Below are positions 1-64,000 of a stretch of DNA of 64,000 nucleotides, one piece after another. Position 1 is the first letter of the stretch, and each line of letters opens with the position of its first letter. Source of the DNA: Aphrocallistes beatrix (Eukaryota > Porifera > Hexactinellida > Sceptrulophora > Aphrocallistidae); the NCBI GenBank assembly GCA_963281255.1, contig OY725504.1, positions 3,286,001 through 3,350,000 of the forward strand, in the 5' to 3' direction. The translations under genes and the position numbers were made by a program. Below the pieces are notes generated by a model. It did no database searches and was not told the origin of the DNA. It saw only the letters and a list, made by a program, of their open reading frames with translations.

Positions 1-619
1 TTCCCTTCTCCACCAGTGAAGCTAGAACTTTCGTAGAATTTCGAGGAAATATCAGCAAATTCGGGATTATTTTATCGCTGAAATATAGATTTTCGTTTCT
101 TTCCTCACGAAGTAAGTCAATGTCACTGGTATTGATTAATTTTCCAGCGCATTTGAGATTTTTTGTTGAAAATAAGTTCTCTAACTTTTCCTGATTCGGC
201 AATAGAGTGTTCACACGGACATAGCGAGGTAATGCAATACTTTCATTTGGTAGAATTTCAGGTGGTATACTCTTCAGTTCGTTTCGAAGTTGATCTTGAA
301 ATTTGATAATAGCTCTTTTCCACTGCCCACCTCCCCTAATACCTTTACTGAACAATAAATCGTGCGTCATCAAGACTCGCGAATGGTATGGTATAGGTAT
401 TGACAGACTCTCTTCCATCTTTACCTTTTCGATGAGAGTTTCGACTAATTTATAAGATTTCAACGCGTTTATTACGAGAGCAAACACGCGTTTCTTGAAT
501 GACAGAGGTCTCCCAACGAAGTTCTTAATTTTAGACTTGAATGTGAGGGATTGGAGCGAGCCTTCTTTATTAATAAATTTTCGTAAAATCTCACCTCCAA
601 TCTTGTACTCAAATGACAT
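1..619 (-). CDS. NSUN5: NSUN5-like 28S rRNA cytosine-5 methyltransferase, N-terminal part, cut by the window edge
   Basis: An open frame runs on the minus strand from an ATG at 619 to base 1 without a stop (about 206 codons). An in-frame TAA lies five codons upstream of the ATG (632-634), which fixes the start. The translation begins MSFEYKIGGEILRKF and contains VLMTHDLLFSKGIRGGGQWK followed by PRYVRVNT. These are the N-terminal hallmarks of NSUN5/Rcm1: the YDLLLGKG..GGG.WK segment and the PRFVRVNTL strand that precedes the SAM-dependent methyltransferase fold. The family methylates one cytosine of large-subunit rRNA. The catalytic cysteines lie beyond the window edge. The gene is divergent to MICAL and separated from it by a palindrome. 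The N-terminal part shows no intron. The family call is secure; activity cannot be judged. Confidence 0.85.
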   Translation of the reverse strand, partial: MSFEYKIGGEILRKFINKEGSLQSLTFKSKIKNFVGRPLSFKKRVFALVINALKSYKLVETLIEKVKMEESLSIPIPYHSRVLMTHDLLFSKGIRGGGQWKRAIIKFQDQLRNELKSIPPEILPNESIALPRYVRVNTLLPNQEKLENLFSTKNLKCAGKLINTSDIDLLREERNENLYFSDKIIPNLLIFPRNSTKVLASLVEKG

Positions 620-735
620 CGGACAAGATTGTTAGCTACCCAGAGGACTATAAATACTTTGAAAGGTTTAATAGTTTGAAATAATAACATCATCATCATG
701 ATCATTATAACTATATATCGATTTGTTAATAATTC

Positions 736-1017
736 AAAATCACTGTGAATTAACGCATATTCAAAACATATAAAGGATATAATGGGTATAATTAAAAGCG
801 AGACATTTTAGTGACGCGATTAAACTTCACCATATGGAAGCAAATGTCTGTAGTTTTAAACATGATTTGACTGAATAGGGTAGTCAAATCATGTTTAAAA
901 CTGGTACATTTGCTTCCATATGGTAAAGTTTAATCGCGTCACTAAAATGTATTGCTTTTAATTATACCCATTATATCCTTTATATGTTTCGAATATGCGT
1001 TAATTCACAGTGATTTT
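736..1017. repeat. Near-perfect 282-bp palindrome (foldback/MITE-like)
   Basis: The left arm (736-872) and right arm (882-1017) are reverse complements with few mismatches, for example near 848-853, and a 9-nt centre. The outer ends read AAAATCACTGTGAATTAACG and its complement. The transcript would form one long hairpin. It lies between the divergent NSUN5 and MICAL genes and could be a young foldback transposon. No ORF is present and no clear target duplication is seen. Confidence 0.85.
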
Positions 1018-1677
1018 AAAGGTATAAATGTACGTGTGGGGTTAAGTAAGCTAATGATTCTTTAAGTGGAAGAAGGAACATATATTTTAGAAAGGAAAAA
1101 TAAAATTATACATGAATGTACGTCTTTTCTATGCTTTGAGTGTCCTATTAATTTCTTTTCACAAATTTTATTTGATTACCACTACGGCAATGTTATCTTT
1201 TTATTCTACAAAAGATACTTCCACATTATTAATAAAATCATTGAACTAATGCACCTCCAATCGTTCATATAAAAGATGATTACTATCTAGTAATGTGTAT
1301 AAAAGGACATTATAGGAGTGGAGAAGATATATCTTCCAATCATAAACTTGCTATTTCATTCGATTCCGGTTATCTATTCAGTTTGTTATCTCGCTGACAA
1401 TTGATCATCATCGAATAAGAATAGTATATTGTTACACCAGACGAAACCTCGCCATATCGTCTAAATATACAAGGTAACATTTGATCGAAGACCTATCAGA
1501 TCTAGTTAGTCTTCCCAATCACCTTGAAATAGTAGCCAATGCTGACCTTTGCAAACTAATTAGCACTGATCAAATAATTACAATTTAACAACTGTGAAAA
1601 TAAATTTGGGAGAAACACCACTTGTAGGCAGTTTGCCCCTATCCCTCAAGTTTTGATTCGTTCTAATCTAGAGTCAA
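1018..1677. other. Intergenic stretch upstream of MICAL
   Basis: A short frame at 1066-1272 has no ATG start, no recognisable motif and AT-rich composition. I see no gene here. The MICAL promoter and any 5' UTR should lie within this stretch. Confidence 0.5.
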
Positions 1678-1860
1678 GTAAGTGAATGGGGGCTGTCTAC
1701 ATCAACGTGTTATGTTTATAAGGAATAAGATGATGTGATTTTGCAATTTCCAATTTATATAAACCAAGATATTATTCACTCAAGTAATTCAATACTAATG
1801 GAATTCTAAATGGACTCATTGTACAGTTAAATATGAAAGTTTAATTCTTGTTTCTTTTAG
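1678..1860 (+). other. Possible 5' UTR intron of MICAL (or trans-splice acceptor)
   Basis: A consensus donor GTAAGT at 1678 and a strong acceptor (TTCTTGTTTCTTTTAG, ending 1860) lie 33 nt before the MICAL ATG. A cis-spliced 5' UTR intron of 183 nt fits. Use of the acceptor alone for a spliced leader fits equally well. Confidence 0.4.
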
Positions 1861-1893
1861 ATTTACAAAACGCATCACAAACCGCGAACTAAC

Positions 1894-4800
1894 ATGGCGA
1901 TGACGAATTTTAATGCAAATAATATTGAGAACTACACCCCTGAGCAAATATTCATTGCATTTTCAAACCTCACTGCACATAATGTTGAACCTCGTTGTGA
2001 GCATATTCTACGCTATTACAATGTTCTCAGTAAGAAACTTGGAATAGATAATTTGTTTGGTGTCGATTATTATCAAAGCCTCAAGGAATCTATCAATAAC
2101 AACCTTCGTGCGAAAAGTATCTGGGAAATTTTGGACCGCAAGGCAGCAAACGCAGTTTACAACCAACAGAGTTTATGTAAAAAACACCGAATCGCGGTTG
2201 TTGGAGCTGGCCCGATTGGTCTCAGAATGGCCATCGAAGGGCTCTTGTTAGGCGCCGAAGTCCACGTGATTGAGAAACGCACCTCTTTCACACGCAACAA
2301 CGTTGCCCACCTTTGGCATTTCACGATTGAAGACTTCAAAATGTTAGGTGTGAAGAAACTATTCGGCGGGTTTTGTGCTGGGAATATCAACCATATTTCC
2401 ATCCGTCGCATTCAGTGTATTTTCCTTCAGATCAGTCTCATGCTCGGCGTTCATTTCCACGCTCCGTTAGAATACGAGGATATTATCGAACCGGACAGAA
2501 GCAAGAATCATAAATGGAGACTCAAACTTGATCAGCCAGACCACGAAATAGCTGGTTTAGATTTCGATTTTATCGTCGCAGCTGATGGCGCTCGCACGAA
2601 ATTTCGCACTGTCATTAGCCATGTTATAAAGCCGGGTAAACTTTGCCTGGGAATTACGGCGAATTATCAGAATAACCGAACACAGAAGGAAATGGAAGTG
2701 CAGAGTATCGCCGGGGTAGCTGCTATCTACGACCAGCAATTCTTTCGCAGTTTGAAGACACAGAAAGACATTGAATTGGAGAATATTGTCTACTACAAAG
2801 ATGACACGCACTACTTTGTCATGACTGCACGGAAGAAAAATTTACTCTCGAAAAACGTGCTAAAAACCGGTGACGCAAAAGAGTTAGGGGATCTATGCAA
2901 CCCGGAGAATATCAACTATGACATGCTGTACAATTACGCGGAGGAAGTGAACGATTTCGCGACTGGACTCGAGCTAAATTTCTATATTAAAAAAGACAAC
3001 CGACCCGACGTGTCACTTTTCGACTTCAGTCGCCGCGCTGTCTCAACGAATGCTTGCCGAATGTTCCAGAAGCATGACTCTACGCTGACAGTGCTTCTAG
3101 TCGGAGATAGTCTCATCGAACCATTCTGGCCGCTTGGCACTGGTTTAGCACTTGGTGTCCTCACTGTACTCGACACTGCTTGGTTCATGAAAGGTTTCGC
3201 AGAGGGTGAGAAGACCCCTGGTGTCCTAATCGCGGAAAGAGAATCGCTTTTTAAACTACTCAACTCTGAGTTCAGTTCGAATAATCTCCTCAAGCCTTAC
3301 ACGAAATACTCGATAGATCCCAAGACACGTTATCACAACCATCAAATTCCGATTAAAATATCGACCGAAGTTGAGGAAAAATACGCACATTTGCTTTCAC
3401 GTGATAAAGACAAAGATTGGGCTGGCATCCACACGAAGAGTAAGACAGCGCTGAACGTAGAAACGAATGCTTCTATTCTCCCCTCTCCACATCCTTATAA
3501 GGGCAAACCTGCCAATTTTCATGACGAATTACAAGCTAAGATCCAATCGAAACCGGATAAAAAGAAACAAGGGAGTGGATTGGAGGTTGATAAGATTTCG
3601 CAAATGGAATCTTGGTTCAAAGAGAACTTATCTCACTCTCAGATCGAAATAGACAAATCTAATTTTTACGTTACTTTCCAAGATGGAAATGCATTTGCGT
3701 ACATAATTTCTCGTTTCAGACCAGACCTCTTAGAGATGAAAGACATCAAGAATTTGAATCCGTTAGAAACATTGGAGAGAGTGTTCAAAATCGCAGATGA
3801 GCAATTCAACATATCCCCAATGTTCACGGCTTCTAAGTTCCTCTTCCACCCAGATAAACTCGAAGCGATTCACTACCTCATACAATGGCAAGACTACTTC
3901 AAGAATGAATCCGTTACCAAGAGGCACAGCAACACCTTGAGTCGAATTAAAAATCATCTCACGTTTAAAAGGAGGCATGGCGGTACTCGGAAGGAGAACA
4001 AGAAAAATAGACCAGATGTGAAAGCAGCTTTTCCAGATAGCCATGAAAATCAGAACAACTGCCGTAAATGTTCAACCTACATCTATACGACTGAAAAAAT
4101 ATCGATAGAAGGATTCTTTTTTCATAGGAAATGTTTTACGTGTGAATTCAACCAATGCAATACACAGCTGACGAGTAATAACTGTTCTGTCTACCATAAT
4201 GAAGATGACACGATCACGTTCCTATGTCCATACCACTTCCGTGCTGTCGACTCAGCTGATTCCGCGGCCGGATTTAACACCTTGAAGCATGCTAACAAAT
4301 TCGCTGATTGCACCACAGAACAGATAGCTACGAAAGCGTGTGAGGTTAAGGAGCGTTCTTTGACAATAGACAATATGGTCGACTCACCAACACTGGTCAA
4401 ATCAATCGTGCCCATTATCTCAAACCATGAGAGTAGCAGTAGGAGCAGAGCTATCTCCCAACCACTCCTGGACAGTCCTACCCTCCCAAAGAAACCCTCC
4501 TCTCCACAAAAATCTAATTACGAAAAGAAATCTATTCCGAATTCTCTTCCTTCCCCGGTTCGAGAACTGAAAAGGGTACCGAAGAAGCTTAACACCCCTG
4601 TTACCCCAGTAACCCCAGTAACCCCTGTGTCCCCACGAACCACCGATTACAGTCCCGTTCTCCTACCAAGGGTTCAAAGTCCAAAGTCTATACCTCCAAG
4701 CACTCACCCTTACATCAAGTACCGCAATGCGTCGCCTATCGGTACAGAAGTCTATAACAAGCCTCACATACCTGAATCGGCTTCAGAAACCATCTTAAGT

Positions 4801-6300
4801 TCTCCTCCCAAACACAAGAAATCTTCCTACGAGCCTAGATCTGAGTTTGGAGGCAAGCGATATTATTCTTTTGCGAATGTAGACCCCGAATTTTCAGATG
4901 AGCTGCTCCGATCCAGTTCTCTGTCCCACTCATCCCGTCTCTCCCACTACCCAACCCCCCCGCACAAAACCTCCCTCGACGACCTCCTTGAGGCCAAAGA
5001 CAAATTATCAGCTCCGGATGTTGGACCTAGAATCCAAGTGTTCCATCGGTTTAATATATTCAAAGCTCAGAGTAGCGAGGCATTGCTTGGATCGATAAAT
5101 TCAACCAATGAGCATTTTTCACGTTCTCCCATGCGAAAGCATTCCGTACAGCCTCCTACCATTAAATTCGATGATTACTCAGATAAAGAGAGAAGACTTT
5201 CGCAGGTTCAAGACGCGATTGCAAACCATCCTACCAAGTCGAGGAATAGTATTGAAGTGCAGGCGTTAAAAACCGAGGAAAGGAAACTTTCGGTTGAATT
5301 GGCACATGCAGTAGAGGAAAATGGTTTATCTTCTCGCTCGTCTACGCTCACTCGCGGACAAGTCGGAGAGGTTAAAATACAGTCTAGTACACCTGACATT
5401 TGTCAAACCGTGGCGATCAGCAGTGTTGATGCAGAAGGCGATTATACGGAATCTCCTGCCGGTGTAGATAAACCGTTATCTCAATTCCACCTGAATATCG
5501 AGCCCGAACCAGGGATGGGCCTTTCCCGTGAAAGGAGCACAAGAGTTGTGACAGACGCTTCTGCGAGTGACCCCAAAGTTATCTACCGGCCTCGGCTAGG
5601 CGTTCACACAGGGCAGGAGACGATCTATCGCTCCCGGAGGTATCGCTCCACGCGTGCAAGTAACGTTTGCCCTGAGCTGAAGAGTGTAGATACGGGAATA
5701 TCCATATCCCTAGTCCAGAGTAATAGCGAGGATGAAGACAACGATTCTGACTTGATACAGGAGGAAAACCAGAAGGAACAGGACGCGTTCAGGCGAGCTC
5801 TCGAGCTTGATCAGAAGATGGACTTGGTGCAGCAGAAAATCGCGAGTTTGGAAGAAAAGGGAAAATATTTCGAGAGCAAAATGCGTAATGCGGACGATAA
5901 CTTTGAGGAGGGACGCTACCTCATTGAATGGTCTAACATTATAGACCAAAAGAATGCTTTAGTACGACAAGATAGAGACCTGAGTTTGGAGTTTAAGGAG
6001 CATCAACTTAACGATGAGTATTGCCGAGTTGAAAACGAGCTGAGGAAGAAACAGGAGATGGATAAGAACTTACAAGGAGTTGAGAGTAAAGCGCTTCTCA
6101 ACGAGAAGATGAGTATTATCTCTGAAATGGATGATTTGGTTCAGAGAATTGAACAGGAGAGAATTAATGACTATGAAGAAGACGAGCATCGGAAGAGCAT
6201 CCTACCTACAGCTCTGGAGAACTTCACTTCAGAGATTATGGCAGACGCAGTCTTCATTCCTGCCCAATCCAAGCGTTCCAATCGCAAACTCTACTCATGA
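1894..6300 (+). CDS. MICAL: MICAL: flavin monooxygenase, CH, LIM and bMERB protein
   Basis: Single-exon gene of 1468 residues. MICALs are FAD/NADPH enzymes that oxidise actin methionines and disassemble filaments; they bind Rab GTPases through the C-terminal bMERB helices. Domains in order: FAD monooxygenase (about 1-490) with the dinucleotide motif GAGPIG at 104-109, a later ADGAR and LVGDSLIEPFWPLGTG; calponin-homology domain (about 570-670); LIM domain (about 722-785, NCRKC...CPYHF, paired Cys/His ligands visible); a long Ser/Pro-rich linker with a short VTP repeat (near 4590-4635); and a charged coiled-coil bMERB region (about 1285-1430). The length matches animal MICAL1/Drosophila Mical. 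The ATG follows a splice-acceptor-like site by 33 nt. A multi-domain animal gene of 4.4 kb with no intron is notable. All flavin motifs look intact. Confidence 0.95.
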   Translation: MAMTNFNANNIENYTPEQIFIAFSNLTAHNVEPRCEHILRYYNVLSKKLGIDNLFGVDYYQSLKESINNNLRAKSIWEILDRKAANAVYNQQSLCKKHRIAVVGAGPIGLRMAIEGLLLGAEVHVIEKRTSFTRNNVAHLWHFTIEDFKMLGVKKLFGGFCAGNINHISIRRIQCIFLQISLMLGVHFHAPLEYEDIIEPDRSKNHKWRLKLDQPDHEIAGLDFDFIVAADGARTKFRTVISHVIKPGKLCLGITANYQNNRTQKEMEVQSIAGVAAIYDQQFFRSLKTQKDIELENIVYYKDDTHYFVMTARKKNLLSKNVLKTGDAKELGDLCNPENINYDMLYNYAEEVNDFATGLELNFYIKKDNRPDVSLFDFSRRAVSTNACRMFQKHDSTLTVLLVGDSLIEPFWPLGTGLALGVLTVLDTAWFMKGFAEGEKTPGVLIAERESLFKLLNSEFSSNNLLKPYTKYSIDPKTRYHNHQIPIKISTEVEEKYAHLLSRDKDKDWAGIHTKSKTALNVETNASILPSPHPYKGKPANFHDELQAKIQSKPDKKKQGSGLEVDKISQMESWFKENLSHSQIEIDKSNFYVTFQDGNAFAYIISRFRPDLLEMKDIKNLNPLETLERVFKIADEQFNISPMFTASKFLFHPDKLEAIHYLIQWQDYFKNESVTKRHSNTLSRIKNHLTFKRRHGGTRKENKKNRPDVKAAFPDSHENQNNCRKCSTYIYTTEKISIEGFFFHRKCFTCEFNQCNTQLTSNNCSVYHNEDDTITFLCPYHFRAVDSADSAAGFNTLKHANKFADCTTEQIATKACEVKERSLTIDNMVDSPTLVKSIVPIISNHESSSRSRAISQPLLDSPTLPKKPSSPQKSNYEKKSIPNSLPSPVRELKRVPKKLNTPVTPVTPVTPVSPRTTDYSPVLLPRVQSPKSIPPSTHPYIKYRNASPIGTEVYNKPHIPESASETILSSPPKHKKSSYEPRSEFGGKRYYSFANVDPEFSDELLRSSSLSHSSRLSHYPTPPHKTSLDDLLEAKDKLSAPDVGPRIQVFHRFNIFKAQSSEALLGSINSTNEHFSRSPMRKHSVQPPTIKFDDYSDKERRLSQVQDAIANHPTKSRNSIEVQALKTEERKLSVELAHAVEENGLSSRSSTLTRGQVGEVKIQSSTPDICQTVAISSVDAEGDYTESPAGVDKPLSQFHLNIEPEPGMGLSRERSTRVVTDASASDPKVIYRPRLGVHTGQETIYRSRRYRSTRASNVCPELKSVDTGISISLVQSNSEDEDNDSDLIQEENQKEQDAFRRALELDQKMDLVQQKIASLEEKGKYFESKMRNADDNFEEGRYLIEWSNIIDQKNALVRQDRDLSLEFKEHQLNDEYCRVENELRKKQEMDKNLQGVESKALLNEKMSIISEMDDLVQRIEQERINDYEEDEHRKSILPTALENFTSEIMADAVFIPAQSKRSNRKLYS

Positions 6301-6760
6301 ATACTTCTGTGTACCCAAATTAAATATTTCAATTTTCATTTGTTCTATCTTCTTCTGTCTTTATTTTAAACCTTCCACTGCATGCAGTCGTGTGTATATT
6401 TTGTTTTGCATGACAACTTCTTTATAGGTGTTAAGTTATAAGTAAGTATTTGATGTGTCGTTCTATTTTACTCGATTTTAACGTAACAATTCATATTTAA
6501 TATTATTAATTATAAAATTATTTTTCCAATTTGTTTGTTCCATATATAAGGTAGGCAACTTGTCTGGGCTCTCACATTCATATCCAAGATTTAATACAGT
6601 ACAATGTTGCGCTATGAATGTAACATTTGTATTGACACCTCGGGATACAATTTCGCGGAGCTGAAACATTTCGCATTCGCAGTGGCCTAAATGTGTCCCT
6701 TTCAATTCGAATAATAATCCTGCCAGATATTCTAACTAAATATTATTTTATTGAGTTTAG
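6301..6760. other. MICAL-ACSL intergenic stretch
   Basis: This stretch holds the MICAL 3' UTR and the short ACSL leader. A minus-strand frame at 6478-6705 starts with TTG, lacks an ATG and matches nothing I know. No gene is called. TTTAG ends at 6760, directly abutting the ACSL ATG. Confidence 0.5.
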
Positions 6761-9700
6761 ATGATTGTCAAGTTGATCATCTCCTTGGTGGTCTCCTACG
6801 TTCTGTACAAATTGTTTTTCTCCAAGAGGAAAGCCCTCTACTCCTTAAATGTAGCTCGCCTCACCAACCAATCTCGTGTCTTGGAGTCTGAGATTCATGT
6901 TAACACCGCTTATGTTCACGTTGACAGAGCGCATCAAGACTTCAATGAGTGTAAGACTTTGTATGATGCTTTTAAAAGAGGCTTGAAAAACGGTCCACAA
7001 AATCACTGTCTCGGTCATAAAGGTCAATCCACTCCTTATATGGTAATTCTAATACTTTTTATTCGTACAGTAAATAGAATCTCGTTAATACGAACATACA
7101 TTTTATCTCCACAGACGAAAATACAGTCAACTCCGCTTAATCGGGACAAGTCTCCAGGAACGAAATGGTTCCCATACATAGAAGCTAGTACTAAATTTCA
7201 TCGGTTAATTGGGAACTCCGCTTAATCGGGACAAAATATCCGGAATAAAAGTGTCCCGATTAAGCGGAGTCACCTGTACATGTAAATCACTCCGGTTAAT
7301 TAATACGAAAACATTTCGAGCGCCCCCTGATGTTCGTATTAACGATGTTCTACTGTATATATCTCTCTCAAATACTACTCAGTTTGACTACTTGTTTGTA
7401 GTGGTTTAACTATGAGAAGGTAGACAAGATGTTATCCAATCTCGGAGCTGGACTAGCTCTTCGCGGGTTCGCACCAAACACCGGCGTCCAGATGGCCATC
7501 ATAGCTGGGAACATATACCAGTGGGTTGTCATAGCAGAGATGTGCTATGCCTATAATCACGTGCTGATCGCTATCCACGATACTTTCTCACCGAACGACA
7601 AGATTACAATCTTGAAGAAGGAGCCTGCTCCAAAAATCGATGTAAATATTTGGATTATGATCTAGTTGTTGAATCGGTTTATAAGAAAACCCAATCCTAG
7701 ATAAATTTATTTACAATTTATAACAAAAAATTGTCAAAATTGTAAAAAAATTAATCTCTATGAGTAGGTGTTATTCGTGGATGATAATCAGTGCATTCCT
7801 CTCCTGAACATCATATGTACAGATATTCACGTGGAGCTAGTCGTGAAGGTCGGAGTTCTGACTGAAGAAGAGAAAAGCACTGCAGAGAAGTACAACATTA
7901 AAGTGTGTTGTAAGAGACGTAATAATCCTAACAATATTACAATGTTATACGTGTTTGTTGTTATTTAGATAGAAACAATGAAAACGCTTGAAAAAGAAGG
8001 TTTGTTGATACAATTGTAGTTTCAATTCTAAGATTGGGATTACCTATAAATACAGTCGACTTCGCTTAATAGGGTCACATCGGTCAGAGGACATTTTAGC
8101 CAGATTAAGCGGAAACCTTATTAACCGAAAATCTTTTGCATTAGCTTCTATGTGTGAGAGCTATTCCGGTCCTGCCAAATGTGGCCCGATTAAGCGGTTG
8201 ACCCGATTAAACAGTGACCCTATTAAGCGGAGTCGACTGTATGTAAATCCTTTACCAATCCTGATATTTCGTTCATAGGTCTAGAGAGTCCAGTAGCTCA
8301 CACACCCCCTGATCCAGAAGACACGGCTAGCATAATTTTCACACCTGGTGTTGGTGGTAACACCAAAGCAGTCCGACTCTCTCATGGCAACCTCGTGTCC
8401 AACATGGCTAGCATGGTGCTTACAATCGGACCGGAAGCCGCGATCACACCTGACGACTCGTACCTCTCTGTCATTCCTCTCTGTCACATATACGGACAAC
8501 TTATCATGGCCAGTCAGAATTTTTTAATAGAAATTGTTGTATCGCTACATTTATTATGCATTCTTCTAGGCTGCTATGTTCTATCATGGCGCTAAGTTCA
8601 GCTTCGTAAAGATGCCATACAACCTCGGATCTGAGAGTCAGATCGTAACAGAACTCGAGTATTTCCGTCCGACCATCTTCATCTGTCCGCCTCGCTTACA
8701 GAAAGCTCTGTACAACGAATTTTCCGATATATTGAAGCCTGCCTTCTGGTGGCGATATCTGTTCAAGTACGCTAGACAGAGCAGGACCAAAGCTCTGAAA
8801 GCAGGAAACGTGTATCCTTATTCGCCGATCGAGAGTTTCGTGTTTAACGGCGCCTACGAGGCCATTGGAGGGAGGGTGCGACTGCTGTTCGCTGGGTATG
8901 AGGCAACAACCGCACCTGAGATAATGAATTTCTTCACCTTTGCTTTCCGTTCGTTAGATCTTAAACTTTTTAGAATTTAAAAATCTGAAAGTTATGAATT
9001 ATTTCCCTCAGCTTGTGCAGTCCTTGAAGTGTACGGCATGTCCGAGTACGGAGTGATCTCTTGTACCCACCCCGTCTCCCCATACTCGGAAGGTGTTGGC
9101 CCCCCTGTCCCCTTCTGTCAGATCAAACTCGTCCCCACGAATGAAGGGTATAAGGAGATCCATGTGAAAGGACCTTCTCAGTTCCAAGGCTATCTCGGTG
9201 ACCCCACAAACAAGGTTGAAATCGATGAGGACGGATGGCTACAAACAGGTATGCATAATTCATATTAACTTCAATTAAACTGTGTTTCTATTAAGAACGG
9301 TTTAACATAGGTGATCTCGGGGAGTTTCTTTCTGATGGAACACTGAAGATAATCGATAGGAAAGCTTTCTTAGGCATTCTGAAAGACGGAAGTGTCGTGT
9401 CTCCAAGGCAGATAGAACTCCATTACATACGAGCACCTGAGATTGAAAATATCGCTGTCACCATTCCCAGGACAATCAAGCGAGCAGTGGCTGTCATCTG
9501 TCCATCGCAAATGTATGTGGAACTGTGGGCAGAACGTACCAAGTAAGTAACTGGGATTACTTTCTCTAACGAGCGTGTACAGATATTTGAGGGGTAATAA
9601 GAGGTGTGTAAAATACCTTTCTTAGTTGGCTACAGCTATTTCCCCTTGCGGTTGGGGGAGTTTTTATGTAAGATTTGTCTTTACTTTCTTATATATGGAA

Positions 9701-10084
9701 AGTACACGCATATCCTTTGTTTTCATGATTGCTATACTAACCATTCCATTAACATTTAGCCAAACAGTGAAGACACTCAATGAAGTTCTTTCCCATCAAG
9801 AAGTCCTCATCAACTTCGAGAATTACCTGCAAACATACGGTTCCCAGCTCAATGAGACACATCGTATCGGAATATTCTTGATAGTCCATCCGGAAAAGTT
9901 CCGTCGCACCGCGATGACACCTCTCTACACCAGCCGGAGACACCTGCTCATCACGAGTTACGGTAAAGAGTTCCGGCAGATCAGTTTCCAACGGTTGGCT
10001 GGTCGCTCCATGAGTGTCGATATGGATTTGGGCACAGACCTTGGTGACAACCTACGGTCGTGTAGCCTCTCAAGAGTTGTTTAA
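6761..10084 (+). CDS. Long-chain acyl-CoA synthetase-like protein, nine exons
   Basis: Exons inferred from homology and splice sites: 6761-7042, 7402-7641, 7768-7902, 7969-7999, 8279-8508, 8570-8948, 9012-9248, 9311-9542, 9760-10084. Phases agree throughout and give 696 residues, the usual ACSL length. An N-terminal hydrophobic anchor (MIVKLIISLVVSYVLYKLFF) suggests a membrane location. The family activates long fatty acids to acyl-CoA via acyl-AMP. Visible motifs are VYGMSEYG (adenylation), TGDLGEF and LKIIDRK. The nucleotide loop reads TPGVGGNTKA (251-260) where active enzymes have TSGTTGxPKG, and the usual C-terminal FKLKR is replaced by YTSRR, so activity is doubtful. Exon 4 is only 31 nt. 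The intron after exon 5 appears to be GC-AG. Introns 1 and 4 each hold a MITE. ACSL family membership is firm; the paralogue is not assigned. Confidence 0.88.
7124..7276. mobile_element. pogo/Tigger-like MITE, family B, in ACSL intron 1
   Basis: A TA-flanked element begins CAGTCAACTCCGCTTAATCG and ends with the inverted form (CGATTAAGCGGAGTCACCTG). An internal second copy of the terminal motif lies near 7208-7229. It shares its core with the copy in DHX8 intron 1 at 53929-54066. No coding capacity beyond repeat-derived frames. Confidence 0.8.
8053..8239. mobile_element. pogo/Tigger-like MITE, family A, in ACSL intron 4
   Basis: TA target duplications (8051-8052, 8240-8241) flank termini CAGTCGACTTCGCTTAATAG and CTATTAAGCGGAGTCGACTG. 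The 187-bp element is closely similar to the copies at 24122-24292 and 59232-59419. TA duplication and CAGT ends fit the Tc1/mariner superfamily, pogo-type. Confidence 0.85.
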
Positions 10085-10497
10085 TTTGCAATTGGTTTAT
10101 ATAGTTAGTGTGGTAATGTACAGCATATTTGTGACGAGAATGACATACTATTAAGATGTGGTAGAATTCTGGCATTTTATGTTTGATTTATATATTGATT
10201 TAATTAGTGTATAGATGCGATAAAATATTCATTTTCTAAAATAATCCTGAACTTTTAGTAGGTATGCGAATGCAATATCCTGCGAAATTTGACAGTGATT
10301 CTTACCAAATCCGGTATGCAGGGTCCATTTATAGTCCAGATATGTACCTAATGTAAATTTCTGTAAAATTTCTTTCTTTTCCTTCTAAAATATACACACG
10401 TATTCATATTTTCACACCTAACAATATATACATTAAAGGATACAATGAAATCTGACATTATTTTAAATTGAGGCTTTTTAGTTTGTATTATTAGTTT
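10085..10497. other. Intergenic stretch, no gene seen
   Basis: AT-rich sequence between ACSL and the DUF4291 gene. A pyrimidine-rich acceptor-like site (GGCTTTTTAG) ends at 10481, 16 nt before the next ATG. I see nothing else. Confidence 0.5.
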
Positions 10498-11208
10498 ATG
10501 GCCTCTGCAAATCCTGACGTTACAACAGAAGATGATGACAATCCGTCATTAGGTACAGCCAGCTTCAAACCAATTCTCCATGCTTTTATGAAACACTGGA
10601 CAGTTGCTCCTTATCTTGAGATCAAGAAAACATGGCCATCTGAAGGGAAACACATCTTAGCACAGTTTGATGCGGAAAATATTTACGTTTACCAAGCTTT
10701 TAACGCCAAAATCGCGGAATTTGCGGTAAAAAATCAAAAATTCGGTGGGCCTGAGTACCAATTCACAAGGATGTCTTGGATTAAAACTAACTTTCTTTGG
10801 ATGATGTATCGATCAGGATGGGCAGCGAAAAAGAACCAAGAACGTATACTAGCAATTCAAATTCCTCGAAAATATTTTGAAATAATGCTCTCCCAAGCTT
10901 TTATACCCAGCAAACAGAAGGCACAGGGGGTCTCCCAGGCGGATCTACAGGTCCGCCTCCAATGGGACCCAGACCATAGCCCCGCTGGGGGCGGATTGAC
11001 CCGGCGGGCGATCCAACTAGGTTTGAAAAATGATATTCTTGAACAGTTTGGTACTGAATGGGTGAGGCGAATAATCGATGTTACACCGTTTGTGGATGAA
11101 ATGAGTGCTTACACGAAGAGCTTAGAACAGTTGTATGTTGCAAGGGAAGAAGTTTATCCCTTAAAAGATCCTGCCATTGTGAAACTCATTGGTCTCGATT
11201 CAGATTAG
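10498..11208 (+). CDS. DUF4291 family protein
   Basis: Single-exon, 236 residues. The sequence shows the conserved blocks of DUF4291: ILAQFDAENIYVYQAFN, RMSWIKTNFLWMMYRSGW, VRLQWDPDH and RRAIQLGL, then a WVRRIIDVTPF segment. The family is found mainly in bacteria and fungi, with scattered other eukaryotes, and has no established function, so none is given here. No signal peptide or membrane segment is visible. The ATG at 10498 is the first that gives the full domain; a short upstream frame at about 10444 ends before it. Base composition resembles the neighbours, apart from a GC-richer block at about 10920-11010. The family call is confident, the role unknown. Confidence 0.85.
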   Translation: MASANPDVTTEDDDNPSLGTASFKPILHAFMKHWTVAPYLEIKKTWPSEGKHILAQFDAENIYVYQAFNAKIAEFAVKNQKFGGPEYQFTRMSWIKTNFLWMMYRSGWAAKKNQERILAIQIPRKYFEIMLSQAFIPSKQKAQGVSQADLQVRLQWDPDHSPAGGGLTRRAIQLGLKNDILEQFGTEWVRRIIDVTPFVDEMSAYTKSLEQLYVAREEVYPLKDPAIVKLIGLDSD

Positions 11209-11493
11209 TTTGTAGCCATATTTTAGTTGTTATTTCGATGTATATTACTGAATGATTCAATATTTTCAAATATCTAAATTTGTAGTTTTGCATATGTGAT
11301 AAAAGTTTATTTTGGGTTTATTACTGTAAATTCGCTATCTTAATTAGTTCTATTCCAAAACATGATTTTGAATTTTTGATCAGTGTTAATATTCCTTCAC
11401 ACCTAAACTCCTACAAAATATGTATTTACAAATATCGAATCAAACTTTTAAAAAATACTTTTTAGTAGTTTCAGCGCTTAATTATATTCTCTC

Positions 11494-11706
11494 ATGGATC
11501 CTTCACACCCTCTTGCAATCAGATCCAGGTCGCGTCCTATCTATCCTCCGCCCATCGTCACTCCAGCTCCTCGCAGCAGCTTCATCTTAGCCAAGGTTAT
11601 CGGAGGGGGTTTAGTGTCATGGTTTCTATGGCGGCTGAAACACGATTGGAGAAGCCTGATAGGACATCCCTACCTACCTCCTGATGATGATGATGAAGAC
11701 GATTAG
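11494..11706 (+). CDS. NDUFB2: NDUFB2-like complex I accessory subunit (AGGG)
   Basis: A 70-residue protein. Its core VSWFLWRLKHDWRSLIGHPY is followed by PDDDDEDD at the C-terminus. It resembles the single-membrane-span subunit NDUFB2 of mitochondrial complex I, whose core is a tryptophan-rich helix, then HD...LGHFPYPDP and an acidic end. The N-terminal 35 residues are basic and proline-rich, consistent with a mitochondrial presequence. The ATG lies 19 nt after a TTTCAG site. Short length limits certainty; another small membrane subunit of the inner membrane is the alternative. Confidence 0.65.
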   Translation: MDPSHPLAIRSRSRPIYPPPIVTPAPRSSFILAKVIGGGLVSWFLWRLKHDWRSLIGHPYLPPDDDDEDD

Positions 11707-12346
11707 CGGTGTATTCTGTGTATTGTGGTAATTTACGAAGTCTATTATGATAATCAAATTCATAATTGAGCGAATATTTTCCTAGTTTTAGTGCTTCCTA
11801 TACAGTTACAATCTGGATCGTTTGTTTAAATTGACCTAGGGTCCATTCTATTTATAGTAATGACCCCGCATTTTTATGGCCTCCCCGCTCAAAATGACAC
11901 AATTTTAATGCGGATTATGTGTCATTAATTTTTAGTTTACAATATGCGATCCTAACTACGTACATGAATAATTGGTATGCGAAGTTTGTATAGGAAGTGC
12001 ACACTTCTGAAATTAGTGTGAAGATACTAATATAGTATCAGTACTCACTGCATTTTATATCATGTCATCACTATGCGAGATAATCTGTATCTGTTTCATC
12101 CAAACTAGGAATTAACATAATTTGATACTGGAAAATGGAATGTCTCCCTTCGAGACCATCTCTAACCTTACCTCAGCACTTTCTCACCAGTAACTCAATA
12201 TTCTATCACTTCTATACTTAGACTATTGTATTACAATCTTAGCTATTTTTAGTATTCGGACTGCATAGGCATTAGATATAAGCTAGTCATCGCTGTACTA
12301 GACTTATTTCATTCACTGAACCGTATTCACGTATAGAAATTCAAAA
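11707..12346. other. Intergenic stretch, no gene seen
   Basis: 640 nt, AT-rich, with no ORF or recognised repeat. It ends in a CACGTATAG acceptor-like site 10 nt before the next ATG. Confidence 0.5.
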
Positions 12347-15299
12347 ATGCCGCTAAGAAGGGGTGGAGCTAGTCGTGGGAGAGGACGGGGGGCCCGAGGG
12401 GGCAGGGGTAGGGGGCGAGGGGGGGCAACTGGGGGTCCGGGTGGGGCTACCAGGGGGCGAGGGGGCAGGGGAGGAGGGAGAGGCTATCACAGAGGAGGTA
12501 AACGAGGGAGGGGTGGCGCAAGTGGAGGTGCGAAGCCGATGGAAGTGGATCAAGAGCAGTCGTTCTTACACAATATCGAAGGAGGCGATACTCCTGTTGG
12601 AAAACTAAGAAGCATCTTCACTGGGAAATGTGAATTCAATGACCATTACGATGCTCAGATAAAAGATCTAGAAGAGTACTTAGGAGTGTTGGCAGTGCTG
12701 GAGAATAGTGGAGTAGAGGTATGGCTGTGGAGGCATATGCTTAGTTATATTATAGACATTTATACATACATGCCAACCTGAGTCATGATAAAAGCGGGAC
12801 GCAGCGTTGAATTTCGCGGGACATGGCGGGACGCAATAGAAAAGTATTATACATCGAGTCAAAAAAAGCGGGACATAATGGGGAAATTTCACGTAAAAGC
12901 GGGACACTCGAGAAAATTAGGTCAATAGAAGGGTGAAAAAAGCGGGACATCCCGACAAAAACGGGACAGTTGGAAAGTATGTTTATATAAATTTTATTTT
13001 CATGTATAGGTCACTCAAGGTGCAAAAATTCGCTGTCTAGCCGCTAGCTGGGCGCGGCATGACTACAAACTGGCTGAGATTCTCCTCACTTGCAAGGACA
13101 AATTCAGTCTGAGAGAAGTGTTGAAAGCTCTCACTTTGCTGGACTCTGCCAGGGAGGAGAGAGCTCTGGAGAAGAGATTGAAGCGATTGGAGCTGCAGAA
13201 AGCTCGGCCTACGAAGAAAGGGAAAGTGAAGAACGATCTGGACAACATTAGGAAAGAGATACCCAAGGTATTTGAGTGAGATATTTGGACCAAGGGTTTT
13301 CCAGTCCGACACTTTTTTTGAAGGTGATAAAGGCTATATGGCCCCCAAAACAGGGTTTATCTTGTAATTCCAAGGGTGGTGGCAACACAGAACCAAAATC
13401 GAATCACACTGCAAGCACCTTGGCTCCTCATAGATACCAGGCTGGCACCTAGATAAACCCCTGATTTGGACGAATTACTGATTTTCTAAAATTTATAAAT
13501 TGAATGACCTTAGGTTGGTTCAGTAAGTGGAGCTCTCATTCGTCATGTGAGTAAATGGGTTACAACAATACCGGAAAAGGACATGGAATTTTTCGCACTT
13601 TTCCTGCCTAAAGAGCCTTGGAAAAAGTTAGCGGACATCTTGCATCTACACCCTCAGAAGCACCAACCTCAGTGTCCATGGTTCCTCCCATACTGTTACG
13701 GAGCCGATCCACCTCAGAATACACTGGTAGCACAGTGTGCTAACATGACGGAAGAAAATGTCTCAGAAATGGTTCGTTAATTAAGAATAATAGATAGTTC
13801 AATTAATTCATACAAAACAGATGTGATTTAATGTTCTTGTGATCTTTTGAATGGTATCAGATATGTATTATGAATTAAGCTTCACTTATATACTTATATA
13901 GTGTATATATAGATTAATACCACTGAAATTTAACTCATTATAGGAGATGTGCTTAAATTTAATTCATTATGGGAGATGTGCTTAAATTTAATCCATTATA
14001 GGTGATGGGTTTCGATATTCCGTACTCGCACGTACGGAAGTTCGCATCCGCCTTATCAGTGCCTGCTAAAGCTCGGATAGCAGGATACTCTAAAGACCTC
14101 GACACTCTGTTGTGGTACTTTGAAGAACTGGACTGTAAGGAAGTGCATCAGATTATTAATGAAAGGTTGGAAAAGGGAGACGTGGTGAAACTACCGTATG
14201 GAAAATTGATGGAGAGAATGCTGTATTTCCATATGCAGATGGAAGGAATCCAATCTGGGAAGAAAGGAGGGTGAGTGTCAACTTAGTGAGAAATATTCAA
14301 TCTTCATTTTAGTTCTTAAGGTTCAGTAAATTTTCGTTAGGACATGCACGGATAAAACGAAATACAAATCTTAAATAGTACAAATTAGAAATATTTTATA
14401 CAGATAATCAACATATTTATTAACTCGTTCTAATTCAGTCCATATGGAATAGCATTCTCTTCTTTTCCTACATATCTTTATTAGTCATACTACAGGTATT
14501 TCTCTAGTCGTGGTAGCAGTAGCGATGCGTCCCAGACGAAAACCATCCTTCCCTTCTTCCCTAAACTAATCCCGATCGCAGACAGACGGCTAAGAGAATC
14601 GAATCTACCGCTAGAACAGCCCGTAGCGGTGCTGGGAGATGCGAGTTCGTCCATGGAGGTCGCTATCCGCACAAGTACCATCGTAGCCAGCTTATTCTGT
14701 GCTATGTGCGGCTCCAGCAATCTGTCTTTCTTCGACTCAAACTTGAGAGAATCACCATTACAGCCCGAGACTATACAACAGGTAGTATCCATTCATTTGT
14801 GGCTGCCATCTCTAACAAGGGATTTTAAGAATTATTTAACTATACCATACGTTGTTCATAGGTGTTAGAAGTGGCAGTGAAGGTCAACGCCTCTGGGTCG
14901 ACTGCACCAGCTGCTTGTCTTTACCCCTACTTCGAGAAGAAACAGATCATCAAAACATTCATCATGGTCACAGATGAGGAAGAGAATACGAAATTTAAAA
15001 ATTATAAATTCGCACCACTCTTTAAAGAGTATTGTGAGAAGATATATCCAGCCAAGCTCGTATTCGTCTCGTTCCTAAGATCACAGCACCAACAAGGCCA
15101 AATGGTGAAGGAGCTGAAAAACTTAAACATATTCCCAATGCAGTTTGTATTTAGCCAAGCGAGGCCTGATCTAACGAAGCTAGACAGTTTGCTAGGACTC
15201 CTCTCTTCCTCTTCATCGGCATTTAACGATGAGGTAGCAGGGACGATAGCACAACTGAAGAATAATGGGCTGGAAACGTTGCAGAAGTTTCTTCAGTAG
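12347..15299 (+). CDS. RGG-repeat protein with von Willebrand A-like domain (Ro60/DUF2828-like layout), six exons
   Basis: Exons: 12347-12718, 13010-13267, 13514-13771, 14002-14270, 14496-14781, 14862-15299; phases agree and give about 626 residues. Residues 1-60 are almost pure Arg/Gly (RGGASRGRGRG type), a common RNA-binding segment. The middle is helical with no obvious known motif. The C-terminal third looks like a vWA domain: a metal-site motif DASSSM follows a beta strand (PVAVLGDASSSM), then FIMVTDEEEN and a later FVFSQARPDLTKLDSLLG. Ro60 and DUF2828 proteins share this order (helical repeats, then vWA), but I do not see a clear TROVE signature, so I leave it unnamed. Intron 1 contains a repeat element and intron 3 a 29-bp triplication across its acceptor. 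Likely an RNP or RNA-binding protein, by inference. Confidence 0.7.
12769..12981. mobile_element. GGGACA-rich element, copy 1 (intron of the vWA gene)
   Basis: Starts CATGCCAACCTG and ends ACAGTTGGAAAGTATG, short imperfect inverted ends. The interior carries many AGCGGGACA units. A second full copy lies at 21418-21630 and a fragment at 26011-26104. Confidence 0.7.
13926..14010. repeat. 29-bp tandem triplication spanning a splice acceptor
   Basis: Three head-to-tail units of the type AAATTTAAYYCATTATRGGAG (start), beginning at 13926, 13955 and 13984. The third unit supplies the acceptor (ATTATAG, ending 14001) and the first codons of exon 4 of the vWA gene. Unit 1 keeps an AG at the same place; unit 2 reads GGG there. 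Confidence 0.75.
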
Positions 15300-15468
15300 G
15301 TATTATAGTGGTGACGTATTAGGTGTGTGCATTTGTCTGAATTATTATTTTATTTATGTGTTAGTAGCTCTTTGGGCAGTTGAGCGATTTGTAGAATTCG
15401 AGTCTCTTAACCACAAAAATCTTAATTGCTTACTTTTAACATTACAATACACTCCTTCATGAATTAGA

Positions 15469-16875
15469 ATGTTCCTATATTTCATACTTCTCACAGCCAT
15501 CATAACACAATTACGCACTATACAATGCGAAAACAAGCAAGCGAATATAATGGTAGACTCTGCCACGGGGCGGTTTATTGACAGTTACGGACGTGAGTGT
15601 ATTTTCCACGGAGTAAACGCGGTTTATAAAACCGCTCCCTTCATCCCAGTCGGCGATACGACCTGGGTGGTAAACGAAACTGCAGTGCGTAAATTGAAAG
15701 CATACGGAGTCAACATTCTCCGTTTGGGATTAATGTACGCTGGTGCAATGCCTGAAAAAGGAAAATTGAACAGTAGTTACTTTGATGCGATGGAAACGCT
15801 AATACAGATGATACAAGACAATGGAGTCTACACGTTGCTAGACTCCCATCAAGACCTCTTTGCACAGAAATATTTCGGAGATGGGTTTCCGGCTTGGTCT
15901 GTAATACAAGGCAATGCACGAGACTTTCCATATCCTATCCAATCGGAAAAACTCCTATGGTCAGTTTATTACATGTCAGAATCTGTGAATGCAGGATTTG
16001 GGTATTTTTACAATAACACACAAGGATTGCAAGATTATTATGCGCAATTTTGGGCTGAAGCTGCTCGACGTTTCGCGAAGTTTCCGTACGTAATCGGCTA
16101 CGAACTGTTGAATGAGCCGTGGCCAGGTGACGTATACGAACATATCTCAATAATAGCTCCAGTGAACGCTTATAAGCAGAATTTGGAACCTCTCTACGAT
16201 AAGCTCTCCAAAGCAATTCGGACGGAGGATCCTGATCATTTGATATTTTTTGAGAGTGTGACTTGGGACTATAGGGATTCAGGAATCGATCATGTACCAG
16301 GTGGACCTGAATTTGGAAATAAAACTGTTCTCTCCTACCATTTCTATGTACCACCTCAGATAGCCACGAACTCAACTCTAAAAAATAAATTCGACTCTCG
16401 TCAAAAGCATGGATGTGGTAGCATGCTGACTGAGTTTGAAATATGGGAAGGAGAGACCGATGCATTTAAGCAAATGCTAGAACTCGCTGATGTATGGGGA
16501 GAATCATGGATTGGATGGACAAGTAACCCGCTTGACATCCTTTCATACTCAACTTCCTTTTTATCAACTTTTGCACACCCTTACGCACAAATCGTCGCTG
16601 GGCATATTATTATAATGAAGTTTGAACCCGATTCTCGTGATTTCTATCTCGTCTATGATACAGATCCTAAAATATCCTCGAATCAAACAGTCATATTCGT
16701 GAACAAAGACTTACACTATCCAAACGGTTATGTTACAGAATCTAGCCATAGTTCGAAGATTGTTTGTGTACATGATGATCAGAATTTCCATGTGTTGGTT
16801 AGCCATAGTGATGAATTGAGCAGAAATAAGACTCAGGTTAGGATATGGATATCGCCCACTGGAATCATGTTGTAA
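15469..16875 (+). CDS. Endoglycoceramidase-like glycoside hydrolase family 5
   Basis: Single-exon, 468 residues. GH5 endoglycoceramidases cleave the bond between glycan and ceramide in glycosphingolipids. An N-terminal signal peptide (MFLYFILLTAIITQLRTIQC) indicates secretion or a lysosomal or extracellular site. The TIM-barrel starts with RECIFHGVNAVYK. The acid/base glutamate lies in ELLNEPWPGD (about E216) and the nucleophile in MLTEFEIW (about E322), the spacing seen in animal and bacterial endoglycoceramidases. Other family marks are LLDSHQDLF and SYHFYVPP. A C-terminal beta domain of about 90 residues follows. The ATG is one nt after a GAATTAG site and 169 nt after the previous gene. 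Known animal members are in cnidarians and some other invertebrates. Catalytic residues are present, so activity is likely. Confidence 0.9.
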   Translation: MFLYFILLTAIITQLRTIQCENKQANIMVDSATGRFIDSYGRECIFHGVNAVYKTAPFIPVGDTTWVVNETAVRKLKAYGVNILRLGLMYAGAMPEKGKLNSSYFDAMETLIQMIQDNGVYTLLDSHQDLFAQKYFGDGFPAWSVIQGNARDFPYPIQSEKLLWSVYYMSESVNAGFGYFYNNTQGLQDYYAQFWAEAARRFAKFPYVIGYELLNEPWPGDVYEHISIIAPVNAYKQNLEPLYDKLSKAIRTEDPDHLIFFESVTWDYRDSGIDHVPGGPEFGNKTVLSYHFYVPPQIATNSTLKNKFDSRQKHGCGSMLTEFEIWEGETDAFKQMLELADVWGESWIGWTSNPLDILSYSTSFLSTFAHPYAQIVAGHIIIMKFEPDSRDFYLVYDTDPKISSNQTVIFVNKDLHYPNGYVTESSHSSKIVCVHDDQNFHVLVSHSDELSRNKTQVRIWISPTGIML

Positions 16876-17046
16876 ATACAATGATTAACTCACAGTTTAA
16901 TTCATAATTATCACTGAACTATATTTATTGTATGTACTAATTTGTACTATGTAATTTGTACTATTTCTACAGCTCTGTTCTAAATTAATAAACAAATCTT
17001 GTATGGATATTTTCTTTTCGCGTCAAATTCTAGCTTTTTTTTACAC

Positions 17047-18156
17047 ATGGTGCAACCCGGTCTCTCATACGGTCAGTGTCTTGAATGCCAGCAAAGATTC
17101 CATCCTTACTCCCCTGACTACTATCCACGTCGGCTAGACTGTGGACACAATATCTGTACGCAGTGTCTCACTGCAATACTCCGAGATCTGAGCCGTCTCA
17201 AAGTAGGCGATAGATCCCGCCCTACCACTGCTTCTCACATCACCTGTCCAAGTTGTAAATATCAGTCACGAGTTATGAGTGAACATCTGGATCGATTCCC
17301 TGTTGATAACGATGTAATCAAGTATATGGGCTTACAGCCAGGATGCTCCCATAGACTTCGTATGGAGAAAATCTGTAAAATTTGTAATTTAACGTTTTGT
17401 AACAGTTGCATGGCGGCTGATAATAAATATCATGAAGCGGAGAATGTTGGTAAAGCTCTTGATACCTTATATCAAAGAGTCACTGACGACTTGTCCAACT
17501 TGAAATTCGTCACACACCATGGATCAAAGGAGTTAGATCAACATTATCAAAACCTACAGCAATCGCTTAATAAACAATTCTACGCAATTTCAGATCCATT
17601 TCAAACCAAATCAACAAAAATGAGAAATAAATTTGAGCGCCAGCTTCAATCGATTCAATCTGAAAGAGAGAGACTTAACGATCGATTGCGGACCAGGGAC
17701 ACCTTACATTTATCTAAATCCATTCACGATTCCGATTGTCTCATTCATCAGACATATCGACAGGATAACCGAAACGAAATTGACAAATTAAACACTGAAA
17801 TTGAAAAGTTTAAAACTGTGTCAGTCATCCAGCGTAGGCCACCTCTTCCCCCAATTCCGATAGAAAGTCTGCCTGTACCTCGCCAAGATTCTCGTGATTT
17901 CTACCAACCCATGGTACCCATAGTCCCACTCCAGAATGCTGTCTCACTCCTACGCCTAGACAGTGTTGAAAGGCCCGTCACTCCCAGGTCTATATCGACT
18001 GCCGATCGTTATAATAGGAATACTCCTCTGCCATATTTGCATACGCCACAGCCTCCTAAACTCCCGCCTACTTTCTCTGGTGGACGTCCAAGAAATAGTC
18101 CCAGTCGTGCCCAGATATCTCCTTTATACAGATCTGTTGAGAGAAGTTATTACTAA
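17047..18156 (+). CDS. RING finger and B-box-like protein, TRIM-like
   Basis: 369 residues from the ATG at 17047; the frame is open to 16999 but only through a TTG codon. An N-terminal RING-HC pattern is clear: CLEC, then CGHNICTQC, then CPSC. A B-box-like set of Cys/His (CSHRLRMEKICKIC...CNSC) follows. A charged helical, probably coiled-coil stretch comes next (about 140-250), and the last third is proline-rich and disordered with several RSxS and PxLPP patches. This RING, B-box, coiled-coil order is that of TRIM E3 ubiquitin ligases, but no SPRY, NHL or other C-terminal domain is visible. An AATAAA for the preceding gene lies just upstream. Predicted E3 ligase; substrate unknown. Confidence 0.75.
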   Translation: MVQPGLSYGQCLECQQRFHPYSPDYYPRRLDCGHNICTQCLTAILRDLSRLKVGDRSRPTTASHITCPSCKYQSRVMSEHLDRFPVDNDVIKYMGLQPGCSHRLRMEKICKICNLTFCNSCMAADNKYHEAENVGKALDTLYQRVTDDLSNLKFVTHHGSKELDQHYQNLQQSLNKQFYAISDPFQTKSTKMRNKFERQLQSIQSERERLNDRLRTRDTLHLSKSIHDSDCLIHQTYRQDNRNEIDKLNTEIEKFKTVSVIQRRPPLPPIPIESLPVPRQDSRDFYQPMVPIVPLQNAVSLLRLDSVERPVTPRSISTADRYNRNTPLPYLHTPQPPKLPPTFSGGRPRNSPSRAQISPLYRSVERSYY

Positions 18157-18306
18157 TGTATGATTACTTCATTTTGTAGTTACACCTTATTCTCTATAGT
18201 GTTTTTACATACATTTATTATTTGAAAAATTAACAGAAACACAATGGAGTTTTCTCCAGAATAATTAGTCTGATAATATCCCATTAATTACTATTTAGCA
18301 CAATTA

Positions 18307-20595
18307 ATGTCATCAGAAAAGATTCCAGACTTTTTCTCTCGTCAGAAGGCCATTCCTGATTTCAGCAGTGATCTTCTACAGCAATCGAACGCGTTGGTAT
18401 TGGGCATTGGGGGGTTGGGGTGTACCATTGCATTGGATCTATGTAGACTCGGTGTGAATCGTATTTTCTTGCTTGATAAAGATTGCGTCGAACCTTCAAA
18501 TTTAAATCGACAAGTATTATTCTCGAAACAAGACTTGGGAATGCATAAAGCGCCATCAGCTCTACATGGTTTGCAGCACCATAACTTGAAAACAGAGATA
18601 GTTGCTTTCCATTGTGATGCATTGGAGAATTGGGGTAGAATAGTTGAGATTGCCAGGCAATGCAGTGTCGTATTCAACTGTATAGATTTCGGTGAATATT
18701 TTGATTTCGCAGTCGCTTCCTTGTGTAAAAGTCTGAAGATACATTATTTATCTGGGAGCTCGTATGGACATACTGCCATTTCGGAATCTTTTCCGTACTC
18801 ACCAATATTACCTAATGGTGGTCCTTGTTGGGGGTGTAACAATTCGCCACAAAATCTTGGCGTTTTATTCCAATTAGCACCTTCGACTATACAAACTTTG
18901 CAATCCATTGCTTTTATACCTAAAGAAGAGGTGTTGTTTGGTTCTCAAGAAACTGGTTCCTCCGTTCTACCATGTTCCATCGCTTCCCATTTAGTTGTCA
19001 CAAGTTGGGCAAATTCTTTTTGTAACTATACCATGCCAAACTGGGCCAACTTTAACCTCAGCACATTTGAGTCATTTTCCTTTCCAGTTGAGCAAAATCC
19101 TGAATGCATTATTTGCTCTTCTCCTCCTATACAGCCTCCATTGAATCTTTATATAAACTCCAACTACGTAATCCCTCTAACACGAAGTGATGGCTTGTTA
19201 TTCCCTTTCATCCCTGGATCGATACAGAACCAAAAAGAGTCTTTCTGTTACCAAAAAGCTATTGGTCGCCTCACCCCACTTGATGTGGGAAGCTCCAATC
19301 CGATAGCATTGCCAGCTCCTCCCAGTTGTGATCTGATATATAACTTAACTGATGAGGTGACTGTCTCGCCTTCATTCTTACAAACCCCTTTAATCAAGTC
19401 TCAGTGTGGGGAACTCGTTGCATACTTAAGTGGGAGGAGATCAGTCATCATAATGAGTGAGGATAAGTTATATAGGCTGAAGGGGTGTGGCAATATTATT
19501 TATTTCTGTAGAGATTTTGATACTTTCCCAGTGGAAGAAACTTGTCCGAACCAATTCGAAATAAGAGGCTCTATGTTTCAACACACTGCGATTAGAGAAC
19601 TTTATATGACACAATTAATTGGAGAGTGTTTGAAACCGCAGGGATTTGTAACTGGAAATATCCCATTGGGAATGTGGGAATATAAACTCGAATCAGATTG
19701 TCAACCGGAAGCAAAAAAATATTGCGCGTTTTTTGAAACATTTGGTGAAAAGCGGTTATCAACACATCTACTCTCTGGGCTAAATGCGCTTCTACCTTCT
19801 TTAGTATGTAATTATTCTATCGAAGATTTACTCAAACTTGTTCCCGATGAACGTAAGAAGTTAGTCGATGGTAAAATCGAAATACAGCCTACGTGGTCAG
19901 CTTTCTCAGACACGAAAGGCTTCGCTTCAATTGATATTTTTTCATTTTCTTACAGTCTACAAGCACCAACCATTCCATCCTTACTCCCAGCTAACAAATG
20001 GGGTATCAAATGGGAAGATTTATGCAACACGCTCAAAGGTCATATTTCTACCTCACAGAAATGTAGTCTACTTCATCTCTTATATTGGAATTTGGGAATG
20101 GAGGTTGGGTTGATACTACGCTGCATGCATGATAGTAGGATTAACTGGGGTACATTTTTTGATCACAATCCTTGTGAGCCTCATTGTAACAGTCATCCTA
20201 ACAATCTCATTGTCCTACCACCGGGATCCCCACGGTTTTTAGCACCGGTTGATTTTGACCTTAGTTTCACAGAAGATGGATTTTTTTCACCTTACTCTGA
20301 TTTGAAAGAATTTGATCTAGATCTTTTTAACTCTTGGATTAGTATGGAAACGATTGAAATGGGTCGGGCATTGGGGGGTGAAGCTGTTAACACAGGAGTG
20401 AAAGGAAGTGAAAGTTTACTAGAAGAAGATTTATCCGTGTTAGAATTCGCGTTGAGAGATACCTTAGTACTCGGATATTTAGCTGGGGTCAACGGTAGAG
20501 ATAATATTCATCCCATAACTTCAGAGCACGATCGAACTGCTATGCATACCATAATCGAATTAGCTTTGATTGTAAATGATAACAAAACTACTTAG
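18307..20595 (+). CDS. E1-like (ThiF/MoeB fold) protein with a long unknown C-terminal region
   Basis: Single-exon, 762 residues. The first 280 residues form an E1-type adenylation domain: ALVLGIGGLGC (glycine loop, GIGGLG at 33-38), LLDKDCVEPSNLNRQ with the catalytic Asp and Arg, HKA, and FNCIDFGE. Two CxxC pairs (C174/C177 in GPCWGC and C267/C270 in ECIIC) match the structural zinc site of MoeB, ThiF and UBA4-type enzymes. Such domains adenylate the C-terminus of a ubiquitin-like protein. The remaining 480 residues match no family I recognise; a conserved-looking block EPHCNSHPNNLIVL...LAPVDFDLSF lies at about 623-653. No rhodanese or ubiquitin-fold domain is seen. It could be a UBA5/MOCS3-like activator or a fusion acting on an unknown substrate. 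Confidence 0.7.
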   Translation: MSSEKIPDFFSRQKAIPDFSSDLLQQSNALVLGIGGLGCTIALDLCRLGVNRIFLLDKDCVEPSNLNRQVLFSKQDLGMHKAPSALHGLQHHNLKTEIVAFHCDALENWGRIVEIARQCSVVFNCIDFGEYFDFAVASLCKSLKIHYLSGSSYGHTAISESFPYSPILPNGGPCWGCNNSPQNLGVLFQLAPSTIQTLQSIAFIPKEEVLFGSQETGSSVLPCSIASHLVVTSWANSFCNYTMPNWANFNLSTFESFSFPVEQNPECIICSSPPIQPPLNLYINSNYVIPLTRSDGLLFPFIPGSIQNQKESFCYQKAIGRLTPLDVGSSNPIALPAPPSCDLIYNLTDEVTVSPSFLQTPLIKSQCGELVAYLSGRRSVIIMSEDKLYRLKGCGNIIYFCRDFDTFPVEETCPNQFEIRGSMFQHTAIRELYMTQLIGECLKPQGFVTGNIPLGMWEYKLESDCQPEAKKYCAFFETFGEKRLSTHLLSGLNALLPSLVCNYSIEDLLKLVPDERKKLVDGKIEIQPTWSAFSDTKGFASIDIFSFSYSLQAPTIPSLLPANKWGIKWEDLCNTLKGHISTSQKCSLLHLLYWNLGMEVGLILRCMHDSRINWGTFFDHNPCEPHCNSHPNNLIVLPPGSPRFLAPVDFDLSFTEDGFFSPYSDLKEFDLDLFNSWISMETIEMGRALGGEAVNTGVKGSESLLEEDLSVLEFALRDTLVLGYLAGVNGRDNIHPITSEHDRTAMHTIIELALIVNDNKTT

Positions 20596-21159
20596 CTATC
20601 TGAGATACAATGCTGTCAAGATTTAATTTTAATTATTTATTTATAGAACATGGTTTGCTTTTGTCTAGAAAAATTGTTTTATTTATCAGTTGGCAATACT
20701 AGTAATATTTCAAATTCACATGTGATATTTTGATTTAAAGAACGTAGTGGTTATTTCATTGTTCAACTTCGGACATGTCACGTGTATAATCCTTACTGAT
20801 ACCAGTACTGTTCCAGAATAAGCGTGAAATTGATGTATTCCGAATATTTTTCGCTCTAATTGGAATTTTAACTGCATTCATTCGAAAAAGTCACGCGACT
20901 AATGAATCCACCAGCAACAACAACCTGGAGTCCACACAATATATCGGGGTCTATAGAATAATTTCTAATGCGGTTCAAAACCAAAAAATTTGAAAACCGC
21001 TGCGCTTGATATTATGACTGCATCGACGGCACCAAGATATTAGAACTGGTCCGGTTAAAACTGTAGCAACCGTACCAGTATATATGAGTGTAAGAAGCTC
21101 CTTTAGGCGAATGGTTTAAAGCCCGAAAGTGGTTAAGAGCGTGAACATTTAGAAAAGAG

Positions 21160-21310
21160 TATAATTTTATTAGCAACTCGGAGTTTGCGCACAAAAAGGT
21201 TGCTAATACGCGAAGGTGATGATAAGGGAACAGAATTAATACAAATCTACTGTTGGGACTTGAAAATTGGTTGCGAATAGGGGAGCTGCTAATAAGTGAA
21301 CTCCACATGT
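21160..21310. repeat. Possible decayed inverted-repeat DNA element
   Basis: TTATTAGCAACTCGGAG at about 21168 is loosely inverted at GCTGCTAATAAGTGAACTCC (about 21283-21302). Internal GCTAATACGCG and GCGAATAGGGG repeats resemble the MITE cores elsewhere in the window. Weak. Confidence 0.3.
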
Positions 21311-21417
21311 TATTTATAGATCTAGGCTTGTGAAAATTTATGGGTTTGAAACTAGGAGCGTATCTCTGGAGGGCTGTATAATGCCCTGGTTAGTAATAGT
21401 TACATTTTCAATTTTAT

Positions 21418-21630
21418 CATGCCAACCTCTGCTAGGAAAAAAGCTGGACATAAGTAATATTTTAGCAGGACATTGAGTTATTTAACGGGACATAGTATAT
21501 TGATATTAGTCCTATACACTGAAAAGCGAGACAATTCCACTTTTTGGAACGTTTTCGCGGGAGATTACTTTCAACATATGTCCGAAAAAGCGGGACGTCC
21601 CACCAAAAACGGGAGAGTTGGCAAGTATGC
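21418..21630. mobile_element. GGGACA-rich element, copy 2
   Basis: Starts CATGCCAACCTCTG and ends AGTTGGCAAGTATGC. The inner AAAAGCGGGACGTCCCACCA stretch is shared with the 26011-26104 fragment and matches the first copy at 12769-12981. Confidence 0.75.
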
Positions 21631-21869
21631 AAATTGATTCTAAAAAGTAAACATTCTCCTCACTTTTTTGCCCAAATTTTTGACATTTTTTACATACGTA
21701 AACCCTTTTTGCCTTTTAATTGAATGTAAAGTATAATTCCGAAAATTAGATTGTAGATTTAAATATTTCAAGGCAACACAAATGTTGATTTATATAAAGT
21801 ATTTAAAAAATAATAATTTAAACGTATAGTAAACAAAACTAACAACAGGTTAATAAGACTTAAGATGTA

Positions 21870-23561
21870 TCATGAGAATCTCCCACTACAGTTATCATTG
21901 ACATGTGGTAGTTTTATTGCTTTTGCTGCAGAGTCCACTACGTCCATAAACACTCGTAGACGCTTGCAGCAAATACCGTTGCGACACTTGTATTCGAACA
22001 ATGGCTTCGGGTAGTCTACGTCTATGACACAATTCGCTGTTTGTTGCACTTCTAAAGGCGCATTTCCTGGCATATGTATGAACTCAATTGGAAAGTCGAT
22101 CAATTTCGGTAGGTATCTTTTTATGTATTCACCATTCGGGTCCAACTTTTTTGAAACGAAAAGCAATGGATCCTGGTAGGACTTCTGCTTCCCTGTTACC
22201 ATTGTTGAGCCGCTCGCCTCCAGCCAAGAATGAGTTGAAATTGCCAGATCGAAACATATTAAGTGTCGAGAAAAGAAATTTAGACCTTCCTCCCAACTAA
22301 CCCAGAGCAGACTGTTGGTGACAAAAGTCGCGAGAGCTTCACTCACCTCGTTAACTACATACCCCTCTGTCTTTAGCTGTGTGATGGCTGCGTCGAAAAA
22401 AGGGAAACCAGTTTGAGCATTGGTTAATTTGTCGATAATTCCATTATTATTCTTATCCCATGGTATTGGAAGACATATTTTGTTCAAACCGATTATTCTC
22501 TCAGGAATTGGCTGTAGTTGTGAGACTTGGAGTGCGAAATCTCTCGCCATTATACCAGCCAGCACTTTGTTAATCTTAATCCGGGAGTAATTCTCATCCT
22601 TTATAGTTTCGACTAGAAAGTTGAAAAGCTGCCTGGGGGTAATGCATCCGAAACGTAAATGCGGACTAATTGCCATCGCTTTAGCAACAATAGGAGATGC
22701 GTCCTCATCGCCTGGTACGTCCCGTAGCCTGGCTTTCCTGTACTCATTCAGATAGCCTTCTGTGTGACGCTCTCCCCCTTTGAAGATGAAATTTAGTTTC
22801 GATATTTCATTTGCTGTGAATAAGGCGCTCAGTTTGGGAATTTCGCTTGGAAATGGCGAATTGAGTCTCTGTTTATTTCCGAGGTCTGACAGCTGTTCAG
22901 GATTCAACGGAGGTGTGGTATCCTGGATTTTCACTTCACTCTCCAGATTGTTCTGTTTAGCGGTTATCGCTTCAGCAAGTAACACTCTGAATTTAGACAT
23001 AGGGATGGGACTTTTGTACTTTGGGGGTAGATAAATGAGACGGTGACTGTCCATATCATTGTAGAGTTGGACATTATTAACTGTACACATGTTGACGATT
23101 TTCTCGTTGAAAATAGTGAAGTTCACGTCAGGATCCATGTTAATCGAGAGCAGTTTAACTTTCCATGCTTGCACAAGAGTAGCCAGAACATCAATCGTCT
23201 CTCCTCTGAAGCAGTACAACTCCAAACCGAATTCGTTCAACTGCTCCTTCAAATCTTCCAGACAATCGAGCATAAATTGCCAGCGAACAGGGGCGACTGG
23301 TTTCGAGTCGAAACCATCGAAGATGTAGACCGCGTAGAATTTGTCCGGATTTTGTGCCATGGCTTGGTAGAGAGCTGTGTTATCTTTCAACCGCAGGTGC
23401 CGATTGTTGAAGACATGGAGGAGGACTTTCCCTTGGGGCTCTACGTCTTGTTCGATATCATTCACGACAATCTCAGTTTCCTCATCTGATGAAGATGATG
23501 AGATTAAAGAGGCGATCTCTGTAATGCTTAGGCTTTCCATTTCTTCCGTAATATCACTCAT
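21870..23561 (-). CDS. Cryptochrome/photolyase family protein (animal cryptochrome-like)
   Basis: 563 residues from the ATG at 23561. The frame continues upstream only to a TTG, and a strong acceptor (CTCTTTCAG on the minus strand, ending 23588) lies 26 nt before the ATG. An acidic serine-rich extension (about 45 residues) precedes the photolyase alpha/beta domain (LLHVFNNRHLRLKDN). The FAD-binding half is well conserved: PHLRFGCITPRQLF, IPWDKN, TGFPFFDAA, WVSWEEG and DPNGEYIKRYLP. The three electron-transfer tryptophans are present at W368, W423 and W446, spaced 55 and 23 as in Drosophila CRY. The two histidines needed by (6-4) photolyases are replaced (N404, E408), and the flavin N5-facing position is Ser442. 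DNA repair is therefore unlikely; a light or redox sensor role is inferred. Confidence 0.88.
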   Translation of the reverse strand: MSDITEEMESLSITEIASLISSSSSDEETEIVVNDIEQDVEPQGKVLLHVFNNRHLRLKDNTALYQAMAQNPDKFYAVYIFDGFDSKPVAPVRWQFMLDCLEDLKEQLNEFGLELYCFRGETIDVLATLVQAWKVKLLSINMDPDVNFTIFNEKIVNMCTVNNVQLYNDMDSHRLIYLPPKYKSPIPMSKFRVLLAEAITAKQNNLESEVKIQDTTPPLNPEQLSDLGNKQRLNSPFPSEIPKLSALFTANEISKLNFIFKGGERHTEGYLNEYRKARLRDVPGDEDASPIVAKAMAISPHLRFGCITPRQLFNFLVETIKDENYSRIKINKVLAGIMARDFALQVSQLQPIPERIIGLNKICLPIPWDKNNNGIIDKLTNAQTGFPFFDAAITQLKTEGYVVNEVSEALATFVTNSLLWVSWEEGLNFFSRHLICFDLAISTHSWLEASGSTMVTGKQKSYQDPLLFVSKKLDPNGEYIKRYLPKLIDFPIEFIHMPGNAPLEVQQTANCVIDVDYPKPLFEYKCRNGICCKRLRVFMDVVDSAAKAIKLPHVNDNCSGRFS

Positions 23562-23678
23562 AAGTTCTAGCTTGTATTTATCCAAGTCTGAAAGAGTTTA
23601 TAATGAATAATTAACTAGACTAAGTACATATTTATAGGATATGCTTGATTCATTAACTAATCGAAAGGATTGAGGATA

Positions 23679-23724
23679 TTTAAAAGTACCTAGCTCGCAC
23701 TTACTTGAGCTAGGTACTTTTAAA
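23679..23724. repeat. 18-bp perfect hairpin
   Basis: TTTAAAAGTACCTAGCTC (23679-23696) is exactly inverted at 23707-23724 with a 10-nt loop. It overlaps the left end of the next MITE. Candidate transcript-end hairpin or the remnant of an excised element. Confidence 0.7.
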
Positions 23725-23882
23725 GGTATGGTGGAAATAGTTCGACTTTCCAATAAAGAAAATAGTTCGAAAAAAACCCACCATTAATCCTAATGATAAA
23801 AAGTCGAACTATTTCCTAAATCCGCAATTCGAACTATTTCCTTTTTCGAAAAGTCGAACCATTTCCGCATTACCCTTTTAAA
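23718..23882. mobile_element. MITE with AAATAGTTCGAC repeats
   Basis: The left end TTTTAAAGGTATGGTGGAAA is imperfectly inverted at the right end (ATTTCCGCATTACCCTTTTA). GGAAATAGTTCGAC-type motifs occur in both orientations inside. One copy in the window. Confidence 0.6.
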
Positions 23883-23899
23883 TATCTGATGCATATACA

Positions 23900-24060
23900 C
23901 AGTAGATATTGGATATAGTGATAGTGCCGGGGACAGGGAGTTTCGGGTCAAATTATCACTTTATCCAATAAAATTAGTATGGAATGCCATCGACTGGGGC
24001 ACCTCAAACCCCAAAGAATTGTCACTGTATCCAATATATCACAATATAAAATATCTACTG
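23900..24060. mobile_element. MITE with CAGTAGATATTGGATA ends
   Basis: CAGTAGATATTGGATATAGT at the left is loosely inverted at the right (ACTGTATCCAATATATC then AATATCTACTG). TA follows the right end. About 161 bp, non-coding. Confidence 0.65.
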
Positions 24061-24121
24061 TATTTAATTTGGGGGCTGGGAGAAGCGGTACGGCATCTGC
24101 TGTACTACTTTTTTCAAAATA

Positions 24122-24292
24122 CAGTCGACTCCGCTTAATAGGGTTTCATCGGTCAGAGGACATTTTGCCCCGATTAAGCGGATAACCCTATTAACCGAAA
24201 ATACTTTGTATTAGCTTTTATTTGTGAGAGCTCTTCCGGTCCTGCCAAAAGTGACCCGATTAAACAGTGACCCTATTAAGCGGAGTCGACTG
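24122..24292. mobile_element. pogo/Tigger-like MITE, family A, intergenic copy
   Basis: TA duplications (24120-24121, 24293-24294) flank CAGTCGACTCCGCTTAATAG and its inverse. 171 bp, same orientation and most of the same interior as 8053-8239. Confidence 0.88.
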
Positions 24293-24475
24293 TACTAATT
24301 GCTATATATAAGTTTTGCAATGCTACATTTTTACCTTTACACAATCAATATCTTTCTACTTGTAATTGCTTTTTTTATCTAATTATATTCTGGTTTAGTA
24401 AAATTTTTTTTTTGTTTAATTATAACTAGTCTTCTTTTTATACCATCGAGATATCTGCATACTACTAAACGTCTC

Positions 24476-25789
24476 ATGTTTTTCATTGATACGGTGCTAT
24501 TTTTCTGCCTACGCGTTGGAATCGAGTTCCTCATATTACCAGCAGTGAGGATAATATTCTTCATTTTAGAGGGTGTTATTAATATCTCAAAGAAAATAAC
24601 ATTTTACTTTCTACCAAAACAAACTTTTGCTTGTCGAATTTTCGAACGAATTGAGGGTCTCTACAGCGGTCTAGTCGAGAGGTATCGCGGCCTTTTGCAA
24701 TCAATTTCAGATTGGATTCTCTCTGAAAGTCCTAAACGAATCGTTGCTAAATTAAAAGAACTGAGGACGGTATTGTTTGTGTTCGTATTAACAATCTGGT
24801 TTCTCACTTCACTAATAACAGTTCTCTTTGCAAATACCTACTTCTACTCTCCGACCAAGAAGTTTGACATTCCCTTCTATCTTGACTACACATACCATGG
24901 ACTGCCTCTTACCCAGGTCATAGCGTACCCATCTGACACGAGCGAGATTGCGAAATTCGATTTTGATACAATCATGACCGCAGATATCATACCGCATTCG
25001 TACCTTAACCTGAAGCAGTTAGATATCAAGCTGGGGATTGGTGAATATTATGATGTGTTTGTTTTATTGGAATTGCCTGAAAGTTATGCGAATCGAGACG
25101 CTGGTGTATTTATGCTGAATCTCACGCTGTACGGCGAGAATTCAACTTTAATTGCTTCAGCTGGCCGGCCTCTTTTGCTCAAATTCAAATCGAACTTCTT
25201 GACTTACATCCAAACGGTTGCCTTCTTACCTTTTTACTTTTTAGGCCTTTTTGAGGAGAAACAAACCTTGAAGAGTTTAATGTTTGAAGATTTTCAGGAG
25301 AAATATAAACTGCAGACGGAGGCGATATACATTTCAGTTTCCAGCCCCAAAGTTGAAATCTACACATCTACTCTCCACTTCCGTTTAAAACCGCAGGGCC
25401 TCGATCGCCTAATCTTAAACTGGCCGATCACCTCTTTTATCGTGATGATAATCTTATTTTTCAACTCGTTTTTCTTCCTCAGCATCCTCATGGTCCAAGC
25501 AGCTGTATTCATTGCTATTGACATAATACATTCACGTCTCCCCGAGGTAGCCAATATGTTCCCCAGGAATAGTTCCCCTGTGCGCTCATCGAGGGGAACA
25601 GCTAGACAGGGAAGTGAGGAAGGAATTGATATGCAACCACTCAACGTATCTGAAAGTCCACTGTACTCCCCTTCTACTAGAGCTCCGAACTCTCCTGGAG
25701 TTTTCGTCGAGAGGGAGTATAGTCCACTGTATGACAGAAGTTCCTCTGATCCGTTTTCAGGGGATCCTCAGGTGCGTCAAAGAAATTGA
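24476..25789 (+). CDS. BSCL2: Seipin (BSCL2 homologue)
   Basis: Single-exon, 437 residues. Seipin is an ER membrane protein that forms rings at ER-lipid droplet contacts and organises triglyceride droplet assembly. Two transmembrane segments (about 102-123, VLFVFVLTIWFLTSLITVLF; and about 320-345, FIVMIILFFNSFFFLSILMV) flank a lumenal beta-sandwich with typical features: FYLDYTYHGLPL, the LDIKLGIGEYYDVFVLLELP strands, FMLNLTLYG and SAGRPLLLKFKS. An N-terminal hydrophobic stretch of about 40 residues and a Ser/Pro-rich cytosolic tail follow the animal pattern. Length is close to human seipin (398-462). The start is the first ATG of the frame. A MITE nest occupies the upstream region. Confidence 0.92.
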   Translation: MFFIDTVLFFCLRVGIEFLILPAVRIIFFILEGVINISKKITFYFLPKQTFACRIFERIEGLYSGLVERYRGLLQSISDWILSESPKRIVAKLKELRTVLFVFVLTIWFLTSLITVLFANTYFYSPTKKFDIPFYLDYTYHGLPLTQVIAYPSDTSEIAKFDFDTIMTADIIPHSYLNLKQLDIKLGIGEYYDVFVLLELPESYANRDAGVFMLNLTLYGENSTLIASAGRPLLLKFKSNFLTYIQTVAFLPFYFLGLFEEKQTLKSLMFEDFQEKYKLQTEAIYISVSSPKVEIYTSTLHFRLKPQGLDRLILNWPITSFIVMIILFFNSFFFLSILMVQAAVFIAIDIIHSRLPEVANMFPRNSSPVRSSRGTARQGSEEGIDMQPLNVSESPLYSPSTRAPNSPGVFVEREYSPLYDRSSSDPFSGDPQVRQRN

Positions 25790-26148
25790 ACACATTCAAG
25801 CTTTTTATGAATATTTTTATTATAACTTCTTTATTTACCGGAGGATTTTATTTGCACGGTATTGATGATTGTAAATTTTTATGCATAATCTAACGTGTTT
25901 GTGTGAAAAGTTGTTTTTATAATCATTCCTTTCTATCTCATTTGATATTCTTTATACACATATATTCCAAACTTCCCGCTTTTTTCACTCTTCCAATGAA
26001 CTAATATTCACGAGTGTCCCATTTTTACATGAAATTTCTCCATAATATCCATTTTTAAAAATATATAAAGCGGAACGTCCCTCCAAAAACAGGACAGTTG
26101 TACTTCCTATATACTTGTACAAATAATTATACCATATTAGCACAAGAT
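25790..26148. other. Seipin-TELO2 intergenic stretch with a repeat fragment
   Basis: Contains the seipin 3' end and, at 26011-26104, a truncated GGGACA element (CGTCCCTCCAAAAACAGGACAG near its end). The upstream open frame before the TELO2 ATG overlaps this repeat and is not counted as coding. Confidence 0.55.
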
Positions 26149-28869
26149 ATGGACGCATCGCTACCTCTTCATAACTCGAATAAGCAACTGCAGTCCTGTT
26201 TACGCTCAGCTCCTCATAATGGGTTGGAGACACTGCCTTCTTATTTCAAAGAACATCGCAAACTGTTTGTTAAATTCAAGAAACACTCAAAACAAATAAA
26301 CTATATTCAAGCATACAAACACACAATTGAAATTGTAATTAGTCATTTGGCGACGAATTCATTTTTCAACGCGGATATTGTAGAATTCATTGCACTTTCT
26401 CCGCCGATAAACCTATTCACACACTGTGTATATATCCTGAAGAGGCCTGAAAGATCCAACTTAACGTACCAGAACTCCTTGACTTTATTACTATACACAC
26501 TGCAACCTGATAAACTCACTGATATTCTCAGCTCTTCTATGAACACTGATGTTAGTTCAAAGTTTATAAGCACTCACCAGCTTTCCTTCATACAGAGCCT
26601 TTGCTCTCTCCCCGATCTCGTGATGAACAGACTGTCCCACTCCCTGCTAATGGTTGAATCTAATAAAGACTACACCCAATCTCCTATATATCCTAGTAAC
26701 TTCTATCACCTCGTTTCTCATGTTGTTTTCAGGATTTTATCAGATGACAGTGATAAAACTGAGGTTTTTATTAGCTTTATTGCGAATATTTTCAATCAAA
26801 TTTCTGTGTTTGGGCACGCTAACATTGTGGCACGAAATTTGATAGCTTTTGCAGAGAGCAGAATAGCTAATAAGTCTAAAAAACTAGACATTTTGAAGAA
26901 TATAATTTCCGTAATGATGCCAAATAGGCTTGAGAGATTACTTGAATCCTTATTTTGTGAATATTTCAGTAAGAAACTGAGTAAAACATCTTTCTTTTCT
27001 AAGATCTTACTCAGCCCAGATTCATGTCCGCGCATAAAGACCATTCTAATTGATAGTTTCATAACTTCGAAGCAATACCCGATTTCTCGAATCAATCTAG
27101 GACACAATCTAATCCATTATCTCTGCTTGGAGTGTGAAGGTTTACTAATCGAAGTTTTGGGGAATATTTTGGATGCTTTTAGCAAGGAATCTTATTTGTA
27201 TTCGATTTCTATAGAACAGCATCAGTATCTCTGTCGTGTCATTATTCTCATCATAAGATACTACACTTACAAAATTGACCCGGTAAAAGCGAATCAGATT
27301 CTTCTGAAGATAGAGAGCGAAATGATGCGAACAGAAGTTAAAGACAACTTAATGTTGAAATTCCCACCAAACTTCCCTCAACGTTCACTATTAAAACAAG
27401 TAACCAGTGTTATTCACGCGTATCTTAGCAATAGTCGTAGTGAAATCCAGTTAGCCGGGAAGTTATACAGTGGAATGTTGATTTCCTGGATAAATACGGA
27501 TCCTTCTAACAAACTTTCCTTTGAATTTCCATCCACAGATCCAACTTTCAAGGAATTTTGTAGTCTACTCACTTCCCAGCATGAAAAACCGCCTGTTATT
27601 GAAGTGGAGAAAAAGACCATGGATGATGAAGTTACAGATAGCGAACTAGCGAGTGCTAAAATACTCTCAGATATGCAGAAAATGTTTGAGGGCGACAAAC
27701 CACGTGAAATTATTCTTCCTTCTTCAAAAGCAAGTGAGACAGCTGATTCTGATGATGAAATACAGACTATAAAAATGCCCTATGACCAACTAAAAACGGA
27801 GAAAAAACGACCACTCATTGAAATCCTCTCAGACAGTTCAGATACAGAAGATTTAGAACCCTATACTACAAACATGGAGTTGCCATCTCCAAGCGATATC
27901 TCCGTTCCTATCCAAGGACCATTTTCTTTAAGGGAATGCCTCGAATGGCTGAATGCTAGTTCTGAAAATCCAGTAGAGAGGAGAGCCAAGGTTGAGGCAA
28001 CTCTTCACAAAGCAGAAACACTCATTAGGTCATCGCATGATATTAAAATTTGGTGTCTCGATCTGGCTAAAACTTTATTGTTCTTCCCTGACCAGTTCAA
28101 TACTGATAATTTCGATGTTCTCAGGTTGAATTCATTGATAGCGATTTGCGTCTCTTGTCCTGTCGAAACCGCGAAATTTCTCACTTCAGAGTTTTATAAG
28201 AGTAATAATGTTATAATGGAACGTGTTGACATTCTAACATGTCTCGATCGTAGTGCCTGCGAATTATCACACATTTCAGAGAACAAAGTTGACCTAAGCT
28301 CGCTCAAAATGCCTCTGCCGAAACGTAAAGAGCTGAAGAAAGAATCCAAGGCCTGGGAAGAGATAATTACCGAGAGACTTAAAGCAAAGACTCGAATCAT
28401 TTCAACAGCTAGTCAAAAGCCTAAAGCTAGAGTAGTTGAGAATACTTTCGGTCAAGTTGTCGGCTACTTCTTCTATCCGCTTCTCTACAGTTATGACCAG
28501 CAGGTACGCTGTATGGATTTGCTCGCAGGAGACCATTGGTTACTAACCCATGCTCTCAAAACGCTAGGATCTTTGATTATCTACGCACAAGGGACTCTAG
28601 CTCTAAGAAACATGGTTTCGGCCATTCTAGACTTTGTCATTGCTATAAAGTCGGTTGATTTTCCATTAGTCAAACAAGGCATTTGTTTCTGCATTCTCTG
28701 TGTATTGGAGGTCTCGCCTCTATTCTATCTGCTCCCTGAGTTATCGTCGCGACTAGAAGAAATTGGGACATATTTAGAGGGAATTTGTGCTCGCGATACT
28801 GATGAGAAAACAAGACACATTGCCAGCGAAACTCTAACTCAAATCAAGGAAATTTTCCCGACTGTATGA
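26149..28869 (+). CDS. TELO2: TELO2 (Tel2) PIKK-maturation factor
   Basis: Single-exon, 906 residues from the ATG at 26149, eight nt after a TATTAG site; the frame runs upstream into a repeat without further similarity. TELO2, with TTI1 and TTI2, stabilises newly made PI3K-like kinases (mTOR, ATM, ATR) together with HSP90 and R2TP. The protein is alpha-solenoid throughout. The C-terminal domain starts near residue 767 with FGQVVGYFFYPLLYSYD and continues with DLLAGDHWLLTHALKTLG, matching the animal domain. A long acidic linker holds DSDDE (533-537), the CK2-phosphorylated docking motif that binds PIH1D1 of R2TP in mammals and yeast. A second acidic site, SDSSDTEDLEP, follows. Assignment is firm. 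Confidence 0.9.
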   Translation: MDASLPLHNSNKQLQSCLRSAPHNGLETLPSYFKEHRKLFVKFKKHSKQINYIQAYKHTIEIVISHLATNSFFNADIVEFIALSPPINLFTHCVYILKRPERSNLTYQNSLTLLLYTLQPDKLTDILSSSMNTDVSSKFISTHQLSFIQSLCSLPDLVMNRLSHSLLMVESNKDYTQSPIYPSNFYHLVSHVVFRILSDDSDKTEVFISFIANIFNQISVFGHANIVARNLIAFAESRIANKSKKLDILKNIISVMMPNRLERLLESLFCEYFSKKLSKTSFFSKILLSPDSCPRIKTILIDSFITSKQYPISRINLGHNLIHYLCLECEGLLIEVLGNILDAFSKESYLYSISIEQHQYLCRVIILIIRYYTYKIDPVKANQILLKIESEMMRTEVKDNLMLKFPPNFPQRSLLKQVTSVIHAYLSNSRSEIQLAGKLYSGMLISWINTDPSNKLSFEFPSTDPTFKEFCSLLTSQHEKPPVIEVEKKTMDDEVTDSELASAKILSDMQKMFEGDKPREIILPSSKASETADSDDEIQTIKMPYDQLKTEKKRPLIEILSDSSDTEDLEPYTTNMELPSPSDISVPIQGPFSLRECLEWLNASSENPVERRAKVEATLHKAETLIRSSHDIKIWCLDLAKTLLFFPDQFNTDNFDVLRLNSLIAICVSCPVETAKFLTSEFYKSNNVIMERVDILTCLDRSACELSHISENKVDLSSLKMPLPKRKELKKESKAWEEIITERLKAKTRIISTASQKPKARVVENTFGQVVGYFFYPLLYSYDQQVRCMDLLAGDHWLLTHALKTLGSLIIYAQGTLALRNMVSAILDFVIAIKSVDFPLVKQGICFCILCVLEVSPLFYLLPELSSRLEEIGTYLEGICARDTDEKTRHIASETLTQIKEIFPTV

Positions 28870-29030
28870 TATCTCTTGCAATTTTAATTTTTGTACGTAG
28901 TCGCGACATTTCGAATTGTTGCTAAATAGACAGAATATACGAAATATCCTCTTTGACCAAAAAATAGGTTTTATTATCCAATTGTTGCCCAATATCTTTT
29001 TAGTATAAACTTGCTAGATTCTTGTCTATA

Positions 29031-30563
29031 ATGATTCGCCGCTACTTAACACGATTTGATGACGTCATCTTCCATTCATACGACATGTCTGTCTCTTTAT
29101 CGCTGGTCGATGAGATAAGAAGGGCACTTCTCAACCATGATTTCAAGTTCTTACTCGACGCGACTACATATCTCATCGTGATGTACGGATCAGCTCGTGA
29201 ACTCGTCCGAGCGTTTATTCTTGAATCGATGAGATATTTCCGATTTCCACATAAGACCATAGAGAATTTGTTACACACGATTGATAAGAAGTCAAGCAAA
29301 ATCCATGCTACTCCGGTCCAACCGCCTCTTCTCTCTGAGCGAAGTCATTTCTTCATGAGCAGATCATCATGGACGAATTCCTATGAGTGTTTAACGAGGA
29401 ATTCTGATAAGCCCTACTTCAAAGAGTCTCCCATTCTGAATGCATATTCCGGTGTGCTGTGCTATCTCCTCTGGCAGAGGGAGAAAGTGAGAGAACGCGC
29501 CAAGTTGGGGCTGACTTCTTCCCTGGAGTTGTGGTTAGCAGAAGCGATAAGCTACTTCAACACGCTCTATGCTGCCCCTGGTATCTGGGATGTTCCTCTA
29601 TTCATCCATTTGCAACTACTCACTAAAGAGAAAAAAGATTATTCATCCGCGTTGAAAAAGGCAGAGGAGAATCTGAAGACAAATGAGCAGGATCTGAATG
29701 CTTGGATTGCTCTTGCTGAGTTTTACATATTCCTAGAGACTAATGAATCAGTTCTGTTTGATTCTGATACACTCGTAAAAGCGCTGACACGAATACATTA
29801 CTTCGACCCGTCTAATCATCTAATGATAGATCTATGCCAGCAGACTGGGATCAGTGAAGAATCTTCTAACTTCATAGTCGCTGTCTCGATGGCTTACTTG
29901 GATTATCCGTGTAATAAACTCGAGTATTTGATGTGGGAGTGTTTGTACGGAGCTCTCACTGAGTTGAGTAACAAAGGATTTGAGTGTGTATTGACGCAGG
30001 AATGGGAGCATAGGAAGACTTGGTGGAGACCTTTACACTTTAGTCTGGTTGAATTAGGTGTGAAATTCCGCACGAACCCAATGCTATACTGTTATAAAGC
30101 GCTTGTCCTGAATACTCTGGAGTGGGGAGAGGGATGTCCTTATGCTATGAAAGCTAAAACACTTCTCAGTGAATTGGGCGATATCGATTATCGATTAGAG
30201 TGCTATGCTAAACTGGATAACTTGACTATAGAAGATTTTGGGACGGAGGATTTTGAGGATTTTGAGGAGGATACTTCATGTGTTGTGTTTGATTTCTCGA
30301 ATGATCTGACTGAGATGGCTGAAGAGATTGATATGACTGAAGACGTGGAGCTAGACCCAATCCCTCTAGCCGAACGGACGCAGTTTTTTGAACAAGAAGA
30401 CCTCGCTTCCTATTGCTACATCTCGGACCAATGCTTGATGAAACAGGAATTAGAGAGACTATACTATTTGAGAGGGTTTAGAGGAGTAGAAGAACTGGAA
30501 AGTAATTCGAAGAAACATAAATCAGACACGGACTGTGAATCAGAACATTCAGATAGCTCTTGA
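29031..30563 (+). CDS. TAF1A: TAF1A (TAF(I)48), SL1 subunit of RNA polymerase I
   Basis: Single-exon, 510 residues from the ATG at 29031; the frame extends three codons further to a TTG only. TAF1A is part of the TBP complex SL1, which loads RNA polymerase I at the rDNA promoter. The match rests on PGIWDVPLFIHLQLL in the middle and EWEHRKTWWRPLHFS followed by LNTLEWGEGCPY, counterparts of the PGVWDPFVKSYVEML and EW..RKNWWPGFHFS blocks of vertebrate TAF1A. The rest is helical, TPR-like. An acidic tail (about 400-510, FEDFEEDTS and TEDVELDP) extends beyond the human protein (450 residues). It lies 161 nt after TELO2 and 247 nt before the NACHT/ROCO gene, on the same strand. Confidence 0.82.
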   Translation: MIRRYLTRFDDVIFHSYDMSVSLSLVDEIRRALLNHDFKFLLDATTYLIVMYGSARELVRAFILESMRYFRFPHKTIENLLHTIDKKSSKIHATPVQPPLLSERSHFFMSRSSWTNSYECLTRNSDKPYFKESPILNAYSGVLCYLLWQREKVRERAKLGLTSSLELWLAEAISYFNTLYAAPGIWDVPLFIHLQLLTKEKKDYSSALKKAEENLKTNEQDLNAWIALAEFYIFLETNESVLFDSDTLVKALTRIHYFDPSNHLMIDLCQQTGISEESSNFIVAVSMAYLDYPCNKLEYLMWECLYGALTELSNKGFECVLTQEWEHRKTWWRPLHFSLVELGVKFRTNPMLYCYKALVLNTLEWGEGCPYAMKAKTLLSELGDIDYRLECYAKLDNLTIEDFGTEDFEDFEEDTSCVVFDFSNDLTEMAEEIDMTEDVELDPIPLAERTQFFEQEDLASYCYISDQCLMKQELERLYYLRGFRGVEELESNSKKHKSDTDCESEHSDSS

Positions 30564-30810
30564 GAGGTAAATTCAATTTCATTATTTGTATGCATTTAGT
30601 CGTTTCCTTTATCAATGTTGCCATTAGATAAATTTCCCTTTGTTATTCTGATATACTTTCACTTTTATAACTACCAGACACAATTGTGCGAAGTAAAACA
30701 GACCGATAAAAATTTAAGCATCGATTTATTTTAATATTAATAATAATTTACGGTACCTCTGACTCTATGTCCTTGATTGGAAATATTAGATCGGATAGCT
30801 GCTGGTGTTA

Positions 30811-33800
30811 ATGTCTCGATCCAAAGCTTCAGATCTCCGTTCGGAAGCTTGGACCTCGCTAAGCAGATGCTACCTCTATATAACTTCTAAAATACGACTG
30901 CAGCAAAGTAGTAGGTACACTCACAACCTCAACGATATATACTCTCCTCTAGTTATCACCGAGAATCCTATCTTATCCAGTCATCATAATTCCATATCAG
31001 ATCGAATTGAGAATGTTTTTCCGCTTGAAGAAGTGATACTAAAAACTCCGTCCCAACTCTACCTAGCTCTCGGACAGATCGGCACTGGGAAAACTTGGCT
31101 GGGAAGGCACATAGCTTCCACGTGGTCGAGTGATTTAGTAAACGAAGGGAAGAGCATTCTAATTTACATCGACTGTGAAATACCCGAGGTGAAATATGGA
31201 GTTGACATCTTGAATATCATGTCTTCTCTACCGATGAAAGAAAATTCAGCTTTTATGACCTTTTTCGAACAAGAAATGAGAAAAGACGGTCGTGATTTCA
31301 TCTTCATAATAGACGGATATGACGTAATACTACGGAGCTCTCCGAATAATCCATTAAAACAAATCATTGAGAGAAATTTGTTCGCGAAATCCACCGTCTT
31401 AGTGTTGTCCCGTCCATGCTTACATTTCTACGAATCAAATGAGATTTATTCAGAATATAAGCAACTTGAAGTTTTAGGTTTTTCAAGCAGAAGCTGCATT
31501 GAATATTTTACTAAAACTTCCATGAAATTCTTTAATGGGTCTCAGGTCCTGTTTTCTTTTTTGAACCTCTTTCCGGACCTAAAAATTATCGCACGATACC
31601 CTATTTTCGCATACGCGATTATTAAAAAAATAATTCGTTATGAAATTTTTGAGTATTTTTTCCTCCTTGAAGCTGCAATGAAGGATATGCTCGTTTCAAT
31701 AATGAATCAGCAGCTGTCTCACTATCTGACTGGGGACATCAAATCGCACCACTTGACTATTGTTAACCTTAACACAATACCAAGTGTGAGGAAAAAATCA
31801 CTGGAAAACTTGTATAAAATTGCATTCGAGACTTTCTCTGTTCCGACTCGTATTGTACAAGAAGATATCACGACGTTTCGTGAGGGGTTCGCACCTGATG
31901 GGTTGGGGCTATTCCATACCTCTTTTGTACCACATGGTAATGGGTGGAAGAAGCAGTTAAGTTTCGTACACTCTGTTATACAAGAATTTCTCGCTTCTCA
32001 ACATCTTAAAATGATTGATACATCTGCGAATAATTACTTTAAGTCCATACTTCCTTTCTTGCAGAGAGAACCGATACCGTACTATTTCATCCTTGGTTGC
32101 AAAAAGGATATTTTGATAAATGAGAAAGAGAAAGATATTATTGGATATTTTCAAGACAAAAAGGAACAGTCCATACCAGAATTCGCTCTCGTTCTTAACA
32201 TGTTAATTGATTACGGTTTTTTACAAACGGCTCAGCAATATTTTCCAATATTATTTCCTAAAAACAAAATTGAAATATCAGATTATCCGATGAATGGATG
32301 GTTGTTGCGTGGCGTTTCTTTCTTTCTGAACAAGTTCACCGATATAACTGCTCTGTACCTCGTAAACTGTTCTGTAACAGACCAAACTTTGCATATTCTT
32401 CTTGATACGATTAACTCTAATTCTAAGGTTGAATTTATAAGCTTAGAGAACAATGCACTCACTGATGCGTCTGTCTCGCTGATACGAAACGCTTTTCAGT
32501 CAAGTTTATCCTTTTTAAAGAAACTTGACTTGAGTAATAACTCAATAAGCACCAGTCATGTAATCACACTCGAATCAGATTTCCCTCATATTGAGTTTAT
32601 TTCTCAGCAATCCATCCCACAGGAGATCCTGAATCGAGGCAGGGAATTTGTTGAGGAGTATAGAAGGGCTTGTAATGAAGGCAGTCAACAGATTAAGTTT
32701 TTCAGACTTATGGTAGTAGGTTCTGAGGGAGTCGGCAAAACAAGTTTATTAAAAGCATTGAGAGACCAACCTTTTGAGGAGAAAGAAACATCAACAAATT
32801 TCATCGAAAAAACTGACATTACTATCACTGAACTCAGTAACGACTGGAGTCAAAATCTAAGTTTTAAGGAGAGACTGAAAGAGACACGGGATGACATTCT
32901 TGCCCACATAACTGTTAAACGTGTTAAATCCTTGACAAACCTATCTAATATACAAGATACGGATTTAAAGGATTTTATAATGCAACCTTCAAGTCCTGAT
33001 AAAGTCGATAGTGACGAAATCGTGTTTGAACCCATTGTACAGGCTGATAGTCTCTCTAAACCAGATCTTGGTGAAGAAATAAAACTCGAAAGTATCGAAA
33101 CACCTACAACTCCTCCAATTTTAAATGGATCTCAGTGTGATGTTGATTCCTCACCAAATACTCCGATTGAAGTATGTGCCCCCCCTAGTGCAGTTGAAAT
33201 TGAATGTGAACCTGTACCGACACTTCCCAGTATCAGTTTAGAGGATGTAGATACAGGTGTGAAAGTAGCGGACATTAAGAATGAACCTCCGGTAACTTCA
33301 AACTTACAGTTAGCCAGTTTACCTCTGAAGAATATTCAAGATCACTGGAGCAACCAACGTGCCCTGTCTCCGATCGAGTTTTTCACAGTGTGGGATTTGG
33401 CTGGGCAATCTTATTTTTTTTGCATGCACTCCCTCTTTTTAACACCTCGAGCTGTCTACATATTACCAGTCGATCTATCCGTCGATCTGAAGGGGCTAGT
33501 AGCTCAGCGGGAGAGGGAGACGGGTAGGTTGGACAGGAGAGAGATAAAAGGGAAAGTGACACATCTCGACATTATCCAGTACTGGATAATGACAATCTAC
33601 TCTGTTGCTCGCTCTGCGGCTAGTGACGTGTACGAGTGCAAGTCCAGGATTATAATTGTGTTCACCAAATCTGATCGCGTTGATAATGCTGTCGAGAAAG
33701 CTGCGAATGATTTCAAGTTAATCACAGATTCGCTCGCGCGAAAGAGCAACTGTCTATCGATTGTAGATACAAAGTTCCATATTGTGAGTGCTAAGGACAG

Positions 33801-36018
33801 AAGTATCGATATGTTTGTCCAGGTAAAGAGAGCCATCCATGATAATGCGGAGCAAATCGGTTTCGATCACGCGTTACCTGTGAGGTGGTTAGATTTCGCA
33901 TTGTGTATACTGTCTAAGCAAAATCCTGTGATAGGTAAGGCGGAGATAACGAAAATCGCGAGTGACACGCATTGCTCCCAGGATTATGCCGAAATTTTGC
34001 AGCTTTTTCACTCGATAGGCGTATTTTTCTTCAGAAAAAATATCCTAGTTAAATCGCTACAGAACTTATTGGATATAATTTTTCACATTGTCTCACCCAT
34101 GAACTGTTTAAACTTAATCAATTCCACACATAAAATCGCAAAAAGTAAACACAAACAAGAGCATTTCAAACAAGACCTTGATAAAGCGGAGAAGAAAGCC
34201 ATTCTAACAGACGATATCTTGAACGTAATCTTGCAACATAACAGCCTCACAGATGTCAAGTATGAGATAGTACAGCTCTTAGAAGAGTTTGGTGTGATGC
34301 TGTTCAAGCATGGACATGGAAGGCATCAAGAGCACTATATCCCTTATTTATTCTTGGAAGATATATCAACCATATATCAACCTGAATCTACGGATTTGGT
34401 GATCTTCATCTACTTCCCAGATTACCAAGTACCTACTTCTTTCTACTTCGCACTGCTGTCTCTATGCCTGAGCCAAATTTGTAATGTTAAGTCATCCAAA
34501 TCGTATAGAAATGAACCTAAACTTGCATTTGACTGTGTAAAATTTCAGTGGGAAAACAAACTCACCTGTATCATTGATTTCACCGAGCATCAGCCGTATA
34601 TTCGTATAATATTCCAGGACATCGAATATTCTAACGTAGAGACAAGCTCTAAAATGTTTTCCGTCATCTTCACGTTACAGAAATGGATTGTACATATACA
34701 GCGTGAATTAATTTTAGCTGGGAAACTCGCGAAAATTGTGCTCAACTGCCCGTGTAATTCGTTCTCGCATACCCTTAGACCATGTGTATATTTCGAAACA
34801 TTCTTAAAGCAGTCAGCTTTGGAGACGCACTTCTATTGTAAAGTTAAACAGACCTATTTCCCGTGGAGGTTTTTCAACAAGCTACTCCCCTTCAAGTATG
34901 TCCCGCCCGAATTGGGACTAACGTTTCTAGAAAAGTTTCATAATCATGTCGTGCAGAAATTAGATCTAGAACCGATTTTAGAAAACCTGTTTGAAGAGGG
35001 GCTAGTTAACGGCGAAGAGTTAGCGCAAATTTACCAGTTGGAAGACAAGGAGAAAGTTGATGTTTTGTTGCAAAATTTTCCTAACAAAGGAAAAGAATGG
35101 GCGCACAAATTTTACAGAGTTTTAAAATCTAGAAATGAAAATCACGAAATAAGATCTCTCTTCGAATCATTCATTATCGAATCTCTCTATTCTGAAATTC
35201 CCAAAGGTGAAGATCTTGATTTCGGGCGATACCCCATTCTAAACAATCCCTGCGGAATTTGTCTCATAATCCATATCGAAAACTTTGATGATAACTCTAA
35301 GAGACGAGGCTCTCACATTGATTTTCTCAACTTGAAAGAAACCTTTGAGAATATGAACTTCTTAATTTACGCTTACGAAGACTTGACTAAACTTGAAATC
35401 CGTAAATTATTGAACAATATTCGTTCTATGGACCACTCGGCTTTTGACACATTTTTCTGCATAATAATGTCCCATGGTGATGAAGAAGATGGGATTTACA
35501 CAAGAGACATGCTTACTATCAAGAAAGAGACCATCATGAATCCGTTCACTGCAGATGAATGCCCTAGTTTAGCCGGCAAACCGAAAGTATTTATTATCCA
35601 GGCTTGTAGAGGACAGAGACAGGACCAAGGCTTTGAGTTAGCTGCTAAAACTGATCTCTCTGAAGGTCCGGATAAACCCGAACCAGTTCAAACAGACGAC
35701 CTACCGAGTTTACCAAATGTCAAACCGAATGAATTTAACTTATCTTCCCCTCAAGAGGGACAAAAAAAAGTCGCCAATTACGCAGATTTCTACATTGCAC
35801 AAGCCACTGTGAAAGGTTACGTGTCGTATCGTTATACGACGAAAGGAAGTTTGTTTATCAGTGCTTTTTGTTCCGTGCTAAAATCCGCGAGGTACCATCA
35901 CCATTTGGTGGATATTATGATCGAAGTGCGTAGGAGGGTATCGATGGTGGATGTGAATAATAACATTCAGTGTCCAGAGGCAACTGATACGTTCACAAAG
36001 CAATTGTATCTATTCTGA
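30811..36018 (+). CDS. NACHT-LRR-ROC-COR-CARD-caspase protein (single chain)
   Basis: A 1735-residue single-exon gene; ATG at 30811 (the frame extends two codons to a GTG). Order: NACHT NTPase with Walker A GQIGTGKT (88-95) and Walker B FIFIIDGYD (about 168); leucine-rich repeats (about 520-585, LENNALTD, LKKLDLSNNSIS); Roc GTPase with P-loop GSEGVGKT (637-644), DLAGQ (862-866) and TKSD (952-955), and a 115-residue acidic insertion between G1 and G3; COR domain (from about 1023); a helical CARD-like domain (about 1367-1450, LEPILENLFEEGLVNGEEL...FPNKGKEWAHKFYRVL); a caspase (about 1480-1735) with histidine in IIMSHGDEEDG (H1555), cysteine in QACRG (C1599), P1-pocket arginines in KRRGSH and YVSYRYTTKGS, and an Asp-containing linker between large and small subunits. 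Nucleotide sensing could drive CARD oligomerisation and caspase activation in cis. Domain calls are firm except CARD (likely). The trigger is unknown. Confidence 0.9.
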   Translation: MSRSKASDLRSEAWTSLSRCYLYITSKIRLQQSSRYTHNLNDIYSPLVITENPILSSHHNSISDRIENVFPLEEVILKTPSQLYLALGQIGTGKTWLGRHIASTWSSDLVNEGKSILIYIDCEIPEVKYGVDILNIMSSLPMKENSAFMTFFEQEMRKDGRDFIFIIDGYDVILRSSPNNPLKQIIERNLFAKSTVLVLSRPCLHFYESNEIYSEYKQLEVLGFSSRSCIEYFTKTSMKFFNGSQVLFSFLNLFPDLKIIARYPIFAYAIIKKIIRYEIFEYFFLLEAAMKDMLVSIMNQQLSHYLTGDIKSHHLTIVNLNTIPSVRKKSLENLYKIAFETFSVPTRIVQEDITTFREGFAPDGLGLFHTSFVPHGNGWKKQLSFVHSVIQEFLASQHLKMIDTSANNYFKSILPFLQREPIPYYFILGCKKDILINEKEKDIIGYFQDKKEQSIPEFALVLNMLIDYGFLQTAQQYFPILFPKNKIEISDYPMNGWLLRGVSFFLNKFTDITALYLVNCSVTDQTLHILLDTINSNSKVEFISLENNALTDASVSLIRNAFQSSLSFLKKLDLSNNSISTSHVITLESDFPHIEFISQQSIPQEILNRGREFVEEYRRACNEGSQQIKFFRLMVVGSEGVGKTSLLKALRDQPFEEKETSTNFIEKTDITITELSNDWSQNLSFKERLKETRDDILAHITVKRVKSLTNLSNIQDTDLKDFIMQPSSPDKVDSDEIVFEPIVQADSLSKPDLGEEIKLESIETPTTPPILNGSQCDVDSSPNTPIEVCAPPSAVEIECEPVPTLPSISLEDVDTGVKVADIKNEPPVTSNLQLASLPLKNIQDHWSNQRALSPIEFFTVWDLAGQSYFFCMHSLFLTPRAVYILPVDLSVDLKGLVAQRERETGRLDRREIKGKVTHLDIIQYWIMTIYSVARSAASDVYECKSRIIIVFTKSDRVDNAVEKAANDFKLITDSLARKSNCLSIVDTKFHIVSAKDRSIDMFVQVKRAIHDNAEQIGFDHALPVRWLDFALCILSKQNPVIGKAEITKIASDTHCSQDYAEILQLFHSIGVFFFRKNILVKSLQNLLDIIFHIVSPMNCLNLINSTHKIAKSKHKQEHFKQDLDKAEKKAILTDDILNVILQHNSLTDVKYEIVQLLEEFGVMLFKHGHGRHQEHYIPYLFLEDISTIYQPESTDLVIFIYFPDYQVPTSFYFALLSLCLSQICNVKSSKSYRNEPKLAFDCVKFQWENKLTCIIDFTEHQPYIRIIFQDIEYSNVETSSKMFSVIFTLQKWIVHIQRELILAGKLAKIVLNCPCNSFSHTLRPCVYFETFLKQSALETHFYCKVKQTYFPWRFFNKLLPFKYVPPELGLTFLEKFHNHVVQKLDLEPILENLFEEGLVNGEELAQIYQLEDKEKVDVLLQNFPNKGKEWAHKFYRVLKSRNENHEIRSLFESFIIESLYSEIPKGEDLDFGRYPILNNPCGICLIIHIENFDDNSKRRGSHIDFLNLKETFENMNFLIYAYEDLTKLEIRKLLNNIRSMDHSAFDTFFCIIMSHGDEEDGIYTRDMLTIKKETIMNPFTADECPSLAGKPKVFIIQACRGQRQDQGFELAAKTDLSEGPDKPEPVQTDDLPSLPNVKPNEFNLSSPQEGQKKVANYADFYIAQATVKGYVSYRYTTKGSLFISAFCSVLKSARYHHHLVDIMIEVRRRVSMVDVNNNIQCPEATDTFTKQLYLF

Positions 36019-36440
36019 AAAACGTGTTATTTTAGCCTATATAGTATGTTTGTATTTACTGAGTTTATATATCCTTTCATAGTAAATTTTAGTGATGTCC
36101 TTATATGGAGATGCCATTATGGTATGGTGGTGTATTATCTTCAGTACTCGCAAACGCTCCGGCCATTCATAATATAAAGCAACTTCATAATTTCACACCT
36201 TTTAAAAGTTATAATTTAAGAATTGATGACCCCTCAATGGTTTATATCCTATACTGTATTTCACACTTAATGACCTGAAACGTGAATATTTAATAATATA
36301 GGTACTTGCACTTTCCATCTATCGATTAAAATATTTTCAAGAACTTAATTAAAATGACAAATTTTGGTAGACATTTAAGTGCAATAATTATAGTCATTAA
36401 TTTAACATTATGTTTGTATAGACTAATTTTCCTTGTTAGC
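36019..36440. other. Gap upstream of SNRPG
   Basis: No gene seen. The SNRPG frame is open back to an ATG at 36354, but that 29-residue hydrophobic leader has no counterpart in Sm proteins, and CCTTGTTAG ends one nt before the ATG at 36441. The leader is read as intron or untranslated sequence. Confidence 0.5.
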
Positions 36441-36680
36441 ATGAGCAGCAAAGCCCATCCTCCCGAACTGAAGAAGTACTTAGAGAAGCGTATCTCAGTG
36501 AAGATAGAGCGAGGTAGGCATGTGACTGGAATCCTTCGAGGATTTGACCCTTACATGAATATAGTGCTTGAAGATACGGTCGAGGAGATTTCCAACACTG
36601 AACGTAACGGTATCGGGATGGTAGTGATCAGGGGGAACAGTATTGTCATGATAGAAGCACTCGAGAAGATTAACATGTAA
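36441..36680 (+). CDS. SNRPG: Small nuclear ribonucleoprotein G (Sm G)
   Basis: 79 residues starting [17 protein letters not shown], the normal size (human 76). SmG is one of seven proteins forming the Sm ring on U1, U2, U4 and U5 snRNAs. Sm1 motif: [18 protein letters not shown]; Sm2 motif: [16 protein letters not shown], with the RGNS loop that contacts RNA. The start at 36441 is chosen because it matches the family N-terminus and because an acceptor-like site lies one nt upstream. It lies 130 nt before GPAA1 on the same strand. Confidence 0.95.
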
Positions 36681-36810
36681 CTTTATGTATTTTATTAGTG
36701 CTAGCTTGCTATACAATGAACTCAGATTGTCTATCAGTCACGTACATTATGCAATTAGTAATTTAACGATCTTTTTTTTCAATGTGTTTATTTAGGAATT
36801 TAGCTCGAAA

Positions 36811-38538
36811 ATGCAGAATTTATCTAATATCGGCACAGGTTCAGTAAGATTCTTCCAGAAACTCGTGAAGTTATTGATACCTCTGAACATTATCCTTTTG
36901 TCCATCGGGACAATTTGGCTATTCCTCCTACCATTGGACGACTACAACTCCAAATGCTACTTATCTGAAAATGCACTGTTAGTTGGATTGGTCGATTTGA
37001 AGTTTAATAAAGATTTCTTTGACGCTAAAAAGTATCTTAAAAATAAATTAGACACCAATATACACGAAATCACTAGGAATTATTTCGACGAGTTGCAGTT
37101 CGACATTGCACAACAGAATTTTTCTGTTAATTTGCCACATTATTCAATTGAATCAGGTCTCAATACTTTCGGTTTATTTCATGCTTACAGATCAGCTAAT
37201 GTTGAAACTCTCGTACTCCACATATCAGCCAATAACACCGACCTCAGAAATAATCCCAGATCTCTGACAAATATCGCGCTTTTTCTCGGTTTAGCGAAGT
37301 ATTTTTCGCGTCAAAATTATTGGTCCAAAGATATCCTCTTTCTAATGACTTCACATGAAAGTGTTGGAGTGCAGGCCTGGCTACAGCGATATTTGGGACT
37401 GGAAAGTAATTCAAAGATTTTGACAAGTCAAACGATTAGCATTCATCCAACCAACATAATCGGTATGATTTCATTCGATATAAAGTCAGAATACTTCCAC
37501 TCGATACGTATTAAGATGGAGGGAGTTAATGGGATGCTCCCAAACTTAGATTTATTTAACATAATTTCATTTGTCGGCACCAGACAGAACTATATTCCTA
37601 CCCAATACACTCCAGTTAGGCGATTAGAGTATGATGAATTATTGCATAACACACTCACTATGGCTTGGAATCAGGTGCTCGGTATGCCCACTGGTCCCCA
37701 TGGTCCGTTCCTCCATTATGGAATACAGGGGCTTACACTGGAAGCAGTGGTTGACCCAAGTTACAAACACCACGATGGATTCTCACCCGTACAACTCGGT
37801 AATGTTGTGGAATCGTATATGCGGAGTCTGAATAATCTCCTCGAAACTTTGCACCAATCGTACAATTTCTATCTTCTACCTGGGAATGACCATTTCATAT
37901 CCATTGGCCTCTACATCCCTCCTCTGGTGTGTATTCTAGCACCTCTTATTATCAGAGCCATTGTCCTATGGGTATCATACCAGTACCCGTGGTTAACTAG
38001 GCCGGATTTCCCTACAGACAATGATGAACTAACAATCAAACTATTACAGACAAAACCGATTCCCGTACAAACGCTTGCTATTACGTTAGTTGCCTATGTT
38101 GCTGTAGGATTTCTTACTTACATCCAACGAAATTCCTATCTATTCCCAGGATTTCCATATTCACTTGTTCTTACAACTTTTTTACTAACATTCCGGTATA
38201 TGACTCCTGTCACTAAGGAGAATGCACCCTTTCTCCAATCGGTTTTGTTGATACTACTCAACCTGTCAACAATCGCAATTTCGATCGTTAACTTCTCTCT
38301 AGCAATAGTGTTTTCATTCCTCTTAACGCTTTTCATCAACATCCCTCGTTTAATCCCGATTATCCTCCCAATACTGATTCTACTACCTTCGTTCCCCTGG
38401 ATCCACCCAAGTGTTTCTTACATTCAGGCTCTCTACACAGATTATGAAATTAGCCACTTTATCTATCAAGGTTGGGGGTTTAGTGCGATATTTTTAATTA
38501 TAGTGCCTTTGTTCATATACAAGGATGGTTCGAATTGA
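36811..38538 (+). CDS. GPAA1: GPAA1 (Gaa1), GPI transamidase subunit
   Basis: Single-exon, 575 residues (human 621). GPAA1 is an ER multi-spanning subunit of the GPI transamidase that attaches GPI anchors to proteins. An N-terminal membrane segment (PLNIILLSIGTIWLFLL) is followed by the lumenal M28-peptidase-like domain: YLSENALLVGLVD, TFGLFHAYRSANVETLVLH, SRQNYWSKDILFLMTSHE, then GPHGPFLHYGIQGLTLEA. At least five hydrophobic helices follow after about 365. The family signature NYWSKDI(L/V)FL is clear. The ATG lies 15 nt after a TTTATTTAG site. Confidence 0.93.
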   Translation: MQNLSNIGTGSVRFFQKLVKLLIPLNIILLSIGTIWLFLLPLDDYNSKCYLSENALLVGLVDLKFNKDFFDAKKYLKNKLDTNIHEITRNYFDELQFDIAQQNFSVNLPHYSIESGLNTFGLFHAYRSANVETLVLHISANNTDLRNNPRSLTNIALFLGLAKYFSRQNYWSKDILFLMTSHESVGVQAWLQRYLGLESNSKILTSQTISIHPTNIIGMISFDIKSEYFHSIRIKMEGVNGMLPNLDLFNIISFVGTRQNYIPTQYTPVRRLEYDELLHNTLTMAWNQVLGMPTGPHGPFLHYGIQGLTLEAVVDPSYKHHDGFSPVQLGNVVESYMRSLNNLLETLHQSYNFYLLPGNDHFISIGLYIPPLVCILAPLIIRAIVLWVSYQYPWLTRPDFPTDNDELTIKLLQTKPIPVQTLAITLVAYVAVGFLTYIQRNSYLFPGFPYSLVLTTFLLTFRYMTPVTKENAPFLQSVLLILLNLSTIAISIVNFSLAIVFSFLLTLFINIPRLIPIILPILILLPSFPWIHPSVSYIQALYTDYEISHFIYQGWGFSAIFLIIVPLFIYKDGSN

Positions 38539-38726
38539 TTAAATTTCTTTGTTAAATAATTAATTAGATGGATATTATGCTTAAACCCTAACATATGCTT
38601 AGATTACTTTTCTCTTAATTTACAAAGAAATTTAATTCAAGATAGCATGTGTGAATAATTTTTGTGGGTAGATTCCTAAATGCACCATTGTTTTAAATCA
38701 GGACAACTGTTCCGAGCAAGATTACC

Positions 38727-39879
38727 ATGCCAAGTCAACTCATTTCCATCCTACGTCCATTGGGTTTCAATACTTTAATTATTACATTATCAATATGCAC
38801 TTTGGTGTTTAGCACCATTCAATTTATTTCAACTTTTCTCATAACTGCTGATCTAATGGATGATGCCACTCCCCACAAAATATCCTGCATAATTCCCACC
38901 ACAACTCTCCAGAAACTAGCTAGAGAGTGGTTGTTAGAAGATACTCCCTCGTTCGATCTAGCTGCACTCGTTGTAGGAGATAAACCGGAACAATGCGTAC
39001 TTCTATGCAAATCTCCGGGCGTTCTAAGCGGTGTACCGTTTTTCACTGCGATATTCCAGGAGTTAAATTGCTCAGTTACTTGGGAGTTCGAAGAAGGCAG
39101 TTACATCGATAAAGTCCCATGTCGTGTTGCGACAGTTACAGGGCCTGCTAGTTGTATATTACAAGGTGAAAGGCCTGCTTTGAATTGTCTCGCTAGAGCG
39201 TCTGGCGTCGCTACTCATGCTAGGGAGTTGAGGGCAATTCGAGATGCACATAAATGGACGGGACAGATTGCTGGCACGCGGAAAACAACACCTGGATTTA
39301 GACTTGTGGAGAAATATTCCCTCTTAGTAGGAGGCATTTCCACACACAGGTATAATACTCATTACATTTCAATACATGATAATGGCCATGTTTGAACTAT
39401 AGGATTGTATCTAGGATTTTTCTTTGTGTTTCGATTCATTAACTTATGCCTCCAGATATGATCTCTCAAGCATGGTGATGCTGAAAGATAACCATATATG
39501 GTCAATGGGTTCTATCACATCCGCAGTCGAGAAGACGAGAGAAATTGGTGGTTTCTCGACTAAGATCGAAGTAGAGTGTCGTTCACTCGAAGAGGCGATA
39601 GAAGCCGCGCGAGCTGGTGCTGATATTACAATGCTTGATAATTGGAGTCCTGATTCCGCGATTAAAGCAGCTGAAAAGTTGAAAACCGACTTTCCTCACC
39701 TAACAGTCGAGTGCAGTGGTGGAATACGTAAGGACAATTGCCATCTGTATTTTTCTCCTAGCATTGATGTGGTTAGTATGAGCTCTACAACGCAAGGCTA
39801 TGGTGCTGTCGATTTCTCTCTCAAAGTTAAGAGGGAGGATCTTGATATAACCAATCCAACGAAGGATAGAATTAGTTGA
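38727..39879 (+). CDS. QPRT: Quinolinate phosphoribosyltransferase, two exons
   Basis: Exons 38727-39349 and 39456-39879 (donor AG|GTATAA, acceptor CCTCCAG) join as [15 protein letters not shown], giving 348 residues. QPRT converts quinolinate and PRPP to nicotinate mononucleotide in de novo NAD synthesis. Signature blocks are present: [41 protein letters not shown] (substrate-binding Arg/Lys residues), [18 protein letters not shown] and MLDNWSP. About 43 residues precede the usual family start and include a hydrophobic helix ([18 protein letters not shown]). Either the protein is membrane-anchored or translation begins at the second in-frame ATG (38856, MDDATPHK), which fits the cytosolic family better. 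The enzyme core appears complete. Confidence 0.93.
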
Positions 39880-40173
39880 TATTTTATAAGGAAAGTTTAA
39901 TTAAATCTTAGTCTATTGTGAACTGTGTTTAGCTATATTAAATTCTGGCATATCTTGCATTTTAGAAATCTCTCGTGACCATTCAGCCAATAGAAGATCT
40001 CCATATTTTATTCCTTAAGTTACACTAGTATTGATTCGCTTTCATTTATTATTCCTGCAACAATACCCAATGGTTTTTAGCCATATATTTCTCAATTTTT
40101 CATTGAATTAAGTATATAAAACATAGCATTTGAAATTGTAAGGCCACTAATTTACATTTCTACTCTTTTGGTG

Positions 40174-41310
40174 ATGATATTTTACAAAGATGCTCTGTTT
40201 ATTTCCGCATTGTTGCTTGCGCTCTGCTCATTCCATTTAATATTAACTGAAGATTCTTCCAACGAGATTTCAAACCATGAAAACGGAAACAAATTTGAAC
40301 TGAGTAAGCCATCATCTGGTAGTAGAGAATTGCTAGAAACCCCGCAGGATTCCATTGAATCTGACCAGGACACACAAATCGAAACAGAAATAGAACCTAA
40401 ACCCAGTGTGCTAGTACCCACAGACGAATGGCAGACGATCGAGCCCGGTCAGTCCATACCGCGGGGTTGCCATGTCAGGATTAACTTTGAAACAGGGAAG
40501 AAGGAGGCTAAATGGGCAGAGGAACGTAACACGCATAAATTCCAACTCGCACCTAACACAACTGAATCTTCACAGCCAATTATATCATTATTTGATGAGA
40601 TAGCGAAATCAGAGTTTAAATCGACCGCTGACAATGAGAATTTGAATGAAACACTGAATACTCTCACTGCAATGGGTTCCACCGTGAATGACACGTATAT
40701 TTTGCTCTGTTTGGATGAGCTCGAGCAATTACTTAGCGATGGTGACCTGGCTCAGTACGTAACATCAACTGAACATTTTTCTTACCTCATCTCACTTCTC
40801 AGTTCGGCGAACCTTGATGTAACCTCGGCCACCTGTTTGGTTATTGGATCCATGTGGCAAAACAACCAAGTCACACAGTTGATCGCTCTCGAAAGGAATG
40901 CATTACCTACTCTCATTTCTTTATTCAGAGATTATCGAATTTCACAAGTTGACCCCAGTCCCGTGTTATTTGCCATATCCACATTGCTACGCGGTCTGCC
41001 TAAAGGAATGGGAATGCAGTATTTTAATGAGCTTGACTTAGCGCACGTGCTTACAGAGCTGGTTACGAATGTCTCGAACAGCCATAAAGTTGTGATAAAG
41101 TCACTTCGATTTACGACCTTTTTACTGGACGAGTATGAAGCTAAAGTCAGTGATGATCTACATCTCGTTTTTAAGAGAGATGCTATGGTTGAGAATTTAG
41201 ATAGAGCTGGTTACTGTTTAGCTTTGAAGGGAATAACCGAAGAAGATTTCCCTCCAGATGTAGCGTTTGAGATAAAACGGCTGATTGTTCGAGCATGTGT
41301 TGTACACTAG
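40174..41310 (+). CDS. SIL1: SIL1, BiP nucleotide exchange factor
   Basis: Single-exon, 378 residues from the ATG at 40174; the frame extends upstream only through GTG and TTG. SIL1 is an ER lumenal armadillo-repeat protein that releases ADP from BiP. An N-terminal signal sequence (DALFISALLLALCSFHLIL) is followed by an acidic low-complexity region. The diagnostic block is EWQTIEPGQSIPRGCHVRIN, nearly the EWQ.L.PGQ..P.G.HVR.N of vertebrate SIL1. Armadillo-like helices follow (for example LSSANLDVTSATCLVIGSMW). The C-terminus ends CVVH and lacks a KDEL-like retention signal. Confidence 0.9.
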   Translation: MIFYKDALFISALLLALCSFHLILTEDSSNEISNHENGNKFELSKPSSGSRELLETPQDSIESDQDTQIETEIEPKPSVLVPTDEWQTIEPGQSIPRGCHVRINFETGKKEAKWAEERNTHKFQLAPNTTESSQPIISLFDEIAKSEFKSTADNENLNETLNTLTAMGSTVNDTYILLCLDELEQLLSDGDLAQYVTSTEHFSYLISLLSSANLDVTSATCLVIGSMWQNNQVTQLIALERNALPTLISLFRDYRISQVDPSPVLFAISTLLRGLPKGMGMQYFNELDLAHVLTELVTNVSNSHKVVIKSLRFTTFLLDEYEAKVSDDLHLVFKRDAMVENLDRAGYCLALKGITEEDFPPDVAFEIKRLIVRACVVH

Positions 41311-42327
41311 TAACTCGTTCATCTATTTTACATGTCAAATCCTATTTACTGAGGAATTATATTGCACGACTCAATTGTATTTCGTAACACGTATTATTCA
41401 TCAGTTTTAGACTATATTTAACTTTCAGTTTACGTCAAAGGCGATGGGACGATTGTACCTCCCTCTAGACCTCAAGGTGACGTTACGACAAGGTTCCATA
41501 CATTATATAAACTCTTTTCCCAGGTCAATTGTAAGATTTTTACTGAGATTATCTCTTTTCAAATTGTTAATAATAGAAACTTTCTCTTTCGCTATTTACT
41601 GAATTCCAAACAAATATGTGAACTATTCAATTGAAAATTCTGTCAACTAATCAGGTTATAATTAGTATATGATTCCTCATTTCCAGTTGTTTTCTTTGGA
41701 ATTTACCTGCTGGAACCAAGGTACAAGTACATATTTGGAACTGTTGCATAATATTGTGATTTTGATAGCACATTTTACACTACGGAGACATAACATTTAA
41801 AATATATATAGCAATATTATTAATTATATAAACAAACAGTCATTAAAATGCTGAAATAGAGAAATTAAAAAATGACCCAATAATTGGTTGTCTAAAAGTT
41901 ACATGAGAAAGTAAGTGGATGATGAAGGATTGTCTTTGTAAACCAATTTCGCAGCCTTAAACGAAGAATGCCCACTGGGGACACAGTGTCTCCGATATCG
42001 CGGATGTCTCCCAGCCATTTTCTATGGCACTTAAGCCATATAAATGCTAGGCATTCTACAGTTAAAATGTCTGAATTTGTTGAAGTCCTGAATATTCTGT
42101 ACGGACTCCATCCAAAAATCCCTGTTCCGACAATACGTTTATCTGGGGAAGCATTTGATTCTCCCATTTGTAATTAGGTTACTTTTCCATACTATTATTA
42201 TACCTGTTAAGTGGCAAAAAATACGTTATGGCTTGGATCTCAATATTATATCCTTAGTACAGATTGTTCGTGTCGATCATTATATAATCACATAAAGTTG
42301 AAATTTTTAAAATAACTAAATTTTCTT
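41311..42327. other. One-kb gap between SIL1 and the Sel1-repeat gene
   Basis: No complete gene is recognised. Two candidate exons are described separately (41429-41751). Overlapping frames on both strands at 41892-42177 match nothing known and are not called. Confidence 0.45.
41429..41751 (+). other. Two candidate coding exons of an unrecognised small membrane protein
   Basis: A block after AACTTTCAG (41429-41530, donor GTAAGA) and one after TTCCAG (41697-41751) join in frame to about 52 residues, including TRFHTLYKLF and FVFFGIYLLEPRYKYIFG before a TAA. The composition suggests a short membrane protein. No upstream exon with an ATG was found, so this may be chance. Confidence 0.25.
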
Positions 42328-43371
42328 ATGTCTTTATTTAATTGTATTCACATTATTAATAGAATCTTTACTTATCAACTTTTGTTGAAGATGCGAGCAA
42401 CATTCAGAAGTTTTTCTGACTTATGTTTTACAAACCATGTCCAAAAGTCGCGACTTTTTTCTATTCATAAAGAAAAAAGTACATCAAATCGAAAATTGGA
42501 TCTTCTCTTGTGCGGAATTTCTAACCGGCAATCCTACAATACTCCGATATTGTTTACTCCCGTAGCGACGATATCTTACAGCTGTCTAACTCTCTATGTG
42601 AGTTATTTGACTGCGAAATTCACACTTAGATTCGGCAATGAAATGGTTAACTTTATTTTTCTGACTGCACAAAGGTTCAAATACAGCTGGTATGATCGAA
42701 TTCAATCAATCAGCGGTCTCCCTTCTAAAGTTTCTGCTTTCTTTTCGCACCCCGAGCCATCTAAAGTTGCTACCGACACATTCTGCATCACAAATATAAC
42801 TCAGGAAAAAACGAATACTTCAACACTTCCTATAATCAAGTACGAAAATGCCACACCAATCAATTCACTCTTTTACAAACACATTCCAAGCATAACTGGG
42901 CGTTTGCTTACATTTAATAAACCGAAAGTCGTTCAACACATTAGTACACATTTTCTCTTCACTCATAGTAAAGTACATAATCTTTCCACAGATCCACGCA
43001 ATATTCCACCAAGTTTTTGTCCAAACATTCCTCGAAACATTACCCCTACCCTGAACCAAACTCCTCCGCAAACTTGTAACACAGCTCCAAATCCCACATC
43101 GAAATCTATGGATTCAGTCGTTTCAACTGTCGAAACTTCGGTGAAAGAAACTCGAGGCCAGGTTAAGTTCTTAGAAAATCGAAAAGATGAAAATAGTTCG
43201 CGGTACAATCTCGCTCTTTTTTATTACAAAGTAGAGTCGGCTGGTAAATACAAGGCTAAAGCTCTGGAATTATTTCGGTTAGGCGCTCAGAAAGGGCATG
43301 CAAAGTCGGCTGAAATAGCGGCGAGAGTGGATAAATTCACTTCGGAATATCCTGACATACTAAATCTGTAA
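42328..43371 (+). CDS. Sel1-repeat protein, possibly mitochondrial (DELE1-like?)
   Basis: 347 residues. The N-terminus is basic and hydroxylated with few acidic residues, like a mitochondrial presequence, and a hydrophobic segment follows at about 70-95. The middle is Ser/Thr/Pro-rich. Near the C-terminus one Sel1/TPR-like repeat is visible: YNLALFYYKVESAGKYKAK followed by ALELFRLGAQKGHAKSAEIA. A presequence with C-terminal Sel1 repeats is the layout of DELE1, the mitochondrial stress relay, but only one repeat is clear here, so this identity is a guess. A second in-frame ATG at 42391 is an alternative start. Confidence 0.55.
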   Translation: MSLFNCIHIINRIFTYQLLLKMRATFRSFSDLCFTNHVQKSRLFSIHKEKSTSNRKLDLLLCGISNRQSYNTPILFTPVATISYSCLTLYVSYLTAKFTLRFGNEMVNFIFLTAQRFKYSWYDRIQSISGLPSKVSAFFSHPEPSKVATDTFCITNITQEKTNTSTLPIIKYENATPINSLFYKHIPSITGRLLTFNKPKVVQHISTHFLFTHSKVHNLSTDPRNIPPSFCPNIPRNITPTLNQTPPQTCNTAPNPTSKSMDSVVSTVETSVKETRGQVKFLENRKDENSSRYNLALFYYKVESAGKYKAKALELFRLGAQKGHAKSAEIAARVDKFTSEYPDILNL

Positions 43372-43637
43372 TTACACTATAATACGAGTAGAATCCAGTC
43401 AATTCCTGGATAAATATCAACAGTCTGTAACTCTCAATCATCGTTCATAATATTTGATAAGATATAATTCACTTTTATTGTAGTTTCTAATATTTTAGTT
43501 TTTCGAGTTTTGTAATGCTTTGTTTGATTCAAATGATTTCTAATTGTAATGTGTTGACTCTTTAATCAAGATGGGAATACTATAAACTAGTTTCTACGTA
43601 TTGTCCAATATTGTCCAACTCAATTTATTAGATACAA

Positions 43638-45137
43638 ATGGCCATTCCTGACGGCACCTTAATAGAGAAGTATTTTTCTCTACCGATTCCTTGTCAACGA
43701 ATGACCATGTCTAAAATAATCAGCATGTCAAGCTACGAAGAAGTTCAACATATCTACAAACTTTCAAATCATTGTCTAGCTATTGACATTATATGCAAGT
43801 TACCTATGCGTGATGCTTTACACGTATTTTCATACCTTGATGCGAAGTCTTTATCAAGAGCATCAAATGTCAATCGGAAATGGCACGAACTCGCGAATAA
43901 TGACGGCTTATGGTACCTGCTCTGTCTGTCGAATGATTGGGTGAGATATGGAGACGATAAATCAATCATAAAATCAATCCCTTCAAGACAAGTTTCAGCA
44001 TATCGTATTAAAAATTTATCGTTTTTAAACCAACACTCACATAACTCTTCAACTCTGCCTCTGTCCCGCTGGAAAGAAGTTTATATTCGTGCTGATTCAT
44101 TGAACACAAACTGGGTGCAAGGCCACTACTCAGTTCTGCCTTTGCTGAAAGGTCATTCTCGTCGTGTCAACACGTTTGACAGTGCGAACAACATTCTACT
44201 ATCAGGTGCAGAAGATGGTTCTGTGCTAGTGTGGGATGTGGCAGCACAAGAGTGTAAATTTAAATTTAGTCATAACGACTCGGTTAACAGTGTTAAGCTC
44301 GTCGAAACGAGTGCATTTGGTGGTGAGGTGTTGACTATAGCATTGACAGGATGTACAGATGGATATATACGAGTTTTCAACGCACATAATGGTTGTCTTT
44401 ACAAGACAATTGCTTCAAATATGCCTGGAATTGCTAGTCAGTGCAGTATTGAGTTGTTAGAATCGAATGGAGAATTCATTGTTGGGTGTGGGGATGACTT
44501 TAGTGTCCGAGTTTGGGCTTTGCTTACTGATAGTGACATTGTACACTTTTTGCCAGGACACAATGATGAAATTCAACAGTTGAAAGTAGTTGGTAACCTG
44601 GCGATCACATGTTGTTGGGATGCGACAATGCGAGTTTGGAACATATCAAAAGGATTTTGTTTACAAACTTTATCAACGCCTAATGACCCACTGATGTGCT
44701 GTAGTTTTGGTGAAGGACTTATCATAGGAGGGAGTGGTGAGGGACATGTTCACGTCTGGCACGCTAGCACATTTAAACACTTCTTCAGCATGCCTGGTCA
44801 TATCGGAGAAGTGTACTGTATTGGGATTAACGATGACGTCATCGTGTCAGGTGGAGCGGATAGCTCAGTACGTATGTATAGCCATAGTGGTGTAGAAGCA
44901 GGTGTGTTTTCAGGGGTGCATGTTGGGATTGTCAGGTATTTACGGATGTTAAAGCATCGCGCTGTTACTGCTGGTGATCGCAAAGTGATTGCAATCTGGG
45001 ATACGAAAATGAAGTGTTTTCTGACTGTGATTCACAGGAATCCAACACTCATTTCTGATATCTGGTGTGATGATACCAAAATAATCACTGCGTCCCCTGA
45101 TTCCCCTGGTACCTTGTCAATCATTTCATTTTGGTAG
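43638..45137 (+). CDS. F-box and WD40-repeat protein
   Basis: Single-exon, 499 residues. The F-box lies at about 53-95 (LPMRDALHVFSYLDAKSLSR, then VNRKWHELANNDGLWYLLC), the Skp1-binding module of SCF ubiquitin ligases. About seven WD40 repeats fill the rest (LKGHSRRVNTFD, GAEDGSVLVWDV, PGHNDEIQQLKV, CCWDATMRVWN, IGGSGEGHVHVWH, PGHIGEVYCIG, SGGADSSVRMYS). The linker RWKEVYIRADSLNTNW resembles the F-box to propeller hinge of FBXW7/Met30-type proteins. Likely a substrate receptor; I do not assign a specific FBXW orthologue. The ATG lies six nt after TTTATTAG. Confidence 0.85.
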   Translation: MAIPDGTLIEKYFSLPIPCQRMTMSKIISMSSYEEVQHIYKLSNHCLAIDIICKLPMRDALHVFSYLDAKSLSRASNVNRKWHELANNDGLWYLLCLSNDWVRYGDDKSIIKSIPSRQVSAYRIKNLSFLNQHSHNSSTLPLSRWKEVYIRADSLNTNWVQGHYSVLPLLKGHSRRVNTFDSANNILLSGAEDGSVLVWDVAAQECKFKFSHNDSVNSVKLVETSAFGGEVLTIALTGCTDGYIRVFNAHNGCLYKTIASNMPGIASQCSIELLESNGEFIVGCGDDFSVRVWALLTDSDIVHFLPGHNDEIQQLKVVGNLAITCCWDATMRVWNISKGFCLQTLSTPNDPLMCCSFGEGLIIGGSGEGHVHVWHASTFKHFFSMPGHIGEVYCIGINDDVIVSGGADSSVRMYSHSGVEAGVFSGVHVGIVRYLRMLKHRAVTAGDRKVIAIWDTKMKCFLTVIHRNPTLISDIWCDDTKIITASPDSPGTLSIISFW

Positions 45138-45347
45138 TTTTCTTTCTTATTTCAAAATATATTTCTAATTTATTTTAATGATACATGAACACTTAATTAC
45201 ATGTCACTTCTATTTGCACTTTTCGAGTATTTAATGTTATTTTAACTGTATTAAAGCTATGCAATTATTATCAATTTCGTCCAATTTTTCTCTTTTGCTA
45301 AACGACATCAACATTAATACCAAATTCACTAACTTCCTTTTTCAGTA

Positions 45348-46046
45348 ATGCTATATATTCGAAATGCGGTCAAAATAATTTGCACAATTCCTCCCCGTTC
45401 TTCCAAACTTTACAGCACTCAAGATAAAGCTATTCCCGATTATTACGGGATTCTAGGTGTCCCAAGGGACGCTACCCCAGCTGAAATTAAGGGGTCATTT
45501 CTTGAACTATCCAAGATCCACCATCCAGATGTGAACTTAGACAATAAGGATCGAGCAACTAAGAAATTTATGCAAATAAAAGAAGCATATACCAATTTAT
45601 CTGATCAAGCCGCTCGAGATATTTATAACTCCAGACTAGATAACATTTTTTCCGCCAATTTCGATGATACTTTCCCCAAATCATACCACACACACACTCC
45701 TCCTCCGATGCACGTTCCAGAGTTTATAAAGTGGTTAGACAAAACGTTCCCTACTTACAGTTTCAAAGTGTCTGCGAGAGAGAGGAACAAAAAACACTTC
45801 CAAGTGATTCTTGCCGTTCTTGCCGTCTGCTTGGGATGGCACGCAATTCAGACCTGGAGAATCAAATCGAGAAATTATAATATAAAAGTAAACTTGGATA
45901 GAAAGTCTGCAGAGAACGAGCGATATCTTGAAGAGGTGAGGAGGCGAGCACATAAGAGGAATCATTGGGAACATCTTGCTGATTTGAAAAGAATTTCTAG
46001 TGAAAGGGCAAAAAGAAGAAGAGCTGAATCGAATAGGGAGAATTAA
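45348..46046 (+). CDS. Membrane J-domain protein (DNAJC4/DNAJC30-like)
   Basis: 232 residues. A basic, Ser/Thr-containing N-terminus of about 28 residues looks like a mitochondrial presequence. The J-domain covers about 31-95 (DYYGILGVPRDATPAEIKGS) with the essential HPD at 59-61. A single membrane helix at about 150-170 (FQVILAVLAVCLGWHAIQ) is followed by a strongly basic helical tail. J-domains stimulate Hsp70 ATPase. Size and layout resemble DNAJC4 or DNAJC30. The start is two nt after CCTTTTTCAG. The stop codon overlaps an AATAAA at 46045-46050, and ERGIC2 begins only 76 nt later. Confidence 0.8.
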   Translation: MLYIRNAVKIICTIPPRSSKLYSTQDKAIPDYYGILGVPRDATPAEIKGSFLELSKIHHPDVNLDNKDRATKKFMQIKEAYTNLSDQAARDIYNSRLDNIFSANFDDTFPKSYHTHTPPPMHVPEFIKWLDKTFPTYSFKVSARERNKKHFQVILAVLAVCLGWHAIQTWRIKSRNYNIKVNLDRKSAENERYLEEVRRRAHKRNHWEHLADLKRISSERAKRRRAESNREN

Positions 46047-46122
46047 TAAATATAATTATTAATTATACTATAACTGTTTACTTACAGATAACCTAAAAAT
46101 GTAAATTATTCTTCAATTAGCA

Positions 46123-47208
46123 ATGCTACGACGTAGGAAATATTCAGACAGCCACAATTTAATCCCCCAAACTTCCACTGTCGAAATCATTAAGCAACTT
46201 GATGCATTCCCTAAAGTAGAGGAAGATTACAAGAAGCAATCGAGTAGTGGTGGATTTGTTACAATCGCGATTATTCTAGCACTTTCTCTGCTTACCTTTT
46301 ACGAAATCGCGTCTTTTATAACATCTGATCTACAGTATGAATATTCACTTGATAAAGATTTTCAAAACAAAGTCCAATTTAATGTTGATATAATCATTCC
46401 AATGGCTTGCGATTTGCTAGGACCAGACGTGTTAGATGTCGCAGGAGACCACATCAAATCTTCGAGTGTGTTAAGCGAACAGCCGGCCTTATTCAAAATG
46501 ACGAAACCGCAAGAAAAATGGTTTGAAAAGCGAAGAAAATTGCGTTCCAAAAGTGGACAAAGCTTGTATTCATCTCTGAACGAAATCGTACGCGTTCAAA
46601 GTGTTTTCTCCACGCCAATGCCTGAGATGGGCGATAGCGATTTGCCAAAATCAGGATTCGATTCGTGTCGAATATTCGGCTCCATTCCAGTAAATAAAGT
46701 CAGTGGGAATTTCCATATTTTCATAGGGAAAACAATCGCGCATCCCATGGGACATGCACATCTCAGTGCATTCATTAGTCCAGAGAAGTACAACTTCTCA
46801 CATCGGATAGTAAATCTATCTTTCGGAGACAAATCTAGTGTAATTAATTCGTTAGAAGGCGAGATTGCCCTGACTGAAGAAAATGAAGTTACATATCAAT
46901 ATTTCTTACGTATTGTTCCAACGATTTTTCGCACCAGCAGACACAAGAACACCCTCACATACCAATACTCAGTGACGCGATTCCATCGAGTTCTACCTAA
47001 GGGTGGTCGCACTGGGCATTCGGGCATCATTTTCAGATATGACTTCGATCCAGTTGTAGTTACTGTGAAAGAGAGAGAGAAATCGTTTTGGCATTTCATA
47101 ATACAATTGTGTGGGATTGTTGGTGGAGTTTTTGCTACATCCGGTCTGTTGCATACTCTGATTTCAAATATTTATGATTTTGTGCTTAGAATGCAAACGG
47201 CAAAATGA
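46123..47208 (+). CDS. ERGIC2: ERGIC2 (Erv41-like) ER-Golgi cargo receptor
   Basis: Single-exon, 361 residues (human ERGIC2 377). ERGIC2/Erv41 with ERGIC3/Erv46 cycles between ER and Golgi in COPI/COPII vesicles. The family start is clear: IIKQLDAFPKVEEDYKKQSS and the first membrane segment at about 45-66. The lumenal domain shows VNKVSGNFHIFIGK, HPMGHAHLSAF, YNFSHRIVNLSFG and FRYDFDPVVVTV. The last segment is FIIQLCGIVGGVFATSGLLH (about 327-346), the usual C-terminal helix. The Ser/Gly-rich lumenal loop has few cysteines, which fits ERGIC2 better than ERGIC3. The ATG is two nt after CTTCAATTAG. Confidence 0.92.
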   Translation: MLRRRKYSDSHNLIPQTSTVEIIKQLDAFPKVEEDYKKQSSSGGFVTIAIILALSLLTFYEIASFITSDLQYEYSLDKDFQNKVQFNVDIIIPMACDLLGPDVLDVAGDHIKSSSVLSEQPALFKMTKPQEKWFEKRRKLRSKSGQSLYSSLNEIVRVQSVFSTPMPEMGDSDLPKSGFDSCRIFGSIPVNKVSGNFHIFIGKTIAHPMGHAHLSAFISPEKYNFSHRIVNLSFGDKSSVINSLEGEIALTEENEVTYQYFLRIVPTIFRTSRHKNTLTYQYSVTRFHRVLPKGGRTGHSGIIFRYDFDPVVVTVKEREKSFWHFIIQLCGIVGGVFATSGLLHTLISNIYDFVLRMQTAK

Positions 47209-47581
47209 TTTTGTTTAGTGATTGATTTTCATTTCCTGCTAGTGAGTCTATTGATTAATTTATCTATTCAAATTTATATTTTGGGGTTTCAATTCTATTT
47301 TCTGTGTTTACTTCAATGCTCGTATATTTGGTAACAGTTAATCATTATAATTTAATTTTTCTTTAGACACTTTATTTCCTATTGTTATCCATCATTTCAA
47401 GAGTGAATTTTGAAAACACCGCTTTCGAGTTTGGCCATTGTTTTTAATGCATTTATAATCAGGACAACTATCTATGTATTCTTATAGGTAGATGTACTTA
47501 TTCACGGCTGTTTTTATTCAAATTAATATCTTATACGTACATACGTAATATTTTGTATAGCTCTTTCCACTTGATGGCAAC
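47209..47581. other. Gap, no gene seen
   Basis: AT-rich 373 nt between ERGIC2 and the PHD/WD40 gene, with a TTTTGTATAG acceptor-like site shortly before the next ATG. Confidence 0.5.
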
Positions 47582-50500
47582 ATGTCACTGAAAACTACAA
47601 TCGTTACAGATAGCATTTGCGATCGCAAGAAATTGATTCAATGTGTGTGTGAAGATTCAAGCTACGCACCTGGAGAGCTATTGATACAGTGCAAGGTTTG
47701 TGAGCGATGGTTACACGAGGAATGTCTTGGTCTCGACAGGCAAGATGACAAGCCGAATGAATTTGTGTGTGTATTCTGCGGGACAGCTATTTTAGTCGTA
47801 CAATGCAATTGCGGTGAAGAAATAAAAAATGTGCCAGTTTTGCATGAAGAAAGTGATCATATCCTGTGTTGCTGTGACGAACAGAATGAAAGCGGATTCA
47901 TGATACAGTGCGAGCATTGCTTGACATGGCAACATGGGAAGTGTATGGGGTTAAAAAAAGGGGAAAATCCGACTAACTATCTCTGTCATATATGCAGGTT
48001 TGCGAGTAGTAAGTTTATCATTGAGTCTCCAAAGCTGACTAAGGAAATTATACAGAGTAAGGAAGAAAATGGGAAAGGAGAGATGGAAATCGAACAAGGA
48101 GAAGCTTCAATAAAAATGAAGGAAAAAGAGAAATATTCTTACACTTGTAGGATATGCGGTGTAGAGTTTGAAAACGGGAGGGCTTTGATATACCATAATT
48201 CTTACGAAAAGTGTAAAACTAAAAATGTAAAAATACCCCAAGAAAACAGCTCCATCAGTCACCAAATTGAAAAATCCGCAAAGAATTATCCGGATAAAAA
48301 TATTCCGTTAGAGAGTTTTTGGAAGAAAAAATCTCCTGAAACTAATGGCAATAGAAAAGGTAACGATCCGAAAGAGCAACCGTGCACGAAAAGCATACTT
48401 GACGATGCTTTGTCAACGAAAGAATGTAGTATCACAGACTTAAACCATAGAAGTCAGTCTGATGCAAATGATTCTAAAGGCAATGATCACAGAGACAAAG
48501 CTATAGTCATCTCGACAACTCGTTCTCGACGAAACAATCATAAAACAAAAGTAGATAACATTGAGACAATACGCGATGTCAATATCACTCAACTTCAAAG
48601 CGATTTAGACATCTCTTCAACCAGCGAAGATATCTCAACAGAATGTTCTCTTGCATTCCCAGATATGAAATCACTAAAAACTCATTCACAATGCAATCCC
48701 AATTCTAAACCCATCCACCATACGAAGGAAGTTGTTTCCCAAGAAGAAGAAGATATTATCAACTGTCTCTGTGGTTCTGATGTTGAAACAGGGCTGATGG
48801 TGCAATGTGAGATTTGTCTAACCTGGCAACATGCAGTTTGTATTGGCCTGAGCAAGAGACAGACACTGCCTGCTAGCTATTTCTGCTTTGACTGCATGAA
48901 TAGAGGCTGCTTCTCAATTATTCTTGAACTAAGTAATGTGACTGTTGAAAATATTGCGGAGAAATTCCATCAAAAGTTTGTAGGCAGAGGTAGGAAACGA
49001 AAAATTTCTCAATCTAGCTTCACTACTAAAAGGCGAAAACAAAGTCAAGATTCAAGCGTATATACAGATGAATCAGAAGAATTTGATTCGTTGAGCGAAG
49101 ATTCTTTATTAGATGAATCTTATGAAACGCTTAAAATAAATAAATTGAAACGCGTCAGGCCTAGAGTTACTAAAGACTTCCTATCTCGTCCACTTGTTCG
49201 TTCTTCAGTGTCTGAATTGAGTGCAATGAAACATTTACTATCCACCATTCTCTCGAAAACGCGAATCTTCACACACCTACGCCCCTGCATTTCGAACTTC
49301 AAACGATTAACATTTGCTGAAGTTTTAGAATTACTTCCAACACCAATGGATTTTCCGAGCATAGAGATCACAAGTGATCTGAATGAAACAGTCCACACCA
49401 CCTCGATCAACTATCTTTCATCTGCGAATTATCCCTATGGAACCCAACTCATTATAAACGTGGGTGCACCTGTTACATGTTTGGCATGGGTACCCGCGGT
49501 TTTTAACACCGATAATGCGATATACTTAGCCATCACAACGCAACGAAGTGTTGCATGCAAGGATCATTTATTTTCAATCCCCCCTGTAGAGATTGATAGC
49601 CAGACATCAGATATCGTTCAGATATGGTCAATATGCGGTCATTCACAATTTGACAGTGAAGTTCGCATCGCAATGGGTCTCATCTTGAAACAAGGCAAAG
49701 TGATGGACATGCAATGGTGTCCTTCTGGGTGCTTTGATGAGGTCACGCATGATGTAGCCTCTACCCCGCGACTGGGCTTACTGCTAGTAGCAATGAACAC
49801 GGGAGAACTCGGTATAATCAGTGTACCTCATCCTGGAAAGTTGAATAAACCTGAAACGCAGAGTTCAAACTGGTTCGATGATCAGTTTTATGAAGTGAAG
49901 GGTTTTGATTTGACGCTAGGATTGGAGGACGGTCCACACCCTGATGGCTGTAACAAGTGTCTATGCTGCGATTGGTCACTGCAGAATAACCACGGGAGGA
50001 TTGTTGCTGGGTTTCAAAACGGAGTTGTGGCTGTTTGGAACCTAAAATCGAAGCTATTTTGTAAAAATAGCAAGCTTAGACCAATTTTAATGATTAAAGC
50101 ACACACAAACCCCGTAATTTCTGTCGTGTGGTCACCACAGCATCCGTATTTATTTGCCACTGCGAGTCATGACATGTATACCACTTTGATTTGGGATATG
50201 AGACAGGCGCAAGTTCATTCGACTGATATGAACAGTACTCAGGTCTGTGTTACGTGGTGCGTTTGCTGGCCTATCAACTATCTGAGGCCGGTATGTGGGA
50301 TTGAGGTGATACCAAGGAAAAACGAATTTTCTTGGTATGGAAATCTTTTTACCAATTCATTTCGCACTATCGGCACTCTGTATAGACATCAACTTGGTGG
50401 ACACTATCAGCAATGCCCAACTATCTCTTCACTAGATTGGTGTCGGAAGAATTGTAGTTTATTACTCGGATCTTTTTCTGGAGAATTACTTTTTCTTTAC

Positions 50501-51214
50501 TCTTTTCATTCCTGTAATAAGACCAAACTTAGAACCACTCAAGCCCGTAAATTGATAGATATTTCTATCAGAAGCGACGAGGAATACAACAAATTGAATA
50601 TGAATCCGTTCGATATTAAACGAATTAACGCTGTCACGATTGATTTTAACTTTTCAAGTTTTCGTAATGAAGAAACTTTTCGCGAATTTAAATGCGCCGA
50701 AGTGTCACAAGTGACTCTAGTAAAACGATTAATGAAACCTGATTCACCTAAAAAATCCAGCTCAGGCAAATTCACAGGTGAATGCAAGAAATGCGGCAAG
50801 AAATTCACAACCAAATATTCGATTGATTATCATAGAAAGCACAATGTGTGTAAGAACGGGAGTGTGCTTGATAATCGAGGCAACTTCTTTGGAACAACTA
50901 TGAGAGTCTGTGAAAATGATGCAGACCAACTGATGTTGCAACAATTGAAATCACAAAAGAATTCCAAACAAATCATAACTAGCTTCAAGGATAAATATAT
51001 TTCAAAATCACAGGCCAAATCGAATACAACAGCTGGAACGTCGGATAGCAGTCCACGATGTAGCACCCGTGAAAAACCGCCAGATAAGTATCAAGAGTGC
51101 TCACACTCTCAGATTAAACAGGTCAAGTGGTTCCCTTGCGAACCCTATCAGAAAGTTTTCGCTGTGGGGACAGGATTAGGTTTAATTACAATATCTTACT
51201 TGCCGGAAACATAG
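47582..51214 (+). CDS. PHD-finger, C2H2 and WD40 protein, TFIIIC110 (GTF3C2)-like
   Basis: Single-exon, 1210 residues. Three PHD fingers: about 21-66 (CVCEDSSYAPGELLIQCKVC), 96-138 (CCCDEQNESGFMIQCEHC) and 395-440 (CLCGSDVETGLMVQCEIC), each with TWQH or RWLH. C2H2-type fingers occur near 187 (YTCRICGVEFENGRALIYH) and 1068 (GECKKCGKKFTTKYSIDYHR). Between about 620 and 1000 a WD40 propeller resembles the TFIIIC subunit GTF3C2/Tfc6: MDMQWCPSGCFD, PRLGLLLVAMNTGELGIIS, HTNPVISVVWSPQHPYLFAT and LIWDMRQ. TFIIIC recruits RNA polymerase III to tRNA genes. Human GTF3C2 has no PHD fingers, so this is either a GTF3C2 variant that reads histone marks or a separate PHD/WD40 chromatin protein. Domain calls are firm, orthology moderate. 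Confidence 0.75.
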   Translation: MSLKTTIVTDSICDRKKLIQCVCEDSSYAPGELLIQCKVCERWLHEECLGLDRQDDKPNEFVCVFCGTAILVVQCNCGEEIKNVPVLHEESDHILCCCDEQNESGFMIQCEHCLTWQHGKCMGLKKGENPTNYLCHICRFASSKFIIESPKLTKEIIQSKEENGKGEMEIEQGEASIKMKEKEKYSYTCRICGVEFENGRALIYHNSYEKCKTKNVKIPQENSSISHQIEKSAKNYPDKNIPLESFWKKKSPETNGNRKGNDPKEQPCTKSILDDALSTKECSITDLNHRSQSDANDSKGNDHRDKAIVISTTRSRRNNHKTKVDNIETIRDVNITQLQSDLDISSTSEDISTECSLAFPDMKSLKTHSQCNPNSKPIHHTKEVVSQEEEDIINCLCGSDVETGLMVQCEICLTWQHAVCIGLSKRQTLPASYFCFDCMNRGCFSIILELSNVTVENIAEKFHQKFVGRGRKRKISQSSFTTKRRKQSQDSSVYTDESEEFDSLSEDSLLDESYETLKINKLKRVRPRVTKDFLSRPLVRSSVSELSAMKHLLSTILSKTRIFTHLRPCISNFKRLTFAEVLELLPTPMDFPSIEITSDLNETVHTTSINYLSSANYPYGTQLIINVGAPVTCLAWVPAVFNTDNAIYLAITTQRSVACKDHLFSIPPVEIDSQTSDIVQIWSICGHSQFDSEVRIAMGLILKQGKVMDMQWCPSGCFDEVTHDVASTPRLGLLLVAMNTGELGIISVPHPGKLNKPETQSSNWFDDQFYEVKGFDLTLGLEDGPHPDGCNKCLCCDWSLQNNHGRIVAGFQNGVVAVWNLKSKLFCKNSKLRPILMIKAHTNPVISVVWSPQHPYLFATASHDMYTTLIWDMRQAQVHSTDMNSTQVCVTWCVCWPINYLRPVCGIEVIPRKNEFSWYGNLFTNSFRTIGTLYRHQLGGHYQQCPTISSLDWCRKNCSLLLGSFSGELLFLYSFHSCNKTKLRTTQARKLIDISIRSDEEYNKLNMNPFDIKRINAVTIDFNFSSFRNEETFREFKCAEVSQVTLVKRLMKPDSPKKSSSGKFTGECKKCGKKFTTKYSIDYHRKHNVCKNGSVLDNRGNFFGTTMRVCENDADQLMLQQLKSQKNSKQIITSFKDKYISKSQAKSNTTAGTSDSSPRCSTREKPPDKYQECSHSQIKQVKWFPCEPYQKVFAVGTGLGLITISYLPET

Positions 51215-51397
51215 CGAAATTTGAAGATTTATTTTTAGAATTAATTAATTAATCAATTGTGTTATTCTGATCTGTTTACGTTTTTATCGGATCAGGGTAT
51301 ATAAAAATGTCGTTAGGGGAGGATGGATAAATATTTTAGTTAAATAAAAAGCTCTTAATATCTCTAAAAATTTAGTCCATTATAAATTACGTGTACA

Positions 51398-51563
51398 ATC
51401 GAAACCGGTTTTTCTCACTCCGGTTTATCCTTACTTATCGGTTTTTTTCTTACTATTTCAGAATCTTAATTATGTAAAATATTCCAAATCTATATTAATT
51501 TCCATCGGTTTTTTCTTACTGTTTGAACCTGTAAAGAAATAGTAAGAAAAAACCGGTTTCGAC
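51398..51563. mobile_element. MITE with GAAACCGGTTTTTTCT ends
   Basis: TCGAAACCGGTTTTTCT at the left is inverted at the right (AGAAAAAACCGGTTTCGA). Two further ATCGGTTTTTTTCTTACT units lie inside. It occupies most of the gap upstream of RPS3. Confidence 0.7.
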
Positions 51564-51612
51564 TATTTTGTATTTTCAAATTGATCAAGTGTAGTTGACT
51601 GGATATCATAAA

Positions 51613-52392
51613 ATGGCAGAAGCAGAAGAGGAGACTCTGACTCAGATCAGTAAGAAGCGTAAGTTTGTGGCTGACGGACTTTTCAAGGCAGAGCTCGACG
51701 CATTTCTGATGCAAGAACTAGCGGAGGAGGGCTACGCGGGGGTCGAGGTTCGTGTCACACCCAATAAAACTGAAGTCATCATCCTGGCCACTAAAACGCA
51801 GAGCGTTGTGGGGGAGAAGGGAAAGAGGATCCGCGAATTGACTTCGCTGGTGCAAAAGCGGTTCGGTTTTAGCGAGGGGAAGGTGGAACTTTTCGCGGAT
51901 AAAGTTGACGCTCGTGGGCTATGCGCGATTGGACAATGCGAGTCCATACGGTACAAGTTGATAGGAGGGCTGGCAGTGAGGAGAGCGTGCTACTCCGTCC
52001 TCAGGTTCATCATGGAGTCAGGCGCGAAAGGTTGCGAAGTTGTAGTCAGCGGGAAATTACGGGGCCAGCGAGCTAAGTCGATGAAGTTCACTGACGGACT
52101 AATGATTCACGCGGGGAACCCTGTGAAGGAGTATGTCGACTCGGCCACCATTCATGTCCAGCTGAGGCAAGGGATGCTCGGCATCAAAGTGAAGATAATG
52201 CAGCCTCAGGAATTCGAAGGGATGAGAGAAGGATCTAAGAAGAAACCGCTTCCTGACCAAGTCACGGTTCTAGAACCGAAGGATGACGGAGTGGTTACGG
52301 AGATCTATTCGGAGAATAAGGGTGCTAGGGAGCCCCTTGTTCCTCCCCCCGTTCCTCCGACGGGCGCTTCTAGCATGCCGCCTCCCCTATAG
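51613..52392 (+). CDS. RPS3: 40S ribosomal protein S3 (uS3)
   Basis: Single-exon, 259 residues from the ATG at 51613 ([18 protein letters not shown]); the frame extends to a TTG at 51595. RPS3 lies at the mRNA entry site of the small subunit. The KH domain ([20 protein letters not shown]) and the C-terminal block [19 protein letters not shown] are almost identical to animal RPS3. Codon use is GC-richer and more biased than in neighbouring genes, as expected for a highly expressed gene. The tail is slightly long (human 243) and proline-rich ([17 protein letters not shown]). Confidence 0.98.
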
Positions 52393-52620
52393 AGTATATT
52401 GACTTTAGTTAGGATCAGATTAGTTCGTTATGATGACGGTGTTGTGCTGTGTAATGTAACTTATTCAATTAGGAAGACTTTCTAATGTTCAAACAACATT
52501 TTAGAACTTGAGAATTTTTCGATTAATTAACAAGTTTTTTACTTAAAAATTTGGAAATTATTTTAGCATTTTTTATTTTTAAATCAGCATATATTCCTAT
52601 CTATCTAACTCCTGGATGTA

Positions 52621-55600
52621 ATGGTGCAATTATTTCGCGAACTTGAACGCCTCGCGCTAGTCAACAAATTATGCACTGAACTCTCAAACCACTTCGGAAG
52701 CGACAGCGAGCATGTTGTAGACAAAGATGTCGCAGAGTTTATAATACATTTGGCGGAGAAAAATGCGGATGTTGATACCTTTCGGAAAGAATTGACTGAA
52801 AATGGAGCTGAATTTTCTGAATCTTTTATCACCAATATTCACAGATTAATTCACGCTCATTTTGAAAAAGCAAAACAGAAAAAAGTTTTAGAATCAAAGT
52901 CAGAACAGAAAAAATCTGATATTTTGACAGATGTCAATGGAGAAAAGATTGATGTCGATCCAAGTTTGTTACTTCGCGAAACTTTTAATCAAGAAATGAA
53001 ACAGAAATTCCCAGGGCTGTGTATAAAAGATGATATACCGTCTGCGAAAAAGTTGCAGCATCCAGAAGAGGGTGCTAAAAACCGCGAGAAAGTATTATCA
53101 ACCATGGGGCAGCTTGAAGCTCTGAGGAAGAAGAGTGCACGAATAGAGAAAGATGAAAACTTGAAAAGCCGCGAGAGACACAGAGATAGAAGTCGATCGC
53201 CTAATGGCAGCAGACATCGCAATCGCGAAAGATTTCACAGTCCATCTCCTACCAGACCCAGACATCGGAGAGGTGATAAAAACCGAAGAGATTCAAGGGA
53301 TAGAAGAAGGGATAAACGCGAGGAGAGTCCAGTGGATTTAGAACCAGTTTCGGGGTCGATTTACAAAGGAAATGTGACAGGTGTGTTGAAGTACGGCTGC
53401 TTCGTGAGTTTGAGAGGTGTGAAGGGTCGTTGGGAGGGTCTGGTACACATTAGTCAGATGTTGGGTGGGGGAGTTAGGGTGTCTGAGCCCCAGGAGGTTG
53501 TGAGTCGGGGCGACAGCGTGTTTGTTAAGGTGTTGAATATTACCGGCGAAAAAATGCGGTTATCAATGAAGGAAGCGTGTCAAAAGACCGGAAAGGATTT
53601 AGGCGGGCCAAAGCCGAGTGCGGTTACAATGGGCGGGGAAATTGGGCGCCCTTTTGCAACGCATAATCCAGAAGGAAGTGAGGATGATGACGACGTGTCA
53701 AATTCCGCGAATCGTTCCTGGACAGGGGGCAGCGGTCGGAAACGAGCTCGCTGCTCGAGTCCGGAGAAGTGGGAGCTGAAGCAGCTGGTAGCGGCGGGAG
53801 TGATGGAGCTGGAGGACCTGCCTTGGTACGACGAGGAGACCGGCGTGCTGAGAGAAGACGCCGATGATTCCGATGAGGAGATTGAGATAGGTGAGTTGAG
53901 TGGGGTAAAATTCATTTTTATCAAATTGCAGGTGACTCCGCTTAATCGGGACACTTTGGTCCAGAATATTTTGTCCCGATTGAGCGGAGTTCCCAATTAA
54001 CCGATGAAATTTAGTATTAACTTCTTTCTATGTATGGGAACCATTCCGTTCCTGGAGACTTGACTGTATCTTTTTTTGATAGAAATCGTTGAGGACGAAC
54101 CTGCGTTTCTACGCGGGCAGACACGCCTCACAACGATGCACTCACCTGTGAAGATCATCAAGAATCCTGACGGATCCCTCCAGAGGGCAGCTGTCACGCA
54201 GAGCGCACTCGCGAAAGAACGTCGCGAAATCCGTCAGGCCAAGCGAGAAGCAGACCAAGACAGTGTGTCTCATGACGTCAGCAAATCCTGGCTGGATCCC
54301 ATCCCGGAAGGAGGAGATCGCTACTTTGCACAGGATCTCAAAAACGCAGGTGCGCCACCTGGCGAGGTGCCAGAATGGAAGAAGGCGTCTTTTGGCGGGA
54401 ACAAAGTGTCCTATGGCAAGAAGACTTCTCTGAGTATTATCGAGCAGAGGAAATCGCTTCCTATCTACAGACTGAAGAAGAGTCTTGTGGAAGCGATAAC
54501 GAAGCATCAGATTCTCATCGTCATCGGGGCGACTGGGTCGGGCAAGACAACTCAGATAACGCAGTACCTCGTCGAGAATGGATTCACGAAGAATGGACGA
54601 ATCGGTTGCACACAGCCGAGGAGAGTGGCAGCAACGAGTGTTGCCAAGCGCGTGTCAGAAGAATTCGGATGTCGACTGGGACAAGAGGTTCGTGATAAGT
54701 TTAATGCTATCTACGAATAATTCCCAAACCGAAAACTCAGCTGGACATAATGAATACGCTTCTTTTTTTAAAAAATTGTCATTTCATTAGCTCCATTTCT
54801 AAACGATGTTATGATTATATTCTTGTCTAGATTGGTTACACAATCCGCTTCGAAGACTGCACTTCAAACGATACAATAATAAAGTACATGACGGAAGGAA
54901 TGCTGCTGAGAGAAAGTCTCATCGACAATGACCTACTCGCCTACTCTGTTATAATGTTAGATGAAGCACACGAGAGAACGGTCAACACTGACGTGTTATT
55001 TGGTTTGTTAAAAAAGGCAGTGAAGAGAAGATCAGACTTGAAACTGATCGTAACATCGGCTACCTTAGACGCAGTCAAGTTTAGTTCATATTTCCATGAA
55101 GCACCTATTTTCACCATCCCTGGTCTAACCTTCCCTGTTGAGATAATGTACACCAAAGATCCTGAACCGGATTACCTGGACGCTGCCCTGATTTCTGTAA
55201 TGCAGATACACCTGACAGAGCCCCCTGGGGATATCCTACTCTTTCTGACCGGTCAAGAGGAGATTGACACTGCCTGTGAAGTGTTGTACGAGCGAATGAA
55301 GTCTTTGGGACCGGAAGTCCCTGAGCTTGTTATTCTCCCAGTCTACTCGGCCCTGCCTAGTGAAATGCAAACGCGAATTTTCGATCCTGCTCCTGTTGGC
55401 TCGCGAAAAGTCGTGATCGCGACTAACATCGCGGAAACCTCACTCACTATCGACGGTATCTACTATGTAGTGGACCCAGGCTTTGTAAAGCAGAAAGTTT
55501 ACAATTCGAAGAGTGGCTTGGACGCCCTCGTGATTACCCCCATCTCACAAGCTCAGGCCAAGCAGCGGTCTGGTCGTGCGGGTAGAACAGGTCCTGGTAA

Positions 55601-56570
55601 ATGCTATCGACTATACACCGAGAGAGCTTACAGAGACGAAATGTTACCCTCAGCTGTACCCGAAATTCAGCGAACTAATCTAGCCAGCACTGTTCTCTCA
55701 TTGAAAGCGATGGGGATTAATGACCTCCTATCGTTTGACTTCATGGATCCTCCCCCGATGGACACGATGATAATGGCCATGGAGCAGTTGCACTCCTTAT
55801 CAGCACTTGATGATGAAGGATTACTGACAAGGCTAGGGAGACGTATGGCTGAGTTCCCACTAGAACCACCGTTATCTAAAATGCTCATCCAGTCAGTGCA
55901 TCTGGGCTGTAGTGAAGAAGTGCTTACGATCGTTTCAATGTTATCTGTTCAGAATGTGTTCTATCGGCCTAAAGATAAACAAGCTGTCGCTGACCAGAAA
56001 AAATCGAACTTTCACCAGCCTGAAGGCGACCACCTCACACTCCTCGCGGTTTATAACGCCTGGAAGAATAACCGCATGTCGAATAGCTGGTGCTATGAAA
56101 ACTTCGTGCAATCTCGTTCTTTACGGAGAGCTGATGACATTCGTAGACAGATGCTAGGCATTATGGACAGACATAAGTTGGACGTAGTTTCCTGCGGAAA
56201 AGCTGTGTCTAAAGTTCAAAAGGCGATTTGTAGTGGTTTCTTCCGTAACTCAGCTCGAAAAGACCCACAAGAAGGCTTTAAGACTTTAACAGATAACCAG
56301 AACGTGTACGTACACCCTTCTTCATCTCTCTACAACAGACAGCCGGACTGGGTTATTTACCACGAGTTGGTGCTCACAACCAAAGAGTACATGCGTGAAT
56401 GTATTGCTCTCGACCCAAAGTGGCTTGTCGAGTTTGCGCCAGCTTTTTACAAGTTTGGCGATCCAACTAAATTGAGTAAACGCAAGAGACAAGAGAAATT
56501 GGAGCCGTTGTATAACCGTTACGAGGAACAGAACTCATGGAGAATTTCTAGACAGAGAGTCAGGAAATAA
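52621..56570 (+). CDS. DHX8: DHX8 (Prp22) spliceosomal DEAH helicase, three exons
   Basis: Exons 52621-53890, 54083-54687 and 54831-56570 give 1204 residues (human 1220). DHX8/Prp22 releases spliced mRNA from the spliceosome. The N-terminal helical domain is followed by an RS/RD-rich stretch (about 185-240), an S1 RNA-binding domain (about 246-325, [19 protein letters not shown]) and the helicase: Walker A GATGSGKT (about 572-579; alanine where human has glutamate), DEAH (669-672), [19 protein letters not shown] and [13 protein letters not shown]. The C-terminal HA2/OB part is close to human throughout. Intron 1 (53891-54082) is mostly a MITE; the frame that reads into it after 53890 is not coding. 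All motifs appear functional. Confidence 0.97.
53929..54066. mobile_element. pogo/Tigger-like MITE, family B, in DHX8 intron 1
   Basis: CAGGTGACTCCGCTTAATCG at the left and GGAGACTTGACTG at the right, inverted relative to the copy in ACSL intron 1 (7124-7276). 138 bp inside a 192-nt intron; without it the intron would be about 54 nt. Confidence 0.8.
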
Positions 56571-56729
56571 ATCACCTTTGCTTGTAAATTGAAGTTCACT
56601 GATGAATTAAATAAACAGTTTTCATATATTAATAATACAAATACCATAGTAGTGTGTGCTAGTATAGTATATCTAGACACAGTTGTGTAAATACAAAGGG
56701 GACTAATAATATGCGAATATACAAGTTAG

Positions 56730-58882
56730 TTAATTCCCTAGCAAACTCAACACAATTGCTAGGAACACCATCAGGAATACCATTGGAAGGCTTTGTACTG
56801 CTGCGCCTGTAGCAGTGATTGGTGTGAAGTAAGGTTGGTTGGTGTTGCAATCATAATAATAATCGCCGTTTCCACCGGGATAGTAAGTGCCATTGTAATT
56901 CCCGCACATATCTCGTCTGTATGGGAACACCTCGTAGTCCACTCCTGGCCTCGGGAATGAAACGTTAAAAATGTATTGCCCTTCGTAAGAATAATTTCCA
57001 GATGGATCACAGTATATATAAGTATTCCCAGTGTCTACTGTCTGCGAAATTTCTAAGGTGCGAATTATTTTATCTGTCCATTGAATGCTATCTGCATTTG
57101 AGAACAAATCTGATCGCGATGTGCTGTCGCTAACTGGTACATCATTACATTTAAAAGAGTCCAAAGCAGCATCAAAACTGGTCCCAGTTCTATACGTGGT
57201 TAGACAGAGGGGGAAATCTTGCTTGGGGTAGTAGTAGAAGTAGTCCTGACACATCTCCTGTCGCGTTGATAAACCTCCAAAAGTGAAGTTATTCCTTTGA
57301 GGAGTGCTGTACAAGCAGTTGAGAATCAGTTCATCCCCCGGCTTAACCACAATAGGAGGGTCGTTATAAAGAGGTTCCTAAACAAGATTCGGGAATAATT
57401 TAACTGTATTAGCTAGCTACCCCATCCTGTGAATATTCATTCTTACCTGATAATCGAAGTCGTAATTAAGATTCAGATCAATGTACCCAATTTCCAGTCC
57501 ACATGGCCACACCAACTAGATGTGAGTGTAAAAACGAAGCGAATATGTTGATGTCTTGTGTGAGGTAACCTTGTGTACAAATACTGGGACAGTATGCTTG
57601 TACTAGGAAACTAGTTGATCTCGGGGGGATAGCAATTTCCGGACCAACTATATGGCCTATGCTTAGACTTCCGGCGTCGTGTTGTCTCAAGGTTTCTGTG
57701 TAGTGAAAAATGAACCCGGAATCGTCTATGACATTCATATCTAGATCCGGGTTATCATAATGCATTTCTAACAGGACTGTGTTAAAATCTATATTGGGTC
57801 CCCCAATTGGTAGTCCTACTTCCAACGGGAACTCCAAATCAGTGCCTCCAACTGCCCAGCTGGCAATCGTGAGAGCGGTGCATAGGTCCAGACTGCTGTC
57901 AGCTATTGGACCAACGCCAGTGAAGCACTCGCCGCTCACCGCAGGGTAATTGCCCCTGCAGGAGTACATCAGTGCGTGGTGGACGTACTTCGCACTTCTC
58001 GGGGAAAGAGTGATGCCTAGAAGTTATTAGGAATTAACAATTGTTAATAGAATAAACTGAATATATAATTACGTAGTATTTCTCACCTATACGTACCACA
58101 TGGTGTTTCACTGCAGGATGTGGGAAGTTGAAGCTAGTGCACCAGTATGTCGTATCCTTGTTTGGAATCGTTATGTTCCCAGCAGTGAAAGACAAGGTCT
58201 TCGTGTTAGCAGGGAGAGCTTGGGAAAACCCTCTGTTGCCTTTGTTCAGTAGGTTGAGGGACTGGGTTCCCCTGGTAGAATGCTGTGCAAAGTTGTTACC
58301 AATTGGGTCTTGGTCATTCCAACTGTATATTATGCGAATTGTGCCAGAAGAGATTTCGCGATCTCGTGTATCACAAGTTTGAAGATCTCTGCAAAGAAAT
58401 TAGTTCGTTAGAAAATCTACGACAGTTTCTTATTCTGAATTGGAGTGAAGATAAATTCCTAAAAGTTTACTCCTCAATTAAAAGCGTTTTGTTGTAATTG
58501 AAGTTTACCTGCAAAATTCGATGACAGTTTTTCCGTTCTCTTCAAATCCTTCTACCAATTCGAAATCTTGTCTCTCATCTAACGCTGGCAAGCTTTGGCG
58601 TTCAGCATATCTATCTGTGATGGTAACTCTTCCATCAACCACCCACGCCATCATAATGTCAGAACCTACCATTCCTCCGTTAGGCGAGAACCCCAGTCCC
58701 ACCCAGCCTAAAGTTTCCACTTCAACCGCCATGCATATTTTCCCGTTGTCAGCATTGTTCCAGTGTAACGTGTACTTGGGATGGAGAGATGTCGAGAAAT
58801 CATAGTTCAGCACGTGGTTACTCTCCACTACCAATATTGGTAGTAGTATTATAGACAGAGCGAGGAGATGAGAAACTATCAT
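56730..58882 (-). CDS. DBH/MOXD1-like copper monooxygenase with a frame break
   Basis: Minus-strand exons 58509-58882, 58087-58388, 57447-58016 and 56730-57377. A signal peptide (MIVSHLLALSIILLPILVV) precedes a DOMON domain (YTLHWNNADNGKICMAVEVE). The two copper-binding domains follow: KHHVVRIG and YVHHALMYSC (CuM/CuH histidines), LLEMHYDNP, FLHSHLVG (His-x-His) and GGLSTRQEM (Met ligand). The C-terminus is hydrophobic (VFLMVFLAIVLSLL), a membrane or GPI anchor. The family hydroxylates dopamine or related substrates. In exon 3 the frame breaks at about 57490: SHLVGVAMWTGNWVH then stop, while the correct continuation GLEIGYIDLNLNYDFDYQ lies in the +1 frame, and about five residues are missing relative to human MOXD1. 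Either a mutated allele or pseudogene, or an assembly error; ligands are otherwise intact. Confidence 0.8.
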
Positions 58883-59723
58883 TTCGTTGAATGTTGATCA
58901 ATTCTGTGTTTTCATTTTATACACGGCTGGTTTCTCACTACACACACCCTCCTCTTCCTATTTGTTTCTTCCTGGTACTCGATAAGGTTTCTCACGTGCA
59001 CTGCTCTGCTACATTTTTAGTTATATTTTTAGAGTCCAGTCCACTTTCATTTTCTCACTCACTAATTGTGTTTAGTCTCAAATTCATCATTGTACTCGTG
59101 GTTTCCAATCAGTTTGTTTCAATGATTTATGAAATAGTCAGTGTGTCGCGATTGGAAGTTTAATTAATTATATGAACCGGAAATCAATATCAACTAATAT
59201 CAGTGTTCATTTTGCATCTAAATTTAAATTACAGTCGACTCCGCTTAATAGGGTCACTGTTTAATCGGGTCAACCGCTTAATCAGGCCACATTTCACAGG
59301 ACCGGAATAGCTCTCAAACATAGAAGCGAATACGAAATATTTTCGGTTGATAGGGTTCTCCGCTTAATCAGGGCAAAATGTCCTCTGACCGATGTGACCC
59401 TATTAAGCGGAGTCGACTGCATTTAAATACGTAATTAGAGAAATTAGGAAACATTTATGATAGTTGTTGCTGGACAAGCTTTCAGAATACAAAGAACTGG
59501 CCCTTGGACCCTATTTTTTCATAAATTGAAACTATGATTGCTCTTTTTGTTTAAATTGGAACTATGACTGTTTAAATTTATTCTATTTTTGTTTAGTGTT
59601 TTTACTCGAGTAATTTTGCATTTGACATTCCTTTTAAATGTTTTAAATTTAATTTACACATAAATAATATTCAAATAAATGACTATTGCTAAAAAATGTA
59701 TTAAGTATTCCTGATAAAAGCTT
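58883..59723. other. Gap between two minus-strand genes
   Basis: It holds the upstream region of the DBH-like gene, a MITE (59232-59419) and the 3' UTR of the coiled-coil gene. The 90-codon frame at 58891-59163 matches nothing and is not called. Confidence 0.5.
59232..59419. mobile_element. pogo/Tigger-like MITE, family A, reversed copy
   Basis: CAGTCGACTCCGCTTAATAG to CTATTAAGCGGAGTCGACTG, 188 bp; opposite orientation to 8053-8239 and 24122-24292. TA precedes the left end; the right flank reads CA, a decayed TA. Confidence 0.85.
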
Positions 59724-62700
59724 CTAGGTTGATACATCACTACCATAGATATCTTGTTCAGAAAATCTATCTGGAAAATCTTCTAGGAAATTAAATGAGT
59801 CAATAGCTTCTACCTCATCTCTCTGTTGTGATGCATACCCACCCTCTCGGACAAATTCCAGTAGTGATACGCGGCCAGGGGCACTTTGCGTGAACACTTC
59901 TTCCCCATACTTGCTTAACCGGATGTGGATGAGATTATCTCGAACTGCTGGAGTCAACTTTTCATCTGGCAAGTTGTAGAGTTTCTCATTCAGGAGGCCA
60001 TCTTCTGGATCGTAAGAGTCCTCCGAATTCAAAATCTCCACCGTTCTCCCATTGATAGCATATGTGTCCAGAGGAGAGCAGTATTGGGAGTTGGATTCGG
60101 GCGCTAACAAGCAAATGTTCATATTTCCTTCTGGTTGAGAAATTCCAGCGCATTTTGCTTCTAACGGACGCTTCTCTATTAAAACGAGTTCATTAGATAC
60201 TTGAACCGGTGGGAGTGAACTCGGGAGAAATACCTAAAATTAAATGAATAGGATCAATTTAAATGTCAAAAGAAACGTTTTGCTTTGTACCTACCTCGTC
60301 ATCATGACTGTAAATTGTCAGGCCGTGAGTCGAGGTTGAGTTGGAGTATTCGAATTCTCTGACAGGTTTGGGAGATATGCTATCAGATTCCCGTTCAATT
60401 TCCAACTACAAAGATACACACGGATACTCAATCTAAATCAACTTCGTATTACCGCCTACGTAGTATAATACTATTATCGATTAGTTTACTTGTTGTAATC
60501 TAGTTTCCAGTTGTTGTCTCTGTTCTGCTAACTCATTACTCTTGAATTTCCATTTATTTATTAATTCTTTCACTTCGGAGTCGGAGTTCTCGTTTGATTG
60601 CGAGTCACTGGATGGAGACGTAGGAGTTTTGCTTTGTTCCCATGTTGTCAATTCTTGTGGAAGTGAATTCTATCATATTTGTACATGTAACTTTCTGAAT
60701 TTCACATAGGAATATGTATGTACACTATTTACCTTTGACAAACCAAAACTGTTCTCATCTATTGCATTTCCAAATTTCATACTTAAACTTTTTCGCTGCC
60801 AAAAACAATGTTTATAATCAAACATAAAGACGCAACGTCTCACACAAATTTCTACTAACCTGTTCCACTATCTCGTAAAACGCTTCAATGTCTTCTGTCT
60901 AGTCATTTATAGTGAAATAAAAATAGGATTTTACAGGGGTTAGATCATTGTATTAGAGAATGTTCGGGCTTTTATGGCTACAAAAATTTATTAAAACAAG
61001 AAAATTACCGAAACGGCTTTATCAACGAATTTTCTCTTCAATCTCCAAAGTCTCTCATGAAGCATATCATTCTCCTCCTAAGAAATTCGATAGCATAATA
61101 GTATTTGCAAAAGGGATGTGTTATGTGTGTACATATATATATACATATATACAATACGTAATTCAAATTACTCACTTCGAGGTACTGAACTTTCTCCTCG
61201 AGAAATAGCACTTGTTTATCAGTGGCGATGAGTTTCTATAGTACATGTTAATTTTAAATTTTAAATCTGAAACCATTTAGAAATCGTGAGTTAGCAATAG
61301 AGCTTCACCTTATCGTGTAACTGTTTCTTCAAATCGTCAATCTCCTCTTCCATCGTCTTAAAAATTTTCTGTAAAAATAGCATAAATTTAATACCACACG
61401 TCACAAATTACAATGTAATTATGTAGGTATCAGTGCATTACCTCGTAATGAGTTTTGATGTTACTCTTCTCGATAGCTACCTGTTCCATTCTACTCTTCT
61501 GGCATAGAAAGTCGTGTGTTAGTGCATTTAAACTGTAATGAAAGCAAATATTATAAAATTTCAGTTGTTTTTTACAAACTTTTTATAGAAGAATGGATCT
61601 TCCAAATCAGTTAAAAATAACGACTGCACAGGGCATTTCCCAATCATCCATTGTGAAAGCAAGTACAGACACGACATTCAAGATCCCACAAATCGTTCCC
61701 ATTGAAGAACTACAGAAACGCCCTCCGATAATGGTATTTAAGCATTAATCTACAGAAAAAAAGATATTGGATTTAATTTAATTTTAATTTTAGTGTACTG
61801 GAGAAGTTCCACGCATGAAAACACTACAAGGATACAGTTCATTTCCGCAACTCTGCCTTCCTAAATCAATGATCAAGGACCACAGAAATAAGGACAAAAG
61901 GAAAGATGTACTGAGCATCTCTCCCGATATTTTTAAACCCATCCTCCCCTTTCCAATTCATCCCAATTCTCTATTTTCTATTCCAAAAACAGAAGTAACA
62001 ACATTTTCGACTAATATGGAGAAACCACTGTCAGATGACTTGATTCTGAAAAAAACTTATTCAGAAACACCGCAACCTCTGAAAGAAAACAAGTAAATAC
62101 AAAATATAAATATATTAAATTTTTAAATATTACTAAAAACGAATGCTACAGTTGTCATGTTAATAATAATTTAATCTATTACCATCCAAGGTGTGAAAAA
62201 TGTGACAAAGTTTGCAAGACTCCTGCCGCTTTAAAAGCGCACATGATGACTCACAGCGACGTTAAGCCCTTTCAATGCCTCCAATGTATGAAATTCTTCA
62301 AATCGGAGAACGGTGTAATAGCTCACTTGAAAATAGGCCATAAAGTGGGATTAGAAACAGGAACTGAGCAATATTATATCAAGGTTCCCTTGGAAGATCT
62401 CAAAAACCAGGATCTTACCAAACCAACGAAACCGAAAGAGACAAAGAAGCGATTGGTGGAAGGAGGAACGAAGGAGGGAGGTGTGAAAAGAAGTAGGACA
62501 AGTGCCTCTGGCACGTCTGGAAACGAAACGTTTACTTTTTTTCACGGTTTACCCCAATCAGTTAAAACAGCTTTGGTATGTAATTAAGAAATACTTTTTA
62601 AATAGTACCAAACATCTAATGATTTTCAAATTCTTTAGCTGGCAGATTTATCACAAGATCAAAGCCAGGAAAAGAAGGTGGCAGATAAAGTTACGGATCC

Positions 62701-63581
62701 TCCCTCTATGGATCAGAATAATCAATTCGGAGACCTCAACTGGCCATGCGGTGTGTGTGACGTCATCTTATCATTCAAACATACATTTGTCATTCACATG
62801 TCGCATATCCACTCAATGCGAGTCATCTGTGATACATGCAAGCGTGTTTACACCGATGAAAATACACTGAATCAACATAATGAAGCTGTGCATGTTAATT
62901 AAGTAATTTGTTAAGGTGGATGCAGCTTGTGCTGGTTTCAATTGGCAATGTGCTATTTCTGGAGTTCTTGTAATGACATATAATTATCGGTTTGGTGGCG
63001 TTAGTTTAAAGTGCTCTTGTCAATCTAATCAATCTAACATATGGCGGTTAACATGAATTCCTATGCCAACAGGAATTTTTTAAGGCTTGCGAATGTCATT
63101 CTCACTTGCTCTATTGTTTGATGATAAGAATTACTCCTTACATGATTAATTCCGTTTAATATAGTTCCACATATCTTGTACTGAAAACAAATATATATGA
63201 AACAATGGTGATTTGTGTGTTTGCATTGTTTAAGGCGGGATTATATGGATATCTGATTAATAAGTGATTATGTAATATTTAGTAAAAATTTGTGCGGCAA
63301 TTCCTGGTAGAACAAGGGGGCAAGGGATAGAAATGTTTTTTTAAATCCAACATAACTAAAAGCAGAAACTCACTTCTCAATTTGAGATTTGTATTCTCTT
63401 GCCATCTGCTGATATCTAAAAAGGTGAAGTTTAACCTTAAATAAATCGAATTCGCAACTAATCAGAATTAATTGAAAGGTTTTATTCTGTGAAATAACCC
63501 CTTATGTCTGAATATGTAAATCCAAGAAATAAATTCAGATATCATAATATGACAAAGGCTCTACAGCAGTAATTACCTCAT
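59724..63581 (-). CDS. Unrecognised coiled-coil protein, about eleven exons, with a gene nested in an intron
   Basis: Minus-strand exons inferred from GT-AG sites with consistent phase: 63577-63581 (ATG AG), 63374-63415, 61442-61532, 61309-61368, 61176-61235, 61009-61077, 60860-60898, 60733-60795, 60490-60669, 60295-60405, 59724-60233, giving 409 residues. The start is uncertain; an alternative ATG lies in the second exon (MAREYK). The first 130 residues are a long coiled coil (IEKSNIKTHYEKIFKTMEEE, LFLEEKVQYLEEENDMLHER). A second short coil (ELAEQRQQLETRLQQLEIE) follows a Ser-rich linker. The C-terminal 170 residues are acidic and probably disordered. I recognise no family. Several exons have lengths that are multiples of three. 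The intron 61533-63373 contains the complete zinc-finger gene on the other strand. Confidence 0.65.
61593..62902 (+). CDS. C2H2 zinc-finger protein, four exons, nested on the opposite strand
   Basis: Exons 61593-61733, 61794-62092, 62191-62575 and 62639-62902 with consistent phases give 362 residues. Four C2H2-type fingers: CEKCDKVCKTPAALKAHMMT(H), CLQCMKFFKSENGVIAHLK(...H), CGVCDVILSFKHTFVIHMS(..H) and CDTCKRVYTDENTLNQHNE(...H). The linker SDVKPFQC between fingers 1 and 2 resembles the TGEKPF linker of DNA-binding fingers. Basic KPKETKKR and KRSRTS patches could be nuclear localisation signals. No KRAB, BTB or other partner domain is seen. Probably a transcription factor. It sits wholly inside an intron of the minus-strand coiled-coil gene. 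Confidence 0.8.
62903..63373. other. 3' flank of the zinc-finger gene, inside the coiled-coil gene's long intron
   Basis: AT-rich; no ORF or repeat recognised. Confidence 0.5.
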
Positions 63582-64000
63582 TTTGTTTTGGTCAAATATC
63601 CGTTAAACAACCATAGTAAACTTTGAAACATGAAGTGATATAAACAATGGCATTACCCTTTGAACGCTAAACCTTATAAAAGTAACCACATAATGCGAGA
63701 GCATTCACGATTGGAATTCGCATTGGAGGCCAACGGAAATAGTGCTAAGTATTGGAAACAATTAGATCACTCTAACGATTAAGAAGTGAAGATAGATGGG
63801 TTTTTTCTCCAATTACCCTCGTTTAGTAAAGCTAAGGCTATTTTATTGGCGTCAATTTATTTCAGTATATTGCCCAAATATTCCGAGATTAACATAACCG
63901 TGTTAGCTTTTAGTGGAGTTCATTTCTGATCATATCAGTCATTGTAATTTCAGGAATGTCTAGTTAGACAGATGTAAGAGAGTATTTGTTTGAGCAAATA
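63582..64000. other. Right-hand end of the window, no gene seen
   Basis: No supported ORF on either strand. It may contain the promoter or further 5' exons of the coiled-coil gene. Confidence 0.45.

Follow-up and report, generated by a model that had tools for sequence, protein, structure and literature searches.

A single gene of the glass sponge Aphrocallistes beatrix encodes, in one uninterrupted reading frame, a NACHT domain, probable leucine-rich repeats (LRRs), a Roc GTPase, a COR region, a CARD and a caspase. It occupies positions 30811..36018 of the window (the 64,000-nucleotide stretch of contig OY725504.1 that was analysed) on the + strand, as do all features of the gene given below. 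The product is read here as an initiator caspase that acts in innate immunity as a single chain under two NTP gates, and this interpretation of its anatomy is given a probability of about 0.6. An NLR module (NACHT, winged helix and a short LRR) appears to have been placed in front of a ROCO-CARD-caspase module.

The frame is free of stops for 1735 codons from its ATG (1735 amino acids plus stop), as the sequence-only reading had reported. The open stretch starts at 30799 and has 1739 codons in all, so that only four open codons lie ahead of the ATG. Chance does not explain its length, since 300 Markov-1 resamples gave no open frame beyond 198 codons. The coding score of this frame is the highest of the six in 33 of 33 scoring windows starting from 30811 to 35611, the LRR-Roc junction included. 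It is not the highest in the final two (35761 and 35911), where the caspase profile match persists. The gene begins 247 bases after TAF1A and ends 792 bases before GPAA1; both of these, as well as TELO2, read as single frames. A GH5 cellulase-like gene with a GH5 C-terminal domain is found at window:15469-16875. Many single-exon genes have been reported in Aphrocallistes vastus (PMC10282587).

The NACHT domain (residues 86-236; 31066..31518) is detected by Pfam at 6.2e-10, with 39.6 bits against a cut-off of 26.7, and the NACHT of NLRP3 matches residues 85-236. The two motifs from which a nucleotide switch had been proposed are in place: Walker A, GQIGTGKT, at residues 88-95 (31072-31095), and a Walker B-like FIFIIDGYD at residues 163-171 (31297-31323). 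A Walker B consensus usually carries Glu; this one reads DGYD and has none. FVHSVIQEF (residues 385-393; 31963..31989) aligns to the F-x-H-x3-QEF of another NLR in the genome, L031, and is presumably the winged-helix His motif of NLRs. The three marks of an NLR, Walker A, Walker B (short of its usual Glu) and the winged-helix His, are thus found in this half. L031 was the single NLR of the genome chosen for comparison and is only distantly related, with 22% identity over 341 columns, and among the 32 genomic matches listed for the whole protein none but the protein itself covers residues 1-543. The LRRs are few in number. A motif scan gives three RI-type repeats at residues about 512-597 (32344..32601), starting at 512, 540 and 569, and in a phmmer search of the PDB residues about 490-587 find NLRP3 and ribonuclease inhibitor, each stretch weakly. 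The earlier claim of LRRs is partly backed by these motifs and weak PDB matches and not by Pfam, where LRR_1 reaches only E 0.14, below the cut-off.

The Roc GTPase (residues 630-1010; 32698..33840) is matched by Pfam in two stretches, the better at 632-679 (2.7e-11; 44.2 bits against a cut-off of 27). In the PDB the ROCO family profile matches LRRK2 and CtRoco over Roc, the LRRK2 Roc at 1.2e-9. The G motifs are G1 GSEGVGKT (residues 637-644, 32719-32742), G3 DLAGQ (862-866, 33394-33408), G4 TKSD (952-955, 33664-33675) and G5 SAK (993-995, 33787-33795). The first three had been named as a second nucleotide switch, and the Pfam match agrees with this. Between G1 and G3 lies a variable insert (residues 701-850; 32911..33360) that ranges from 11 to 398 amino acids in nine aligned members of the family; it changes fast and is probably a disordered loop. 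In two paralogues (L015:2241-6209 and L026:3237-5969) the insert, of 398 and 168 amino acids, contains STIQSDPI(E/D)S-like tandem repeats.

The COR region (residues 1011-1365; 33841..34905) has no Pfam COR-A match and, searched with the family profile, no PDB match. Profile-profile comparison is more telling. When the family was compared by hhalign with five other ROCO genes (five of the ten loci in the genome that Pfam COR-A matches), the segment from G3 through COR aligned colinearly with a probability of 98 and E 2.3e-13. COR alone gave a probability of 27, P 6.6e-4 and a score of 36.1, whereas 200 column shuffles reached 24.7 at most and the reversed target scored 13.5. All eight aligned paralogues share this region at 28-54% identity. 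The COR domain of the sequence-only reading is recovered in this way, by profile comparison with its shuffle control, and is missed by direct Pfam and PDB searches. From these alignments it is a divergent COR directly after Roc, the arrangement that, with the G motifs, characterizes a ROCO protein.

The CARD (residues 1372-1443; 34924..35139) scores 29.5 bits against a Pfam cut-off of 23.9 (7.6e-7). The family CARD profile finds BIRC2 in the PDB at 7.8e-4 and then, more weakly, MDA5 and APAF1. CARD-caspases carry the CARD directly ahead of the caspase, and it is directly N-terminal to the caspase here. The caspase domain (residues 1482-1733; 35254..36009) matches Pfam Peptidase_C14 at 2.9e-53 and caspase-3, -8 and -9 in the PDB. 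The hallmarks of these proteases are a His-Cys dyad, QACxG, the P1-pocket arginines and an Asp-containing linker. All of them are present in what is predicted to be a complete caspase, as had been proposed: H1555 (35473-35475), C1599 (35605-35607), R1498 (35302-35304), R1674 (35830-35832) and five Asp in the p20-p10 linker (residues 1603-1658; 35617..35784), which is likely the region of self-cleavage. R1498 aligns to the first pocket Arg of caspase-3, whose P1-pocket role it is assumed to share, and is invariant in 8/8 aligned family caspases. The translated frame thus gives matches above the Pfam cut-offs for NACHT, Roc, CARD and Peptidase_C14; a missing CARD or caspase match would have told against the fusion.

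The fusion protein belongs to a family. In a whole-protein search of the genome, 27 of 133 first-look candidates were scored and 32 matches listed; besides the window, at least nine loci have Roc-COR and a caspase (L009, L010, L012, L013, L015, L016, L017, L026 and L038). The frame is open through the caspase in eight of the ten, window included; a break interrupts the caspase of L026, and stops occur in L038. A degraded locus on contig C7 and a fragment on C13 match as well. An alignment of the window protein with eight paralogues (L038 left out) gives identities to the window of 35-63% for Roc G3-G5, 16-41% for the CARD (only 16-25% in L009 and L017) and 44-59% for the first part of the caspase. 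The Pfam CARD cut-off is exceeded by the window protein, L010, L012 and L016, and not by L009, L013, L015, L017 or L026. The GKT of Roc G1 is kept in all nine aligned proteins, and the catalytic His and Cys in all eight that reach that region. Individual copies depart from the pattern; for example, the pocket Arg region is gone from L016, whose G3 reads DLAEQ, and L015 has QACKG at the caspase Cys motif. The tree (midpoint root, one fork open) places the window protein with L010, L012, L016, L013, L015 and L026, and L009 and L017 apart. About 3 kb upstream of L026 there is a long frame (L030) that by eye resembles a Helitron/PIF1 helicase.

The front ends of these proteins differ. No NACHT was found near the other ROCO-caspases when about 0.2 to 7 kb upstream of each locus (except one stretch before L015) was searched with the window N-terminus or a two-sequence NACHT-LRR profile. 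L009:1331-7201 has caspase-like stretches ahead of Roc (Pfam 6.3e-9, two stretches) in which SHG and QACRG are absent by eye, and its N-terminal part matches no PDB chain at E 0.01. The N-terminus of L017:1557-6650 resembles it by eye and matches no Pfam family. Both look like dead-caspase front ends, from the Pfam match in L009 and motifs missing by eye. A frame upstream in L010 (L010:1332-2003) shares 28% identity over 190 columns (E 5e-18 in a one-sequence database) with the L031 N-terminus, which itself matches DED just below the cut-off; the L010 frame has no Pfam match and is called DED-like because of this similarity. In L012 a shorter upstream frame also resembles the L031 N-terminus (E 2e-7). 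From these comparisons, the ROCO-CARD-caspase chassis is constant across the family and the front end varies. The NACHT-LRR occurs on the window copy only, among the matches found, so that what sits on this chassis is an NLR sensor. The combination does not stand alone: with at least nine further Roc-COR-caspase loci, none with a NACHT found beside it in the upstream DNA searched, the novelty is the NACHT-LRR graft.

The same distribution could be explained if the ROCO-CARD-caspase core were the working unit and the NACHT-LRR had been added to its N-terminus recently or neutrally, altering localisation or doing little. The core is conserved in eight aligned paralogues with differing N-termini, and the NACHT-LRR is seen on one copy only, among the matches listed and in the upstream DNA searched. 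However, the NACHT retains its Walker A, Walker B-like and winged-helix motifs within an open stretch of 600 codons, which is unlike a decaying passenger, and a mere addition is considered unlikely. Less likely again is that the locus yields an NLR and a ROCO-CARD-caspase as separate products, because of an internal promoter or because its transcript is spliced at the LRR-Roc junction (32554..32640). In six paralogues (L010, L012, L013, L015, L016 and L026) an acceptor-like site is visible by eye just before an RGxEF motif, which probably indicates an upstream exon there, and acceptor-like sequence occurs near the same place in the window. Introns in this genome carry varied GTA donors, so that a donor-site scan is a weak guide and an intron at the junction could escape it. 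Against two products, the frame, coding score and repeat pattern cross the junction of the window uninterrupted. A 48-base GT-AG stretch at this point can be removed with the frame preserved, and the product is therefore fused either way. The short distances to TAF1A and GPAA1, each a single frame, also oppose this view. An assembly artefact joining two genes is highly improbable, since a chance join would seldom keep the frame, the coding score and a similar GC3 in the three parts of the gene (0.39, 0.43 and 0.40).

In the genome as a whole, nine CARD matches were obtained (11 candidates scored), five of them in the ROCO-CARD-caspase family, one being the broken L038. The remainder are in two CARD-PDZ frames and two CARD-only frames. 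The former (L046 and L047) exceed 1100 amino acids, are coiled-coil-like by eye, have a PDZ match (over the cut-off in one of the two) and presumably resemble CARMA. The latter (L044 and L045, on contig C8) are near-identical, 101 amino acids long and possible CARD regulators. None of these four CARDs adjoins a NACHT among the 94 of 176 NACHT candidates listed, a list that does not include the window's own weaker NACHT. DED gives eight matches, none over the cut-off, and six of them lie in the frame of a NACHT on this list. NB-ARC has no match in the genome (14 candidates scored), while NACHT is abundant. The fusion protein, too, has no NB-ARC match in Pfam even at E values as high as 1, which sets it apart from the APAF1 type. 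The CARD model matched just five of the ten ROCO-caspase loci, so that CARD sensors acting in trans may be missed. Because domain models overlook divergent members, the CARD, DED and NB-ARC counts are read as trends rather than absences. This context favours action in cis. Sensor and caspase on one chain, as originally suggested, is the economical interpretation given that all domains share one frame and that none of the CARDs detected elsewhere in the genome adjoins a NACHT on the list. Two further observations concern effectors. In one 50-kb stretch (G000:C17:338779-388861) there are 21 of the genome's 58 caspase-domain matches. Gasdermin has no match in the genome, and a control search was equally silent, so that its absence does not follow.

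A single-chain caspase with two nucleotide gates could work in the following way. At rest the chain would be kept closed by the LRR/NACHT part. A trigger, perhaps a ligand, would lead to ATP binding by NACHT and then to NACHT oligomerisation. Roc-COR dimers, governed by their GTP state, would join neighbouring chains, and the adjoining CARDs would then self-assemble. The caspase domains, pressed together, would cleave the Asp-containing p20-p10 linker, with cell death as the expected outcome. The anatomy fits such induced proximity. The single-chain reading draws on the one frame, intact catalytic and pocket residues, nucleotide motifs, the coding score across the junction and the CARD directly before the caspase. 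It draws as well on five of nine genome CARDs in the family with no NB-ARC match, and on no second NACHT-LRR among the 32 listed matches or the upstream DNA searched. It is weakened by a NACHT-LRR without a close relative among those matches, by few and sub-cut-off LRRs, by a Walker B without Glu and by a coding score that fails in the last two scoring windows. A bolder version, somewhat more apt to be wrong than right, is that this is a one-chain inflammasome gated by ATP (NACHT) and then GTP (Roc-COR), which in this lineage replaces a separate CARD sensor of the APAF1 or NLRC type and belongs to a family whose N-terminal front ends are swapped.

A protein of this type would carry on one chain an infection sensor, a switch of the GTPase kind and a full cell-death protease, functions that other animals divide among two or three proteins. 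If the fusion works as proposed, the activation of caspases by NLRs could be examined in it on one natural chain, with sensor, dimerising GTPase, CARD and protease at fixed stoichiometry and the sensor-less paralogues as controls. There is also a hint of how CARD-caspases may be run where an NB-ARC sensor went undetected.

In the inflammasomes of NLRC4 or NLRP3 with caspase-1, sensor and CARD-caspase are separate proteins. The fusion shares their NACHT-LRR sensor, CARD and initiator-type caspase but has them on one chain, with Roc-COR between sensor and CARD; unlike NLRC4 and NLRP3, no N-terminal CARD or PYD was found in it. In the apoptosomes APAF1/caspase-9 and CED-4/CED-3 a STAND ATPase brings CARD-caspases together. 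A STAND ATPase is expected to drive CARD-caspase proximity here as well, in this case with NACHT in place of NB-ARC, LRR in place of WD40, and in cis. With the ROCO proteins LRRK2, DAPK1 and CtRoco it has in common the Roc G motifs, COR and an LRR before Roc, and it differs in a caspase where a kinase or death domain would be, a long variable G1-G3 insert and a NACHT before the LRR.

The full NACHT-LRR-Roc-COR-CARD-caspase order was found in none of the literature titles and abstract openings searched (subscription text, figures and supplements excluded), in agreement with the sequence-only reading that no such protein had been described. That statement is qualified by the sponge Dysidea avara, where the legend to a figure of NLRs (Fig. 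2) names CASc and COR among the domains drawn, and NLRX has 2-4 LRRs; a relative, or part of the order, may already be depicted there, and by legend and text, as far as these were available, the order itself is not described (PMC12909245). In a survey of metazoan inflammasomes, sponge NLR and caspase-1 are treated as separate proteins (PMC11508797). Roc-COR occurs with TIR or death domains in sea anemones (PMC5094078) and in Aplysia (PMC9334734). The direct-connector proteins of amphioxus, which pair LRR or TNFR with a caspase, have been interpreted as links from recognition to apoptosis; the accessible text of that paper mentions neither Roc nor a NACHT-ROCO-CARD-caspase (PMC2575513). Bacterial LRR-AP-GTPase-COR proteins have the same LRR-GTPase-COR-effector order and exchangeable C-terminal effectors, a caspase among them, with NACHT and CARD unmentioned in the accessible part of the account (PMC8195603). 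In giving ROCO proteins a kinase or a death domain, the earlier statement was thus too narrow. An animal genome with a ROCO-CARD-caspase chassis and differing front ends comes close to the design of these bacterial ROCO conflict proteins.
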